Of a DNA stretch of 64,000 nt, positions 1-64,000 are shown piece after piece. The notes below the pieces were generated by a model. That model was not told the origin of the DNA. It saw nothing but the letters and a program-made list of their open reading frames with translations, and did no database searches. The position numbers and the translations under genes were made by a program. Source of the stretch: Terriglobia bacterium (GTDB lineage Bacteria > Acidobacteriota > Terriglobia > Bryobacterales > Bryobacteraceae); contig JAIQFK010000006.1 of assembly GCA_020073305.1 (NCBI GenBank), forward strand, positions 248,001-312,000. Direction: 5' to 3'. The stretch's first letter is position 1. Every line of letters starts with the position of its first letter.

Positions 1-504
1 CGCGCCGCGGTCGGATGCACGTAGCATGAAGCCCTTCATGACACTGTAGGGGTCCACGAAGCCATCCGTTGAGCAGAAGCTTCCGCCGACGATGCCGTCT
101 GGTCGAATTTGCGGCGCCATGCGGGTCACGTCTTCAGCGCTGAGCAATTCCACCGCTTCGAGCCCCAACGCGGTCTGGCGTTCAAAATTCGCGCGCAGGT
201 AATCCATGTGCCGCTGGGAGGTTGCGACGAACAGATAACCCTGGGGGCGGTAACCCGAAGGATAATCCATGCGCTCATCAAACGAGCGAAAGAACGGAAT
301 GGAGTAGAGCGACATGCGGATGTTCACCGTCGTGGCAAACTGGGCCCGCACCCCGCCCATGCTCTTTCCCGTCGAGCCCTTTCCTTGCTGCGTTTCACGC
401 TCGATTACCAGCACATCGCGGCAGCCGCCTTCGGTTAAATGCCAGGCGATGCTCGACCCCACAATGCCGCCGCCGATGATGACTACGTCAGCCGATTCAA
501 TCAT
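1..504 (-). CDS. FAD-dependent oxidoreductase (DadA/glycine oxidase type), N-terminal part
   Basis: The reverse strand reads from an ATG at 504 to the window edge, giving 168 residues of an open frame with no stop, so the C-terminal part lies outside the window. The N-terminus carries a dinucleotide-binding segment, DVVIIGGGIVGSSIAWHL (GxGxxG), followed by VIERE at the end of the second beta strand. This is the FAD ADP-binding fold of D-amino-acid, sarcosine and glycine oxidases. STGKSMGGVRAQF fits the segment after the first helix in this DAO superfamily, and GGSFCSTDGFVDPYSVMKGF fits its substrate-domain region. The likely role is flavin-dependent oxidation of an amine or amino acid; the substrate cannot be assigned. 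It is divergent from the HD-GYP gene and has no visible signal peptide, so it is probably cytoplasmic. Confidence 0.85.
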   Translation of the reverse strand, partial: MIESADVVIIGGGIVGSSIAWHLTEGGCRDVLVIERETQQGKGSTGKSMGGVRAQFATTVNIRMSLYSIPFFRSFDERMDYPSGYRPQGYLFVATSQRHMDYLRANFERQTALGLEAVELLSAEDVTRMAPQIRPDGIVGGSFCSTDGFVDPYSVMKGFMLRASDRGA

Positions 505-531
505 TTCTAATCCCAAGCAGTGCCATTTTGT

Positions 532-546
532 CACCTGCGCCAGGTG
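532..546. promoter_or_regulatory. Perfect inverted repeat CACCTG-CGC-CAGGTG
   Basis: Six-base arms separated by three bases lie 28 bp upstream of the FAD oxidoreductase start, in the 258-bp gap shared with the rightward HD-GYP gene. Size and position fit a repressor or activator site. No regulator can be named. The rest of the gap shows only a weak TATAGG (710-715) ahead of the HD-GYP gene. Confidence 0.3.
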
Positions 547-762
547 CCTAGCTTGCCAGCCTATGGCTTACAAGTTAACCGCAGTTGACGCAAGGATATA
601 CCAACCATCATTGAATTACATAGCCTAAACGGCCCGCAATCAGCCGGGTTCCGATCAGGCTGCTTTGGATAGCGAATTGCCTAATTCCAATCGCAGGCTA
701 ACGTGCTGGTATAGGCGGCTGGAAACTTGGGAACCAACATCGTTTGGGACACACCGGTAGAA

Positions 763-2724
763 ATGGCGAGAACGGAAGCGCCTTCCATTCCTGTTGATGC
801 GCAGGTCAAGATTTTTGTCAGTCTCGTGATTGTTCTGGGCTGGATTGAGCTGGTTTACGGCCTGGGGCAATGGCGATCGGCCAACGCGGTCGCATTTCTC
901 GTTTACCTGGTCATCGTGCTGCTGCTTTCCGGTTGGAAGCTGCAGTTGCCGGGAGTTACGGGCGCCATCGCCGCCACTTTCGTGCTGGTGATGATTGGCA
1001 TCGTTTCGCTGAACCTGTCTGAGGTTCTTATCGCCGGCTGTGCGGCGGTTTTGCTCCAACACCTGTGGCAATCCACGAAGAATCTACGCCCGGTTCAGAT
1101 GTTGTTCGATGTTGCCGGCGCCTCCATCGCCATCACCGCGTCCTATCGAGTTTTCCATTCGTCCTGGCTGCGAAGTCTGCCACTCGAAATGCCGGTCATG
1201 CTGGCGCTGCTTGGATGTGCGTACTTTGCGGCCACGACCGTGGTGACGGCTTCGTTTATTGCACTGACCGAGGGACAATCGATCCGCCAGGTCTGGCGCA
1301 AGTCGTATCTGTGGGCATTTCCCTACTATCTGCTTGGGGCCGCGACGGCGGGTCTCTTCGACGTCGCCAAGCAACATTTGGGATCACAGACCTCGTTGCT
1401 GGTTGTGCCGGTTGCCTTTCTGGGTTACGGCACCTACCGGAAGTACCTGGGTCGCCTGGAGCAAGAAAAGAAACACGCCAACGAAACCGCGGATCTCCAC
1501 CTGCGGACCATAGAATCGCTGGCGCTCGCTATTGAAGCGAAAGATCACACCACGCATGATCATTTGCAGCGTGTTCAGACCTACGCGATGGAAATTGCCA
1601 AGGAGATGAACCTCAGTGAGAACGAGCTGCAGGCAGTGCGCGCCGCCTCTCTGATGCACGACATCGGCAAGATCGCGGTGCCCGAGCACATCGTCTGCAA
1701 GCCGGGGAAGCTCACGCCCGGGGAGTTCGAGAAAATGAAGGTCCATCCCGTGGTGGGCGCGGAGATTCTGTCGCGCGCTCACTTCCCGTACCCCGTGGTG
1801 CCGATCGTGCGCAGTCACCATGAGAAGTGGGATGGTTCCGGATATCCGGATGGACTCAGGGGCACGGAGATTCCCATAGGGGCTCGCATCCTGTCCGTCG
1901 TAGATTGCCTGGATGCCCTCGCCAGCGACCGCCAGTACCGCCGCGCGCTCCCTCTCGGCAAGGCGATGGAGATGGTGGCGGAGCAGGCCGGCACGGCATT
2001 TGATCCTGAGGTGGTGCAGATTCTGCAGAGACGCTACATCGAGCTGGAGCAGCTTGCGCGCGGAACCCCGGCCGACAGCTTCAGCCTGTCCACTAGCATC
2101 AAGATCGAACGGGGCGCCGCTCCCGCAGCAGGCTTCGAGGAGTCGAGCGATTCAGGCGCAGTTTCAGTAGCGCCCATCGCCGGTTGGGGAGCGTTGCTCG
2201 ATGTGCTGGAGACCCTGCCCGGACTTCTTGCGCCCAGAGAGGTCTTCGCACTGTGTACGGGCAGGTTGCAGGAACTCATGCCCTGCGATGGCCTGGCGGT
2301 TTACATGCGTTGCGACGATACGCTCATCCCTCAACTGGCCAGCGGGGCGAATGCGGAAGCTCTGTTGTCGTTGAAAATGTCCGTGGGTGAGGGGCTTCCG
2401 GGTTGGGTGGCCGCCAACGGAAGGCCGATTCTGAATGGACATCCGTCCGTGAATTCGGGCGAGATGAGCGGCTTAAGATCCGCTCTGGCGATTCCGCTCG
2501 AGGGCCAAGAGGAAGTCGCCGGAGTTCTGGCGCTCTTCCGCGCCCAACCGGATGCGTTCTCAGCGGGTGATTTGCAGCATCTCATGGCGCTCGGCCCGCT
2601 GCTCGGCCTTGTGGTCGAAAACTGTAGAGCGCACGGCCAGCGAGGCCGCAACAACGTAATTCCCATTGCCTCCCAGGCAACCCCGCGGGCCCGGAGCCTT
2701 CAACAAAACCTGGTCACGGTGTAA
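763..2724 (+). CDS. Membrane HD-GYP phosphodiesterase with C-terminal GAF domain
   Basis: Residues are counted from an upstream TTG at 727; the ATG at 763 is residue 13. About seven hydrophobic segments occupy residues 25-235. A short helical linker leads to an HD-GYP domain (about 265-425) with the HD pair in LMHDIGK (311-312), HxxxDGSGYP (364-374, HHEKWDGSGYP), and downstream VVDCLDALASDR. A GAF-like domain fills about 480-640. HD-GYP proteins hydrolyse cyclic di-GMP, so this is probably a membrane sensor that lowers c-di-GMP; two PilZ genes lie about 8 kb downstream. ATG 763 is preferred because a -10-like TATAGG at 710-715 would put the transcript start beside the TTG, but neither start has a strong ribosome site. 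Confidence 0.88.
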   Translation: MARTEAPSIPVDAQVKIFVSLVIVLGWIELVYGLGQWRSANAVAFLVYLVIVLLLSGWKLQLPGVTGAIAATFVLVMIGIVSLNLSEVLIAGCAAVLLQHLWQSTKNLRPVQMLFDVAGASIAITASYRVFHSSWLRSLPLEMPVMLALLGCAYFAATTVVTASFIALTEGQSIRQVWRKSYLWAFPYYLLGAATAGLFDVAKQHLGSQTSLLVVPVAFLGYGTYRKYLGRLEQEKKHANETADLHLRTIESLALAIEAKDHTTHDHLQRVQTYAMEIAKEMNLSENELQAVRAASLMHDIGKIAVPEHIVCKPGKLTPGEFEKMKVHPVVGAEILSRAHFPYPVVPIVRSHHEKWDGSGYPDGLRGTEIPIGARILSVVDCLDALASDRQYRRALPLGKAMEMVAEQAGTAFDPEVVQILQRRYIELEQLARGTPADSFSLSTSIKIERGAAPAAGFEESSDSGAVSVAPIAGWGALLDVLETLPGLLAPREVFALCTGRLQELMPCDGLAVYMRCDDTLIPQLASGANAEALLSLKMSVGEGLPGWVAANGRPILNGHPSVNSGEMSGLRSALAIPLEGQEEVAGVLALFRAQPDAFSAGDLQHLMALGPLLGLVVENCRAHGQRGRNNVIPIASQATPRARSLQQNLVTV

Positions 2725-2747
2725 TACCAACTTCCCGGTGAACGGCC

Positions 2748-3749
2748 TCACTTCTCGGCGCCCGACGCATAGTATCCCTTGCGCACCTGCACCTTCAGAT
2801 TGTGGTCTGTGGTGCGCAGATCTACGCGGCGGAAGGTGCCGTCTTTCTTTTCGTTGGTGGGTGTGTAGCTGATGGCGTACTGGCTGCGCATCTCGTCCTG
2901 CAGTTCTTTGAAGACTTCGGGCAGAGTATGCTTCCTGTCCACACGAAACACGCGCCCGCCCGTCTCTTCCGACATCCTCCGGAGCGCGGAATCGCTCACG
3001 CCGCCGAAGTAACCGCGGCCGTAATACGCACGGGGGTCGACGTAGTAAATGCTGTAGATGACGGTGTCGGCCTTCTGGGCCGATTTGATTGCCTCATCGA
3101 TTTTCAGACGGCTACCTTCGTCCATGCCGTCCGTAATGAGCACCATTGCCTTGCGGCCTACCTCGTGCGTCATCCGGTCCGTGGCGGCTAAATAGACCGC
3201 GTCATAGAGCACGGTGCCGCGCGGTTGCCCGATGGTCGGAACCGGCCCGGGATGAACTCCCTGAACTCCCGAGTTGACGCGCAACTGGCTGAGCCCGGCT
3301 TGCAGCAGGCGTGGTGAGCCGGTGAAATCCTGCAGAAGCTCAGCCTCCTCGCCGAAGCTGATCAGAAACGCCATATCCTTCTTCCGCAGCACCTGCGAGA
3401 AAAACTGATACGCGGCTTCGCGCTCGATGTCGATGAGATTGCGCTGGCTCGCGCTCACGTCCACCAGCAGGCCAATGGTCAGCGGCAAGTCCGTTTCGCG
3501 GGTGAAATATTTGATGGTTTGCGTCTGCCCATCTTCGGTAAGGGTGAAATCGTCTTTCGTCAGATTACTGATCAGCGCGTTGTGCTTGTCGCGCACCGAA
3601 GCCAGCAGGCTGACCAGATTGACCTCAACCTGGATGGTGGGCGAAATGTCCTCAGCGGGTTTCTGTTCCTGCTGCTGAGGCCGCGCTCCAGGAAGCAGGA
3701 TCATCACCGCGAGAAGCGCCGCGGCTGGGCGGGCAAAAAGATCAGGCAT
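2748..3749 (-). CDS. VWFA-related secreted protein
   Basis: 333 residues. The start at 3749 gives a signal peptide (MPDLFARPAAALLAVMILLPGARP), whereas the longer frame upstream would run into the divergent glycosylase gene. The body is the VWFA-related domain common in Acidobacteria: a short beta-rich segment (VEVNLVSLLASVRDKHN, LTKDDFTLTEDGQ), then a von Willebrand A fold with a MIDAS-like start LLVDVSASQRN, a distal ITDGMDE motif, and a C-terminal beta domain ending LKVQVRKGYYAS. MIDAS DxSxS is present as DVSAS. It is likely exported and binds a divalent cation or protein partner; no catalytic role is implied. It is convergent with the HD-GYP gene and divergent from the glycosylase. Confidence 0.88.
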   Translation of the reverse strand: MPDLFARPAAALLAVMILLPGARPQQQEQKPAEDISPTIQVEVNLVSLLASVRDKHNALISNLTKDDFTLTEDGQTQTIKYFTRETDLPLTIGLLVDVSASQRNLIDIEREAAYQFFSQVLRKKDMAFLISFGEEAELLQDFTGSPRLLQAGLSQLRVNSGVQGVHPGPVPTIGQPRGTVLYDAVYLAATDRMTHEVGRKAMVLITDGMDEGSRLKIDEAIKSAQKADTVIYSIYYVDPRAYYGRGYFGGVSDSALRRMSEETGGRVFRVDRKHTLPEVFKELQDEMRSQYAISYTPTNEKKDGTFRRVDLRTTDHNLKVQVRKGYYASGAEK

Positions 3750-3791
3750 ACCGGTACAATGAGGACGTATCTCCTGCCACGATTGTTTCAA

Positions 3792-4397
3792 ATGCATACC
3801 GCGATCCGCCACTTGAAGGCAAATGACCCGGTTCTGGGAGCCCTGATTGAAAGCGTAGGCGCCTACGCGATCGAGTTCCGCGAGCCAACCTTCGAGACGC
3901 TGGTCCGCTCTATCGTGTTTCAACAGCTCAGCGGCAAGGTCGCGCGGGTCATCTACGGCCGGCTGGCCGCCGCGCTGCCGGGCGCTCGCGTGACCCCGGA
4001 TGGCATCCTCAAGCTGCGGCCCGACCGGATGCGGCGGCTGGGCCTTTCGCGCCAGAAAACCGCGTATATCCGCGACCTGGCCCGTCAAACTGTCAAGGGG
4101 AAAATTGCTTTTGACTCCCTGGCTCAACTTACGGACGACGAAGTGATCGAGCAATTAACCGCGGTCAAGGGCATCGGCGTTTGGACCGCGCACATGTTCC
4201 TCATTTTCGCTCTACGCCGCAACAACGTGTTGCCCACCGGCGACCTCGGGGTCCGCACCGCGATCCAGCGGGTTTATGGCCTGGCGGAACTGCCCAAGCC
4301 GCGAGACATGGAGGAGATGGCTCGCGGCTGGCATCCCTACTGCACAGTGGCGGCGTGGTATCTCTGGCGCAGCCTGGACGGGCAGGCGGGGATCTGA
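3792..4397 (+). CDS. DNA-3-methyladenine glycosylase, AlkA/HhH-GPD family
   Basis: About 201 residues. A helix-hairpin-helix followed by the Gly/Pro-Asp loop is plain: AVKGIGVWTAHMFLIF, then NNVLPTGDLGVRTA, in which the Asp is the expected catalytic residue. The N-terminal helix segment SIVFQQLSGKVARVIYGRL is typical of AlkA-like base-excision enzymes. They remove alkylated purines such as 3-methyladenine from DNA. An ATG at 3759 is also open, but TACAAT at 3755-3760 looks like a -10 box, which would put transcription start near 3767, so the ATG at 3792 is preferred. No Ada or other alkylation gene is adjacent. Confidence 0.88.
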   Translation: MHTAIRHLKANDPVLGALIESVGAYAIEFREPTFETLVRSIVFQQLSGKVARVIYGRLAAALPGARVTPDGILKLRPDRMRRLGLSRQKTAYIRDLARQTVKGKIAFDSLAQLTDDEVIEQLTAVKGIGVWTAHMFLIFALRRNNVLPTGDLGVRTAIQRVYGLAELPKPRDMEEMARGWHPYCTVAAWYLWRSLDGQAGI

Positions 4398-4411
4398 AGC
4401 TGACCGGTGGT

Positions 4412-5176
4412 TCAATCAATCCGGCAGACAAATCCCGCCGAAGGGCTTCCATTGCTCATGCCGCCGGGCGCGATTCCAGCATCGGTGTAATAGAGATGGC
4501 CCTTATACATGCACATGCCGTGCGGGTCGGGGTCGTCTTTTGAGAGCGTGATCTGCTCGAGAATGCGGCCATCGGTCGAGTCCAGCTTGTGAATCACGCG
4601 GTCGGTTGAATGCATGACCCAGATTCCCGGCGGGTCCCACGCGAGCCCATGCGCGCGGTCGAGATGCACCGGAATCTGATGGATCACGTGAAAGTCCTTT
4701 GGGTTTACCTGTGACAGTTTGCGGATCTGCAGCGACGTGAGCCACAACGTTCCTTCAGCGAACTCCAGGCCGTGAACTCCACCGCCGCCGGGCACCGGAT
4801 AACGAGCGACGGTTTTGCCGTTATGCGGATCGGCCTTGACCACCTCGCCGGTCTTGGCGTCGGTGGCCCTTGGCGGGCGGCCCACCGCCGGACCATTCGC
4901 CGCCATCCACACCGCGCCCTCTCCAAACGCAATCCCGCTGGTGTTCGACGACTCCGTTTCGATGCTGTGCAGCAGCTTGCCATTCCAGTCGACCAGGTGG
5001 GCCCGGTCGGTTACCTGCTCGCCAATCCAGAAGCCTTCAGAGGTGGTTTCGAGGCCGTTGGGGTGGCCGTCCGGGGAACGAAACAGCTTCACGACTTTAG
5101 CCGGGCGGGAAGGGAACTCCGCGGCCCGCACGCGCGAGGCCGCAAGCAGAGCGAGAAAACATCGCCGGTTGATCAT
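4412..5176 (-). CDS. Secreted beta-propeller (SMP-30/Vgb-like) protein
   Basis: 254 residues with an N-terminal export signal (MINRRCFLALLAASRVRAAEF; the RR pair makes Tat export possible). Repeated short segments such as GLETTSEGFWIGEQVTDR, SGIAFGEGAVWMAANG, HGLEFAEGTLWLTSL, HGLAWDPPGIWVMHS and HGMCMYKGHLYYTDAG look like blades of a six-bladed propeller of the SMP-30/virginiamycin-B-lyase-like class. No catalytic residues can be assigned. Its start overlaps the stop of the hydroxyacid oxidase gene by 4 bases (ATGA), so the two are translationally coupled. A role beside that oxidase is inferred only from linkage. Confidence 0.7.
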   Translation of the reverse strand: MINRRCFLALLAASRVRAAEFPSRPAKVVKLFRSPDGHPNGLETTSEGFWIGEQVTDRAHLVDWNGKLLHSIETESSNTSGIAFGEGAVWMAANGPAVGRPPRATDAKTGEVVKADPHNGKTVARYPVPGGGGVHGLEFAEGTLWLTSLQIRKLSQVNPKDFHVIHQIPVHLDRAHGLAWDPPGIWVMHSTDRVIHKLDSTDGRILEQITLSKDDPDPHGMCMYKGHLYYTDAGIAPGGMSNGSPSAGFVCRID

Positions 5177-6330
5177 GATTCACCTCGAATTCTTACCAGG
5201 TTGCGATCGATGGCGGCGAGATTCGGGACGCCCGCCAGCGCCATATCGAGCGCCAGTTCGGTACGCAACAGTTCGATGACGCGCTCGACGCCCGGCTGGC
5301 CAAAAGCCGCCAGCCCGTAAAGATACGGCCTCGCAATGCAAACGGCGCACGCGCCTAGCGCCAGGGCCTTCAGAATATCGGTCCCGCGGCGAAAGCCGCC
5401 ATCGATCATCACGGGAATGCGCCCGCGCACGGCGGCAACCACTTCGGGAAGGGCTTCTATGGTTGCGCCCACGTGATCCAATTGGCGGCCTCCGTGATTG
5501 GAGACGATGATGGCGGCTACTCCGTTTTCCACGCAGCGCTCGGCGTCTTCGTGGGTCAGAACGCCCTTGACGATGACCGGGAGCCTGGAGGCTTCGCGCA
5601 ACTCGCCGAGCGACTCCCAGGTTGGCGTAGGATCGGTGCGCGAAGGATACCTGCCTACCCGCTCGGGATTCTTCGCGCGCGGCAGCCGGCCTTCGGCGTC
5701 GCGTTTAGGTAATCCGGTTTCGCACCACGACCGCTCCAGTTGATTGCGGATGTCGCGATCCCGATGCGAGACGTAGGCGATGTCGGTGGAGAGGCAAATG
5801 CCGGAACAGCCCGAGCCTTCAAGCCATTTGGCGAGCGCGCGCATACTGGCCCGGTCCTTGAGCGATCCGCCGGTCTCGAGCTGCCACCACACCGGCCCTT
5901 TTCCCGATTGAGCGAGTTTCTCGATGCCGCCGTTGGTGATGTGCAGCGCCCTGGCATTGGCGGCCGCGCGAGCCACGACATTTTCGCCGTCCGGATAGAA
6001 ACAGTTCTTGCCGCCCGCCGGGTCGAGGAGAATGGGGTACGGCAGCTTCTGCCCCAGCAACTCGACAGTTAGATCAATCTGATGGACATCCACCAGTGCG
6101 CGCGGCCGGATCACGATGCGGTTGAATGCCGTGCGATTGTCGGCGAGCGAAACTTCGTCTTCCGCGCCGCCATCGAGGTAATCCCACGCGACCGGATCGA
6201 GTTTGGCCTTGGCCAGCGGCGCAAAGTCCATCACGCGGACGGGTTCGTCGAGCGGAACGTCGCGATCCTGCGCAAATGCGGCGGAGCCGAATAGAGAGAT
6301 CAGGTTCCGCAGCGCCTGCCGCCGGTTCAT
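5173..6330 (-). CDS. FMN-dependent alpha-hydroxy acid dehydrogenase/oxidase, exported
   Basis: 385 residues from the ATG at 6330. The N-terminus MNRRQALRNLISLFGSAAFAQ resembles a Tat signal, unusual for this normally cytoplasmic family. The fold matches the glycolate/lactate oxidase family: DYLDGGAEDEVSLADNR, the barrel strand SGICLSTDIAYVSHRDRDIRNQ, VIVKGVLTHEDAERCVENG with the FMN lysine, catalytic His in SNHGGRQLD, and phosphate-binding DGGFRRGTDILKALALGA. It should oxidise a 2-hydroxy acid to the 2-oxo acid. The usual PTAMQ-type segment is replaced by DPAGGKNCFYPDGEN, so the substrate may differ. The next gene overlaps by 4 bases, and a Ser/Thr kinase gene ends 37 bp upstream on the same strand. 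Confidence 0.87.
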   Translation of the reverse strand: MNRRQALRNLISLFGSAAFAQDRDVPLDEPVRVMDFAPLAKAKLDPVAWDYLDGGAEDEVSLADNRTAFNRIVIRPRALVDVHQIDLTVELLGQKLPYPILLDPAGGKNCFYPDGENVVARAAANARALHITNGGIEKLAQSGKGPVWWQLETGGSLKDRASMRALAKWLEGSGCSGICLSTDIAYVSHRDRDIRNQLERSWCETGLPKRDAEGRLPRAKNPERVGRYPSRTDPTPTWESLGELREASRLPVIVKGVLTHEDAERCVENGVAAIIVSNHGGRQLDHVGATIEALPEVVAAVRGRIPVMIDGGFRRGTDILKALALGACAVCIARPYLYGLAAFGQPGVERVIELLRTELALDMALAGVPNLAAIDRNLVRIRGES

Positions 6331-6367
6331 GACGATCCAGACTATCACGCCCACGCGCGGGGATCAG

Positions 6368-8122
6368 CTATTGTTGCAAGGGGATGTTGATGAAATTGGT
6401 CACGCCGTTCTGGATCTCGATGGACTTCGATTTTTGAAGGCCGCTCTTCTCTACCCGCACGGTGTAAGTGCCGGGCGGGAGGCTGATTTGAGCCGGCGTA
6501 GTCTGCGGAAACTGCTTGTCGTTGACAAAGATCGATGCGCCGCTGGGCGTGGAAGTGAGCATCAGGGTTCCGGACTGCGTGCGCAGCGTGATGGTCGGGA
6601 CTTCGTAGGGGCTGTCGATAATTCGGACTTCGCGGCTTTCGCGCTGATAACCGTCCTGGTTGAGCGTAAGGGTGTGCCTCCCCGGCAGCACATTCAGCAC
6701 GCAGGGCGTCTTGCACGAGACCGCCGGATTGTTATCCAGGAGCGCCGTTGCGCCCGCCGGCTCGCTGGTCACCAGAACGTCTTGCGGCCCATTGGCCGGC
6801 CTGGGCTTCACCTTAGGCCGTTCCTCCTGCTTGGGCGGAGCCGCTTCGGGCCTTTCTTCCGTTTCCGCCGGGAGCTGCGTCTTCGGTTCGCTGGTCTTGG
6901 CAGCCGCGGTTTCCGCGGGGGCTGGGGCAGGCTTCGGCGGCGCGGACGGAACGTCCATGGCGCTGGGCTTCTTGTCGTCCGCGGGCGGCACGGCCGGCGG
7001 GTTCGAGGCGGGCGTCACATTGGCGGGCGGATTCGAAGCCGTCGGCGCGGGTGGCGGCGTCGAGATGTGACCCGTCCCCAGGCCCTGCCCGAATTGCAGC
7101 GCGATCAGTCCAATCAACCCGAGAGCCACGATCAGCGCCGCGGCAAACGGCAGAACCCATTTTTTCGCACTGCGGCGGCGGCCCAACAGCGTTTCCTCGG
7201 TGGTGGTGCCTGATCCGGCAACGACTTGAAGGGGTACCGCCTCGGTAGCCACCGTCGGCATATTCATGCTGCCGCCGCGCGGCAGATTCTTCCAACCTTG
7301 AGTGTTCGCGCATGCGCCGTCGAGTCCGTTTATAAACTCGATACACAAGTTATAGCGCCCTTCCGGCTTCTTCAGGAGTGCGCGGCGCAGCACGGCGTCA
7401 ATCTGCGGGCTGAGCGTTGGGTTCAGCCGTTGCACCGGCGGCGGATCTTCCGCCACGATCTTATACACCACGGTGGTGAGATGCTCGCCGGTGAAGGGCC
7501 GCTCGCCCGTCAGCATCTCAAAAGCAATCACGGCTAAAGAAAACTGATCCGCGCGCCCGGTCACGGCGAGACCCTGCACTTGCTCAGGCGACATGTAGTT
7601 CGGCGTGCCGAGAATGGTGCCGGTCTGGGTGTATTGCTGTGAGGTGGTCACCTTCGCGATGCCGAAATCGGTGATCTTCACCGCGCCATCGGAAGCCATC
7701 ATGATGTTCGCCGGCTTAATATCGCGGTGAACGATGCCTTTGGCGTGGGCGTAATCCAAAGCCGCCGCCGTCTGGCGTAGAATATTGATCAGCCGTTCCG
7801 GAGCGATGGGCTGCTTGGAAGAGAGAAGCTGGTCAAGCGTGGGGCCATCCACATACTCCATGGCGATGAAGGCGATGTCACCCCGCTCTTCCATGTCGTA
7901 GATGGTGACGATGCCTGGGTGCGACAGGATGCCCGCGGAGCGTGCCTCGCGAAACAGGCGCTCGCGGAGCTTGGCGCGCTCATCGGGGTCGTCCACCTCA
8001 GTCAGGCGGATGGTTTTGATCGCCACCTGCCGCCCGATGGTCGGATCGACGGCCTGGTACACCACTCCCATGGCCCCATGGCCAAGTTCCTTGACGATTT
8101 GATAGCGGCCTATGCTATCCAT
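6368..8122 (-). CDS. Membrane Ser/Thr protein kinase with two PEGA domains
   Basis: 584 residues. A Hanks-type kinase domain covers about 7-265: glycine loop LGHGAMGVVYQA, VAIKTI lysine, HRDIKPAN catalytic loop, DFGIAK, and GTPNYMSPEQ of the activation segment. One membrane segment (WVLPFAAALIVALGLIGLIA, about 317-336) follows, then a long Pro/Ala/Lys-rich extracytoplasmic linker. Two PEGA repeats follow, beginning near DVLVTSEPAGATALLDN and LMLTSTPSGASIFVND. This is the PknB-like architecture with an external sensor. It is the first gene of a leftward set with the hydroxyacid oxidase and propeller protein; the gap of 37 bases suggests an operon, though its substrates are unknown. Confidence 0.95.
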   Translation of the reverse strand: MDSIGRYQIVKELGHGAMGVVYQAVDPTIGRQVAIKTIRLTEVDDPDERAKLRERLFREARSAGILSHPGIVTIYDMEERGDIAFIAMEYVDGPTLDQLLSSKQPIAPERLINILRQTAAALDYAHAKGIVHRDIKPANIMMASDGAVKITDFGIAKVTTSQQYTQTGTILGTPNYMSPEQVQGLAVTGRADQFSLAVIAFEMLTGERPFTGEHLTTVVYKIVAEDPPPVQRLNPTLSPQIDAVLRRALLKKPEGRYNLCIEFINGLDGACANTQGWKNLPRGGSMNMPTVATEAVPLQVVAGSGTTTEETLLGRRRSAKKWVLPFAAALIVALGLIGLIALQFGQGLGTGHISTPPPAPTASNPPANVTPASNPPAVPPADDKKPSAMDVPSAPPKPAPAPAETAAAKTSEPKTQLPAETEERPEAAPPKQEERPKVKPRPANGPQDVLVTSEPAGATALLDNNPAVSCKTPCVLNVLPGRHTLTLNQDGYQRESREVRIIDSPYEVPTITLRTQSGTLMLTSTPSGASIFVNDKQFPQTTPAQISLPPGTYTVRVEKSGLQKSKSIEIQNGVTNFINIPLQQ

Positions 8123-8211
8123 TGCCAGAGCTCAAAACAGGCGAACGGATTCCTGTTCCACGCCTGCCATCCTATCATCTCATCTGGAGCCGCCGTCCCG
8201 CTTAGGCGCTT

Positions 8212-8245
8212 GGGTAGTGAGGTCATTTCTATCACCCCACTACCC
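8212..8245. promoter_or_regulatory. Inverted repeat GGGTAGTG...CACTACCC between divergent genes
   Basis: Exact 8-base arms are separated by 18 bases, 90 bp upstream of the PEGA kinase start and 41 bp upstream of the next rightward gene. There is no T-run, so an operator or hairpin in the divergent promoter region is likelier than a terminator. The remaining gap (8123-8286) holds nothing else recognisable. Confidence 0.35.
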
Positions 8246-8286
8246 GCGCTTGCGCCCTCCGGGGCTCTCGTGGGCCAATAAGGGGC

Positions 8287-9243
8287 ATGAGGAGCTCATT
8301 CATTATCTGCGGAATGGCCGCCATCGTTCTGCCGCTGCTCGCGCCTTCGGCGAACACAGTCGTGCAAACTCCCACGTTTGACGCGGCGTTCTGGAAACAG
8401 TGGGGCGACGGGCAGGCCGAGCTTTCCGGCTATGACCTGACGTTCCCTCGTTACGGGCAACCGCGCCGCGGCGTCGCCGTGACCATCTTTGTCACGGAGA
8501 CTTTCTCGAACGCGCTGCGCGTCAAGTCGGATCCCGGCAGGCATCCGGCGAGTGATGAATTCTCGGTGATGAAGTTGAACCTGGTGGAGGACTATCAGAC
8601 CGGCATCTACGACTACAACGACATGACCAGCATCTTCGTGGCTTTGGCGCCGGTGAACGGCAGGCCGGCCGGGTCTGCGGCCAAGATTTCCTTTTCCAGC
8701 CAGGAGTGGTGCGGCCACACCTTTCAGCAATTGCTCTTCGACGCGCGCGCCATCCGCGCCACCAGCCACAGCTATTTCGACGGGGAGGCCGATCAGCAGA
8801 GCCGGTTCGATGATCCGGCTGAAGGCATCAGTGAAGACGAGCTTTTGTTGTGGGCGCGCGGGATGGCTGCGCCAAAGCTGGTACCGGGCGAGCGCCGCGA
8901 AGTTCCGTTTCTGACTTCTTTGCAGGCCTCGCGCCAGCAGCATGCGCCGTTGTCCTGGCGCCGCGCCACACTCTCGCGTTCCGCGCGTCCACAACAAATC
9001 TCGGGTCCGCTCGGCAAGTTCAGCGTCGAGGTCTGGACCGCAGCCATTCCGGGAGGCGTCCAGCGGACCGTTTACGTGGAAGCCGCCGAACCGCACCGCG
9101 TCATCCGATGGGAGGCAAGCAACGGCGAGCACGCGGAGCTGCTGGGGTCGCGCCGCATGAAATATTGGGAGATGAACCGCGAGGGCTTCGAAACGGCATT
9201 GAAGGACCTGGGCCTCTCGCGCCGCCCGCCACGCACCACGTAA
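8287..9243 (+). CDS. Conserved secreted protein of unknown function
   Basis: 318 residues starting with a signal peptide (MRSSFIICGMAAIVLPLLAPSANT). The mature part is soluble in composition, with FWKQWGDGQAELSGYDL, RRGVAVTIFVTETFSN, MKLNLVEDYQTGIYDYNDMTSIF and FSSQEWCGHTFQQL, and a C-terminal half rich in EVWT/VYVEAAEPHRVIRWE strands. I do not recognise a named domain; similar all-beta periplasmic proteins are common in Acidobacteria. A single cysteine after the signal (EWCGH) gives no disulfide. It stands alone between the divergent kinase and the BON gene. The weak ribosome site leaves the start a little uncertain. Confidence 0.75.
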   Translation: MRSSFIICGMAAIVLPLLAPSANTVVQTPTFDAAFWKQWGDGQAELSGYDLTFPRYGQPRRGVAVTIFVTETFSNALRVKSDPGRHPASDEFSVMKLNLVEDYQTGIYDYNDMTSIFVALAPVNGRPAGSAAKISFSSQEWCGHTFQQLLFDARAIRATSHSYFDGEADQQSRFDDPAEGISEDELLLWARGMAAPKLVPGERREVPFLTSLQASRQQHAPLSWRRATLSRSARPQQISGPLGKFSVEVWTAAIPGGVQRTVYVEAAEPHRVIRWEASNGEHAELLGSRRMKYWEMNREGFETALKDLGLSRRPPRTT

Positions 9244-9359
9244 CGGCTGGGGCTCGATGAAGGGCGGGCCTTTTACGAACTCTTACAAATCTAAGTTCCT
9301 CCACGGCAACCGCTGCCCTCCGGCCTCCGTACATATCAGTGAACAAGGAGGAGGAACCC

Positions 9360-9920
9360 ATGAAAAACAGATTCCCGTTCAAGTTAATGTTAGCCTCGCT
9401 GCTGGTCGCGGCCGGCGCCGCAATGGCTTCTACCCCGAATCCCGCGGGCGGCTCGACGGATGCCCAGATCGCGCAGAAAGTGGTCCACGAAATCCGCATG
9501 TATCCGCGTTACACCATTTGGGACAACATCGCCGTGCGTGTGAACAATGGCGATGTGGATTTGCAGGGCCAGGTGAGCCAGCCGTTCAAGAAGGCCGATC
9601 TGAGCCGGATTGCCCAAAAGGTCTCGGGTGTGCGCAGTGTCACCAACGAGATTGCAGTTCTGCCGACTTCATTTTTCGATGACCGCATCCGGCTGCAAGT
9701 CGCGCGCGCCATCTATCGCGATCCCATGTTCTCGCGCTACGCCATTCAAGCCGTACCGCCGATCCACATCATTGTGGACAACGGCCACGTGACCCTCGAG
9801 GGTGTGGTCAACAACCCGATGGAAAAGAATGTCGCGGGGATTCGTGCCGGGCAGGCCGGCTTGAGCTTCGGGCAGGTCACCAACAACCTGCAGGTGGAGA
9901 ATCCCGGTAAGAAGGGCTGA
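9360..9920 (+). CDS. Periplasmic BON-domain protein (OsmY-like)
   Basis: 186 residues. AAGGAGGAGG at 9345-9354 lies five bases before the ATG at 9360, an unusually strong ribosome site that decides this start over the upstream GTG. A signal peptide (MKNRFPFKLMLASLLVAAGAAMAS) is followed by two BON repeats, each with a conserved VxVxNGxVxLxGxV strand: IAVRVNNGDVDLQGQV with VRSVTNEI, and IHIIVDNGHVTLEGVV with VTNNLQVE. BON domains bind membranes or envelope polymers, and OsmY-like proteins protect against envelope stress. A strong intrinsic terminator follows, so it is probably a single highly expressed gene. Confidence 0.92.
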   Translation: MKNRFPFKLMLASLLVAAGAAMASTPNPAGGSTDAQIAQKVVHEIRMYPRYTIWDNIAVRVNNGDVDLQGQVSQPFKKADLSRIAQKVSGVRSVTNEIAVLPTSFFDDRIRLQVARAIYRDPMFSRYAIQAVPPIHIIVDNGHVTLEGVVNNPMEKNVAGIRAGQAGLSFGQVTNNLQVENPGKKG

Positions 9921-9945
9921 GTTGATCTTCCCTTACGTCTGCGTT

Positions 9946-9982
9946 AGCCGGAGGTTCGCTTCAATGGACCTCCGGCTTTTTT
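9946..9982 (+). terminator. Rho-independent terminator after the BON gene
   Basis: The stem AGCCGGAGGT / ACCTCCGGCT (9946-9955 and 9968-9977) is a perfect 10-bp match with a 12-base loop, followed by TTTTTT ending at 9982. It starts 25 bp after the BON stop codon. Confidence 0.92.
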
Positions 9983-10035
9983 CTTGGGCAAGCGCGGACC
10001 AAGTTTCTGCAGATGGGACAATGCGGCTAAGGCGG

Positions 10036-10275
10036 TTACTGGTTGACTGTCGAAAACGATTCTTCGGCTGATGCATAGGATCGGGTGCGAACCGCTTCGC
10101 CGATCCGCATCTCGGCCCAGTTGTAGCGAAATTCCTGGCCGCAATCCAGGCACGCCACATAGGTTCCGTGCCGGTGAGCGGCGGCACTCGCCTTGAAGTT
10201 TCGTCCCGGCGTCAGCGGGAAAGTCATGCGATTGTGAGCACAGCCGAATAGCGCGTTCAAAACTGAATCCAGCAT
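10036..10275 (-). CDS. Small zinc-ribbon-like protein
   Basis: 79 residues. AGGAGG lies six bases ahead of the ATG at 10275, which decides this start over a TTG two codons upstream. Cysteine and histidine pairs FGCAHNRMTF near residue 11 and VACLDCGQEFRYNW near 43 suggest a single zinc site (C-x-H plus CxxC). Function unknown; no partner gene is adjacent. Small proteins of this type recur in Acidobacteria, but I cannot name a family. Confidence 0.65.
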   Translation of the reverse strand: MLDSVLNALFGCAHNRMTFPLTPGRNFKASAAAHRHGTYVACLDCGQEFRYNWAEMRIGEAVRTRSYASAEESFSTVNQ

Positions 10276-10593
10276 GGTCAACCTCCTGTTGCCCCCTTCT
10301 TTTGTCTGCCCCTTCTCACTCGTAAAACCAGGCGCTCTCGAATCCGTTGCTCTCTGCGCCCAACTACGCTTGATTTTGGTTAGGCACTGTTCCTAGCAAA
10401 CGTCATGCCACTCGGGTCTTCGCCGTTTTGCCGAGATGAGCGTCAAAAAACTTGCGTAGCGCCAATCATTTCGCCAATCGAAACGCTTGTCAATCTATCC
10501 GTCCGTGTAATGGGCTATCCAATCGGATAGGCTCCGCGCATGGCCCGGTGAGACAGAACACCACACGCCGAGTCGTTGTGACTCAGGGCTGAA
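10276..10593. other. Intergenic region, no gene seen
   Basis: 318 bp upstream of the small zinc-ribbon gene and downstream of the PilZ gene. It contains only a short inverted repeat, CTATCC-AATC-GGATAG, at 10515-10530. No RNA gene or coding frame can be supported. Confidence 0.5.
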
Positions 10594-10962
10594 TCAATAG
10601 CTCTTGCTCAGAGAGTTGCGGAAGTCCAGACCGATCTGATATTTCTTGCCGCGAAGTCCGCAGTGCCGCACAATCGCGCTTCCCATCAGCTTCAGCTTGG
10701 GCGCTTCAAGCAACACGTATGCACCGGGGGCCATTGGCTCCGGCGACTCTACTCTGGCACCCTGGCTGCTCATATCCACGGCTTGAACGTCAATGCAGCA
10801 TCGATTGCCGGCGGTGTCCTGCCACGAGAGCGTCATCGGACTTTTGGTTTTCAATCGGCCGTGAATCCGCGATTCGGTCCTCGGACGACGGGCTTCGACT
10901 GGGGCCGCGTCGTTCTCCGGTTCTGAACCGCCCCAACTCAACAGAGGTTTTAGAAACTTCAT
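10594..10962 (-). CDS. PilZ-domain protein
   Basis: 122 residues. The C-terminal 85 form a PilZ-like barrel: VQAVDMSSQGARVESPEPMAPGAYVLLE matches the D/NxSxxG part, and SAIVRHCGLRGKKYQIGLDF is the usual closing strand pair. The RxxxR c-di-GMP arginine motif is weak (HGRLKTKSP), so nucleotide binding is uncertain. Likely a cytoplasmic adaptor. It lies beside tRNA-Arg and a second PilZ gene. No clear ribosome site is visible before the ATG at 10962. Confidence 0.8.
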   Translation of the reverse strand: MKFLKPLLSWGGSEPENDAAPVEARRPRTESRIHGRLKTKSPMTLSWQDTAGNRCCIDVQAVDMSSQGARVESPEPMAPGAYVLLEAPKLKLMGSAIVRHCGLRGKKYQIGLDFRNSLSKSY

Positions 10963-11153
10963 AGCGGAGGTGTAAACGCAAGTTAGAGGCCAACAGATCG
11001 CAAGATCGCCCCCCGTCGTAAGCCCTTCAGCGCGAGGCTACTAATGCGCTGGGTTAACCCGTCTGGTTAACAGTCTTCCAGGTGACATTTTGTCCCGCTG
11101 AGTGTCAGGGCGACTTTGACGGCTGGAGAATCAGCGGCGGCCCCGGATGCTGG

Positions 11154-11182
11154 TTGCACAACGGCCGGGAACCCGATAGATT
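11154..11182 (+). promoter_or_regulatory. Candidate promoter for tRNA-Arg(ACG)
   Basis: TTGCAC at 11154-11159 and TAGATT at 11177-11182 are spaced by 17 bp, 21 bp ahead of the tRNA 5' end. Both elements match the sigma-70 consensus at four of six positions or better. Confidence 0.5.
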
Positions 11183-11203
11183 GAGAGGAGTCCCCCGCCC
11201 ATT

Positions 11204-11280
11204 GCGCCCGTAGCTCAGTTGGATAGAGCGTCTGGCTACGAACCAGAAGGTCGGGTGTTCGAGTCACCCCGGGCGCACCA
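11204..11280 (+). tRNA. tRNA-Arg(ACG)
   Basis: A full cloverleaf can be drawn: acceptor GCGCCCG/CGGGCGC, D arm GCTC...GAGC, anticodon loop CTACGAA with ACG at 11238-11240, T arm with TTCGAGT, and an encoded CCA at 11278-11280. No integrase or 3'-end direct repeat marks it as an insertion site here. Confidence 0.97.
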
Positions 11281-11375
11281 GACAACGCATCAAGATTCAG
11301 ATGGTGGCCGCTGAGGCTCGCGTGCACGATCCACCGCGATGGCGCGCCCCCTGGTTGAAAGGAAGCCGCCTTCGC

Positions 11376-11726
11376 TCAGAAGCGGGCGGCTAGCTCACTG
11401 TCGAATTTCAATCCGATCAGGTAGGCGAAGCCCCAGCGGTGACAATGCCGGACGCGCCCACAACCGGCAAGAAAGCACAGGTTTGTGGCGCGGATCCGAA
11501 CGAACGCTCCGACGGGCAAGGGCCGGTAGGAGAGAACCAGCGCACCACCTCCGCTCACGTTCCGCACCAGCGAGCGCATATATCGAATCTGGCGGTTTTC
11601 GTCTCTCCATACGACCGTGACCAGCCCGCGGGCCGATAATCGTGGCTGGTCTCGCATCTCTGCTTTGGTCACACATCCGCGGCCGTCCGCGAGTGTCCGG
11701 GTTGTGCCTGCTACTGTCGCTTCCAT
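11376..11726 (-). CDS. PilZ-domain protein
   Basis: 116 residues. RLSARGLVTVVW fits the RxxxR region, SLVRNVSGGGALVLS is the NxSxxG motif, and RVRHCHRWGFAYLIGLKF closes the barrel, so this is a better PilZ match than the neighbour at 10594. PilZ domains bind cyclic di-GMP and act as adaptors. An internal ATG at 11657 could start a 93-residue form that keeps the whole domain; neither start has a strong ribosome site. Upstream lie inverted TCACC half-sites that may regulate it. Confidence 0.8.
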   Translation of the reverse strand: MEATVAGTTRTLADGRGCVTKAEMRDQPRLSARGLVTVVWRDENRQIRYMRSLVRNVSGGGALVLSYRPLPVGAFVRIRATNLCFLAGCGRVRHCHRWGFAYLIGLKFDSELAARF

Positions 11727-11760
11727 AAGTTCAAAGTGTGCGTGTCAACGCCCTCCGGCC

Positions 11761-11811
11761 TCACCCTAGGTGAGTTCACCCTTGACTAAATCTTAGTTGG
11801 CCCAGGGGTGA
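11761..11811 (-). promoter_or_regulatory. TCACC/GGTGA half-site cluster upstream of the PilZ gene
   Basis: TCACC-CTA-GGTGA (11761-11773) is an exact inverted repeat; TTCACCC follows at 11775-11781 and GGGGTGA at 11805-11811. They sit 35-85 bp upstream of the PilZ start at 11726. The remaining gap to 12062 contains two GGYATCTTTTG copies near 11820-11850 and no gene. Confidence 0.35.
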
Positions 11812-12062
11812 GATTCGCACGGTATCTTTTGGCTGGAGATGGCATCTTTTGATGGGGTCTACACAATACTGTTTAGGCCAAAGCCGTCAGTAGGGTCGCT
11901 TCTATGGCCAGAAGCGGCTAGCGCGCCCCTCGAACACTTGCCCTCTGTGTTCTGGGGTAGTGTGCGCCAATGTTGGGTGACGGACTTCGAAGGCAAACAG
12001 AGAGGACAAAACCAGAATGCACCGTCCGAAATTGCAACACATCGCGACGCTGATTCTACCGA

Positions 12063-12770
12063 TCAGGGATCCTGCCTGAGCGGATCCGAGGTGGTCTGGA
12101 GACGGTAACCAATTGCGTGATCCGTGACCAGATAGCGCGGGTTTGTCGGATCCGGTTCGAGTTTATTGCGCAGTCTCTTGATCAGCAACCGGAGGGAGTG
12201 GGCTCCCTTTTGGGGATCAGCCCCCCATATGGTCTTCACCAGCTCGTTACAGGGTACCGTCTGGTTCGGATGTGATGCCAGATGCGCCAATATTACACAC
12301 TCGGTCGGGGTCAGTCGAGAATTGGAGTCGGCGGCTCTTATGGTGCGTGCGTCCAGATCGATTGTGCTCGTGCCGAGGGAGCAGCGGTGCATGCGCGCAT
12401 CCTGAGAACGGAAGCGACGTAGTGCCGCGCGAATCCGCGCCAGGAACTCGGGAATCACGACAGGCTTAGTCAAGTAGGCGTTCACGCCAGCCTCGAGCAC
12501 GGCCATGCGGTTCGCTCGCGCAATTCGGTCACCAACAACGAGGAGGGTCGTTTCGGGGACAGCATCGCGCCAGGCGGCAGCAAGCACCAACACGCGAGGA
12601 GTGGGGCGGTGCACGTGAAAAAGAACAAGAGAATAGCCTTTCGCAACGGCTTCAGACTGGGCCTCGATCGACTTCTCTTCGACGTCGCATCCTTCCCCCA
12701 ACATCAGCGCACGGAGGGGGTCGCCATTATTCGTCGTGCCGCAGAGTAGCAGAGCCTTTGGGGAATTCAT
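12063..12770 (-). CDS. OmpR-type response regulator with degenerate receiver
   Basis: 235 residues. The C-terminal winged helix is clear: TPTECVILAHLASHPNQTVP, ELVKTIWG, LRLLIKRLRNKLEPDPTNPRYLVTDHAIGYRL. The N-terminal half has the receiver length and keeps the switch lysine (AYLTKP), but the phospho-acceptor position reads LVLFHVHRP, with His where Asp is expected, and the acidic pair near the N-terminus is missing (LLCGTTNNGD). It is therefore probably a phosphorylation-independent regulator. The effector domain resembles those of the two KdpE-like regulators nearby. A motif copy with CACAAT lies about 100-130 bp upstream, suggesting it shares the control of the locus. Confidence 0.88.
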   Translation of the reverse strand: MNSPKALLLCGTTNNGDPLRALMLGEGCDVEEKSIEAQSEAVAKGYSLVLFHVHRPTPRVLVLAAAWRDAVPETTLLVVGDRIARANRMAVLEAGVNAYLTKPVVIPEFLARIRAALRRFRSQDARMHRCSLGTSTIDLDARTIRAADSNSRLTPTECVILAHLASHPNQTVPCNELVKTIWGADPQKGAHSLRLLIKRLRNKLEPDPTNPRYLVTDHAIGYRLQTTSDPLRQDP

Positions 12771-12866
12771 CGAGGTTTTCTAGTTGGCCCACGCCGGGTT
12801 CCTTGCTGCCGTCGCGTTAGTTGGACCTTGACACACCAATCTGGAGCAACCGCTGGCCCCCGCTCA

Positions 12867-12900
12867 ATTGTGGCGAGCAATTCGTGAAAAAGTCATGAAG
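12867..12900 (-). promoter_or_regulatory. Locus motif with -10-like CACAAT, upstream of the degenerate regulator
   Basis: The motif CTTCATGACTTTTTCAC (reverse strand, 12900-12884) is followed 19 bp after CATGAC by CACAAT (12872-12867). The transcript would start near 12860, about 90 bases before the ATG at 12770. The same motif recurs five more times in this locus. Confidence 0.45.
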
Positions 12901-12909
12901 GTCGGCTTA

Positions 12910-13680
12910 CTAAGAGGAGGTGAACAGCGGGATTTCGTGGAGAGACGCGGACTCCGGTCCCGCTTCCCTCGCTGATGCTTCTCGGGAACGGTCGCAGAAA
13001 CGATATCCTATCCACGGCACAGTCAATAAATACTCCGGGTGTGCGGTGTCTGGTTCAATTTTGTTACGCAGTCGTTTGATATAGGTGCGCAGGTACTCCA
13101 ATTCGGACCCATACTCCGGACCCCAGACCGCGCGCAGCAGTCTCGCATGCTCAACGGGAACGTTGGCGTGTTGCATCAGAAACGTAAGTAAGGCAAACTC
13201 CGTCGGTGACAGGCGAATTTCTACGCCGGCTCTTCTCAGTCTGCGGCGATCCGTGTCGAGTTCGATATCTCCAGCCCGGAGGATTGTTCCGCAATGTGGT
13301 TCGGGGTGCAGCCTTCGCGTGATCGCGCGCAAGCGCGCCAGGAGTTCGCGAAAGCTGAACGGCTTCGTTAAGTAGTCGTCCGCACCAGCCTCAAGCGCTT
13401 TCACCTTGTCATCTTCCGTATCGCAGACCGTAACCATGATGATGCCCGCCTGAGGCGTCATCGCACGTAAGCGCCTGCATGTCACCAACCCGCCGATTCC
13501 CGGCATGTTGATGTCAAGCAGTATCAGGTGCGTGTTCTCTTGGGTGACTGCTTCGAGCGCTTCTTCACCCGATCTGGCTTCCCCAATCGTATAGCCGTGA
13601 GCAGCGAGAGAGTTGCGCAGGGTCCGGCGCAACGCCGAATCGTTATCTACGAGCAAGATTCTAACCAGCTTTGTATTCAT
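12910..13680 (-). CDS. KdpE-like response regulator
   Basis: 256 residues. Receiver: ILLVDNDSALRR acidic pocket, phospho-acceptor in LILLDINMPGIGG, MVTVCDTEDD threonine position, and YLTKPFSF lysine. Effector: OmpR-type winged helix with LSPTEFALLTFLMQHANVPV, LLRAVWGPEYGSELEYLRTYIKRLRNKIEPD and PWIGYRF. The LEYLRTYIKRLR helix is characteristic of KdpE-type regulators. The start overlaps the 3' end of the histidine kinase gene by 20 bases, so the pair is co-expressed. No kdpFABC genes are present, so potassium control should not be assumed. Paralogue of the regulator at 18416. Confidence 0.94.
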   Translation of the reverse strand: MNTKLVRILLVDNDSALRRTLRNSLAAHGYTIGEARSGEEALEAVTQENTHLILLDINMPGIGGLVTCRRLRAMTPQAGIIMVTVCDTEDDKVKALEAGADDYLTKPFSFRELLARLRAITRRLHPEPHCGTILRAGDIELDTDRRRLRRAGVEIRLSPTEFALLTFLMQHANVPVEHARLLRAVWGPEYGSELEYLRTYIKRLRNKIEPDTAHPEYLLTVPWIGYRFCDRSREASAREAGPESASLHEIPLFTSS

Positions 13681-15187
13681 GTTCGGCTTCCTTCGTGGCT
13701 ACCGGTAAGGTGAAGTAAAACGTCGTGTCTTGGCTGTACAAGTGTTCCTTGTCTAGCTCCAACGCCCCGCCGTGCGCTGCGACGATCTTTCTTGCAACGT
13801 ACAACCCCAGGCCGGTGCCCGCTGCATCCTGCCCGGCCGCCCCTCGATAGAAGCGCTCGAAGATCTGATTCTGCTCTTCCGGCCTAATCCGGCTTCCGTG
13901 ACTCGTGACGCGAACCGTCACAAGATCGCCTTCCGATATCACGGCGACAGTAATCGTACTAGCTGGAAGGGAATAGCGGTACGCATTGTCGACCAATTGG
14001 CTGATGGCCAGGCCCAGCATCTCGGGATCTGAGAGTACTTCGACCGGTTTTGTGTCCAGTTGGACGGCCAGGGCATGATCATCGGAGTAATTTCGGTATT
14101 GATCTCCAATCTGTCTTACCAGGCTGGGAAGATCCGTGATTCGCATCTTTGGCCTGATTTCCTCTCGATCGAGCCGGGCCATCCGCAACAGGCGCGTGGT
14201 TAGTTGTCCCAGTCCGGCGCTCTGTGTCTCGATGGTGTCCACCATATCCTGCTGCCCTGGAAGCAGGGGCCCAATTTCTCGCAGACTCCCGGCCGCGGCG
14301 AGGATTGTTGCAAGCGGTGTTTTGAACTGGTGGGCAAAAGCGTCCAGGATCGCCGCACGCAACACTTCGCCCTGGGCGGTTGCGGCCGCCTCGCTGGCGG
14401 CTTCAAAGGCGCGAGCCCTCTGGATCATAGCGGCAGCCAAAGCGGACAGAGGACCGGCGGTCGCTTCCGCGTTGCGGAGGTCCTCAAACCCGACAGCGCC
14501 GATGGTTTTTCCGGAGACTCTCAAAACTCGAACAGCGATCCTGGCCTCTTTCTCCTCATGGTCCTTTCCCGAAACATAGGCTTGCTTGGTGAACTCGGCC
14601 AGGCGATGCCGTGATTCGCCGTCGCAGTCGAGTGTAACGAGCGCGCCGTCGAACAGACACATCGCGCGCAAAGCGAAGACATCGCGGAAGATGGGGAGAT
14701 AGGAGGCCTTCACGGTGTCATCCGAGCTCACGGAAACCAAGCGCAAACCCAGTTCATACAAGCGTGCAAGATCGTTGCGTCCGGTCTCTGCGTTGTGAGC
14801 TTCGTCCCGGGCTCGAGAGGCCAGGCGGGTTATCACCAGGGCGGTCACCAAAAATGTCAAGAGCGCCAACTCGTCGGCCGGCCGGCTGATCCGTAAGGTC
14901 AGGACCGGAGGAACGAAGAAATAGTCCAGACAGGCGATCGCACCAATCGAAACAATTGCGGAGGACACAAAACTCGCGGAAGCCGATTGCCAGACAACCA
15001 ACAATAGATAAAGACAACCCGGGATTGGAAAATCAACATGCAAAGCGAAACAGACGCACGTGATAACCGCCACACCCGCAGTACCAAGCGCAGTCTGCTT
15101 CGCGATCTCGTGAAGATGAGCCATCCGTTTTGCATTCATAGTTTGGACTTGGACCCAAGAACCGAATTCGCCGCCGCGCGCCTTCAT
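13661..15187 (-). CDS. KdpD-like sensor histidine kinase (lacks KdpD/Usp N-terminal domains)
   Basis: 508 residues. Four hydrophobic segments near the N-terminus (about 33-125) match the DUF4118 membrane domain of KdpD; the large cytosolic KdpD and Usp domains are absent. A GAF-like region follows, then HisKA with AFAHQFKTPLATILAA (His near 286; Gln replaces the usual Glu). The ATPase domain has QLVDNAYRYS and GTGLGLYVARKI, but the G1 box reads VTSHGSRI without the usual Asp. An internal ATG at 15139 is also possible. Operon with the regulator at 12910. Two tandem copies of the locus motif precede it. Confidence 0.92.
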   Translation of the reverse strand: MKARGGEFGSWVQVQTMNAKRMAHLHEIAKQTALGTAGVAVITCVCFALHVDFPIPGCLYLLLVVWQSASASFVSSAIVSIGAIACLDYFFVPPVLTLRISRPADELALLTFLVTALVITRLASRARDEAHNAETGRNDLARLYELGLRLVSVSSDDTVKASYLPIFRDVFALRAMCLFDGALVTLDCDGESRHRLAEFTKQAYVSGKDHEEKEARIAVRVLRVSGKTIGAVGFEDLRNAEATAGPLSALAAAMIQRARAFEAASEAAATAQGEVLRAAILDAFAHQFKTPLATILAAAGSLREIGPLLPGQQDMVDTIETQSAGLGQLTTRLLRMARLDREEIRPKMRITDLPSLVRQIGDQYRNYSDDHALAVQLDTKPVEVLSDPEMLGLAISQLVDNAYRYSLPASTITVAVISEGDLVTVRVTSHGSRIRPEEQNQIFERFYRGAAGQDAAGTGLGLYVARKIVAAHGGALELDKEHLYSQDTTFYFTLPVATKEAEHEYKAG

Positions 15188-15273
15188 GGGCGCAGGTTGT
15201 TAGGAAGTATTCAGTTGTATGGGAAAAGCCCGATTCAGGACACGGAACCGGATTCGCTTTGAGTACCTACCTG

Positions 15274-15332
15274 ATTGTCCATGAAAGTCGTGAAAAAGGC
15301 ATGAAGATATAAGTAATGAAAAAGTCATGAAA
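15274..15332 (-). promoter_or_regulatory. Two tandem locus motifs upstream of the histidine kinase
   Basis: Read on the reverse strand, TTTCATGACTTTTTCAT (15332-15316) and CTTCATGCCTTTTTCAC (15306-15290) are direct copies spaced 26 bp apart. CATGCC of the nearer copy is followed 18 bp later by GACAAT (15279-15274), a plausible -10, giving a start near 15267 and an 80-base leader. Confidence 0.5.
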
Positions 15333-15361
15333 AGTCACCGGCTTACTCTCCAGGTGAGCGT

Positions 15362-15377
15362 TTATGACTTTTTCATT
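15362..15377 (+). promoter_or_regulatory. Locus motif upstream of the VWFA gene
   Basis: TTATGACTTTTTCATT lies 43 bp ahead of the ATG at 15420 and is oriented toward it, opposite to the two copies that face the kinase gene. No good -10 hexamer follows at 17-19 bp. Confidence 0.45.
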
Positions 15378-15419
15378 GGCGTGGCACCACACTGTAGGTA
15401 CCGGCGAGCGCACACTTGC

Positions 15420-16343
15420 ATGTCTTACCATCCTGGAACCCATCGTTTCTTGTCACTCCTGCTGTTTCTACTTAGCGTCTACCCGAGTACCGCGCAGGAT
15501 AAGCCCAGACCGGCAACGTTTCGAACCGATAGCCAGATGGTGCTGGTTCCAGTAACCGTGACGGATCACAAGGGGAAGACAGTGAACGGGCTGAGGGCGG
15601 AGAACTTCACGATACTTGATGACCGGATGCCACAACGGATCGTCTCCTTTTCGAGTGAAGACGCTCCGTGTTCCGTGGGCTTAATACTGGACGTCAGCGG
15701 CAGTATGCGAGACACGCTCTATGCCGCGAAAGAAGTGGCACGGGCTTTTCTCGCAGAGTCCAACCCGGAGGACGAGTTCTTTCTGATGACCGTATCCACC
15801 AGACCGGAGGCGATTTCCGGCTTTACGACCGATACCGCCACGCTGCTGAACTCGGTACAACGGATCCGCCCGGACGGCGATACCGCGTTGATCGATACCG
15901 TTTATGCCGGTTTGCATCGTATGCATGCGGCGAAGCGGCCTCGTCGAGCGCTGCTGGTTCTCTCCGACGGCATGGACAATCACAGCCGGTATTCGAAGGG
16001 CGAACTGATGTCCGTGGCGGTTGAGGCTGATGTCCAGATCTATACGATTCTCATCGACAATACACCAGCCGGTAAGAAGCCGATCGAACTCATGGAAGAG
16101 CGTCGCGGCCGCATTCTACTGGAGGATCTGGCGGAGAAAACCGGAGGCCTTCACTTCCGTGCAGTGAGCATGACTGACGCGAACCAAGTTGCCGCCAAGG
16201 TGGCCCGCGCTCTACGAAACGAGTACGTAATTGGTTTTCAGATCCAGACCCCAGCGGAATCCGGGAAATGGCACCGGATCCGGGTGAAGGCGGACGTTCC
16301 CGATACGAGTGTGTACGCTCGCAACGGGTACTATTCCCGCTAG
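15420..16343 (+). CDS. VWFA-related secreted protein
   Basis: 307 residues from the ATG at 15420, which begins a signal peptide (MSYHPGTHRFLSLLLFLLSVYPSTAQ); the longer frame from 15327 would run through the motif region. The VWFA-related core has VPVTVTDHKGKTVNGLRAENFTI, a MIDAS start GLILDVSGSMRD (a complete DxSxS), LIDTVYAGLHRM, LVLSDGMDNHS and a C-terminal beta domain ending DTSVYARNGYYSR. It is likely exported and binds a cation-dependent partner. It lies between the two kinase/regulator pairs, convergent by 4 bp with the small HTH gene, and may be the external input or output of this locus, though this is inferred from position only. Confidence 0.9.
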   Translation: MSYHPGTHRFLSLLLFLLSVYPSTAQDKPRPATFRTDSQMVLVPVTVTDHKGKTVNGLRAENFTILDDRMPQRIVSFSSEDAPCSVGLILDVSGSMRDTLYAAKEVARAFLAESNPEDEFFLMTVSTRPEAISGFTTDTATLLNSVQRIRPDGDTALIDTVYAGLHRMHAAKRPRRALLVLSDGMDNHSRYSKGELMSVAVEADVQIYTILIDNTPAGKKPIELMEERRGRILLEDLAEKTGGLHFRAVSMTDANQVAAKVARALRNEYVIGFQIQTPAESGKWHRIRVKADVPDTSVYARNGYYSR

Positions 16344-16347
16344 CCCT

Positions 16348-16755
16348 TTATAGCGGCAGACTTGTACTCTGCGATTTCTCGTGGATCGCAGCGACAGCAT
16401 TCAGGGTCGCGATTTCGGCGTCGTCCACAGTGTCACCTGCTGAAAGCGCTCTCAATTCTTCGTGAATCGGCCCATGTTCAAATACGGGTGGAATGGGTTG
16501 TAAATATCCGAGGAACCTGGCCCAATTGATCCATTCATGGATCAACTGCTCAATCCGTTCTCGCGAAAGGCCGTAGCGCCGGCCAAGTGCGGGACATGAC
16601 CAACCGCGCACGAAATAGAGTCCCACCAGACGCCATTGAATATCCCCGCGCGTCTGGTTCGCCAGGACCGGGAGTTGTGACGGAAAGCTGATCTGGCCAT
16701 TCTGGATGGCCTTCCTGACACGCGGAAGTCTGCCCAACGTGCTTTCCTTTTCCAC
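16348..16755 (-). CDS. Small HTH protein of unknown role
   Basis: About 135 residues from a GTG at 16755; an ATG at 16848 is open too but lies inside the motif region. The central part, VLANQTRGDIQWRLVGLYF followed by GWSCPALGRRYGLSRERI, then QLIHEWINWARFLGYLQPIP, looks like a sigma-like helix-turn-helix (ALGRRYGLSRERIEQLI). A C-terminal acidic tail follows. It belongs to no family I can name; comparable small proteins occur near KdpD/KdpE-like genes in other acidobacteria (from memory, unverified). A promoter candidate with the locus motif precedes it. Confidence 0.62.
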   Translation of the reverse strand: MEKESTLGRLPRVRKAIQNGQISFPSQLPVLANQTRGDIQWRLVGLYFVRGWSCPALGRRYGLSRERIEQLIHEWINWARFLGYLQPIPPVFEHGPIHEELRALSAGDTVDDAEIATLNAVAAIHEKSQSTSLPL

Positions 16756-16791
16756 GCTCCATTTGTGAACTATTCTTGTCACCGACGGAGA

Positions 16792-16823
16792 TCTTAACGG
16801 GTAAGTTGTGAAAAAGGCATGAA
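16792..16823 (-). promoter_or_regulatory. Locus motif with -10-like TTAAGA, upstream of the HTH gene
   Basis: On the reverse strand TTCATGCCTTTTTCAC (16823-16808) is followed 18 bp after CATGCC by TTAAGA (16797-16792). The transcript would start near 16785, consistent with the GTG at 16755. Confidence 0.5.
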
Positions 16824-16842
16824 TGCCGTGGGCGGACCTGAC

Positions 16843-16874
16843 TTTCATGACTTTTTCATGTCTTCCGCTACATA
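16843..16874 (+). promoter_or_regulatory. Locus motif with -10-like TACATA, upstream of the second kinase
   Basis: TTTCATGACTTTTTCATG (16843-16860) is followed 17 bp after CATGAC by TACATA (16869-16874), so transcription would begin near 16881. That argues for a kinase start at 16897 over the upstream ATGs at 16819 and 16858. Confidence 0.5.
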
Positions 16875-16896
16875 TTCAAGTGTGCCTGCGCATCAG

Positions 16897-18423
16897 ATGA
16901 GCGTCTCATCCGTGCCGTTTTTACCAGCCGCTACAATAGAAGTGAAGCCCACAGCCCAAGAAATGTTACCCGGCAGCGCATTTCGCCGCTCTGCGTTCGT
17001 GCTGCTCCGCGGCATTGTGCTGATTGCCGCGGTTACCGCACTGTGCTACCGGACTGGATTAACACCCGCGTCGACGGCACTGTGCTATCTGATTGCAGTC
17101 GTGCTGCAGTCGTTGGACTGCAGCTTCGTCCAAGCCGCGACCATCTCGCTGCTCGCGGTTGCCAACCTGGACTATTTTTTCATCGATCCTCCCTTCAGCC
17201 TCACCGTTTCGCACCCGTTGGATGTCGTCACTCTCGCCTGTTTGCTGGTTACCTCGCTCGTGATTACGCGGATCCAGTCCAGGAGCCGGGCCGAGGCAAG
17301 AGAGTCGAAGCTCCAGCGAAGCAATATGGAGCGGCTATACAAGCTCGGCCACCAACTGCTTTCGCTGGCTCCGGGGACAGCACTGGGTCCGGCAATGCTG
17401 AAGCCATTTCTATCCGAATTGAATCTCGCCGCGGTTTGCCTTTTCGACGCCGCCACATTGGAGTCTCATCAGGCCGGAACCTCCCGCGGCGGACTCGAAG
17501 CGAAGACACGGGAGGCATACATCTCGGGTCAGAACGCCGCATTTCCGGAAGTTGGAATCGTAGTACAGTGCCTGCGTGCGAGAGACGCGGTATGCGGTGC
17601 GATCGGCTTTGAGGGCCTGCGCAATCCAGAACTTACGGCGCCCGCGATTGCCGCTTTGGCCGCTGCCGCTGTTGAGCGTGCGCGAGCTTTCCGGTCGGCG
17701 ACAGCAGCCAGTGCCCACGCCCAGGCTGAGATGCTGCGCTCCACCATTCTCGACGCCTTAGCCCATGAGTTCAAGACTCCGCTCGCGACCATTCTTACCG
17801 CGGCAGGAGGTATGCGCGTAGCCGGATCCATGCCGCCGGAACAGACCGAACTGGCAGAAATGATTGAGACCGAGGCGTCGCGTCTTGGTGAATTGACCTC
17901 TCGCCTCCTTCGCATCGCACGGCTGGATAGAGATGAGGTAAAGCCGCGTCTTGAGTCGATCGATGCCGCCGAACTTGCGCAGAAATCAGTACGGCGTTAT
18001 TCGAGGATGTGGCCCGACCGGCAGATCTTGTTCCGGGAGCAAGCAGAGATTGCGGCAATACATGCGGATCCGGAGTTAATGAGTCTGGCGATCAGCCAGT
18101 TGATTGAAAACGCCTGCAAGTACTCTCCCCAAGACGCGCATATCCAGGTCGAGCTAACGACGGAGGAGGATGCCGCCGCAATTACGGTTTGGAACGATGG
18201 AGTGGCTATTCCGGCAAATGAGCGCGGCCGGCTCTTTGACCGGTACTACAGAGGCACCGAGGCGAGCCGCATGACGCCGGGCTCGGGACTCGGCTTATAC
18301 GTTGCTCGCAAGATTGCTGTGGCCCATGGAGGCGACCTTGCTTTGGTGGATACGAATGCGAACAGAGTTGCATTCCGGCTGACGATTCCGATTTCGAAAA
18401 AGGGACGGTCCGCACTTGAATGA
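16897..18423 (+). CDS. KdpD-like sensor histidine kinase, second copy
   Basis: 508 residues from the ATG at 16897. Four N-terminal membrane helices of the DUF4118 type (from FVLLRGIVLIAAVTALCYR to TLACLLVTSLVITRI), a GAF-like region, HisKA with LAHEFKTPLATILTAA (His near 290), then an ATPase domain with QLIENACKYS and GSGLGLYVARKI. The G1 box reads WNDGVAI, so the Asp that contacts adenine appears replaced by Asn. It is clearly paralogous to the kinase at 13661 and the same length. Its stop overlaps the regulator start by 8 bases. The signal is unknown; no Kdp transport genes are nearby. Confidence 0.92.
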   Translation: MSVSSVPFLPAATIEVKPTAQEMLPGSAFRRSAFVLLRGIVLIAAVTALCYRTGLTPASTALCYLIAVVLQSLDCSFVQAATISLLAVANLDYFFIDPPFSLTVSHPLDVVTLACLLVTSLVITRIQSRSRAEARESKLQRSNMERLYKLGHQLLSLAPGTALGPAMLKPFLSELNLAAVCLFDAATLESHQAGTSRGGLEAKTREAYISGQNAAFPEVGIVVQCLRARDAVCGAIGFEGLRNPELTAPAIAALAAAAVERARAFRSATAASAHAQAEMLRSTILDALAHEFKTPLATILTAAGGMRVAGSMPPEQTELAEMIETEASRLGELTSRLLRIARLDRDEVKPRLESIDAAELAQKSVRRYSRMWPDRQILFREQAEIAAIHADPELMSLAISQLIENACKYSPQDAHIQVELTTEEDAAAITVWNDGVAIPANERGRLFDRYYRGTEASRMTPGSGLGLYVARKIAVAHGGDLALVDTNANRVAFRLTIPISKKGRSALE

Positions 18424-19144
18424 CGTCTACAAACTGCTCATCGTAGACGATGAGCCTGCATTAAGGAAGGCCCTTCGAACGTCGCTTAGTGCCGGCGGCT
18501 TCGATGTGGCAGAGGCGCGAAACGGGGACGAGGCTCTGGCCGTGCTTCGCAATTCACCCGTCGACCTGGTCTTGCTCGACATCAACATGCCGGGTATGAG
18601 CGGTATCGACGCCTGCCGCCGGATTCGAAGCCTTTCTGCCCAGACAGGCATTGTTATGGTCACAGTGCGCGACACCGAAGAAGACAAGGTGCAGGCCCTC
18701 GAGGCCGGAGCCGATGACTTTATCACCAAACCCTACCGCCTTCGAGAGTTGATCGCCCGGTTGCGCGCCGTTCTGCGCCGGCTTACGGCACAGCCGAGCG
18801 CGACAGAGGGCATCTTTCGCGCCGGATCTCTGGAAGTCGACCGGGAGCGGCATCGAGTAACGAAGGATGGAATCGAGATTCATCTCTCCCCCAAGGAATT
18901 CGAGTTACTAGCTTTTCTGTGCAAACATCCAGGAACACTGATGACGCATTCGCGCCTGTTGCAGGCCGTCTGGGGCTCGGAATATGGAGGCGAACTGGAG
19001 TATTTGAGGTCGTACATCAGAATGCTGCGAAAGAAAATTGAAGCCGATCCTTCGCAGCCCGAGTACATCCTGACAGAGCCGTGGGTTGGCTATCGTTTCC
19101 GAAATCCATCCGACTCTGCCCCCGCGTCGACACAAGACGAGTGA
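18416..19144 (+). CDS. KdpE-like response regulator, second copy
   Basis: 242 residues. The start is TTG at 18416, overlapping the kinase stop (TTGAATGA), with AGGGA about 11 bases upstream; no other in-frame start precedes the receiver. Receiver: LLIVDDEPALRK, VLLDINMPGMSG, MVTVRDTEED, FITKPYRL, a complete phosphorylation site. Effector: LSPKEFELLAFLCKHPGTLM, LLQAVWGSEYGGELEYLRSYIRMLRKKIEADP, PWVGYRF. Very similar to the regulator at 12910 in its recognition helix, so both may bind the same sites, plausibly the motif repeated in this locus. Confidence 0.94.
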   Translation: MNDVYKLLIVDDEPALRKALRTSLSAGGFDVAEARNGDEALAVLRNSPVDLVLLDINMPGMSGIDACRRIRSLSAQTGIVMVTVRDTEEDKVQALEAGADDFITKPYRLRELIARLRAVLRRLTAQPSATEGIFRAGSLEVDRERHRVTKDGIEIHLSPKEFELLAFLCKHPGTLMTHSRLLQAVWGSEYGGELEYLRSYIRMLRKKIEADPSQPEYILTEPWVGYRFRNPSDSAPASTQDE

Positions 19145-19196
19145 CCGGAACCCGCCGGAGAAGCTTGCGCAGCCCTTCCAGGAGCGGTTCAATTTT

Positions 19197-19220
19197 ATGA
19201 AATCTTCATGGCTTTTATAT
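19197..19220 (+). promoter_or_regulatory. AT-rich palindrome and imperfect locus motif before the second Ser/Thr kinase
   Basis: ATGAA-ATC-TTCAT (19197-19209) is an exact inverted repeat; overlapping it, TCATGGCTTTTATA (19206-19219) matches TCATGACTTTTTCA at 11 of 14 positions in the same orientation. It lies about 105 bp upstream of the kinase start. Confidence 0.35.
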
Positions 19221-19266
19221 TACTTTTTTAGGCCCTTTCATCTACCCTCGTCATAAGTCCGCTCCA

Positions 19267-19326
19267 ATGAGCCCATCCAACAACCCGGCATTGCCGCCGG
19301 CCGTGCCACCTGTGGAGGATATGTGA
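19267..19326 (+). CDS. Short proline-rich upstream ORF (19 codons)
   Basis: ATG at 19267 opens 19 codons (MSPSNNPALPPAVPPVEDM) ending TGA at 19324-19326, which overlaps the GTG start of the kinase (GTGA). It contains the kinase ribosome site (GGAGG) and two PP-x-V runs that could stall ribosomes. It may couple translation of the two frames or be chance; no ribosome site for it is evident. Confidence 0.3.
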   Translation: MSPSNNPALPPAVPPVEDM

Positions 19327-20291
19327 CGCTTCTCGACACAGGCACTTGTCTCGATCACTACCAGATCAACCGCCTTGTCGCTCGCGGCGGGATGGCGTCC
19401 ATCTTTCATGCCACCGACCTGCGCAGCGGCCGCCCGGTGGCAATCAAGGTGCCACATCTCGAGGCTGAGAGCGATCCAGTCTTCTTTGAACGGTTTCAGC
19501 GCGAGATCGCGATTGGTCAGAAGGTGGATCACCCAGGTGTCATCAAGGTGTCTGCGAATCATTCCGCCAGCAGCGTGTACATGGTCATGGAGTGGGCGGA
19601 AGGGCGCCCGCTGCGTGCGATCCTGGCAAGCGAGGGAAGGCTTACCAGGGAGCGCAGCGCCCGTATTGCACTCGCGATCTGTGACGCGTTGGAATGCCTC
19701 CACGGCAACGGAGTGGTGCATCGCGATCTAAAACCAGAGAACATTCTGGTGGATCTCAATGACGGGATCAAGATCATTGATTTCGGGATCGCCTATAGTG
19801 CCGACTCGCGGCGCCTCACCTTCGGGAGGCTCTCTCAACTGATGGGCAGCGTTGATTACATATCTCCGGAACAAGTTAAGGGCAAACGCGGCGATCAGCG
19901 GAGCGATCTATACGCGCTCGGAGTTATGTTCTACGAAATGCTGACAGGACGAGTACCATTCAATGGCGCTAACCTATTTTCCATTATGAATGACCGGGTC
20001 GTAAACGACCCCATGCCGCCGCGAGAAATCGATCCGGAGATCTCACCGCAACTACAGGAGATTATCTACCGAGCTCTCGAGCGCGATCCCAAGGAACGCT
20101 ATGCGAATGCCCGCGAATTTGCCTGGGACCTCAGACATCAAGACCAGGTGGCAGTGGAAGATCGAACGGAACTTGTCAATTGGAAAAAGCGAAAGTCGCC
20201 GATGGCGCGTACGGTACTGTCTTACGTGCTCCTGGGGCTCATTCCGGTTTTGATTTTCGGGCTGCTCCTGTTCGTTGCCCGGCGCGCGTAG
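19323..20291 (+). CDS. Membrane-anchored Ser/Thr protein kinase
   Basis: 322 residues from a GTG at 19323 with GGAGG about four bases upstream. Kinase domain about 11-270: glycine loop VARGGMASIFHA, VAIKVPH, catalytic loop HRDLKPENIL, DFGIAYSAD, GSVDYISPEQ, then SDLYALGVMFYEMLTGRVPF. One C-terminal membrane helix (TVLSYVLLGLIPVLIFGLLLF) leaves almost nothing outside, so it lacks a sensor domain, unlike the kinase at 6368. Stop is 5 bp from the convergent DUF4337 gene. It follows the kinase-regulator pair by 180 bp and may belong to the same locus. Confidence 0.93.
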   Translation: MTLLDTGTCLDHYQINRLVARGGMASIFHATDLRSGRPVAIKVPHLEAESDPVFFERFQREIAIGQKVDHPGVIKVSANHSASSVYMVMEWAEGRPLRAILASEGRLTRERSARIALAICDALECLHGNGVVHRDLKPENILVDLNDGIKIIDFGIAYSADSRRLTFGRLSQLMGSVDYISPEQVKGKRGDQRSDLYALGVMFYEMLTGRVPFNGANLFSIMNDRVVNDPMPPREIDPEISPQLQEIIYRALERDPKERYANAREFAWDLRHQDQVAVEDRTELVNWKKRKSPMARTVLSYVLLGLIPVLIFGLLLFVARRA

Positions 20292-20296
20292 AATCC

Positions 20297-20824
20297 CTAC
20301 ACGATCAGTCCCGTGATGGCGATCGCAACGCCGGTGATTCCGGCGGTCAGTCCGATCGCGGGGAACATCTTTTTGCGAGAAATGAAGTATAGCGAGCTAA
20401 GCACCAGCGCGATTTCGAGCAGGCCTTCGCCAATATCGTAGCGGAGCGCCCGGTGCTCATCGGCTTCAGCGGAATCGCCGGCCGTCTTGGCTTCCTCTTG
20501 AATCTGTTTGCTCTGTTCGTCGTACTTCTTCTTCTGCGCCGCATAATCGGCCAGCATCTTGTCTGCGTCTTCCCCTTTGGCGCCGAAAATCTTTACCAGG
20601 TTCTCACCCAGCTCAAGGCTGTGATACTTAACGCGCGTGGATTGGTAGTGCTGCCAGGCGTCGTTTGCACTGGCTTTGTGCATGATACCGGCGGTGTGGG
20701 TTCGGTGTGACGCGATCGTCACGATTGCGAGCGCGACCGCAAGCAGGGCGGCAAGAACCCCGACTTTTTTGCCGGTGGGATCGGCTTCGTGCTCACTTTC
20801 TTGGTGAATCTCAAGTTCGGCCAT
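20297..20824 (-). CDS. DUF4337 membrane protein
   Basis: 175 residues from the ATG at 20824. One hydrophobic helix follows a charged N-terminus (VGVLAALLAVALAIVTIASH), then a coiled-coil-like polar stretch (YHSLELGENLVKIFGAKGEDADKMLADY, QIQEEAKTAGDSAEADEH), then two C-terminal helices (LEIALVLSSLYFISRKKMFP, GLTAGITGVAIAITGLIV). This pattern fits DUF4337, an uncharacterised membrane family. Directly downstream of glnA on the same strand, 42 bp away, possibly co-transcribed. Confidence 0.82.
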   Translation of the reverse strand: MAELEIHQESEHEADPTGKKVGVLAALLAVALAIVTIASHRTHTAGIMHKASANDAWQHYQSTRVKYHSLELGENLVKIFGAKGEDADKMLADYAAQKKKYDEQSKQIQEEAKTAGDSAEADEHRALRYDIGEGLLEIALVLSSLYFISRKKMFPAIGLTAGITGVAIAITGLIV

Positions 20825-20866
20825 CGGGTGTGCAGTTGCGTAGAGTGATTCAGATCCCAACCCCCA

Positions 20867-22276
20867 TCAGATGTCGTAGTACAGCGCAAACTCGTAGGGA
20901 TGCGGCCGCAGGCGGATGGCATCGGCTTCGTTCTTGCGCTTGTAGTCGATGAACGTCTCGATCAGTTCCTCGGTGAACACGTCGCCCTTCATCAGGAACG
21001 CATGATCATCTTCCAGGCAATCGAGCGCCTCCTCGAGCGACGCCGGCATGGACGGAACGCTCTTCATCTCCTCCGGCGAAAGGTCGTAAATGTCCTTGTC
21101 CAGCGGTTCGCCGGGCTGAATCTTGTTGAGCACGCCGTCCAGACCCGCCATCAGCATGGCCGAGAAAGCCAGATACGGATTCGCCGCCGGATCGGGCGGG
21201 CGGAACTCCACGCGCTTGGCCTTGGGGCTGGCCGAGTACATGGGAATGCGGCACGCCGCCGAGCGGTTGCGGCGCGAGTACGCCAGGTTCACCGGTGCTT
21301 CGTAACCCGGCACCAGCCGCTTGTAGCTGTTGGTGGTGGGCGCGATGATGGCCGACAGCGCGCGCGCGTGCTTCAGCAACCCGCCGATGTACCACAGCGC
21401 CAGCTGGCTCAGTCCCGCATACCCATCGCCCGCAAACAGCGGGTTGCCGCCCTTCCAGATGCTCTGGTGCGTGTGCATGCCGCTGCCGTTATCCGCAAAC
21501 AGCGGCTTGGGCATGAAGGTCACGGTCTTTCCGTACTGGTTGGCCGTGTTGCGAATCACGTACTTGTACAGCATCATGTTGTCGGCCGACTTCACCAGCG
21601 TGTTGAAGCGCTGATCGATCTCGCACTGCCCGCCGGTGGCGACTTCGTGATGGTGGCACTCGATGTGCAACCCGCACTTCTCCATGGTCTGCACCATTTC
21701 ACTGCGCAGGTCCTGGTAGTGGTCGGTGGGCGGCACCGGAAAGTAGCCTTCCTTGTAGCGCGGCCGGTAGCCCAGGTTGTCCTTCTCCCGGCCCGAATTC
21801 CAGCGGCCCTCTTCGGCGTCGATGAAATAGAATCCCGAGTGCTGGTTCTGATCGAAGCGCACATTGTCGAAAATGAAAAACTCGGCTTCGGCTCCGAAGT
21901 AGGCGGTGTCGCCCACGCCGCTGTTCTTCAAATACAGCTCGGCTTTCTTGGCGATCCAGCGCGGGTCGCGTTCATAATGCTGCTTGGTGATGGGATCGAT
22001 CACGTCGCCGTACATGACCAGCGTGGGGGTCTCGGCGAACGGATCCATGAAGGCAGTCCCCGGATCGGGGATTAACAGCATGTCGCTTTCGTGGATGGCG
22101 GCCCAGCCACGGATGCTCGATCCATCCATGCCGAACCCTTCTTCGAACGAGCTGAGGCTCAGCTCGCTCATGGGATAGGAAACGTGATGCTGCAAGCTCG
22201 GAATATCCGTGAATCGCAGATCCAACTGCCGCGCCTCGTTCTTCTGGGCAAAATCTAAGACTTCTTGTGGATTCAT
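20867..22276 (-). CDS. glnA: Type I glutamine synthetase
   Basis: 469 residues, the usual length of GlnA. It makes glutamine from glutamate, ammonia and ATP in the cytoplasm. Seen: [35 protein letters not shown] (metal Glu), the CEIDQRF stretch, the [14 protein letters not shown] block, [20 protein letters not shown], and [22 protein letters not shown] near residue 397 contains the Tyr that is adenylylated in the enteric enzyme, so GlnE-type control is likely; glnB, glnE and ntrBC are not in the window. A sigma-70-like promoter lies just upstream. Confidence 0.97.
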
Positions 22277-22325
22277 CTATTCTCCAAAAATGGGGTTTCG
22301 TACAAGTGGGGTAACTGAATTTTAC

Positions 22326-22354
22326 ACAGTACCGCTTCAGAAGTAGCGAGTCAA
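22326..22354 (-). promoter_or_regulatory. Candidate glnA promoter
   Basis: On the reverse strand TTGACT (22354-22349) and TACTGT (22331-22326) are spaced by 17 bp, giving a start about 42 bases before the ATG. The -10 is weak. No sigma-54 -24/-12 pair was seen. Confidence 0.35.
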
Positions 22355-22400
22355 CCGCGCAATCGCTGATCGAACCGATAAAAAAAGCTTATGGCGTGTC

Positions 22401-23564
22401 TCACCAGTCGGCAACCGATCCGTCGCGGTGGAAGCACGGCATGGTTACTTCGGGCGCGAACGGGTGCTTGGCGGCTTCTTTCTCGTTTACTTCGATTCCC
22501 AAACCAGGGGCCGTGGGCGCGCGGGCGATACCGCCGTCCATGCGGATGGGTTCGGTCACAACGTCGTTGCGCCAGGGCACATCGTTGCGGACCACCTCCT
22601 GAATCAGGTAATTGGGCGTGGCGAAGCCGACATGGAGCGAAGCAGCGGTGGCCACCGGTCCGGTGGGGTTGTGGCACGCCACCGAGATCATGTAGGTCTC
22701 GGCCATGGCGGCGATGCGGCGGGCTTCGCTGATCCCGCCACAATGGGAGACATCGGGCTGAACGATGGCGCAGGCGCGTTTTTCTAACAGCTCGCGGAAT
22801 TGCCAGCGGCCCGCCAGGCGCTCACCGGTGGCGATGGGAAACGGCAGGGCGCGCGCCACCTCGACCAGGCCGTCCACGTGCTCGTGCCAGCACGGTTCTT
22901 CGTACCAGTACAAGTTGTAGTCGGTGAGCATGCGGCCAAACTGGATAGCGGACGCGGGCGTGCACCGCGCGTGGAGGTCGAGCATGATGTCCATGCCGTC
23001 GCCGCCGGCTTTGCGCATGGCTTCCACCGAGCGAGCTGCATGCTTCAGCGTGGCGGCGCTCTCGATCGGTTCGGAAACCGGAATGGGCATGGCTTTGACC
23101 GCCGTGAAACCGGCGGCGATGCTCGTTTGCATGCGTGCGCCGAATTCATCCGGCTCGACGGTCTGATACATGCCTTCCAGGCTGCCTCCGCCGAGGTGGT
23201 CGTAGAAACGAAGCGTGTCGCGGACCGGGCCGCCCAGTAGCTCGCAAACGGGCTTGCCCAGCTCCCTGCCCTTGATATCCCAGAGCGCCTGGTCGATGCC
23301 GCTGATAGCGGTCATGTCGGTGATGCCGCCGCGCCAGAAATACTGCCGGTGCATGGTCTGCCAGAGGTGCTCGATGCGCCGGGGATCCTGTCCGATGATC
23401 AGGACCGAGACGTCCTCGATGGCGGCCACCACGCTCCGGGTTTTCCACTCGAGCGTGGCTTCGCCCCAGCCTACTAAGCCTGGCTGGTCCGTCTCAACCT
23501 TGACGAAGATCCAGTTGCGCATGCGCGCGTTCACGACGACGGTCGAGATCCTGGCGATTTTCAT
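22401..23564 (-). CDS. Enolase-superfamily (mandelate racemase/dehydratase-like) enzyme
   Basis: 387 residues from the ATG at 23564. The fold is mandelate racemase/muconate lactonising type: N-terminal alpha+beta cap (MKIARISTVVVNARMRNW), MAISGIDQALWDIKGRELGKPVCELLGG, TAVKAMP with the Lys, metal ligands in IMLDLHARC, YWYEEP and ATGERLAG, QPDVSHCGGISE, and ACHNPTGPVA with a His. This is characteristic of sugar-acid dehydratases such as galactonate or mannonate dehydratase; the substrate cannot be fixed. It is monocistronic by strand, downstream of no sugar genes. Confidence 0.87.
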   Translation of the reverse strand: MKIARISTVVVNARMRNWIFVKVETDQPGLVGWGEATLEWKTRSVVAAIEDVSVLIIGQDPRRIEHLWQTMHRQYFWRGGITDMTAISGIDQALWDIKGRELGKPVCELLGGPVRDTLRFYDHLGGGSLEGMYQTVEPDEFGARMQTSIAAGFTAVKAMPIPVSEPIESAATLKHAARSVEAMRKAGGDGMDIMLDLHARCTPASAIQFGRMLTDYNLYWYEEPCWHEHVDGLVEVARALPFPIATGERLAGRWQFRELLEKRACAIVQPDVSHCGGISEARRIAAMAETYMISVACHNPTGPVATAASLHVGFATPNYLIQEVVRNDVPWRNDVVTEPIRMDGGIARAPTAPGLGIEVNEKEAAKHPFAPEVTMPCFHRDGSVADW

Positions 23565-23640
23565 CGGAGCCGCACCGGGAAGCCGTGATATTACCATGCG
23601 GTCTCTGCAGGCCGGCTGCCCCTTTACATCACAAAGTACC

Positions 23641-23670
23641 TTGCAATGGCCCTGGCCCACGGCGTATAAT
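23641..23670 (+). promoter_or_regulatory. Sigma-70-like promoter TTGCAA-18-TATAAT
   Basis: TTGCAA (23641-23646) and a perfect TATAAT (23665-23670), 18 bp apart, precede the membrane protein gene. The start would fall near 23677, so the ATG at 23679 would be almost leaderless. Confidence 0.55.
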
Positions 23671-23678
23671 GGCATGCG

Positions 23679-24290
23679 ATGGGTTCGCTTCCTGCCCGCC
23701 CAAAATCGCACGAACCGGTGGCGCTGCATGCGCACGCCATGGACAATCTACGCTTCATTCGGGAAACCATGGAGCGTGCGGGGTCGTTTACGGCGGTTCC
23801 GGGAGTCGGCGGCATACTGATGGGCATCAGTGCGCTGGTGGCTGCCTTCCTGGCGGCTCGCCAGCCGCGGCTGGATGGCTGGCTTGCGATCTGGGTAGGT
23901 GAGGCCCTCTTCGCCGTTCTGATCGGCGTGGCCACCGCAGCCCGCAAGGCGCGCGTGGTGAAAGCGCACCTGCTGTCCGGGCCGGGGCGAAAGTTCGCCC
24001 TGGGTCTGGCCCCGTCGATTTTTGTGGCCGCGTTGCTGACAGCGGTGCTCTACCGGGCCGGGCTGTACGCCGTGATCCCAGGCATCTGGCTTCTGCTCTA
24101 TGGAACGGGAATCCTGTCGGCCGGCGCGTTTTCCGTGCCCGTGGTCCCGGTAATGGGGGTTTGTTTCGTGTCCCTGGGCGCCATTGCGGTTTTCTGCCCG
24201 CTCGAATGGTCGCACTGGTTTCTGGCCGCGGGATTCGGGGGGCTGCATCTCGTTTTCGGCGCCCTGATCGCCGCCAGGTATGGAGGCTGA
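23679..24290 (+). CDS. Multi-pass membrane protein of unknown function
   Basis: 203 residues, or 183 if the in-frame ATG at 23739 (MDNLRFIRETMERA) is used; the -10 at 23665 makes the first start leaderless, so the second is a real alternative. About six hydrophobic segments: GVGGILMGISALVAAFLAA, AIWVGEALFAVLIGVATAA, LAPSIFVAALLTAVLY, VIPGIWLLLYGTGILSAGAF, VPVMGVCFVSLGAIAVFC, and a last FLAAGFGGLHLVFGALIAA. No known transport signature. A winged-helix regulator follows within about 5 bp, and pairs of this kind are common; the membrane protein may be its target or partner. Confidence 0.75.
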   Translation: MGSLPARPKSHEPVALHAHAMDNLRFIRETMERAGSFTAVPGVGGILMGISALVAAFLAARQPRLDGWLAIWVGEALFAVLIGVATAARKARVVKAHLLSGPGRKFALGLAPSIFVAALLTAVLYRAGLYAVIPGIWLLLYGTGILSAGAFSVPVVPVMGVCFVSLGAIAVFCPLEWSHWFLAAGFGGLHLVFGALIAARYGG

Positions 24291-24294
24291 CCGG

Positions 24295-24654
24295 ATGGCG
24301 AAACAAAGCGCACTCCGGCAGGAGCGCCGGTCCCCTGCACAGTCCGTCGCCGAAGTGGCTCCGGCCAAACTCGACCGGCTGATTCACGAACGCCTGCGTT
24401 TGGGCATCCTGAGCGCGCTGGCTGCCAACGAAACCCTTACCTTCAACGAATTGAAGAAACTCCTCAAGACCACCGACGGCAACCTCAGCGTCCATGCCCG
24501 CAAGCTGGAGGACGCGCATTACATTACCTGCACCAAATCCTTTGAAGGACGCCTGCCCAAAACGGAATACCAGCTGACGGCCGGAGGCCGCCGCGCGCTC
24601 GAGCGCTACCTCGATCATATGGAGGCGCTGATTCAAGCCATGCGCGATCGCTAA
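24295..24654 (+). CDS. Winged-helix transcriptional regulator (HTH_27/PadR-like)
   Basis: 119 residues from the ATG at 24295; GGAGG eight bases upstream favours this over the ATG at 24280. The domain is one winged helix: HERLRLGILSALAANETLTFNELKKLLKTTDGNLSVHARKLEDAHYI, wing ITCTKSFEGRLPKTEYQLT, and dimer helix GRRALERYLDHMEALI. This resembles the 'winged helix DNA-binding' family of small regulators that pair with a DUF membrane gene. Four bp separate it from the membrane protein gene. Confidence 0.88.
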   Translation: MAKQSALRQERRSPAQSVAEVAPAKLDRLIHERLRLGILSALAANETLTFNELKKLLKTTDGNLSVHARKLEDAHYITCTKSFEGRLPKTEYQLTAGGRRALERYLDHMEALIQAMRDR

Positions 24655-24678
24655 AAAAATTTGGCTTAATACTTTATT

Positions 24679-25389
24679 ATGAAAAGTACTTCGCATTGCA
24701 GACTCCACGTCGCCGTCATCATGGACGGCAATGGCCGGTGGGCCCATGCCCGCGGGCTGCCGCGCCTGGCCGGACACCACGCGGGCGCGGAAGCCGTTCG
24801 CCGCACCGTCCAGGCCGCCGCCGATCTCGGCATCCCCGCCCTCACGCTCTATGCTTTCTCTTCCGACAACTGGAAGCGGCCCGCGGCGGAAGTCCAGGGC
24901 TTGATGCAACTGTTTCGCGAATTTCTGATGGCCGAGATGCCTAAGTGCGTCGAAAATGGAATCCAGGTCCAAGTCATCGGCCGGCGCGATCGCCTGGATC
25001 CGGCGCTGGCGGCGGCCATCGCCCAAGTCGAGTACGAAACCAGCGGCGGCAGCAGGCTCCACCTGCGGATCGCCGTCGATTACTCTGCGCGCGAATCGAT
25101 TCTGCGAGCTGCGTCGCGATGCCAGGCCATGCCTTCGCGGGAGGAGTTCTCTTATCTCCTCGATGGCGTGCCGGACGTAGACCTTCTTATCCGCACAGGG
25201 GGCGAGCAACGCCTGAGCGACTTCCTGCTTTGGGAAACGGCATACGCGGAGCTCGTCTTTGCCGAACGCATGTGGCCGGACTTCTCGCGCGAGGATCTCG
25301 AACGGGCGTTGGACGATTTCGCGCGCCGGGAGCGCCGCTTCGGCGGGCTGCCGGCGACAAAAGAAGTAGTGCCGGCGCGCGCAGTGTAG
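24679..25389 (+). CDS. uppS: Undecaprenyl diphosphate synthase
   Basis: 236 residues. It condenses isopentenyl diphosphate onto farnesyl diphosphate to make the cell-wall lipid carrier; cytoplasmic. Diagnostic motifs: [13 protein letters not shown] with the catalytic Asp at 16, [41 protein letters not shown] and AELVF. Isoprenyl transferases are usually about 240-255 residues, so this is full length. Gap of 18 bp to tmk; the two with holB form a probable operon. AroA, glnA and this set make the region housekeeping. Confidence 0.96.
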
Positions 25390-25407
25390 GAAAATGAATT
25401 CTTCCGG

Positions 25408-26046
25408 ATGCAAACACGCGGGCGTTTCATCACCTTCGAGGGAATCGATGGCAGCGGCAAGACCACGCAGATGCGTATCCTAGCTGAGCGCCTGCGCCGC
25501 GAAGGACGCGAGGTGCTTGAAGCCGTCGAGCCCGGAGGCACCGAAGTCGGTTCTCAGATCCGCCGCATCCTGCTCGATTCCGCAAATCAGGATCTGCGCC
25601 CCACCGCCGAACTGCTGCTCTATTTCGCCAGCCGCGCTCAGAACGTCGAGCAGTGCATCCTGCCCGCGCTATCCCAGGGAAAGATCGTGCTGTGTGACCG
25701 CTTCACCGACTCGACCCTCGCCTATCAGGGCTATGGACGGGGTCTCGGTGAGGAGACCGTCCTGACGCTGGATCGGATCGCCTGCCAAGGACTCGCTCCC
25801 GATCTCACCGTGCTGGTCGATGTAGATGTCGATACGGGCCTGGCCCGCGCGCGCGTAAGAAACACCGGCACGGCGGGATCGGAAACGCGAATGGACGATC
25901 AGTCGCTCGATTTTCACCGCAAAGTGCGTGAGGCATATCTCGACCTTGCCCGCAAGCACGCCGGCCGTTTTCGCATCATTGACGGACGCGGAACGCCGGA
26001 GACCGTTGCTGCCCGGGTGTGGGAAAGCGTGGCCACCCATGTTTGA
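25408..26046 (+). CDS. tmk: Thymidylate kinase
   Basis: 212 residues, normal length. Phosphorylates dTMP to dTDP. P-loop FEGIDGSGKTTQ (Lys 18), DRFTDSTLAYQGYGRGL (the DR[YFH] motif that binds dTMP), the LID segment ARVRNTGTAGSETRMDD, and FHRKVREAYLDLA. Its stop overlaps the next start by 8 bases (ATGTTTGA), so holB is translationally coupled. Transcribed with uppS. Confidence 0.95.
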   Translation: MQTRGRFITFEGIDGSGKTTQMRILAERLRREGREVLEAVEPGGTEVGSQIRRILLDSANQDLRPTAELLLYFASRAQNVEQCILPALSQGKIVLCDRFTDSTLAYQGYGRGLGEETVLTLDRIACQGLAPDLTVLVDVDVDTGLARARVRNTGTAGSETRMDDQSLDFHRKVREAYLDLARKHAGRFRIIDGRGTPETVAARVWESVATHV

Positions 26047-27067
26047 AAATTTCTGGGGCAACAGCCACGTTACGCGCGCCCTCGAAGGCATGATCGCCCA
26101 GAACCGCATTGCGCAGACGCTGCTGTTCGCCGGGCCCGAAGGAGTAGGCAAGGCGACTCTGGCACGGCGTTTCGGAGCAGCGCTGGTTGGCGATGCCGCC
26201 AAGATCGAGCAGGATGACCTCAGCCTCGCCCACAACCTCGAAATCGTGGCGGGCCGCGAACGATGGCCAGCCGACAAGCGCAATCAGGACCCGCTGCTTT
26301 TCTCCTCGCATCCGGATTTCGTGACGTTCGCCCCGGATGGGCCGCTGCGCCAGATTTCCATCGAGCAGATGAGGCTTTTGAAGGAACGCGCGCCCTTCAA
26401 ACCGCTCAAAGGCAAGCATCGGATTTTCTTGATCGATCACATTGACCGCGCAGGTGAACAGGCCGCGAACTCGCTGCTCAAGACGCTGGAGGAGCCGCCC
26501 GAGCACCTGATTCTGATCGTCACTGCCGAGAACGCTTACGATCTGCTGCCCACCATCCGCTCCCGCGCCGTTCCGTTCTGGCTGGCGCCGCTTTCCAACG
26601 AGGAGATGAACGCGTTCGCGGCCACGCGCGCTCTCGAGCACTCAGCGCACCGCGTTGCGCTGGCGGCAGGCAGTCCGGGAGTGGCTATCTCGCTGGATCT
26701 CGATGTCTATGACAGGCGCCGCGCCGCCATGTTGACCCTGCTGAAGGTGGCTGGCGGCGCCGCGCCTTTTGGAACTTGGATTCCCTACTCGGAGACCATC
26801 GGCCGCAGCAAGAGCGAGAAGCTGGAACTCTATCTGAAGGTGCTGTACGACCTTTTGCGCGACCTGATGATGCTCCAGCAAGGCGCGTCGATGATCCGCA
26901 ACGAAGATGTCAGGCCGGACCTGGAGACGCTTGCCCAGAGACTCTCTTTCTCCTGGCTTCGCGCAGCCGTCCGAAAAATCGATGAGCTGGCCGATCTGCT
27001 CCGCCGCAATATTCAGAAGACGATCGCGCTAGACGACTTGATCCTGGAACTGCGCACGGCGGCTTGA
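26039..27067 (+). CDS. holB: DNA polymerase III delta' subunit
   Basis: 342 residues from the ATG at 26039, not from the GTG upstream inside tmk. Part of the clamp loader. Walker A-like GPEGVGKATLA, sensor region LLKTLEEPPEHLILIVTAENAYDLLPTIRSRA, and the C-terminal collar helices. The zinc-binding cysteines seen in many delta' proteins are absent, and the SRC motif reads SRA, consistent with a structural, non-ATPase delta' role. Gene order tmk-holB is common. Convergent with the alcohol dehydrogenase gene. Confidence 0.92.
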   Translation: MFENFWGNSHVTRALEGMIAQNRIAQTLLFAGPEGVGKATLARRFGAALVGDAAKIEQDDLSLAHNLEIVAGRERWPADKRNQDPLLFSSHPDFVTFAPDGPLRQISIEQMRLLKERAPFKPLKGKHRIFLIDHIDRAGEQAANSLLKTLEEPPEHLILIVTAENAYDLLPTIRSRAVPFWLAPLSNEEMNAFAATRALEHSAHRVALAAGSPGVAISLDLDVYDRRRAAMLTLLKVAGGAAPFGTWIPYSETIGRSKSEKLELYLKVLYDLLRDLMMLQQGASMIRNEDVRPDLETLAQRLSFSWLRAAVRKIDELADLLRRNIQKTIALDDLILELRTAA

Positions 27068-27097
27068 ACCGAAGTTCGCGTTCATTCGCAGCCCAAA

Positions 27098-28099
27098 TCA
27101 GAACTCGATCACAGCCCGGCCCACCAACTCTCCGCGGTGCATCTTTTCGAGCAACGCCGGCGCTTCATCCAGCGCGTGGCGCTCGATGTGGGGCCGCACG
27201 GCGCCCGTCACGGCCAGGCGAAAGACGGCCTCGAGATCCTGCGGCGTGCCCAAAGCGCTGCCGCGGATACGGATGCCTTTGATGACCGTGTCCATCACCG
27301 GCATCTCAAAGGTGGCGCGCGCCAGGCCGACCAGCACCAAGGTGCCGCAGCGCTTCAGGGACCGCAGCGCCTGCCCGATCGCGGCGGTCGAGGCTGTGAG
27401 CACCACCGCCGCGTCCATTCCGCCGTGTTCTTTCTGCAAGGTGCGCCCGGCGTTGTCGGCCATCACGGTAATTTCGGCGCCGACCTCGCGCGCCAACGTT
27501 AGCTTGTGCTCCGACACATCCACCGCGGCAACTCGCAAATGCGCTTGCCTTGCATACTGCACCGCGAGATGGCCCAGACCACCCATGCCGAAGATGCCGA
27601 TGCCCGCGCCTTCGGTGAGGGCGGCCTCCTGAACCGCGCGGTACGCCGTCCAACCCGCGCAACAAAGCGGCGCGGCCTCCGCCGCACTCAGCCCTTCCGG
27701 AACCCGGGCAAGATGTTGCGCCGGAACACTCGCGTAGCCGGCCAGCGCGCCCGGCGAGTTATAACCGGAATTGGTCTGGCGCGGGCAAAACCGCTCCCGT
27801 CCCGTAAGACACCACTCGCATTCGCCACATGTGGATGCGAGGTACGTAATCCCTACGCGATCACCCGGCGCCAGCGACGCCACACCCGCGCCGAGTTTCG
27901 CTACCCGGCCGATCCCCTCGTGCCCCAGCACCACCGGCGCGAGCGGCAACTTCTCCAGCCCTGAGATGAAGAGATCGGAATGGCAGATCCCGCACGCTTC
28001 CACCTTCACCAGCACCTGGCCGGGTCCTGGCTCCGGTATCGCAAACTCCGTAACTGCCACCGGCGCTCTGGCAGCGGGCAAAACCAGACCGCGCGTCAC
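27098..28099 (-). CDS. Zinc-dependent alcohol dehydrogenase
   Basis: 333 residues. Medium-chain dehydrogenase: catalytic zinc ligands in ACGICHSD and LGHEGIGRV, structural zinc cluster CGECEWCLTGRERFC, cofactor loop IFGMGGLGHLAVQYA (GxGxxG), and a VDVSEHKL Asp that suits NAD. Oxidises a primary alcohol or reduces an aldehyde. Its start overlaps the aroA stop by 4 bases (ATGA), so it is coupled to aromatic amino acid synthesis without an obvious metabolic link. Confidence 0.93.
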   Translation of the reverse strand: MTRGLVLPAARAPVAVTEFAIPEPGPGQVLVKVEACGICHSDLFISGLEKLPLAPVVLGHEGIGRVAKLGAGVASLAPGDRVGITYLASTCGECEWCLTGRERFCPRQTNSGYNSPGALAGYASVPAQHLARVPEGLSAAEAAPLCCAGWTAYRAVQEAALTEGAGIGIFGMGGLGHLAVQYARQAHLRVAAVDVSEHKLTLAREVGAEITVMADNAGRTLQKEHGGMDAAVVLTASTAAIGQALRSLKRCGTLVLVGLARATFEMPVMDTVIKGIRIRGSALGTPQDLEAVFRLAVTGAVRPHIERHALDEAPALLEKMHRGELVGRAVIEF

Positions 28100-29376
28100 G
28101 CGGCCACCTGGCGCAGGATTCCAAAAAACTCAGGAAAAGAGACGGAAGCGGCATCCGCCCCGCGGATTTCACACACACCATCGGCAAGAAGCGCCGCGAT
28201 GGAAAACGCCATGGCGATTCGATGATCCCCGAACGAGTCCAACCCCGCCGCGCGAAACCGCTGACGCCCGGGAATGCGCATGCCGTCGGGCGTCCCTTCA
28301 CACCGGATGCCCATGCGCTTGAGATTCTCGGTAACGGTGGCGATGCGGTCGGTCTCCTTGACGCGCAATTCGCCCGCGTCGCGGACCAGGAGTCCCTCCC
28401 GGCTGGCCGCTCCCAGGATCGCAAGAACGGGGATTTCGTCGATGAGCCCAGCGGTTGTCTCTTTCTCGATCACGCCGCCGCGCATGTCGGAGCTTTTGAC
28501 TAGAATCTTGCCGACCAGCTCGCCGTTTCGTTCCTCCACATCAAGGATTCGGATGCTCGCGCCCATGGACGCCAGCACATCCAGCAGCGTGGACCGCGTG
28601 GGATTCAGGCCCACACCACGCAGCACGAGCTCGGAACCCGGAACCAGCAGCGCGGCGACGAGGAAGAACGCCGCGGAGGAAATATCCGAGGGTACGAACA
28701 GCTCGCGGCCGGTAAGCCGGGGACGGCCCTCGACCGTGATCACGCGCCGCTCCACCCGAATCCCGGCCCCCAATTCGCGCAGCGCAATCTCCGTATGGTC
28801 GCGTGAGCGCACGGGCTCACGAACTACTGTCGTGCCACCAGCGTAAAGCGCGGCGAAGAGGACGCAGCTCTTTACCTGCGCGCTCGCTACGGGAAGCGTA
28901 TAGTCGATCGGCCTCAGCTTTGCTCCGCGGATCTCCAGCGGCGGAAAGCCGCCCTCGCGCGCCGAAATGGAAGCGCCCATTTCGCTGAGCGGTTTGATGA
29001 TGCGGCCCATCGGCCGGCGCGAGAGCGATTCATCGCCTACCATCCGGCTGGTGAACGGTTGCGCCGCAAGAATCCCGGAGAGCATGCGCATGGTCGACCC
29101 GGAATTGCCGGCGTCCAGAACGCCGGCCGGCGGCTTCAACCCGTCCAGACCCTGGCCGCAAATCGTGACGTCCGAACCTTGCTCATGGACGGCGATTCCC
29201 AGAGAACGGACGCAGCCGAGAGTGGAATGGCAATCGGCCCCTGTCGAGTAATTATGGATCCGGCTTTCGCCCTCCGCGATCGCGGCGAGCATGGCGTAAC
29301 GATGCGAGATCGACTTGTCACCGGGGAGGCAAATCTCGCCGGAGATACGGGTAGCAGGGGAAATCCGCTCTTGCAT
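28096..29376 (-). CDS. aroA: 3-phosphoshikimate 1-carboxyvinyltransferase (EPSP synthase)
   Basis: 426 residues. Joins phosphoenolpyruvate to shikimate-3-phosphate. LPGDKSISHRYAM (Lys for PEP), DAGNSGSTMRMLSG, SLSRRPMGRIIKPL, LTGRELFVPSDISSAAFFLV, KETDRI and GDHRIAMAFSIAAL are all present. The NSGST form places it with class II-like sequences rather than the NAGTA form. The start ATG at 29376 has no strong ribosome site. Confidence 0.96.
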   Translation of the reverse strand: MQERISPATRISGEICLPGDKSISHRYAMLAAIAEGESRIHNYSTGADCHSTLGCVRSLGIAVHEQGSDVTICGQGLDGLKPPAGVLDAGNSGSTMRMLSGILAAQPFTSRMVGDESLSRRPMGRIIKPLSEMGASISAREGGFPPLEIRGAKLRPIDYTLPVASAQVKSCVLFAALYAGGTTVVREPVRSRDHTEIALRELGAGIRVERRVITVEGRPRLTGRELFVPSDISSAAFFLVAALLVPGSELVLRGVGLNPTRSTLLDVLASMGASIRILDVEERNGELVGKILVKSSDMRGGVIEKETTAGLIDEIPVLAILGAASREGLLVRDAGELRVKETDRIATVTENLKRMGIRCEGTPDGMRIPGRQRFRAAGLDSFGDHRIAMAFSIAALLADGVCEIRGADAASVSFPEFFGILRQVAA

Positions 29377-29464
29377 GAGGAATTTCCCATTCTAAGCGAG
29401 TCGGGCACAGAAGTTCCCGCCCGTCCCCGAGGGAGCTGGCAAACGCGAGTATCCGTGCCTTGCT

Positions 29465-29845
29465 CTAAGCTCCCATGGCGATGGGCTGGAAAACGCCCGA
29501 GAAGCGTTGCGTCATCCGGAAGGGCTGAAAACGATAGCCGATCCCGAAGATGGTCTCAATGTACTGGTCGCTGTAGGAACCGAGCTTCTTCCGCAGCCGC
29601 CGTACGTGCACGTCCAACGTACGCGTCCGGATCTCCTGGCTGTAACCCCAGACGCGCATCAGCAACATGTGTCGTGGAATGATCTCGCCGGCATTCTCCA
29701 CCAGGAGAGCCAGCAACTCGTACTCCTTCCGGGTCAGAACCAGACGATGCGAGTCGAGTGATGCGTACTTTCGGACGAAGTCCACCTCCAGATGTGGATC
29801 TTGGTACCCGTATGGTGAGTTGGAAGCCGTTTGTAGTAACCCCAT
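29465..29845 (-). CDS. Receiver-less OmpR/PhoB-type DNA-binding protein
   Basis: 126 residues from the ATG at 29845; GGGAGG about seven bases upstream decides this over longer ATG and TTG starts. Only the winged-helix effector is present: LVLTRKEYELLALLVENAGEIIPRHMLLMRVWGYSQEIRTRTLDVHVRRLRKKLG, then YIETIFGIGYRFQP. The N-terminal 30 residues have no receiver features. Probably a constitutive or partner-controlled DNA-binding protein, upstream of aroA on the same strand (88 bp). The target is unknown. Confidence 0.86.
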   Translation of the reverse strand: MGLLQTASNSPYGYQDPHLEVDFVRKYASLDSHRLVLTRKEYELLALLVENAGEIIPRHMLLMRVWGYSQEIRTRTLDVHVRRLRKKLGSYSDQYIETIFGIGYRFQPFRMTQRFSGVFQPIAMGA

Positions 29846-29941
29846 ATGTTTCCTCCCTGTCTTCATGTTCAATCCTAAGGAGTTGCGCTATTGAAGTCGT
29901 AGTGGAGTTGTAAATGTTTTGTAAAAACCGGCGTCTAGGGC

Positions 29942-30145
29942 TTGCGCGAATCGCTTTTGGGCTACCCGGCCGATGCCCATCAAGTTCGCCTGACAAGCCG
30001 CCCCGGTTCCGTGAAAAAGTGGCGGGTCATCCAAGTCTCGGTAAACGGATCGAAGCCGTATCGAATCCGGGCGCGAGAAGGGTATCTGCCCGAGTGGCGT
30101 TTTTCACTGCATCACGGCTTCGCGGTAGTGTACAATCGCCCTTAA
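29942..30145 (+). pseudogene. Remnant of a VWFA-related protein (C-terminal end)
   Basis: An open frame without a good start contains SVKKWRVIQVSVNGSKPYRIRAREGYL (about 30008-30090), which resembles the C-terminal KWHRIRVKAD...VYARNGYYS end of the intact VWFA gene at 15420. Upstream sequence does not supply the vWA core or a signal peptide, so it looks like a decayed gene. The rest of the 478-bp gap to 30323, upstream of the act operon, holds no other gene. Confidence 0.4.
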
Positions 30146-30323
30146 ACCCCACATTGGGTGAAGAAGCGGACCTCTCTGTGCGTGTGCGCTGTGTTGTTTG
30201 ACGCCTGCTGAAGATGTTGAAAAATGAAAAATCTGTTTTCGAATTGTGATGCTTCTCGTTTCGGTCGTGGAGCCGATTCTTTTCTTATTGCTGTCAGACA
30301 AGAAAGCCACGGGACATAGCTAG

Positions 30324-30970
30324 ATGTCCCAGATCTTCTATCCCAGCACCAATACTTTTTCGCGTCTGAGCATATTTGGCGGGATCTTCATCGTCGCGTT
30401 TTTGGTGTGGGCATGGGCGGAATTGAATGAATCCACTTATGCCACGCGCGCCAAGGTGCCGATACAGCAGCCGGTGCCGTTTAGCCATGAGCATCACGTC
30501 GGCGGGCTCGGAATCGACTGCCGCTACTGCCACACGTCGGTTGAAAATTCATCGTTTGCCAACATTCCTCCCACCAAGACGTGCATGAATTGCCATTCGC
30601 AAATCTGGAACCGCGCGCCCATGCTCGAGCCCGTCCGCGAAAGTTTTCGTAATGATTCGTCCATCCGATGGATTCGCGTTCACGATCTGCCCGATTACGT
30701 GTACTTCAATCACAGCATTCATGTGGCCAAGGGCGTGGGCTGCACCACTTGCCACGGCCAGGTGAACAAAATGCCTCTGATGTGGCAGGAGAATTCGCTG
30801 CAGATGTCGTGGTGTCTCGACTGCCATCGTCACCCTGAGCGATTCGTGCGTCCCAGGTCGCAGGTATTCAGCGTGAACTGGCAGCCACCGCCGAATCAGG
30901 TCGATATGGGACGAAAACTCGTGAAAGAGTACAACATCCAGAGCCTGACCAGTTGTTCGACGTGCCACCG

Positions 30971-30974
<4 letters not shown>
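30324..30974 (+). CDS. actA: Alternative complex III pentahaem cytochrome c subunit ActA
   Basis: 216 residues. N-terminal membrane anchor LSIFGGIFIVAFLVWAWAEL, then five CxxCH haem motifs at residues 66 (CRYCH), 87 (CMNCH), 140 (CTTCH), 164 (CLDCH) and 211 (CSTCH). ActA of ACIII is a pentahaem c-type cytochrome that conducts electrons from the quinol-oxidising part. It is the first gene of the respiratory operon. Its stop overlaps the ActB start by 4 bases. Confidence 0.95.
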
Positions 30975-33970
<2,996 letters not shown>

Positions 33971-33971
33971 G

Positions 33972-35363
33972 ATGGGCGAAGATCCGCGAGACAAGAGTTC
34001 CATCCAACCCGGAAGGTCCGCCGTGATCGCGCCGGGCCATACCTTTGCCACCGTCACCGACAAGATCAGCTCCATCGTCCTCACACGCCGGACTCCTCTC
34101 TTTTGGTTCGTTCCGTTCTTGATCGCCTCGGGGCTGCTGATGGTATTTCTGGCCGCCGTCGGCTATCTGTTCGCAAGGGGTGTCGGCATCTGGGGCATTA
34201 GAGTTCCGGTGATGTGGGGATGGGCCATCACCAACTTCGTCTGGTGGATTGGAATCGGGCACGCGGGCACCCTCATCTCCGCCATTCTGTTGCTGCTGCG
34301 CCAGTCCTGGCGAAATTCAATCAACCGGTTTGCGGAGGCCATGACTCTGTTTGCCGTGGCCTGCGCCGGCATGTTCCCGCTGTTGCACCTCGGCCGCCCG
34401 TGGCTTTTCTACTGGCTGTTCCCTTATCCCAACAGCATGGGCGTTCAACCACAGTTCCGCAGTCCGCTGGTCTGGGACGTCTTTGCCGTTTCCACCTACG
34501 CCACCGTATCCGCGATGTTTTGGTTCGTGGGCCTGATCCCCGACCTCGCCACGCTCCGCGACCGCGCACGCAACCGCTGGGCAAGGGCCACCTACGGCAT
34601 TCTCGCCATGGGCTGGCGCGGCGCCGCCAGTCACTGGCAAAAGTATGAGACCGCTTCGCTCCTGCTGGCCGGCCTCGCCACGCCGCTGGTCCTGTCGGTC
34701 CACACGGTCGTCAGTTTCGACTTCACCGTCGCCATCGTGCCCGGCTGGCATAGCACCATCTTTCCTCCGTATTTCGTGGCCGGCGCGATTTATTCCGGCT
34801 TCGCCATGGTTCTCGTTTTGGCGATTCCGCTGCGCGCCATGTACGGGTTGGAAGACCTGATCACCATGCGCCACCTGGACAACATGGCCAAGGTCATGCT
34901 CGCTACCGGTCAAATTGTTGCGTACTCATATCTATTTGAGGCCTTCATCGCCTGGTACAGCGGCAACACATACGAGATGTTTGCCATCTGGAACCGCATG
35001 ACGGGGCCCTATGCTCCGACCTACTGGCTGCTTATCTTCTGCAACCTCGTTTTCCCCCAGTTGCTATGGCTGAAGAAGATCCGCACGAACATCGTATGGT
35101 TGTTCGTCATGTCGCTGGACGTTCTGCTGGGCATGTGGCTGGAGCGCTACGTCATTGTCGTCGTCAGCCTGCATCGCGACTTCCTGCCTTCGTCCTGGGG
35201 CATCTACTCGCCCACCATCTGGGATGTCGCCACCTTCGTCGGCACCATCGGCTTGTTCTTCTTCCTGTTCTTCCTGTTCATTCGCTCGATGCCCATGATT
35301 TCGATCTTTGAAGTCCGCACCTTGTTACCGCAGGCTGAGGTGACGGAGGGCATCGAGAAATGA
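33972..35363 (+). CDS. actC: ACIII quinol-binding membrane subunit ActC (NrfD/PsrC family)
   Basis: 463 residues with about ten membrane helices, e.g. [45 protein letters not shown] and [21 protein letters not shown]. NrfD-like WWIGIGHAG, the quinol-site histidine region [19 protein letters not shown] and [10 protein letters not shown] support PsrC-type quinol binding. Expected to oxidise menaquinol and pass electrons to ActB. One base separates it from actB; it overlaps actD by 4. Confidence 0.94.
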
Positions 35364-35893
35364 AAACTCCGGTCTACGGCTTGATGGCCGAGTTCGAAAA
35401 CCCTACGGCGCTGGCGGCAGCGGCCCGCCAGGTGCGCGAGAAGGGATATCGCGTGGTCGAAGCCTATTCGCCGTTCGCCATCGAAGAGGTAAACGAGGCG
35501 CTCGGTCTCCACCACAATCGGCTGCCGTTGATCGTTCTGTGTGGCGGCATTATCGGAGGCTTGAGCGGCTACCTGATGCAGTACTATCTCGCGGTGATCG
35601 ATTTTCCAATCAACATCGCGGGCCGGCCGCTGCATAGCTGGCCTTCGTTCATCATCATCACCTTCGAGCTGACCATTCTGTTCTCCGCGCTGGCCACCGT
35701 GCTCGGGCTGTTAGGACTTTGCGGCCTGCCCATGCCCTATCATCCGGTATTCAACGTGCCGCGTTTTGCCTTGGCTTCGCGCGATCGCTTCTTTCTCTGT
35801 ATTGAAGCTCGCGACCCGTTGTTCGATCGCCATGACACTGCCGAATTTCTGAGCAGTCTGCATCCTCGCGAGGTGTCCGAAGTTGCGCACTAG
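35360..35893 (+). CDS. actD: ACIII subunit ActD (DUF3341 membrane protein)
   Basis: 177 residues. Two hydrophobic segments, [23 protein letters not shown] and [32 protein letters not shown], separated by a short loop, with a soluble ferredoxin-like N-terminal part ([22 protein letters not shown]). Matches DUF3341 (ActD). Start at 35360 overlaps the actC stop (ATGA). Confidence 0.92.
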
Positions 35894-36578
35894 GCATCAC
35901 AGCGAGCTTCCGACCGCTAACCGAGCCGCGACCGTAAGGAAGCGGTTACGAACCGTCGGTGCCATCCATGTCCGTCCAGCGCTCATCATGGCCGCAGTCG
36001 CGCTCGCGTGCCTCAACATCGCCTGCCGCCGCGATATGCAGGATCAGCCCAAGTACATCCCCTTGCGGCCAAGCGACTTTTTCGCCGATGGCCGCTCTGC
36101 GCGCCCGCTGCCCGAAGGCACCGTCGCGCGGGGCCAACTGCGCGCCGACAAAGTCTTCTTCACCGGAAAAGTTGGCGACCAGTTTGTGGACCGTATTCCC
36201 TTCCCCGTCACGCGCGCCGTCCTCGAGCGCGGCCAGGAGCGCTTCAATATCTATTGCTCGCCGTGCCACGGCCGGTTGGGCAACGGGCTGGGTATAATCG
36301 TCCGGCGTGGTCTCAAGCGGCCGCCTTCCTATCACATCGACCGCCTGCGCCAGATTCCCGTCGGCTACTTTTACGACGTCATCACCAACGGCTTCGGAGC
36401 CATGCAGGACTACTCGGCGCAGGTCGCGCCGCGCGATCGCTGGGCCATTGCGGCGTACATCCGGGTTTTGCAGTACAGCCAGCAGGCATCCATCAACGAT
36501 GTCCCCCCCGAGCACCGCCAGGACCTGGGCGGCGCTGGCACGGCGAAACCGGCAGAAGCGAAGAAACCATCAGAATGA
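35883..36578 (+). CDS. actE: ACIII monohaem cytochrome c subunit ActE
   Basis: 231 residues from a TTG at 35883. A lipoprotein signal is visible in RPALIMAAVALACLNIAC with the anchored Cys; starting at ATG 35988 would give a very short signal without positive charge, so the longer form is preferred. One haem motif, YCSPCHGRLGNGLG, with likely Met ligand in GAMQDYSAQ and a proline-alanine C-terminal tail. Periplasmic lipoprotein that takes electrons from ActA/B toward the oxidase. Overlaps actD by 11 bases and actF by 4. Confidence 0.9.
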   Translation: MRTRHHSELPTANRAATVRKRLRTVGAIHVRPALIMAAVALACLNIACRRDMQDQPKYIPLRPSDFFADGRSARPLPEGTVARGQLRADKVFFTGKVGDQFVDRIPFPVTRAVLERGQERFNIYCSPCHGRLGNGLGIIVRRGLKRPPSYHIDRLRQIPVGYFYDVITNGFGAMQDYSAQVAPRDRWAIAAYIRVLQYSQQASINDVPPEHRQDLGGAGTAKPAEAKKPSE

Positions 36579-37786
36579 GCACCTCAGATTTCACCATCCC
36601 TCCTCAACTCGGACGCGACCTGCATCGCGTGCAGCAGCGGTCTCTCATCGTCGGAGCCGTGGCGCTGGTCGCCTGCGTCATCGGAGCCTTGTCCTCGCCC
36701 GATCAGTTCTTCCGGTCTTACCTCTTCTCCTACCTTTTCTACCTCGGCATGACGCTGGGCTGCATGGCGCTGGTCATGCTCCAGTACCTTACCAGCGGGT
36801 CCTGGGGAATCGTGATCCGGCGCATTACCGAATCCGCCACGCGCACCATCCCGTTGCTGGCATTTCTGTTCCTTCCCATCCTGATCGGCATTCCCAGGCT
36901 CTATTCGTGGTCGCACGACGAAATCGTCAAAGCGGATCCGCTCCTGCAGCACAAACACCTGTACCTGAATGTGCCATTCTTCATCGTCCGGGTGCTGATC
37001 TATTTCCTCGGTTGGTGGATTTTCGCCCACTTCCTGAACAAGTGGTCGCACGAGCAGGACACGACGGGACGCGACCTGCGTGGACGCCGCTTGCAGCTTT
37101 TGAGCGGGCCGGGCCTGATCTTCTACGCCCTGAGCGTAACCTTCGCCTCGGTGGACTGGGTCATGTCGATCTCGCCGCACTGGTACTCGACCATCTTCGG
37201 CCTTCTGTTTATCGCCGGCCAGGGACTTTCGGCGCTCTCCCTTTGCATCGCGCTGCTGGTGATACTCTCCGCTGAGGGCGGGCCGCTGGAAGGGGTCATC
37301 GGGCCCACGCACCTGCACGACATCGGCAAGCTGCTCCTCGCCTTCACCATGCTCTGGGCCTACTTCTCCTTCTCCCAGTTTCTGATCATCTGGTCGGGCA
37401 ATCTGGTGGGCGAGATCCCCTGGTATCTGGAGCGACTCAGAGGCGGATGGCAATGGATCGGGCTTCTGTTGGTGGTGTTTCATTTCGCGTTTCCGTTTGC
37501 CATGCTGCTCTCCCGCAGTTTGAAACGCGCCGGCCCCAGGCTGATCCGGATCGCCGGCCTCGTGATCTTCATGCGCTTCGTAGATCTGTTCTGGATCGTC
37601 GCTCCGGACGCCAGCAAGGGCGGATTGCGCCTGCACTGGATGGACCTTCTCGCCCCCGTCGGAATCGGCGGCCTGTGGCTGGGTGCATTTTTATTCCAAC
37701 TGCAGAAGTGGCCGCTGCTGCCGGTGCGAGACCCGCATTTGGAGGAAGCCATCGCTCATGGAGGAGCCCATGAAGCATCCTATTGA
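36575..37786 (+). CDS. actF: ACIII membrane subunit ActF (NrfD-like)
   Basis: 403 residues from the ATG at 36575; a longer frame from 36008 is spurious because it would overlap ActE. About ten hydrophobic helices (LIVGAVALVACVIGALSSPDQF, YLFYLGMTLGCMALVMLQYLT, LLAFLFLPILIGIPRLYSWS and more). Homologous to ActC in NrfD-like topology but missing its quinol histidines, as expected for ActF. Overlaps the next gene by 17 bases. Confidence 0.93.
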   Translation: MSTSDFTIPPQLGRDLHRVQQRSLIVGAVALVACVIGALSSPDQFFRSYLFSYLFYLGMTLGCMALVMLQYLTSGSWGIVIRRITESATRTIPLLAFLFLPILIGIPRLYSWSHDEIVKADPLLQHKHLYLNVPFFIVRVLIYFLGWWIFAHFLNKWSHEQDTTGRDLRGRRLQLLSGPGLIFYALSVTFASVDWVMSISPHWYSTIFGLLFIAGQGLSALSLCIALLVILSAEGGPLEGVIGPTHLHDIGKLLLAFTMLWAYFSFSQFLIIWSGNLVGEIPWYLERLRGGWQWIGLLLVVFHFAFPFAMLLSRSLKRAGPRLIRIAGLVIFMRFVDLFWIVAPDASKGGLRLHWMDLLAPVGIGGLWLGAFLFQLQKWPLLPVRDPHLEEAIAHGGAHEASY

Positions 37787-38192
37787 GCCGGACAACAACC
37801 CTACCGTAGCGCACGAGCATACCGACGCCGACTCCCGTGCCATTACCCAATTCGGTATCGCACTCACATTTTTCCTCATCGTTTCGCAACTGGTGCTATG
37901 GTGGGTGTTCTCCAGTTTTTCGAAGCGGGAGCAAAAGTTGAGCCCGCCCGTTCCGGCCATCGTGAAGGCGGAGGCGCCCCACGAACCTCCCGAGCCACGT
38001 CTGCAGGCCAATCCGCAGCTCGATATGAGAAAGATGCTCGAGGAAGAAAATGAAGCCCTGACCCATTACGGCTGGGTAGATCCGGATCGTGGAATCGTCC
38101 GGCTCCCCATCGAACGCGCGCTCGATATCCTGGCGAAAAAGGGTCTGCCTCAGTTCAAAGCTGAGGGAGCAAAACCAAAAACAACGAGATGA
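37770..38192 (+). CDS. Small membrane protein linked to ACIII
   Basis: 140 residues from the ATG at 37770, selected by GGAGG five bases before it; ATG 37758 is in frame. One N-terminal membrane helix (FGIALTFFLIVSQLVLWWVF), then a periplasmic part with a proline-rich stretch (PPVPAIVKAEAPHEPPEPRLQ) and WVDPDRGIVRLPIERALDILAKKG. The last block resembles a c-type biogenesis/assembly helper tail seen next to ACIII genes. No known domain. Lies between actF and sco, so assembly or tethering of the supercomplex is a reasonable inference. Confidence 0.78.
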   Translation: MKHPIEPDNNPTVAHEHTDADSRAITQFGIALTFFLIVSQLVLWWVFSSFSKREQKLSPPVPAIVKAEAPHEPPEPRLQANPQLDMRKMLEEENEALTHYGWVDPDRGIVRLPIERALDILAKKGLPQFKAEGAKPKTTR

Positions 38193-38200
38193 GATCGTAG

Positions 38201-39058
38201 ATGCAAGTTTGGAAGACAGTTATCATTTTGTTAGTCGCAGCCATCCTGGCGAACGGGCAGAAGCTCAAAGACCGCCAGCTGGCCACTGCCGCCTCCGTGT
38301 TGCCGCCTGGCCTTCGCGACGTCAGCCTGGAGCAGAGGCTCAACCAGGAGGTCCCTCTCCACCTCGCTTTCCGCGACGACTCCGGCCGCCCGTTGCCGCT
38401 TTCGTCCTATTTCAGCGGTAAGCCCGTCATTCTGGCGCTCGTCTACTATCAGTGCCCCATGCTGTGCACCCAGATTCTCAACGGTCTGGTGATGAGTCTG
38501 CGCGGCATGTCGCTCGAATCCGGCCGCGATTTTGAAGTGGTGGCCGTCAGCATCGATCCCACGGAAACCCCAGAACTGGCCGCGCGCAAGAAAGCCGAAT
38601 ACCTGCGCCGTTACGCCAAGAGTCCCGCGGGCTGGCATTTCCTCACCGGAGCCGAGCCGCAAATCAAGGAACTGGCGCAAGCCGTCGGATTCCGCTACGC
38701 CTACGATCCGCGCACAAAACAGTATGCTCATGCCAGCGCCATCATGGTGCTCACGCCCGGCGGGCGGCTTTCCAAGTATTTCTACGGAATCGAATACGCT
38801 CCGCGCGATCTGCGCCTGGGGCTGGTCGAAGCATCCGAAAATAAGATTGGCTCACCGGTCGATCAGATCCTGCTGTACTGCTATCACTACGACCCCAGCA
38901 CGGGAAAGTATTCCGCCATCGTGATGAACATGGTTCGATTGGCGGGCGCTCTCACCCTCGTGATCTTCGGCGCTCTGCTGGCCTGGATGTGGCGCCGCGA
39001 TTTGCGCCGCAGCCGTGAAGCGGTTGTGCCCGGCATGATGAAGGTGCGGTATCGATGA
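38201..39058 (+). CDS. sco: SCO1/SenC copper chaperone, membrane-anchored
   Basis: 285 residues. N-terminal signal/anchor MQVWKTVIILLVAAILANGQ and a C-terminal helix (LAGALTLVIFGALLAWMWRR). The thioredoxin-like domain carries CPMLC near residues 86-90 and a His in YAHAS (about 177), the SCO copper-binding set, with VAVSIDPTETPE between. Delivers copper to CuA of CoxB. Overlaps coxB by 4 bases. The C-terminal helix is unusual, since most SCO proteins have only the N-terminal anchor. Confidence 0.93.
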   Translation: MQVWKTVIILLVAAILANGQKLKDRQLATAASVLPPGLRDVSLEQRLNQEVPLHLAFRDDSGRPLPLSSYFSGKPVILALVYYQCPMLCTQILNGLVMSLRGMSLESGRDFEVVAVSIDPTETPELAARKKAEYLRRYAKSPAGWHFLTGAEPQIKELAQAVGFRYAYDPRTKQYAHASAIMVLTPGGRLSKYFYGIEYAPRDLRLGLVEASENKIGSPVDQILLYCYHYDPSTGKYSAIVMNMVRLAGALTLVIFGALLAWMWRRDLRRSREAVVPGMMKVRYR

Positions 39059-40056
39059 ATCCGCAGTTCCAGCTTTTTCCCGATCAGGCGTCGGCCACCG
39101 CCGTACATCTGGATCATCTCACCATCTATCTGCTCAGCATTGCGGCGTTCTTCAGCACCCTGATCTTCGCGCTGATCTTCTTTTTCGCTGTCAAGTACCG
39201 GCGCCGCTCCGGGCACGAGCGCGTGAGCGAAATCGGCCACGCCCTTCCGCTCGAGATCGCCTGGTCGGTAATTCCTTTCGTGCTCATGATGATCATGTTC
39301 ACATGGGGTGCCAGCGTGTTCTTTGAAATGTCGCGGCCGCCGGACGACGCCATGAACATCTACGTCGTGGGCAAGCAATGGATGTGGAAGACCCAGCACC
39401 TCGAAGGGCAGCGCGAGATCAATGAGCTGCACGTGCCCCTGGGCCGTCCCGTCAGGCTCACCATGACGTCCGAGGACGTGATTCACAGCTTCTACATGCC
39501 GGCGTTCCGCGTGAAGTTCGACGTGCTGCCCGGAAAATACACTACCGCCTGGTTCAATCCCACCAGGCCTGGAAAATACCACTTGTTTTGCGCCGAATAT
39601 TGCGGGACTTTGCATTCCGGCATGATTGGCTGGATCCACGTGATGGAGCCCGCCGAGTATGAGCGCTGGCTGGCGGGCGGCGCTGGCGGAGAATCGCTGG
39701 CCTCCAGCGGTCAGAAGCTGTTCGAATATCTGGCCTGCGCCAACTGCCATCGCACCGACAAGCCTGGCCGCTGCCCCAATTTGACCGGGCTGTTCGGTTC
39801 GAAGGTGCAGTTGACCACGGGCGAAACCGTTACAGCCGACGAGGCCTACGTTCGCGAATCCATCCTCAATCCCGGCGCCAAGGTCGTGGCTGGCTATCAA
39901 AACATCATGCCCACGTTCCAGGGCCAGGTAACCGAAGAGGATTTGCTGCAGCTCATCGAGTACGTCAAATCGTTGGCCAAGCAACCTGCACCACCGCCGC
40001 CGGCTCCGGGCGCAGCTCGTGCGGCGCGGCGTGCTGAACCAAAACAGAATCGCTAA
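39055..40056 (+). CDS. coxB: Cytochrome c oxidase subunit II fused to cytochrome c
   Basis: 333 residues. Two membrane helices ([44 protein letters not shown]), then a cupredoxin domain with the CuA set: [22 protein letters not shown] near residue 179. A C-terminal cytochrome c follows with CANCH near 228 and Met in NIMPTFQG (about 283), as in caa3 oxidases. A Pro/Ala/Arg-rich tail ends it. It accepts electrons from the ACIII cytochromes and passes them via CuA to CoxA. Confidence 0.96.
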
Positions 40057-40061
40057 TTCGT

Positions 40062-41673
40062 ATGATTACGGCAACTGTAGAGACTCGCGATAATTACTTA
40101 AATCACGAATACGGCGTGAAGTCCTGGCTGTTGACCAAGGATCATAAACGCATCGGGCTGCTGTACCTCGCCGCCATCACCTTCTTCTTTTTCCTGGGCG
40201 GTATTTTCGCCACCGTGATCCGCCTCGAGCTGCTCACCCCGCCGGGTGACCTCGTTTCCGCGCAGACCTACAACAAGCTGTTCACCTTGCATGGCGTCAT
40301 CATGGTGTTCCTGTTCCTCATCCCATCCATACCCGCGACGCTCGGCAACTTTCTCGTGCCCCTGATGATCGGCTGCAAAGACCTCGCCTTTCCCAAGATC
40401 AACCTGCTGAGCTGGTACATTTTCATGGCGGGCGGAGCGTGCGTCCTGTACGCCATGCTCCAGGGCGGCGTCGACACCGGCTGGACATTTTACGTGCCGT
40501 TCAGCACTTCCTACGCCAATACCTACGTCATCCTGACGGGCGTCGGCATCTTCATCTCCGGGTTTGCCTCCATTCTCACTGGGCTGAATTTCATCGTCAC
40601 CATTCACCGCATGCGCGCGCCGGGACTTACCTGGTTTCGCCTGCCGCTGTTCATCTGGTCGATGTACGCTACCAGCCTCATCCAGGTACTCGGAACTCCT
40701 GTGATCGCCGTTACCATCCTGCTCGTGGCTGTCGAGCGCGGATTTCATCTGGGCATTTTCGATCCGGCGCTCGGCGGTGATCCCGTCCTCTTCCAGCACC
40801 TGTTCTGGTTCTACTCCCACCCGGCCGTCTACATTATGGTGCTGCCCGGCATGGGCATCATCAGCGAAATTGTCTCCGTATTTACGCGCAAAAAGGTGTT
40901 CGGCTATCGCTTTGTGGCTTTTTCCAGCGTCGCCATCGCCGTCCTGGGATTCCTGGTCTGGGGCCACCACATGTTTGTCGCCAGCCAGTCCGTTTATGCC
41001 AGCCTGGTGTTTTCGTTCCTGAGTTTCTTTGTCGCCGTGCCGTCAGCCATCAAGGTTTTCAACTGGACCGCTACTCTCTATAAAGGATCCATCTCCTACG
41101 ACACGCCGATGCTCTATGCGTTCGGCTTCATTGGGTTGTTCACCATCGGAGGCTTGACCGGCACCTTCCTCGCGACCCTCGGCTTTGACGTGCACGTCAC
41201 CGACACCTACTTCGTGGTGGCGCACTTTCACTACATCATGGTGGGCGGCACGCTCATGGCTTATCTCGGCGGCATGCACTACTGGTGGCCTAAGATGACC
41301 GGCCGCATGTACCCCGAAGGCTGGGCCAAGCTTTCCGCGCTGGTGGTGTTCCTGGGGTTCAATCTGACCTTTTTCCCGCAATTCATCATGGGCTATCTCG
41401 GAATGCCGCGGCGCTACCACGCTTATCCGGAAGAATTCCAGGTCTATCACGTCCTTTCCACCGCCGGCGCCTCGGTTCTTGCGGTGGGCTATCTGATTCC
41501 CGCCATCTACTTCGTCTGGTCGCTCCGCTTCGGCAAGATTGCGCCCGACAATCCCTGGAACGCGTCAGGTCTCGAATGGCAGACCACTTCGCCGCCGCCG
41601 CCGGAAAACTTCGAAATCACTCCCGTGGTTACCTACGAAGCCTACGACTATTCGATTCTCGAGGAGATGAAGG

Positions 41674-41681
<8 letters not shown>
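40062..41681 (+). CDS. coxA: Haem-copper oxidase subunit I, A2 type
   Basis: 539 residues, about twelve helices. Haem ligands in [12 protein letters not shown] and [11 protein letters not shown]; CuB histidines in [12 protein letters not shown] and WGHHMFV; a Tyr cross-linked to His in [13 protein letters not shown] carries Tyr-Ser instead of the Glu of XGHPEV, placing it in the A2 subgroup, in which Tyr/Ser replace the D-channel Glu. Reduces O2 to water and pumps protons. Five bases after coxB. Confidence 0.97.
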
Positions 41682-42327
<646 letters not shown>

Positions 42328-42330
42328 CTC

Positions 42331-42630
42331 ATGGCTGAGCACATCGTTACCAAAAAGCAATATTCCTACGTATTCGGCGCTCTCCTGCTGCTCACGTTCG
42401 TAACCACATCCGTGGGCATGATGGATCTCGGCCGTCTCAACGTCATCGTCGCGCTGGTGATCGCCGTCATCAAGGCGCTGCTGGTCGTGCTGTTCTTCAT
42501 GCACATCTATTGGTCGACCAAGCTGAACAAGCTGGTCGTCGTCGCCGGCGTCGCCTGGCTGGCCCTGCTGCTCTGGCTCACCCTCACCGACGTCCTGTCC
42601 CGTGGCTGGCTGCCCTTCCCTGGAAAATAG
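42331..42630 (+). CDS. coxD: Cytochrome c oxidase subunit IV (caa3 type)
   Basis: 99 residues, three helices: YVFGALLLLTFVTTSVGMMDLG, VIVALVIAVIKALLVVLFFMHIYWS, KLVVVAGVAWLALLLWLTLTD. The FMHIYWS motif after the second helix marks COX4_pro_2/CoxD-type subunits. Three bases after coxC; last gene of the operon. A weak inverted repeat follows at 42631-42662 without a T-run. Confidence 0.92.
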   Translation: MAEHIVTKKQYSYVFGALLLLTFVTTSVGMMDLGRLNVIVALVIAVIKALLVVLFFMHIYWSTKLNKLVVVAGVAWLALLLWLTLTDVLSRGWLPFPGK

Positions 42631-42697
42631 GCCGCGCTCTCCTTCGCAGACGGGTCCGCGGCTCGGCAGCAATGCAATTACCAACAAATTCCGTTTA

Positions 42698-43537
42698 TCA
42701 AATGTGAATCTCTCCCGCGGACACGCAGTCCGGGTCTAGGGGGTACCCGCTCACTCCTGCAAGCTGGCTCATGAGCCACAGATACGTGGTCAGGTGATGC
42801 ATGCAAGCGATGGTCGGGCTGATCTTATCTGGTGGAGGTGTCAGTTCGTATTTCGTGTTCACATGCTCGTAGGGCAGCGGTAGAATCGGTGGCAACTGCG
42901 GCACCAGATCCTGTCGATTTACAATTCGATAGCTGAAAGAAACGGCGGCATTGTAGGTGCTCGCAAAAATATGGTCGCCCGTGCGGGGGCTTGCGTAGGT
43001 ATATCCCACAGGCGTGCGGCACGACGTGTTCAATGCCACATCGAGTGTCAACAAGGTCGCCAACGCGCCCCCAAGGCTGTGCCCGCAGACGGTCACACTC
43101 GCCGCAGCTCCGGTATCCAGGTAACTCTTGATCGAATCTTTCACCGGCAGGGTGCCGTTGGCCCGCCCAATTCTTAATGACCGGTACACTGACGTAAAGC
43201 CATCTTCCGTGAAACCGTGGGCCTTGGAGATCGGACAAGGAACCATCAGGAACGACGCATCATGAAGCCACTCCAAAATCGTGTCTGTGCCGCGAATGGC
43301 GGCTACTAATTCGTTAGCGGTGGAAATCGCAAGAAACCCGAACGACACCACGTCTCCTACATGAGGATTGATGTCAGTCGCCAGATCGTCCCCATAAATC
43401 GTCTGCAGAAACCCGTAACCAGCCGCCTTAATCTTGTCAATATCAGCGGGTCCGCAATCGCCTGACGGTGCAACCGATTCGGCAATTTTAACCAAACCGG
43501 CATATTGAATCGCACTATTCCACTTAATCGGTATCAT
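42698..43537 (-). CDS. Class 3 lipase
   Basis: 279 residues from the ATG at 43537; GAGGAG about nine bases upstream supports it over a TTG two codons before. Alpha/beta hydrolase with nucleophile elbow CGHSLGGALATLL, downstream Asp in NRQDLVPQLPP and a likely His in YEHVNTKY. Fungal-lipase-like class 3 enzymes cleave triacylglycerols. There is no obvious signal peptide, so it may be cytoplasmic or exported by another route. Stands alone; convergent with coxD. Confidence 0.87.
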   Translation of the reverse strand: MIPIKWNSAIQYAGLVKIAESVAPSGDCGPADIDKIKAAGYGFLQTIYGDDLATDINPHVGDVVSFGFLAISTANELVAAIRGTDTILEWLHDASFLMVPCPISKAHGFTEDGFTSVYRSLRIGRANGTLPVKDSIKSYLDTGAAASVTVCGHSLGGALATLLTLDVALNTSCRTPVGYTYASPRTGDHIFASTYNAAVSFSYRIVNRQDLVPQLPPILPLPYEHVNTKYELTPPPDKISPTIACMHHLTTYLWLMSQLAGVSGYPLDPDCVSAGEIHI

Positions 43538-43812
43538 AAACAAATGCTCCTCGCGTAAATTCTTGAGAAATGCCGTCGTTGTACCCAGCTATTATGGTGC
43601 CTTCCAAGAAACCCGGCAACACAAAATTGCAGTGGCGGTCGTGGGTCGGAAGGTGCCCTTTGCACTGTCAGCGACTTACCGACCCGCGACTGCAAGCCTT
43701 TCATCAAGCTCACAGGGATTAACGCCTGTTGAGCGATAATAGAAAAACTGCTGTGTCTTCCGAAGTTCCTGGCATAGAACTGGCCTTGTGTTCGCAGCCT
43801 AACGGGTAATCC

Positions 43813-45267
43813 ATGCGTCTCGCCGCATTATTTGTCCTGACTCTTGCGCTCACGGCGTCCGGTGCGCGCTTGCTTGCGCAGGGAGCATCCCCGGCGCAAC
43901 AGCACGCCGACCAGGCTCTTCAGTTTGCGCAACAGGGAGATCTGAAAAGCGCCGAAAGCGAATTGCGAAAGGCCGTCGAGCTGTCGCCGGGCGACTCCAA
44001 CTTCCTGACGAGCCTCGGAGGCATTCTCGGAATGGAGGGCGATCTCCGGCAGGCGAATACGTATCTGGCCAAGGCCGTGAAGTTGAATCCGCAAGATCCC
44101 GCGTCGCGCCGGAATCTTGCCGCCAACCAGTGGCAGCTGGGCCAGCTCAAAGAAGCGCACCAGAATCTGGACCTGCTGCTTCGCGCCAACCCGCGGGATA
44201 AGATTGCGACCTTTCTCTTGGGCATGGTCTCTGAAAAGGAAAAAGCCTATGCCCGCAGCGCGAAGCTGCTCGAATCCGTCCCCGATGTGCTGGCCCAACA
44301 ACCCGATGGCTGGGCGGCGCTTGCGAATTCCTACTACCATACGGGCCGGACTGAAAATGCCAGAGCGGCTTTACAGCGCCTGCTCAGCCCTCCGGCAAAC
44401 CCGCGTACCGTATTCTTAGGCGGAAGCATCGCCATGGATGCGCTCGACTATTCCAACGCGGAGACCCTGTTTCGTTCGGTGCGATCCAGCTATCCCGATC
44501 GCGCCGCCTTGGAATCGGAAATTGCGCTGGCCGAGTACCGGAGCGGGCACGTGGCCGAAAGCGAGAGAACACTGCTTGAAGCCGTAAAGGCGAACCACGC
44601 AACCAGCAGCGGATACGTCTTGCTCTGCCGCATGCTGAGCGCTGAGGGATCGGACCTGCGCGCGCTCCGCATTGCCGCCCAGGCCGCCCAGGCTTTCCCT
44701 GATTCATCGGACGTGCTGTCCACAAAAGGCTCCGTTGAACTCAAGCTGCGATACTTTAAGGACGCCGTGGCGTCTTACCAGAAGGCCGCCGTGCTGAAAG
44801 ATTCTGCCGGGGTGAAGCGAGGCCTGGCCACGGCCCAATGGAACGCGGGCCTGCGCGAGCAGGCCACGTCCACTTTCGAACAAGCCATGCGTCAATTTCC
44901 GCGCGACGCGCAGACGTGCCAGGTCTATGGGACCTTGCTGCTCGAGGATGGTTCGCCTGAAAACAAGGCACGCGCTGTCAACCTGTTGAAACACGCCCTG
45001 GATCTCGATCAATCCGCCACCGAGCCGCGCTATCAACTTGCCAATCTTGAATTGACCGATGGAAATCCCCAACAGGCTCTCGCGTATCTTGAAAGCGCCA
45101 TCAAGCTGGATCCGAACGACAGCCGGCTTCATTTCGCTCTGAGCCGCGTGTACCGCCGCTTGGGACGTGATTCCGACGCCGGTAAGGAAACGGAGATCTA
45201 CCAAAAGCTGAAAGCCGCCGAGCAGCCTGGCGCTCGAAACGATGCAGCCGGGGGAACCCACCCGTAG
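43813..45267 (+). CDS. Secreted TPR-repeat protein
   Basis: 484 residues. Signal peptide (MRLAALFVLTLALTASGARLLAQG) followed by TPR-like helical repeats throughout, e.g. ADQALQFAQQGDLKSAESELRKAVELSPGD, NTYLAKAVKLNPQDPASRRNLAANQWQLGQ, and later ARAVNLLKHALDLDQSATEPRYQLANLEL. TPR arrays bind proteins, so this is likely a periplasmic scaffold. It overlaps the CRTAC1 gene by one base (TAGTG), so the two are translationally coupled. Confidence 0.88.
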   Translation: MRLAALFVLTLALTASGARLLAQGASPAQQHADQALQFAQQGDLKSAESELRKAVELSPGDSNFLTSLGGILGMEGDLRQANTYLAKAVKLNPQDPASRRNLAANQWQLGQLKEAHQNLDLLLRANPRDKIATFLLGMVSEKEKAYARSAKLLESVPDVLAQQPDGWAALANSYYHTGRTENARAALQRLLSPPANPRTVFLGGSIAMDALDYSNAETLFRSVRSSYPDRAALESEIALAEYRSGHVAESERTLLEAVKANHATSSGYVLLCRMLSAEGSDLRALRIAAQAAQAFPDSSDVLSTKGSVELKLRYFKDAVASYQKAAVLKDSAGVKRGLATAQWNAGLREQATSTFEQAMRQFPRDAQTCQVYGTLLLEDGSPENKARAVNLLKHALDLDQSATEPRYQLANLELTDGNPQQALAYLESAIKLDPNDSRLHFALSRVYRRLGRDSDAGKETEIYQKLKAAEQPGARNDAAGGTHP

Positions 45268-46931
45268 TGCGGAATCGAGCCTATTCTGTCTGTGCCGCGG
45301 CAGCCGCCCTGGTGGGCCTATCGCCGCACACTGGAGTGAAAGCCACCGAAAACTTATTTACCGACGTCACGGCTTCTGCGGGCATTCATTGGAAACATAC
45401 CAGCGGCGAGTCCAAAGATTGTTTCCTGATTGAGGCCATGGGTGGCGGAGTGGCGCTGGCTGATTTCGATCAGGATGGCTGGCTGGACATCTTCCTGGTA
45501 ACGGGAGGCGAAACGCCGCACGCGAAGAGCTCCACGCCACCGCGCAACGCGCTCTACCGGAATCTCGGCAACGGCAAGTTCGAAGATGTCGCCGCTAAAG
45601 CCGGCGTGGAGCGGTTACCGTTTTACGGGATGGGAGTGGCCGCCGCCGATTATGACAATGACGGTTTCCCGGATCTCTACATTACCGGCTATCCTTCGAG
45701 CGCCCTCTATCACAACAACGGTGATGGCACATTCACCAACGTGACGGAGAAAGCGGGCGTCAGCAATGCCGGCAAGTGGGGCGCAAGCGCCGTATGGTTC
45801 GATTACGACGGCGATGGCCGGCTCGATCTGTTCGTGGCCAACTATGCGAAGTTCTCTTTGGACGGGCCGCAGCACTGCTCGTATGAGGGACAGCCCACCT
45901 ACTGCGCACAAACGGCATATGAAGGCGATGCGCCACGGCTCTACCACAACAACGGCGACGGCACGTTCACCGATGCCACCACACAAGCCGGACTCTCGAA
46001 GCTCATCGGGCGCGCACTGGGCGTGATTGCCATCGATGTGGATGGCGACGGCTGGCCTGACCTATTCGTAGCGCGCGACGCCTCACCCAATCTGCTCCTC
46101 ATCAACAAACATAACGGCACATTCGAAGACGCCGCGCTAAGCGCCGAAGTCGCTCTGAACATGGACGGCAACGCGCGCGCCGGCATGGGCGTGGATGCGG
46201 GCGACGTCACCGGAAACGGCTGGCCCTCGTTCGTCATCACCAATTTCAACGACGAGCACCACGCTCTCTTCGTTCATCCGGGACATTTCCCCTTTGAAGA
46301 GCGGACGGTACAATCCGGCCTGGCCAGCCTCACCCGCTCCTTTGTGGGCTGGGGCGCGCATTTTCTGGATTACGATAACGACGGCAATCTGGACCTGGTG
46401 ATTGTCAATGGCCACATCAACCAGGTGATCGAGCACACGCGCCGCGATGTCTCTTACCGCGAGCCCCCGCTGCTGCTGCACAACGACGGCCGGGGAAATT
46501 TTCAAAACATGGCCCCGCTGGCAGGTCCCGTCTTTCAGGAAAAGTTTCGCGCACGCGGACTCGCGGTCGGTGACTTGGACAATGACGGCCGCACGGATAT
46601 CGTCTTCACGCGCCTCAACGACTCGCCTGTGCTCTTGCGCAACACGGTGGCAGAGGCCGGCGCATGGATTGGGTTCCAGCTCGAAGGGACCCGCAGCAAC
46701 CGCGATGCCATCGGTGCGAAGGTGGCGGTTTCGACAGGCGAGCAAAAGCTCGTGCGCTGGATCACCGCGGGAGGCAGCTACCTGTCCTCGCATGACAAGC
46801 GCCTCATTTTCGGTCTGGGGCAGAATGCGCCCGAGCAGGTGCGCGCGGAGATCCACTGGCCCAGCGGCCAGGTCCAGACGGTTTCGGGTCTCGCGATCCG
46901 CCGATATCACAAGATCGTAGAGCCGCGCTGA
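45267..46931 (+). CDS. CRTAC1-family FG-GAP/UnbV protein
   Basis: 554 residues from a GTG at 45267; signal peptide VRNRAYSVCAAAAALVGLSPHTG. A series of FG-GAP/VCBS-like repeats carries calcium-loop sequences, e.g. ALADFDQDGWLDIFLV, AAADYDNDGFPDLYIT, WFDYDGDGRLDLFVAN, AIDVDGDGWPDLFVA, FLDYDNDGNLDLVIV and AVGDLDNDGRTDIVF, forming an integrin-like beta-propeller. The C-terminal ASPIC/UnbV domain is recognisable from WIGFQLEGTRSNRDAIGAKVAVS, SYLSSHDKRLIFGLGQ and VRAEIHWPSGQVQTV. Extracytoplasmic; ligand unknown. Confidence 0.93.
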   Translation: MRNRAYSVCAAAAALVGLSPHTGVKATENLFTDVTASAGIHWKHTSGESKDCFLIEAMGGGVALADFDQDGWLDIFLVTGGETPHAKSSTPPRNALYRNLGNGKFEDVAAKAGVERLPFYGMGVAAADYDNDGFPDLYITGYPSSALYHNNGDGTFTNVTEKAGVSNAGKWGASAVWFDYDGDGRLDLFVANYAKFSLDGPQHCSYEGQPTYCAQTAYEGDAPRLYHNNGDGTFTDATTQAGLSKLIGRALGVIAIDVDGDGWPDLFVARDASPNLLLINKHNGTFEDAALSAEVALNMDGNARAGMGVDAGDVTGNGWPSFVITNFNDEHHALFVHPGHFPFEERTVQSGLASLTRSFVGWGAHFLDYDNDGNLDLVIVNGHINQVIEHTRRDVSYREPPLLLHNDGRGNFQNMAPLAGPVFQEKFRARGLAVGDLDNDGRTDIVFTRLNDSPVLLRNTVAEAGAWIGFQLEGTRSNRDAIGAKVAVSTGEQKLVRWITAGGSYLSSHDKRLIFGLGQNAPEQVRAEIHWPSGQVQTVSGLAIRRYHKIVEPR

Positions 46932-46976
46932 TTCCGAGTAGCGCAGGCGCGTGCCGGGACCCATTAGAATTAGAAA

Positions 46977-49670
46977 TTGGCCGTGTCTCGTACGTCAACT
47001 GCCGGTAAGCTGATTCTGGCGCTCGCATGGATCGGTATCCTCGCCGGCCAGCAGGCCGCGCTCGATGAGGCTGCCGCTGCTTTCGAACAGGGCCGCGCCG
47101 CGGAAGCCGGCCAAAAGCTCGACTCCATTCTCAAGGACCATCCCGCCGATTTGCGCGCCCTCATCCTCAAAGGCGCCGTCCTCGATTCCCTCCAGCGTTA
47201 CGCCGAAGCGGAAAGTTATTACCAGCGCGCTCTCAAGCTGGCGCCGGGATCAGCCCAGGTGCTGAACAACGCGGCCAATCACTACCTGTCGAGCGGCGAT
47301 CGCCGGCGCGCCCGCGAATTGTATCGGAAGGCGATTGCCATTGAGCCGCGGCACGTCAACGCAAATCTGCAACTGGCGCAGATGAGCGTCGATGACAAGC
47401 ACGGCGCAGAGGCGCTCACTTACCTGAGCCGGTTGGGCGATTCCGCAAACTCCGACGCCGGCGCGCTCCTGCTGCGTGCGCGCGCGCTGGCCCTGGCTGG
47501 GCAGTGCGCTGACGCGACCAACTTGCTGGGCAAGCTCGAAGCGCAGCCGGCCGCCGGACCCGGCCTGTTCTTCTCTTCGGGCATGGCTTTCGCCGAATGC
47601 AAGCAGTACGATCAGGCCGAGACGTCTTTCTCCCGCGCGCTGGATGCCGACCCGAGAGATTTCGACGTCCTCTATAACCTCGGTCTCGCCGCGCTCGGAG
47701 CGGACCACCGGGACCGCGCCACCAGCGTGCTTGAGACGGCGCTCCACGAGCGGCCGGACGATGCCGACTGCCTGTATGCTTTGGCGCGCGCCTACATCAA
47801 ACAGGAACGGCTGGTGGACGCCACCGCTCTTCTGACCCGGGCGCAAAAGCTAACCCCTGGTCGGGCCGATGTGCTTCTGCTGCTCGCTCAGGTTTCGGCG
47901 CGTCTGCAGTTCTACAAGGATTCCGTCGAGGCCTATGACACCTATCTGAAACTCAAGCCGGATGATGACATCGCTCGCCGGGAACGCGGCTTTTCCCTGG
48001 CCTGCGCCAACCAGTTCAAGACCGCACTTCCGGACCTCGAGTCGTACGTGCGCAAGCACCCGCTCGACGCCGTGGGGTTCTACGAATTGTCCATTGCACA
48101 GGCGTTCGAAGACCGCGGCAGGGCCGTGCAGTCGCTGGACCACGCTTTGGCGCTGGACCCCGAGCTGGCTCCGGCCCGCTACAGCCGCGCGCTTCTGAAC
48201 ATGGAAGAGGACAAACCCGCGTTGGCCGTAGACGACTTGCAGTTCTTCGTGGCACGAAAACCGGACGATTACCGCGCACTGGCACAGCTCGGCAAAGCGT
48301 ACCTGGCGCTGGATCGCGCCGGCGAAGCCGCGGAGGTCTTGAAGCGGGCGGCGGACCTGGCTCCGAATGAGCCGCTCGTTCTGGTGCCATATCGCCGGGC
48401 GCTGGTGAAGCTCGGCCGAAGCCAGGACGGCGCGGCGATTCTGTCCCGCTTGAAGCAAGCGGGCTCCCCCGAAGGGCCCCGCCCGCAGTCCGGCTTGATC
48501 GATTATCTCAGCCTCTCTCCGGCCGCTCAGAGCGCGCGCTATCTCGCGAATCTCCGCAAGAATGCCGACGCCAACCCCGGTGATTTGCAGTGGAAGCTCC
48601 GGCTGGGAAGGGAGCTGCTCGCGGAGGGAAAAACCAGCGAAGGCATGGAAGTCTTTAACCAGCTCAAGTCGTCCTCGTCTGATCCCTCCATACTCGCCGC
48701 TTCAGGAAGAATCTTGCTCGGGTTCGAAGAGTACGAGCGTGCGCGCCAGTTTCTGGAACCGGCGGTGGCAGCCAATGCGTCTCTGAGCTCGGCCCGGCTC
48801 GATCTGGCCATTGCGCGTTTCCATTTGCAGGGCGCGCAGGTTGCGCTTTTGGAATTGGACAAGACGCCTGCCGCCGACCGGAAAGGCGACTACTACCTGT
48901 TGCGGGCTCAAATCCTCGACGCGCAGGGCAAGGTCCAGGAAGCCGCCGAGGCGCTCAACCAGGGAATTCGCGAGGCGCCAACGCAATCGGCCCTTTACCT
49001 CCAGGCTTCCGGATTCCTGCTCAAGCACCAGTTGTACGAGAAGGCTCTGGCGTTGCTCGAGCAGGCCTCGCGTATCCTGCCGGATGACCGGGATCTGCTC
49101 CTGGCGCAGGCTGTGACTCTGGCCGTGACGCCTCGTGACGACGACGCCCAGAAGCTGCTGGCGAAGATACAGGCGCGCTGGCCGGAGTGGAACCGCCCCT
49201 ACTTGCTGAACGGAATGATTCTGGAGATCCAGCTCAAGTCGGCTGAGGCGCTGCCGCTATTGGAGACGGCGATCGCCCTGGGTGCGAACACACCGGAAGG
49301 ATTCTACTACCAGGCCCTCGCAACCACGCATGCCCGGCCGGATGATCTGGAAAGTGCACGCCAGGCCATCGACCGCGCCCTCGCGTTAACTTCGAACGAT
49401 CCCTACATCTTCCTCTTGGCGGGAAAGATTTCGCTGGCGCGGAAAGACTATCAGGCAGCGGTCCGGCAGCTCGCGCAATCCACGCATCTCCTGCCCACGC
49501 TCATCCCCGCGCACTACGCCCTTCACGATGCGTACAAGGCCATCGGCGACGAGCAAAAATCCGCGGCGGAGTTAGAGGCCATCCAACATATCGCCGACGA
49601 AAATGCCGCGTCCGACAAGAGCCCGTTTCCCGTGGAGGACTTCGTATTCCGGGTGCGGCCGCCGGGCTAA
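46977..49670 (+). CDS. Large secreted TPR-repeat protein
   Basis: 897 residues. TTG at 46977 or GTG at 46983; a -10-like TAGAAT at 46965-46970 would put transcription at about 46977, implying a leaderless start. Short signal region SRTSTAGKLILALAWIGILAG, then TPR-like repeats over the whole length, e.g. ALDEAAAAFEQGRAAEAGQKLDSILKDHPAD, AESYYQRALKLAPGSAQVLNNAANHYLSSG, ATSVLETALHERPDDADCLYALARAYIKQ. Likely a periplasmic protein-interaction scaffold. Three bases before the next CRTAC1 gene. Confidence 0.86.
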   Translation: MAVSRTSTAGKLILALAWIGILAGQQAALDEAAAAFEQGRAAEAGQKLDSILKDHPADLRALILKGAVLDSLQRYAEAESYYQRALKLAPGSAQVLNNAANHYLSSGDRRRARELYRKAIAIEPRHVNANLQLAQMSVDDKHGAEALTYLSRLGDSANSDAGALLLRARALALAGQCADATNLLGKLEAQPAAGPGLFFSSGMAFAECKQYDQAETSFSRALDADPRDFDVLYNLGLAALGADHRDRATSVLETALHERPDDADCLYALARAYIKQERLVDATALLTRAQKLTPGRADVLLLLAQVSARLQFYKDSVEAYDTYLKLKPDDDIARRERGFSLACANQFKTALPDLESYVRKHPLDAVGFYELSIAQAFEDRGRAVQSLDHALALDPELAPARYSRALLNMEEDKPALAVDDLQFFVARKPDDYRALAQLGKAYLALDRAGEAAEVLKRAADLAPNEPLVLVPYRRALVKLGRSQDGAAILSRLKQAGSPEGPRPQSGLIDYLSLSPAAQSARYLANLRKNADANPGDLQWKLRLGRELLAEGKTSEGMEVFNQLKSSSSDPSILAASGRILLGFEEYERARQFLEPAVAANASLSSARLDLAIARFHLQGAQVALLELDKTPAADRKGDYYLLRAQILDAQGKVQEAAEALNQGIREAPTQSALYLQASGFLLKHQLYEKALALLEQASRILPDDRDLLLAQAVTLAVTPRDDDAQKLLAKIQARWPEWNRPYLLNGMILEIQLKSAEALPLLETAIALGANTPEGFYYQALATTHARPDDLESARQAIDRALALTSNDPYIFLLAGKISLARKDYQAAVRQLAQSTHLLPTLIPAHYALHDAYKAIGDEQKSAAELEAIQHIADENAASDKSPFPVEDFVFRVRPPG

Positions 49671-49673
49671 AGG

Positions 49674-51350
49674 ATGCGTTGGGGCGCGGCCATCTGCGTG
49701 GTTCTGTTCACGGCCTGGCTGTGGTGGCCGCTGGCTACGGGCACGTCCACAGGACCCATTCTGTTCGAGAACATCATCGATCGCTCCGGAGTGCGCTTCG
49801 TCATGGACAGCAGCACCAGCCCGCGCAAGCACCAGATCGAAACCATGGTCTCGGGCGTAGCCATCTTCGATTACAACAACGACGGGCTCATGGATCTTTA
49901 TTTCGTCAACGGCGCGCGCCTGCCGGATATGGATAAGTCCGATCCGCGTTACTGGAACCGGCTTTATCGCAACAACGGCGATGGCACGTTCACGGACGTG
50001 ACCGGAAAGGCCGGCGTGCGCGGTGCGGGCTTCGGAATGGGCGTGGCCGCGGCGGACTACGACAACGATGGCTGGGTGGATCTCTACGTCACCGGCGTCA
50101 ACCGCAATCAGCTTTTTCACAACAACGGTGACGGGACCTTTACGGACGTGACAGAAAAGGCCGGCGTGGCCGGCGTGCATCCCCAGTTGGGCAAGACCTG
50201 GTCTATCAGCGCGGGCTGGTTCGATTACGACAACGACGGCCGCCTGGATCTTTTCGTCACCAATTACGTGAACTGGTCGCTCGATACCGAGCCTTTGTGC
50301 ACGGGGGGCAGCCTCCCTGCCTACTGCTCGCCCAATAGCTATACCGGCCAGCCGAACATGCTGTTCCACAACAACGGCGATGGAACCTTCACCGACGTTT
50401 CCGAAGCATCCGGCATCGGCAAGCAGGTCGGCAAGGGCATGGGAGTCGTGTTCGCCGACTACGATGGCGACGGCTTTACAGACGTATTCGTCTCCAACGA
50501 CACCTACCGCAATTTCCTGTTCCACAACAACGGTAACGGCACGTTCCGCGAGGCCGGCATGGTTAGTGGCGTGGCCTACAACGAGAACGGCAAATCCATC
50601 GCCGGAATGGGTGCGGACTTCCGCGACGTCGACAACGATGGGCTGCCGGACATCTTTGTGGTCGGCATGGTCGGCGACACCTTCCCGCTGTTCCGCAACC
50701 GCGGCGCCGATTTCACCGACGTCACCAGCGCCTGGGGGATCACCGGCCCCACCGCCCGGTCCACCGCCTGGGGCGCCGGCATTGCCGACTTCGATAACGA
50801 CGGCTGGAAAGACCTGTTCGCCGCCTGCTCTTCCATCCTGGACAACTCCGAGGAGATCGAGCATCTTCCTTCAAAGCTTCCCAACAAAGTATTGCGCAAC
50901 ATCGGTGGAACTCATTTCGCGGACGTGAGCGCGTCCGCCGGCGCCAGCTTCGGCGTCCCTCAGGCGCATCGTGGCCTGGCGTATGGAGATCTGGACAACG
51001 ATGGCCGAATCGATGCTGTCGTGACGATCAAAGACGGCCGTCCGGAAATCCTGATGAATCGCTCGCCCGAGAAAAATCACTGGCTGCTGGTCAAGCTGGT
51101 CGGTGCGCGCAGCAATCGCGATGGCCTCGGTGCGCGCCTCAAGGCCACGCTGGCCACCGGCCGGGTTCTATATAACCATGCGACCACCAGCACCGGCCTG
51201 AGCGCTGCCAGTGATCCGCGCGTGCATTTTGGGCTGGGTGCCGCCGAGCGCGTCGACAAGCTGGAAATCCTGTGGCCCAGCGGAATCCGGCAGGTTCTCG
51301 ATAACGTGTCCGCAGACCACATCCTGACGGTTGACGAGCCGGCAAAATAG
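49674..51350 (+). CDS. CRTAC1-family FG-GAP/UnbV protein
   Basis: 558 residues. Starts three bases after the TPR stop with AAAGG immediately ahead. Signal MRWGAAICVVLFTAWLWWPLATG. FG-GAP calcium loops: FDYNNDGLMDLYFVNG, AADYDNDGWVDLYVTG, FDYDNDGRLDLFVTNY, FADYDGDGFTDVFVSN, FRDVDNDGLPDIFVVG, GDLDNDGRIDAVV. UnbV end: WLLVKLVGARSNRDGLGARL, DPRVHFGLGAAERVDKLEILWPSG. Same role and export as the first copy; the TPR-CRTAC1 order is repeated. Confidence 0.93.
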   Translation: MRWGAAICVVLFTAWLWWPLATGTSTGPILFENIIDRSGVRFVMDSSTSPRKHQIETMVSGVAIFDYNNDGLMDLYFVNGARLPDMDKSDPRYWNRLYRNNGDGTFTDVTGKAGVRGAGFGMGVAAADYDNDGWVDLYVTGVNRNQLFHNNGDGTFTDVTEKAGVAGVHPQLGKTWSISAGWFDYDNDGRLDLFVTNYVNWSLDTEPLCTGGSLPAYCSPNSYTGQPNMLFHNNGDGTFTDVSEASGIGKQVGKGMGVVFADYDGDGFTDVFVSNDTYRNFLFHNNGNGTFREAGMVSGVAYNENGKSIAGMGADFRDVDNDGLPDIFVVGMVGDTFPLFRNRGADFTDVTSAWGITGPTARSTAWGAGIADFDNDGWKDLFAACSSILDNSEEIEHLPSKLPNKVLRNIGGTHFADVSASAGASFGVPQAHRGLAYGDLDNDGRIDAVVTIKDGRPEILMNRSPEKNHWLLVKLVGARSNRDGLGARLKATLATGRVLYNHATTSTGLSAASDPRVHFGLGAAERVDKLEILWPSGIRQVLDNVSADHILTVDEPAK

Positions 51351-51353
51351 AAA

Positions 51354-51376
51354 GGGGCCGGACAGTGTCCGGCCCC
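51354..51376 (+). terminator. Strong hairpin between convergent genes
   Basis: GGGGCCGGAC / GTCCGGCCCC, ten perfect pairs with a three-base loop, starting four bases after the CRTAC1 stop. No T-run follows, so it may protect or attenuate the transcript rather than be a textbook terminator. Confidence 0.55.
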
Positions 51377-51390
51377 ACCCGAGGGTAGAC

Positions 51391-51411
51391 GGGCGGCGCA
51401 CGCCGCCCTTT
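51391..51411. terminator. Second hairpin, GGGCGGCG-CA-CGCCGCCC plus TTT
   Basis: An 8-bp stem with a two-base loop at 51391-51408 is followed by TTT. It lies just beyond the leftward receptor stop and can work for either convergent gene. Confidence 0.45.
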
Positions 51412-51413
51412 CG

Positions 51414-54400
51414 TCACCAGTAAAACTTTAACGCCACCTGCACTTCTCTCGGGCCATTCGCCGTGCTCGTAATCACGCCGAAGCTGCCCCCGTTGACGGT
51501 GGTATCCGGTCCTGAAAACTGCGGGTGGTTGAACGCATTATAGGTCTCCAAACGAATTTGGATTCTGGCGCCTTCACGCAATTTCGGAATGAGAAACTCC
51601 TTGAAGAGCGATAGATTGACGTTCGCCTGGCCGGGCTGCCGGCAGCTTCCCATGCTCCGCGGAGCCGTGCCCAGCGTAAAGGGAGGCGGCACGGTTAACG
51701 CGTCGGGGTTAGCGAAGTACTGGTTCAGAATGTCCGAAGTGGCACATCGCAGTGGGGCGGTGAGGTTCGGCTGCTGGCCTCCGTAAGTCGGCAGGCTTTG
51801 GCCGCCGGAAAGCCCCACGAACAACGGTCGTCCGTCGGTGAATCGCCAGATTCCGTTGGTTTGCCAGCCGCCAAGGATGGCGTTGACCACCGCGTTGGCG
51901 TTGCCCAGCAGTGGTTTGCCTTTTCCGATGGGCAGTTCGTACGTGTAACTGAACTGCAGCACGGACGGAATGTCAAAGGTTGAGAGGCCGCGTTCCAGCC
52001 TCCGGTTGTTGGGATCCTGTAAGTGGGTTTGCAGCGCGTTCCCCCCCAGCCACGAGACAGCGCCGCCGGTGGTGGAAGAGTCATCCAGAGACTTGGACCA
52101 GACATACGTCACCAGGAATTGCAGGCCATGAGAGAAGCGCTTCTCGGCTTTCAATTGCAGAGCATTGTAGATGGAATTGGCCCAGGGCGGATCCTCCATG
52201 CCGACGCCGGTGAATTGCGGGAACGGCAACTGGAACTGAGACGCCGGATACGTCTGAGCCGATAGCCCGCTCAGCGGGTCCTTGATGATCCCGTAGAACG
52301 GATTGTTCACGTAGGTATTGAGCGCGGAAATCTGGCTCTCGCTGTAATGCTCAATCTGCTGGCCTAAATAGTTCAACTGCGTGGCCCCACCGAAATAGAG
52401 GTGCGTGCCCTTCTTGCCCACATAACTGGCATCCAGCAGGATGCTGGACGGGAGTTCTTGCTGGATGCCGAAGCTCCAGGACTGTTCGTTGGGGTTAGGG
52501 GAGTCGATCTTAGCGATCGGGCCGGCAGCAGAATAACCCACATCGTTGAGCAAACCTAAAGAACTTCCCGGCGGAAGCTTTACCCCGTTGGGAAATGGAT
52601 TGCTCAGTCTCCCGTACGGTGTGGCGCCGTCGCTCGGATTCAGCGCGTACCAGTTCGTGATCTCGTCGTAGCCCTGCCACCCCAGGGCGCCCGTGCCGGA
52701 AGCGCCGCCCTTTACCGTCGAATAGAAGATCCCATAGCCACCGCGTAGCACCGTTTTGTTGGCCAGCTGGTATGCAAAGCCGAAGCGTGGCCCTATATCC
52801 CCAAAGTCCGTATTGAAGTTGTTCCGGTTATTGGGGCTCATGAAAATCTCGCCGCCGTGCAGAGTTCCCAACCCGGGGGCCGTGATGGGCGACACCACGC
52901 TCGGGTCGAACCCGTTCATCCGGTTGTAACGCTCGCTCCGGGGAGTGTTCACGTCGTAGCGGAGTCCGATGTTCAGCGTCAGTTTCCGGCTGACCTTCCA
53001 GTTATCCTGGACGAAGCCGCCGTACTGGAAACTCTGCGTGCTGACGTAGTTCGGAATTTCATACTGGCCCCAGGACCCGGGGCCTCCGACGCCGGTCATG
53101 AAGCTGGCGATCGAGTCGCCGCCGCCCGAATACGGAAACTCGGACGTGCCGGTGAAGTCGTAAGTAAAATATCCTCCCGGAGTTCCTGGCTGGGTGTAGT
53201 TGGTGCGATGCAACCGGCCGTCGAACCCGAACTTCAAATCGTGCGAACCCTTCACCCAGTTCACCGTGGCGAGAAGTTCGTGTGTCTCGGTCCCTATCCG
53301 CTCATAGCTCCAGGCCTGTGTGCCCAGATTGCTGTTACCGGGTGATGTGTAGTTTCCCAGTACGATCGATGGAATGAACGGGATTGCCGAAGTATCCATG
53401 TACGCCGGCATCCCCAGGGTCTTCACCGGGGACAGATCTTTGTATTGCGACTCCGCGGCTATCGTCTGCGAAAAGAGGAAATTTCGTGCCAGCCCGTAGG
53501 ACGCCGTCAGCAGCAGCGTGGGGGTGAAGGTGTGCGTAAGATTGACCGCTACCAGATTGGAATCACTGGGGCCGGGGCCGCCGGTGCATGGATCAGCCAC
53601 GTTTCCGTAACACGCGGGACCCGGTAGCCCAGGGGACGAGGAGCGCGAGTACCGGACCGCCAGGAGATCTTTGTCGCTGAAACGCTGATCGATCTTGACA
53701 TCGAACTGGTTCCCACTCCCATGCGCGGCTGCCGCCCCTTGCCAATTCGTGTACTGGTTATACCCCCCGCTTCCGGGGGTGCCAATATTTGGCATCGGGA
53801 AATACTGCGCCATTTTTGACGCGATCGGGTCGATCAGGTTGCCGGGGTGTGCCGGAAGCTGAAGATTGGTGCCGTTCAGTTTTGGACTGCCTGGACTCAT
53901 GTAGGTGATCAGGTTATTGAACGGAATGTAGCCCGACCGCACCGGACCGCCTTGATCGTTGTTGTAGACGCCCGTGTAAGGATCCCAGAGCTGGCCGTCC
54001 GCGGAGGAGCAACGGCCGGCGGAATCGAAGCTTCCTCCCGCGTAGCCACAGAGCTCGCCGAAATTTCCGGTGCGCTCCGGCCCGCTGGGCACGCCCGCGG
54101 TGAAGGTGCTTAACGTCGCTTGGCGAGTGCCATCATAGTCGAAGAAGAAAAAGGTCTTGTCGTGCTTGATCGGCCCGCCAACTGTACCTCCAAAGTTGTT
54201 CTTCTTCAACGGGGGAATCGGGAGCCCGGCGGAGTTGTTGAAGAACCCGTTCGCGTCCAGTACCTGATTGCGCAGAAAGTCGTAAGCACTTCCGTGGAAC
54301 TGGTTCGACCCAGAGCGGATCACCATGTTGACCACAGTTGCTCCCGTGAAGCCGTATTCCGCGCTGAAATTCGACTCCTGCACCACGAATTCCTCTACCG

Positions 54401-55058
54401 CGTCCACCGAAGGCGTGTACAGCGGAAACAGGATGCCGCTGTTCTGTTCGAAGTTCGTTGTGGTCACGCCGTCCATCAGGACGTCGGCTGTCGCGTTGCG
54501 GCTGCCGTTCGAAATAAAGTTGTTGGCCGTGCACATGTTGCAGGAACTGTCGGCTTCCGTCACTCCGGGGGTGAGAATCACCAGGTCGGTCACCGAACGG
54601 CTCACCAGCGGCAGGTCATTGATGAATCTCCTATCGACAATCTGCCCGGTTACCGCATCTTGCGTCGAAAGCACGGGCGCTGCGGCAGTGATCTCCACGG
54701 CTGTCGACGTTGCGCCCACCTGGAGCGAGAAGTTGACCGTGACGTTCTGGTTGATATCAACCCTTATGCCGGCCTGCTCTTGCGGCTGGAAACCCTCCGC
54801 CTGCACCGTGAGCTTGTAGCTCCCAGGAGGGACGCTGCGGAACAAATATCGGCCCGCGGCGTCGGAAACAGCCGTGAACGAGAAGCCCTTCTGCTCATCC
54901 ACCAGTTTGGCCTGCGTATTCGGAATCACGGCGCCGGTCGGGTCCGTAATCACTCCTGATACTGTGCTGGTGTAGGCCTGCGTCCACGCCAACGTTGCGA
55001 TCAACATCGCGAGCGCGAAAACCGTCAACGCCCGTGCCGACAAATGTAGCTTGCTCAT
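51414..55058 (-). CDS. Oar-like TonB-dependent receptor
   Basis: 1214 residues from the ATG at 55058, preceded by AGGGGGG about five bases earlier; the longer frame from 55109 is disfavoured. Signal SARALTVFALAMLIATLAWTQA, then a carboxypeptidase-regulatory-like domain (STVSGVITDPTGAVIPNTQAKLVDEQ, DAAGRYLFRSVPPGSYKLTVQAEGF), a plug (VVNMVIRSGSNQFHGSAYDFLRN), and an outer-membrane barrel ending in NAFNHPQFSGPDT...REVQVALKFYW with aromatic C-terminus. Acidobacterial Oar-like outer-membrane proteins import or bind large substrates; the ligand is unknown. The gene has its own divergent upstream region with tRNA-Arg. Confidence 0.94.
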   Translation of the reverse strand: MSKLHLSARALTVFALAMLIATLAWTQAYTSTVSGVITDPTGAVIPNTQAKLVDEQKGFSFTAVSDAAGRYLFRSVPPGSYKLTVQAEGFQPQEQAGIRVDINQNVTVNFSLQVGATSTAVEITAAAPVLSTQDAVTGQIVDRRFINDLPLVSRSVTDLVILTPGVTEADSSCNMCTANNFISNGSRNATADVLMDGVTTTNFEQNSGILFPLYTPSVDAVEEFVVQESNFSAEYGFTGATVVNMVIRSGSNQFHGSAYDFLRNQVLDANGFFNNSAGLPIPPLKKNNFGGTVGGPIKHDKTFFFFDYDGTRQATLSTFTAGVPSGPERTGNFGELCGYAGGSFDSAGRCSSADGQLWDPYTGVYNNDQGGPVRSGYIPFNNLITYMSPGSPKLNGTNLQLPAHPGNLIDPIASKMAQYFPMPNIGTPGSGGYNQYTNWQGAAAAHGSGNQFDVKIDQRFSDKDLLAVRYSRSSSPGLPGPACYGNVADPCTGGPGPSDSNLVAVNLTHTFTPTLLLTASYGLARNFLFSQTIAAESQYKDLSPVKTLGMPAYMDTSAIPFIPSIVLGNYTSPGNSNLGTQAWSYERIGTETHELLATVNWVKGSHDLKFGFDGRLHRTNYTQPGTPGGYFTYDFTGTSEFPYSGGGDSIASFMTGVGGPGSWGQYEIPNYVSTQSFQYGGFVQDNWKVSRKLTLNIGLRYDVNTPRSERYNRMNGFDPSVVSPITAPGLGTLHGGEIFMSPNNRNNFNTDFGDIGPRFGFAYQLANKTVLRGGYGIFYSTVKGGASGTGALGWQGYDEITNWYALNPSDGATPYGRLSNPFPNGVKLPPGSSLGLLNDVGYSAAGPIAKIDSPNPNEQSWSFGIQQELPSSILLDASYVGKKGTHLYFGGATQLNYLGQQIEHYSESQISALNTYVNNPFYGIIKDPLSGLSAQTYPASQFQLPFPQFTGVGMEDPPWANSIYNALQLKAEKRFSHGLQFLVTYVWSKSLDDSSTTGGAVSWLGGNALQTHLQDPNNRRLERGLSTFDIPSVLQFSYTYELPIGKGKPLLGNANAVVNAILGGWQTNGIWRFTDGRPLFVGLSGGQSLPTYGGQQPNLTAPLRCATSDILNQYFANPDALTVPPPFTLGTAPRSMGSCRQPGQANVNLSLFKEFLIPKLREGARIQIRLETYNAFNHPQFSGPDTTVNGGSFGVITSTANGPREVQVALKFYW

Positions 55059-55400
55059 AAGTTCCCCCCTAACTTTCTGTGATCCTCTGGAATGCAGTGA
55101 AGGCAGCACTGCCCCGCGGCCGCGCGCAGCCTGTTTGAGACCCGAACTTGTAACGTCGAATGGCTCGACCCGTCAAAAATGAAAAGTCGCGACTCGCGAC
55201 CCTCAGCGTCTGTTACGACTTCCTAACCGATCCATACTAGATTTTAGGATTATGGGGATTATGATCCCCCTTTTGCGGCCGTGTCAAGGTAAGGGTTCGG
55301 TGCCTGGGGTAAAAAGTGTAAATTCTCAGCTTCGGGGCCCGCAGCCCTCAGAGGAGATTCGCGCTAAAATGGTTCGGCGTAAGTTGCTGATTTCAAAAGT
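55059..55400. other. Intergenic region with an inverted repeat GGGGAT-TATG-ATCCCC
   Basis: 342 bp upstream of the leftward receptor and of the rightward tRNA. The inverted repeat lies at 55254-55269, about 195 bp ahead of the receptor start. TAAAAT at 55365-55370 may be a tRNA -10 box, without a matching -35. No other feature is visible. Confidence 0.4.
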
Positions 55401-55477
55401 GGGCGCGTAGCTCAGGCGGATAGAGCATCTGCCTTCTAAGCAGAGGGTCGCCGGTTCGAGTCCGGCCGCGCCTACCA
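55401..55477 (+). tRNA. tRNA-Arg(TCT)
   Basis: Cloverleaf: acceptor GGGCGCG/CGCGCCT (one G-U pair), D arm GCTC...GAGC, anticodon stem TCTGC/GCAGA with loop CTTCTAA (TCT at 55435-55437), T arm GCCGG-TTCGAGT-CCGGC, discriminator A and encoded CCA at 55475-55477. Confidence 0.96.
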
Positions 55478-55515
55478 CATCTCTTTCGCAGGACCTGGAA
55501 TGAAAAATCCGCTCG

Positions 55516-57720
55516 TTACCGGCGCCGCCGCGCGATCCAGATGTTCCCAGTCGTCTCCGCCATGCTGAACAGCAGCCCGCCATCGGTCACCGATAACCCT
55601 ACCTTCCCCGGGCTGCCCAGGCTGCTCAACGACTGCTGCGTGTGATGGAAATGGTAAACCGGGAACGGCGCTCCCTCCGGGTGCTTGGTCTCGCGATCTA
55701 ACCGCTGCCCCCAGATGCACCGGAACCCGTCGCGCTCCGACAAAAAGGTTAGCAGGCCCCCGTCCGGCGACCACTGCGCTTCCCGGTCCATCTGATTTCC
55801 GTCGGTCACCGCGATCCAACTCTCCGGCGCGCCCATGGCGCCGTCACGGAACGGCGTCACGTAGATCGTCCGGGTCGAGTCATTGTCCACCCTCCGCGCT
55901 TGAAACGCGATCCATCGGTCATCTGGAGAAAAGGATTCCGGATAGAGGGCGAGGCTGGGATGCTTGATCAGCTCTCGTGCCGTCCCCTCGGTCAGATCGA
56001 GCAACCCTACACAATACGGCGAGCACGTCTTGGCCTCGAACAGCAGCTTGGTCCCGTCTGATGAGAAACCGCGTGGGGGGCCGCCATTCTTGAAAACCTT
56101 GCCATCGCCGCCCGCGGTGGCTACCACGTGAATGGCCCAGGCGGAGCTCGAAACCGCGTATGCCACTTTCGTTCCGTCCGGCGTGATCTTCGGCGAATCG
56201 AACTCCGACGGGCTCACCGCCAGCATCGCGTCGGTGCCAGACCCCAGGTTCTTCATCCAGATTTCCCGCTTCCCGCCACGGTCCGAGCTGAAAACCAGCC
56301 GCCGGTCTTTTGAAATCGAGGGGAACACCTCGTTCGAGAGATCGCGCGTTACGCGCTCGAGATCGCCGGTGACTTTCCCTGAACTGAGATCCAGAGGAAG
56401 CCGCCAAACGCTGGCGCTCGACGCAAAGCCTGAGAACACAATGGTGCCGTCGTTGGCCACCGATGGCTGGCCCTCCTGGTCCGTCCCGAAGGTCACCCGG
56501 CGCGGGCGGCCGCTGATCTTGCCGTCCTGCGGAGAAATCGTCGCCTTCCAAAGATTCGACGTATCCCCTCGTGCGGTGAAGAAAACCTGATCTCCCACCC
56601 ACGCCGCGGGGAACCCCGCCGCGATGTTCTCGCGCGCAAAAACGGCCAGCGCGCCTGTTTGGATCGGCTCTCCACCATCCGCGGGCGCTACCCACCAATC
56701 CGGTGTCGAAGACTCACTTCGCTGTCCCCAGAACAACAGCCTGCGCCCGTCCGGCGACCACACCGCATCGTGAGCGCCATAAAAACCCGGCACGATCCGT
56801 TTGGGCGTGCCTCCGCTCGCCGGTACGATATAAATCTGCGTGCGCACGAAATACGGCTCGCCAACCCAGTACACGATCCTCTGGCCGTCCGGAGAGAATC
56901 TTGGGCCGCGTCCCTGCTTCGCGATCCCCTTCAGATTCCCGCCCAGTACCGCCGCCGTGTAGACGCCGCCGCCGTCGCGGTCCGACCGGAATGCGACTCT
57001 TGAGCCATCGGGCGAAAATGACGGCTCATAATCGTCCGCGGGACTCGGAGCCAGCCGCACGCGGTCGCCCGTAACGATGTTCTGGACCCAGATGTCCAGG
57101 TTGCCCGCGCCGCTGCGGTCCGAAGCGTACGCCACTAGTTTGCCGTCCGGCGAGATCGCAGGATCCGTGCTGAAACCGGAGTCGTTGGTCAGCCTGGTGA
57201 GCACAAGCTCTTCAGCCGGCCTCTTCCAGAGGACGGATACCAGCGCAATCGCCAAAACCAGCGCCGCCGCGGGAATCGACCAACGCCTTATGTTCGCCCA
57301 CCGCCTCGCCGGCTTGTGCGGCAGCCCATCTCGCACGGTAAAGACCGGCACGAACGTCGAGCCCAGGCTGATCACGATCGGATCGTCTTTGCCCGGGCCC
57401 TCATAATAGTCCTTGAGCTTTTCCCGCAGCCGCCGCTTTTCTACCCGTACCACCGACTTTTCACTGGGTGCGAACTCCCTCTGGTTAAAGACTTTCTCCG
57501 CAATAACCACTTCACTTAAGTGCTCACCGCGCCCATCGATGGTTTCCACAACGATGAATTGCAGGAATTTTGCCAGTGCCGGCGAAAGCGTGTCGTTGGC
57601 CACAATCCGCTCCAGCTCCCGATAGCGCGAATCCAACCGTAGAAGTGTCTTTTTCCACAATGGGCGTGATTTACCGGCGCTGACTGCACGGTCGATCCGC
57701 ACGGGTTGCGGGCCGCTCAT
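55516..57720 (-). CDS. Membrane-bound winged-helix regulator with TolB-like propeller
   Basis: 734 residues from the ATG at 57720 (AGGGAG nine bases upstream). N-terminal part, about 37-135, is a helical DNA-binding-like module seen in acidobacterial regulators (TLSPALAKFLQFIVVETIDGRG, SVVRVEKRRLREKLKDYY). One membrane helix (WSIPAAALVLAIALVSVLW), then WD40/TolB-type repeats outside: AISPDGKLVAYASDRSGAGNLDIW, PSFSPDGSRVAFRSDRDGGG, ISKDRRLVFSSDRGGKREIWM, WSPDGGLLTFLSERDGF. A one-protein transmembrane sensor-regulator is a reasonable reading. Divergent from the second TonB receptor, whose expression it may control. Confidence 0.86.
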   Translation of the reverse strand: MSGPQPVRIDRAVSAGKSRPLWKKTLLRLDSRYRELERIVANDTLSPALAKFLQFIVVETIDGRGEHLSEVVIAEKVFNQREFAPSEKSVVRVEKRRLREKLKDYYEGPGKDDPIVISLGSTFVPVFTVRDGLPHKPARRWANIRRWSIPAAALVLAIALVSVLWKRPAEELVLTRLTNDSGFSTDPAISPDGKLVAYASDRSGAGNLDIWVQNIVTGDRVRLAPSPADDYEPSFSPDGSRVAFRSDRDGGGVYTAAVLGGNLKGIAKQGRGPRFSPDGQRIVYWVGEPYFVRTQIYIVPASGGTPKRIVPGFYGAHDAVWSPDGRRLLFWGQRSESSTPDWWVAPADGGEPIQTGALAVFARENIAAGFPAAWVGDQVFFTARGDTSNLWKATISPQDGKISGRPRRVTFGTDQEGQPSVANDGTIVFSGFASSASVWRLPLDLSSGKVTGDLERVTRDLSNEVFPSISKDRRLVFSSDRGGKREIWMKNLGSGTDAMLAVSPSEFDSPKITPDGTKVAYAVSSSAWAIHVVATAGGDGKVFKNGGPPRGFSSDGTKLLFEAKTCSPYCVGLLDLTEGTARELIKHPSLALYPESFSPDDRWIAFQARRVDNDSTRTIYVTPFRDGAMGAPESWIAVTDGNQMDREAQWSPDGGLLTFLSERDGFRCIWGQRLDRETKHPEGAPFPVYHFHHTQQSLSSLGSPGKVGLSVTDGGLLFSMAETTGNIWIARRRR

Positions 57721-58023
57721 GGGTGGCGACTCCCTGTAACATGGGGGCCGAAGCCACGGCACGACGGGTTTTCCACAAGTAACACGGCTTTAACGTCCTC
57801 ATTTTACCCGAACTGCTGCCCCAATAATCCCGCTGCAACGGACTGAATACAAAAGACCCAAAAGTTTACATACGTCGTGACAAAGATTAACGTTGCCAAC
57901 TTTGCACTAATAGTCGGAACATACTATGCGTTCAGGGAAACTAGTTCCAAAAGGTTAGGTGCCACGCCCGAGTTCTGTCGGCGCGGCCAGGCTCGATTTT
58001 CAGAAATTCGAACAGGAGGTTTT
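57721..58023. other. Intergenic region between the propeller regulator and the second receptor
   Basis: 303 bp shared by two divergent genes. TTTACA (57864-57869)-N17-TAACGT is a weak promoter candidate for the receptor; an AT-rich stretch fills 57790-57950. No gene or structured RNA was seen. Confidence 0.35.
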
Positions 58024-61000
58024 GTGAAAAGCAGAGTTCCATTCACTTGGCTCGTTGTGGCATTGTTTGTCGCGCTGGCGTGCCTGCCAGTCGCGTGGGG
58101 CCAGCAGGTAACCGCTACCATCACGGGAAGGATCACAGACCCGTCAGGCGCCGCCGTTGCGAACGCCAAGGTCACCGCCACATCCGTGGAGCGCGGTATC
58201 CAATATCCGACCACCACGAATGCGGACGGCTACTTCAATCTCCAGTACCTTCTGGTTGGCACCTACAACGTGAAGGTGGAGAACCCAGGCTTCCAAACGG
58301 CCACGCAGTCCAACATCACACTGCAAATGAACCAGGTTGCCAAGCTTGATTTCCAACTCCAGGTCGGCAATGTCGAGACCACCGTCGAAGTGACGGCGGC
58401 GGCTCCGGTGCTGCAGACCGAGACCACGCTGCTGGGTCAAGTCATCGACTCACGGACCAATACCACGCTGCCTCTGGCCACCCGCAACTATGTTGAATTG
58501 ACGCTGCTCGCGCCTGGAAGCGTGCATCCCGACCCGTCTGCCTTCACGGGCGGCCAGACGACCGCCAGCAGCGGACGTCCCTATGTGAATGGCAACCGTG
58601 AGCAGGCCAACAATTTCATCCTGGACGGTTTGGACAACAATCAGGTGTCGGACAACCTGGTCGGCTATACACCTAGCGTGGACGCAATCCAGGAGTTCAA
58701 CGAAATCACGCAGAATGCGCCGGCGGAATTCGGTAACTTCATGGGCGCTATCATCAGCACCACGATCAAATCAGGGACCAATCAGTACCACGGCGATGCA
58801 TTTGAGTTCTTGCGCAACGACGTCTTGAATGCCAACTCGTGGGGCGACAACTTCACGAACGCTCCCAGAGGGAAATTGCGGTGGAACGAATTCGGAGCAA
58901 CCCTCGGCGGGCCGATCAAGAAGGACAAGCTGTTCTTCTTTGTGGATTATCAGGGCCAGCGCTACGATACGCCCACCAGCATTGGCGCTACCAGCCTGCT
59001 TACGGCGCAGGAACGCTCGGGCGACTTCTCAGCCCTGCTTCCCAAAGTTCAACTTTACAACCCGTTCAACGTGGTCAACGGACAGCGCGCGCCGTTTGCG
59101 GGTAACCTCATTCCAGGGAATCTCCTCGACCCGGTAGCGCAGAAAATTGTGAGCGACACCACCGCCTATCCACTGCCGACGAGCCCAGGATTGCTCAACA
59201 ACTACCTGTACGCTTCTCACACCTACAATTACGGCGATCAGGGCGACGCCAAGATCGATTGGAGTGTCAGCGACAAAGACCGCGTGTTTGGCCGGTATTC
59301 GCAAAGCATGTTCACGAATCCGACCACCAACAACGTGCCGATCTTTTACAACTCGTTCAACAACTCTCCCAGCCACACCGGTGTGCTCGATTGGACCCGA
59401 GCGGTGTCACCCACAATGGTCAATGAGGCTCGGGTAGGCGTAAACTACGTGTTTCTGAACAATGGCGCGGCGGGCAACGGGCTCGCCAATTTCCCGCAGA
59501 CCGTGGGGCTCCCCGGCACGGTGTCGGACATTCTTTCTTCCATGTCGCTTAGCGGCGGCAACGCCGCCAGCTTCGGGAGTTCCGATAACGAGCAACTCTT
59601 CGCCGATACGGTGATTCAATACGAAGACGCTCTGAACATCACCAAAGGCGCCCACAACATGCATCTCGGTTTCCAGGGTTGGCGCCAGCGCATCGACACG
59701 TTCTATTCGGGCAACAACGGGAGAGCCGGCACGTTCACCTTCGATGGCCGCTTCTCGGCCGGTCCGAATCCGTTGGCCACGGCCAGCGCCGTCAGCGGCA
59801 TCGCCGAAGCCGACTTCATGTTAGGCTTGCCCGCGCAGATCGGTGGGGGCGTAAACGGCGGTACCTGGGGGCAACGCGCCAATATCTTTGCCGCGTTCTT
59901 CCAGGACGACTGGCACGTTACGCCAAAGCTCACGCTGAACCTCGGCTTACGTTGGGAACTGCACACTCCGTGGGTGGAGGTGAAAAACCGGCAGTCTAAT
60001 TTCGGGTTGATTTCCGGCGCTCTGGAGTTGCCGGGCCAGGATGGAAACAGCAACGCCCTGTACAATACCTACAATGGCATCACCAATTTCCAACCGCGAA
60101 TAGGCTTGGCATACAACGTGGCAAAGAACACCGTAATTCGCGCCGCGTACACGCTCTCTTCGTACCTCGAAGGGACGGGCACGAACTTGCGCCTCACCAT
60201 TAACCCCCCGTTCGCGCATGAAACGGATGCCCTCTATCAATCCCTATCTGTGCCCACTTCCACGCTGAGTCAGGGATTCTTACCGCTCGAGGCCAATCCG
60301 TCGAACCCATACTCCGGCGCCGGGATTCGGCTCTGGGACCCAAACGTCCGGCCGGCCGTGTCGAACCAATGGAACCTCACAGTCCAGCGGGAGTTCGCCA
60401 GCAACACCACGCTGCAAGTTGGCTATGTCGGCCAGCGCACGGCGCATCTGATGGTCCCCATGCCGTACTTCCAGAAGCAGCTCAACCCCGACGGCACGGT
60501 CACGGGTAGCCCGTACCTGTCCGGCAATCCGGCCGTTTATGACCAGATCAGCCAGATTTCCGGCACCGCATCCAACGGCAATCAGGCTTACAACGCGTTG
60601 CAGGCTGTGTTACTAAAACGGTTCAGCAACGGCCTGGAGTACTCGGTTGCCTACACGTACTCCAAGTGCATGACGGACTCCAGCGGCTACTACGGCTCCT
60701 GGGGTGGTCAGACCACGCCAACATCGCCTTACTGGCAGAACCTTTATGACAAGAGGGCGGAATGGGGTCCCTGCTACTATGACGTGGCGCACGTTCTAAC
60801 CAGTTACGCCACCTACGACCTTCCCTTCGGCCGGGACCGCCACTTCGGCAAGAACCTCAACCCGGTCGTCAACGCGGTGGCAGGAGACTGGCAAGTCAAT
60901 GCCATTCTCAGCCTGCACACCGGCTTCGCGATCACGGCCGGAGGCCCCGATGCTTCCGGTACGAACTCGCGCGGGTCGCGCCCCGATTGCCTCTCTCCCG

Positions 61001-61344
61001 TGACCATCAATGGCAGGCAGAATTCACCGCTGGGCGGCTACCAATGGTTTGACCCGAACGCCTTTGGTCCGGCGGCGCCCGGTACCTTTGGTTCCTGCGG
61101 CGTCGGCACAATTCGCGGTCCGGGGTTAAGCACCATGGACTTGAGCCTGGCGAAGTTCTTCAACATTACCGAACGATATAAGGTGGAATTCAGAAGCGAG
61201 TTCGTCAACCTCACGAACACGCCGATTCTGAACTCTCCGAACAACGGACTAGGCACGACCATGGGCCTGCTCCAGGGCGCAGGAGGAGCCAATTTGGGTA
61301 ATTTCGGCAGACAAATCCAATTCGCCTTGAAGTTCCACTTCTGA
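58024..61344 (+). CDS. Oar-like TonB-dependent receptor
   Basis: 1106 residues from a GTG at 58024; AGGAGG at 58014-58019 decides this start. Signal SRVPFTWLVVALFVALACLPVAWG, carboxypeptidase-regulatory-like domain (VTATITGRITDPSGAAVANAKVTATS, NADGYFNLQYLLVGTYNVKVENPGF), plug (FMGAIISTTIKSGTNQYHGDAFEFLRNDVLNANSW), and a large barrel ending NLGNFGRQIQFALKFHF with C-terminal aromatic residue. A paralogue of the receptor at 51414 but with a different extracellular part, so probably a different ligand. A terminator follows. Confidence 0.94.
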   Translation: MKSRVPFTWLVVALFVALACLPVAWGQQVTATITGRITDPSGAAVANAKVTATSVERGIQYPTTTNADGYFNLQYLLVGTYNVKVENPGFQTATQSNITLQMNQVAKLDFQLQVGNVETTVEVTAAAPVLQTETTLLGQVIDSRTNTTLPLATRNYVELTLLAPGSVHPDPSAFTGGQTTASSGRPYVNGNREQANNFILDGLDNNQVSDNLVGYTPSVDAIQEFNEITQNAPAEFGNFMGAIISTTIKSGTNQYHGDAFEFLRNDVLNANSWGDNFTNAPRGKLRWNEFGATLGGPIKKDKLFFFVDYQGQRYDTPTSIGATSLLTAQERSGDFSALLPKVQLYNPFNVVNGQRAPFAGNLIPGNLLDPVAQKIVSDTTAYPLPTSPGLLNNYLYASHTYNYGDQGDAKIDWSVSDKDRVFGRYSQSMFTNPTTNNVPIFYNSFNNSPSHTGVLDWTRAVSPTMVNEARVGVNYVFLNNGAAGNGLANFPQTVGLPGTVSDILSSMSLSGGNAASFGSSDNEQLFADTVIQYEDALNITKGAHNMHLGFQGWRQRIDTFYSGNNGRAGTFTFDGRFSAGPNPLATASAVSGIAEADFMLGLPAQIGGGVNGGTWGQRANIFAAFFQDDWHVTPKLTLNLGLRWELHTPWVEVKNRQSNFGLISGALELPGQDGNSNALYNTYNGITNFQPRIGLAYNVAKNTVIRAAYTLSSYLEGTGTNLRLTINPPFAHETDALYQSLSVPTSTLSQGFLPLEANPSNPYSGAGIRLWDPNVRPAVSNQWNLTVQREFASNTTLQVGYVGQRTAHLMVPMPYFQKQLNPDGTVTGSPYLSGNPAVYDQISQISGTASNGNQAYNALQAVLLKRFSNGLEYSVAYTYSKCMTDSSGYYGSWGGQTTPTSPYWQNLYDKRAEWGPCYYDVAHVLTSYATYDLPFGRDRHFGKNLNPVVNAVAGDWQVNAILSLHTGFAITAGGPDASGTNSRGSRPDCLSPVTINGRQNSPLGGYQWFDPNAFGPAAPGTFGSCGVGTIRGPGLSTMDLSLAKFFNITERYKVEFRSEFVNLTNTPILNSPNNGLGTTMGLLQGAGGANLGNFGRQIQFALKFHF

Positions 61345-61376
61345 CGGCTCCGAGTCGTCACCAGACACCAATTGGC

Positions 61377-61410
61377 GGGGCCGCGACAGCGTTCGCGGCC
61401 CCGTAGTTTT
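61377..61410 (+). terminator. Rho-independent terminator after the receptor
   Basis: GGGGCCGCGA / TCGCGGCCCC (61377-61386 and 61393-61402), ten perfect pairs with a six-base loop, then GTAG and TTTT (61407-61410). Confidence 0.8.
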
Positions 61411-61455
61411 CTGAGCGGTCGCGCACCTGCGCTACGATTGGACTTGCCAGCAATC

Positions 61456-62445
61456 ATGAAGAGCCGGATCATTCCAGCCACCGCGGCCGTGTTGATCAGC
61501 TCCGTATTCGCCGCGGAAGCTCCGAAGAAGGCGCCTGCACCCGATCCCTCGGCTGCCGCCCGCCGCGGCGTCGAACTCGCGGAAACCGGCCAGTGCAGGG
61601 AGGCGGTGCCCATGCTGGCGAAGTCCCTATCACGCCTTGCGGATAAAGAACTCCAGAAGAGGGCAGGATTCGACGGGATCCGCTGCGCCATGGCGGCTGA
61701 TCAGATGGATTCCGCACTGGATTTCATCCGCGTACTCAACCGCGAACTCCCGCGCGACCCCGAGGTGCTCTATCTCGCGGTTCACGTTTTCTCCGACCTC
61801 TCGGTTCGCGCCTCGCAGCAACTGCTGTTCACCTCCCCGGGTTCCTACCAGGTGCATGAGCTCAATGCCGAGGCGCTTGAAACGCAAGGCCGGTGGAACG
61901 ACGCGGCGATGGAATACCGTGAGGTGCTGAAGAAGAACCCGCGCCTGCCCGGCATTCACTATCGCCTGGGCCGCCTGTTGCTTTCCGCGCCCAGGACCGC
62001 TACCAGTCGGGACGAAGCCCGGCGTGAATTTGAAGAGGAACTCAAGCTCAATGCCAACAACGCCGGCGCGGAGTACGTGCTGGGCGAACTGGCTCGCGAA
62101 GACGAGCAGTGGCCGGCGGCGATCGAGCATTTCAGCCACGCAGCGAAACTCGATGCCGGATTCGGCGACGCGTTCATCGGCCTGGGCCGCTCTCTGATCT
62201 CCGGCGGGCGCCCCGCCGAAGCCGTTGCCCCCCTGGAAATCGCGGAAAAGCTCCTGCCCGATAATCCCGCGGCGCACTTCAATCTGGCTACCGCCTATCG
62301 CCTGACGGGACGGAAGCCAGACGCGGACCGCGAGTTCGCCCTCCACCAGCAGACATCCGAAAAAATGCGCCAGATGAAGGAACAGATCCACGCCGGCGTG
62401 ACAGGCCCGCAGAACCCGATGGGCCCGCAAAAGGACGAACCGTAA
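61456..62445 (+). CDS. Secreted TPR-repeat protein
   Basis: 329 residues from the ATG at 61456, at which a signal peptide begins (MKSRIIPATAAVLISSVFA); the longer frame from 61372 overlaps the terminator. A short Lys/Pro/Ala linker leads to TPR-like helices: RGVELAETGQCREAVPMLAKSLSRLAD, AALEYREVLKKNPRLPGIHYRLGRLLL-type repeats (as DAAMEYREVL), and EYVLGELAREDEQWPAAIEHFSHAAKLDAGFGDAFIGLGRSLISGG. Shorter than the two TPR proteins at 43813 and 46977. Directly followed by another CRTAC1 gene, repeating the pairing. Confidence 0.86.
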   Translation: MKSRIIPATAAVLISSVFAAEAPKKAPAPDPSAAARRGVELAETGQCREAVPMLAKSLSRLADKELQKRAGFDGIRCAMAADQMDSALDFIRVLNRELPRDPEVLYLAVHVFSDLSVRASQQLLFTSPGSYQVHELNAEALETQGRWNDAAMEYREVLKKNPRLPGIHYRLGRLLLSAPRTATSRDEARREFEEELKLNANNAGAEYVLGELAREDEQWPAAIEHFSHAAKLDAGFGDAFIGLGRSLISGGRPAEAVAPLEIAEKLLPDNPAAHFNLATAYRLTGRKPDADREFALHQQTSEKMRQMKEQIHAGVTGPQNPMGPQKDEP

Positions 62446-62451
62446 CTTTTT

Positions 62452-64000
62452 GTGTGTAATGATCGGCTTACCTGTAGCGCAGGCCTACCCGCGGGGTTTG
62501 CGGGGAGACCTGCGGCATTTTATTGGATCCCGGCAAAGAGCCGCAGGTCCCCGCAAAAAGCGCGTGGGCCTGCGCTACATATTTCCGCCTTCCTGCTCCT
62601 CGCATTCACGCTCCACGCCGCGCCCGTTCAATTCACCAACATCACGAAATCCGCCGGCATCCACTTCATCCATTTCAAGGGCGCCAACGGAACGTCGACC
62701 ACGCTCGAAGAGGCCGGTCCTGGCGTATGCGTGGCCGATTTTGACGGCGATGGCTACCAGGACATTTACTTCGTCAACGGCCGCGATCTCTACAAACGCG
62801 GCATTACCACACGTAATGCGCTCTACCGCAATAACGGCGACGGCACATTCACCGACGTCACGGAAAAGGCGGGCGTGCCCGGCGATGCCTACGGCCTCGG
62901 CTGCGTGTGGGGCGATTACGACAACGACGGTTTCCCCGATCTGTACGTGACGCAGTACGGGAAAAACATCCTGTATCACAACAACGGCAACGGCACGTTC
63001 ACCGACGTCACCGACAAGGCCGGCGTGGGCGGATCGGATTTCGGCACCGTGTTCCACACCGGCGCCACGTTCCTTGATTACGACCGCGACGGCAAGCTCG
63101 ATCTCTACGTAGGCGGCTACGCAAACTTCGGACCTACCAGTCAGCGCACTTGCACCATCGGTTACGGCGTGGTCACCAGTTGCCGGCCCACGGTGTACGG
63201 CGGCACGCCGGACGTGCTCTATCACAACAACGGCGACGGAACCTTCACCAATGTGACCAAAGCGGCGAAGATCTTCCAGCCCAAGGGCCTGAATCTTTCC
63301 GTAGGCGCCGCGGACTACGACAACGACGGCTGGCCCGACCTGTTCGTCGCCAATGATGGCATCGAGGCGTACCTCTACCACAACAACCACAACGGAACGT
63401 TCACCGAAGTGGCGGTGACGAGCGGCATGGCGCTTACTTCGAATGGCAACGCCATGGCAGCCATGTGCATCTCGCTGGGTGATTACGACAACGACGGCTA
63501 CCTCGATTTGTACATTTCCGATTTCCAGTTGTCCTCCGATCACGTCTGGCACAACGACGGCAAGGGCTTCTTCGATGAAGTGAGCGACAAGGCGGGAATC
63601 ACCGTGCCGACCCGCAATGTGCTGAGCTTCGGCGGCGGCTTCTTCGACTACGATAACGACGGCTGGCTGGATCTGTTCATCGTGAATGGCCACGTCTATC
63701 CGGAAGTCGAGCAGGTCTCGCCGGACATTCACTACAAACAGATCAACTCGCTGTTCCGCAACGACACGCACGGTAAATTCACCGAAGTAACCAGGAGTTC
63801 GGGCGACGGATTTTCGACTCCGTACGCCGGCCGCGGCGCCGCATTCGCCGATTTCGACAATGACGGCAACATGGATATTGTGGCGGCCAATAACGGCGAC
63901 CCGCCGCTCGTACTGCACAACTCCGGCGGCACTGGCAATCACTTCCTCAACTTCAAACTGGTGGGGACCAAAAGCAACCGCGACGGCATGGGCGCGCGCA
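62452..64000 (+). CDS. CRTAC1-family FG-GAP/UnbV protein, C-terminus beyond the window
   Basis: Open to the window edge. The usual signal (ISAFLLLAFTLHAA) begins right after a 105-bp palindrome, and the only standard start in frame upstream is GTG at 62452, which would add 43 residues encoded mostly by the palindrome. Mature part has VQFTNITKSAGIHFIHFKG, then FG-GAP loops ADFDGDGYQDIYFVNG, GDYDNDGFPDLYVTQY, LDYDRDGKLDLYVGGY, ADYDNDGWPDLFVAND, GDYDNDGYLDLYIS, FFDYDNDGWLDLFIV and FADFDNDGNMDIVAAN, then the beginning of UnbV (FKLVGTKSNRDGMGAR). Family call firm; start unresolved. Confidence 0.85.
   Translation, partial: MCNDRLTCSAGLPAGFAGRPAAFYWIPAKSRRSPQKARGPALHISAFLLLAFTLHAAPVQFTNITKSAGIHFIHFKGANGTSTTLEEAGPGVCVADFDGDGYQDIYFVNGRDLYKRGITTRNALYRNNGDGTFTDVTEKAGVPGDAYGLGCVWGDYDNDGFPDLYVTQYGKNILYHNNGNGTFTDVTDKAGVGGSDFGTVFHTGATFLDYDRDGKLDLYVGGYANFGPTSQRTCTIGYGVVTSCRPTVYGGTPDVLYHNNGDGTFTNVTKAAKIFQPKGLNLSVGAADYDNDGWPDLFVANDGIEAYLYHNNHNGTFTEVAVTSGMALTSNGNAMAAMCISLGDYDNDGYLDLYISDFQLSSDHVWHNDGKGFFDEVSDKAGITVPTRNVLSFGGGFFDYDNDGWLDLFIVNGHVYPEVEQVSPDIHYKQINSLFRNDTHGKFTEVTRSSGDGFSTPYAGRGAAFADFDNDGNMDIVAANNGDPPLVLHNSGGTGNHFLNFKLVGTKSNRDGMGAR
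62474..62578. repeat. 105-bp imperfect palindrome (REP/MITE-like)
   Basis: Left arm starts GTAGCGCAGGCC and carries TTTGCGGGG and ACCTGCGGC; the right arm read backwards gives GTAGCGCAGGCC, TTTTTGCGGGG and ACCTGCGGC with small mismatches and gaps. About 35 of 42 arm positions pair, with a central ATTTTATTGGATCCCGG segment. No transposase or target duplication was seen. It separates the TPR and CRTAC1 genes. Confidence 0.75.

Follow-up and report, generated by a model that had tools for sequence, protein, structure and literature searches.

The window, by which we mean the whole 64,000-nucleotide stretch of DNA that was analysed, carries at its end a gene for a TPR-repeat secreted protein followed by a gene for a CRTAC1-like (FG-GAP repeat) secreted protein, with a palindromic element lying inside the open frame of the latter (Table 1). 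The element begins 27 nt past the TPR stop codon and directly adjoins the hydrophobic core of the CRTAC1 signal peptide on its upstream side. In the contig, the CRTAC1 gene runs for 594 codons, uninterrupted by stops or frameshifts, and its stop codon is located about 234 bases past the window end. The order TonB/Oar-like, TPR, CRTAC1 (window 57877-62445) was kept in G020, where a TonB-like C-terminal end lies just 5' of the TPR gene (L073). The CRTAC1-like FG-GAP family is large, with 19 places in the genome at E <= 1e-100, and occupies positions 45400-51100 and 62600-64000 of the window.

Table 1. Features of the TPR-CRTAC1 junction and related loci (window positions unless a contig is given)
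Feature	Coordinates	Strand	Basis
TPR-repeat secreted protein gene, ATG 61456 to TAA 62443-62445	61456..62445	+	TPR Pfam hits; orthologous TPR upstream of CRTAC1 in L072, L073, L104
CRTAC1-like (FG-GAP repeat) secreted protein gene, open from GTG	62452..64000 (window end)	+	ORF, Pfam, orthologs
GTG, only standard CRTAC1-frame start upstream of the signal core, 6 nt past the TPR stop	62452..62454	+	sequence, ORF list
ATG 13 nt past the TPR stop, candidate pre-insertion start	62459..62461	+	sequence; ORF 62450-62950; flank joining
Element assigned as REPIN (two REP units joined head to head as a heterodimer, GTAG ends facing outward)	62473..62579	.	fold; 15 like dimers in the genome
REP unit 1, TGTAG + hairpin, 'CCTAC' (Y-like) type	62473..62522	+	covariance-model match 63.7 bits; alignment, fold
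REP unit 2, TGTAG + hairpin, 'CCCACG' (Z-like) type	62534..62579	-	covariance-model match 68.0 bits; alignment
Signal peptide hydrophobic core (ISAFLLLAFTL) and end, ISAFLLLAFTLHAA	62581..62622	+	translation, hydropathy scan
TPR leader with two REP units (C26)	L018 (G000:C26:288476-291541), about 1330-1615	-	85 extra codons vs G001
RAYT gene	C41:109720-110205	-	between two outward-facing units, 109659-109703 and 110206-110251

Structure and extent of the palindrome

The 105-nt imperfect palindrome at 62474-62578, on which the preliminary description of this DNA had been built, proved to be real. The minimum free energy of its fold was -75.9 kcal/mol, far below that of shuffled sequences (-42.8 +/- 3.8 kcal/mol; z = -8.6), and none of 200 shuffles was as stable. 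At the outer edge, a further pair is formed by T 62473 and A 62579. As the leading T (of TGTAG) is present in 53 of the 57 repeat units found in the genome, 62473-62579 (107 bp) is the better delimitation of the repeat. The length of the element is either 105 or 107 bp, the ends being uncertain by 2 bp because the leader of the nearest ortholog (84% identical) is too diverged for base-by-base alignment. The longer value is favoured by the conserved T and by the behaviour of E. coli TnpAREP, which cuts single-stranded REP sequences at C|T and retains the T (PMC8266576). An element length of 103 or 106 bp would not leave the ancestral frame intact. The element had no match in Rfam.

A dispersed family of GTAG-ended repeat units

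A search for further copies of the element, conducted by BLAST within its own genome and then with a covariance model of one unit of approximately 48 nt built from 28 units, identified 57 related units at 40 places. They were arranged as 15 '+-' inverted pairs with GTAG facing outward, one '+--' trimer and 24 single units, and no '-+' or '++' clusters within 60 nt were present among them. The inverted pairs measure 99-109 bp, and those that were aligned combine two unit types, 'CCTAC' and 'CCCACG'. Each unit consists of TGTAG followed by a hairpin of 12 pairs, five of which show changes on both sides that preserve pairing (in 11 sequences, for instance, U-A replaces C-G). The GTAG was invariant in all 28 aligned units and remained unpaired at the hairpin foot in the consensus fold; folds of individual units gave z values of -4.2 and -2.4.

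Most copies are located between genes or at gene ends rather than inside genes. REP units or pairs also end 3-13 nt 5' of other start codons (L013, L008, L255, L242, L057), the genes behind them encoding an aldehyde dehydrogenase, a ceramidase-like protein, exported proteins and the REP-associated tyrosine transposase (RAYT) itself; gene 5' ends thus seem to be frequent neighbours of the REP family. Several other copies lying in long stop-free stretches were considered as decorated genes and rejected, as a normal start is found just past the element (e.g., MKIAILFFSF on C7, MKNWLFACF on C30). A general W-W-C-Y bias was observed just 5' of the units. Upstream of about six units lies a longer common stretch resembling CGTGCGTGTGAACY (C1:201890, C4:290690, C22:234639, C36:101895, C38:235330, C26:289975), which suggests an extended form of the element or a shared target module.

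The RAYT transposase and the distribution of the units in relatives

The genome has seven Y1-transposase places. The product of the RAYT gene on C41 matched the NCBIfam equivalog NF047646 'REP-associated tyrosine transposase' with 105 bits (cut-off 80) and contains an HWH motif and a YIHQNP tyrosine segment. The putative cleavage site here, ACC|TGTAG, would be compatible with the C|T cleavage reported for E. coli (PMC8266576). Sixty relatives were compared. In the same-genus G001, 18 units were detected, and a RAYT (57% identical) is flanked by units; the congeneric G002 carries 10 weaker ones and lacks a close RAYT, and two others contain 2-4 weak units. This distribution makes the REP family in essence a feature of the genus.

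Dispersed inverted pairs of TGTAG hairpins, together with a RAYT gene flanked by outward-facing units, led us to conclude that the palindrome is almost certainly a REPIN of GTAG-type REPs with a cognate RAYT. The defining features of the GTAG super-family and of its head-to-head heterodimers, or REPINs, were taken from published descriptions (PMC3733652, PMC6006769). The present family shares with them the GTAG at the unit foot, the imperfect hairpin, the inverted pairs of two unit types with GTAG outside, the dispersal and the unit-flanked RAYT, whereas its own sequence, the long irregular stems, the low copy number (57) and the acidobacterial host set it apart. The pairing of 'CCTAC' with 'CCCACG' recalls that of Y with Z units in E. 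coli. In acidobacteria, related transposases had been described as flanked by unrelated inverted repeats, not by GTAG units (PMC3733652). The C41 protein, a predicted transposase, resembles known RAYT/TnpAREP proteins (NF047646; PMC2817692, PMC8266576) in its HUH motif, catalytic-tyrosine segment, equivalog match and flanking REPs; it differs in sharing only 47-57% identity with the closest copies detected among the relatives.

Orthologous junctions lack the palindrome

Three orthologous loci in which CRTAC1 directly follows the TPR gene were available for comparison. The CRTAC1 ortholog of G002 (L072) is 84% identical and starts with an ATG 9 nt past the TPR stop, that of G020 (L073) is 73% identical and starts with a GTG overlapping the TPR stop, and that of JANXRE (L104) is 68% identical and starts with an ATG 4 nt past the TPR stop. 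The palindrome was absent from the TPR-CRTAC1 junction in all three, so the element is a later insertion, specific to the lineage of the window. This comparison of empty sites rests on orthologs, since the species itself is represented by one genome and offers no exact empty site. The earlier proposal that the element arrived at the CRTAC1 start was thus borne out, the related junctions having ordinary starts and the genome harbouring many copies. Since the starts lie at +9, across the stop and at +4 nt, this gene pair seems as a rule to use coupled re-initiation, a pattern into which a GTG at +6 fits.

Start codons and reading frame of the CRTAC1 gene

The codons were found as previously described: GTG 62452 is the sole standard in-frame start before the signal peptide. 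No ATG, GTG or TTG occurs in the CRTAC1 frame between it and the signal core, and the next standard in-frame start is located 151 nt past the element, within the FG-GAP region. No good Shine-Dalgarno sequence was identified at GTG 62452. Its frame runs through the REPIN and places approximately 43 residues with a net charge of +6 ahead of the signal core, and the hairpin of -76 kcal/mol starts 18 nt past the GTG codon. ATG 62459, which the preliminary description had overlooked, starts 14 nt 5' of the element in another frame and now runs out of frame to a stop at 62950. When 107 bp were removed, ATG 62459 was fused in frame with the signal core (MIGLPISAFLLLAFTLHAAPVQF); when 105 bp were removed, it was GTG 62452 that was fused in frame (VCNDRLTYISAFLLLAFTLHAAPVQF). 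As one or the other upstream codon rejoins the core once the element is taken out, the element more likely interrupts the leader than replaces it, and the view that it had replaced the start region of the gene is probably wrong. A small deletion of the original n-region may have accompanied the insertion.

Compared with G002, the CRTAC1 gene showed a dN of 0.09 and a dS of 1.45. Its distances to three outgroups were 0.171, 0.183 and 0.138 differences per non-synonymous site, versus 0.192, 0.187 and 0.147 for the G002 ortholog. As judged from these substitutions, there is no decay and no accelerated protein change, which is not decisive because a recent insertion would look alike. The open frame through the element was rejected as evidence of translation: the frame used by CRTAC1 is open in 12 of the 15 dimers of the genome, being common by composition, and so does not prove translation.

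A second gene with REP units in its leader

A TPR gene on C26 provided a second case. In its orthologs (the one in G001 is 76% identical), the start codon overlaps the preceding gene's stop (...DDAGH*), and the corresponding ATG of the C26 gene (MPATRS...) has stayed in frame across two REP units. Relative to G001, 255 nt (85 codons) with the two units are extra between the ATG and the signal core; a shorter in-frame start, MRTIAF, lies between the units. An 11-nt direct repeat, CGAACGATTGC, was observed ahead of the first unit and again ahead of the second. The distances of the C26 gene to two outgroups (0.288 and 0.272) were not raised relative to those of G001 (0.262 and 0.279) in a comparison that leaves out the G002 values, which looked wrong. 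This gene lends support to the notion that REP units are read as leader sequence in this genome, but is no proof of it.

Discussion

The following course of events would account for the locus. The REPIN would have been spread by the RAYT of the genome and would have inserted between the CRTAC1 start and the hydrophobic core of the signal peptide, with the old start codon most likely preserved. Ribosomes ending the TPR gene would re-initiate at GTG 62452, six bases downstream, and translation through the REPIN would add some 43 residues, mostly REP-coded and rich in Arg and Lys, before the signal core; the CRTAC1 protein with the longer leader would presumably still be exported. We consider the chances somewhat better than even that CRTAC1 is still made by such read-through. 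The preliminary description had left a choice between an odd translated N-terminus and a lost start; the lack of decay, the spacing of the GTG and the C26 gene lean to the former, without deciding the matter.

The reading that competes most closely is that the REPIN broke the gene, leaving a very young pseudogene or a trace of expression, GTG 62452 being hardly used. It is less probable but far from negligible. The conserved T...A borders match an insertion of 107 bp, which is not a multiple of three and would have thrown the original ATG 62459 out of its former register with the core, so that it now leads to the stop at 62950. GTG 62452 has no good ribosome-binding site, and with 18 other CRTAC1-like places at E <= 1e-100 in the organism the loss of this one may be tolerated. 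Against a broken gene stand the 594 codons free of stops and frameshifts and without acceleration, the GTG in the right frame at a coupling distance typical of the orthologs, and the C26 TPR gene, which stays in frame through its two REP units. The hairpin may, as its predicted stability implies, slow or stop ribosomes after the GTG. Its extreme predicted stability in the transcript, and the position of most copies between genes or at their ends, are also what would be expected if the REPIN acted mainly on the RNA of the two co-transcribed genes, stabilising the TPR message and lowering CRTAC1, with coding effects secondary; REPs elsewhere are thought to affect mRNA stability and translation (PMC3733652). 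We regard this as unlikely to be the main effect, though it is compatible with the other readings: the element lies within a frame that reaches the signal peptide and no start follows it, so a coding effect is unavoidable.

Initiation at the non-standard ATT 62581 just past the element, also raised in the preliminary description, appears very improbable. ATT start codons are very rare, and what speaks for this one is its position directly adjoining the hydrophobic core on the 5' side; it would have no ribosome-binding site, an n-region without a basic residue and a very stable hairpin immediately upstream. The idea that the TPR-CRTAC1 operon has in the element an ancient, conserved regulatory structure can be practically dismissed, as we found no point in its support, the element is absent from the junction in L072, L073 and L104, Rfam gave no match and related copies occur at 39 unrelated places.

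REPs within ORFs, N-termini included, have already been described (PMC3733652). The locus resembles the Rickettsia palindromic elements (RPEs; including RPE-1 at protein N-termini) in having a palindromic repeat in a gene with the frame kept open, here N-terminally, and differs from them in its GTAG ends and RAYT. CGTC forms the end of RPE-4 and RPE-6 repeats, and no transposase is known for CGTC repeats (PMC3733652); an assignment to the CGTC type was rejected, as the units end in GTAG. We found no literature linking Rickettsia palindromic elements with signal peptides.

The results add an acidobacterial genus to the hosts of GTAG REP/RAYT pairs and provide a clear case of a REPIN that landed between a start codon and a signal peptide, which can be compared with empty orthologous loci. 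A broader proposal, which we put forward as doubtful, is that the RAYT-driven REPs of the genus became coding in the leaders of exported proteins, those of CRTAC1 (C25, one REPIN) and TPR (C26, two units) being translated and the REP-coded Arg/Lys-rich peptides serving as n-regions of extended signal peptides. If the leader is indeed translated, the leaders of exported proteins would be a tolerant place for such elements to turn coding, as reported for the Rickettsia RPEs.
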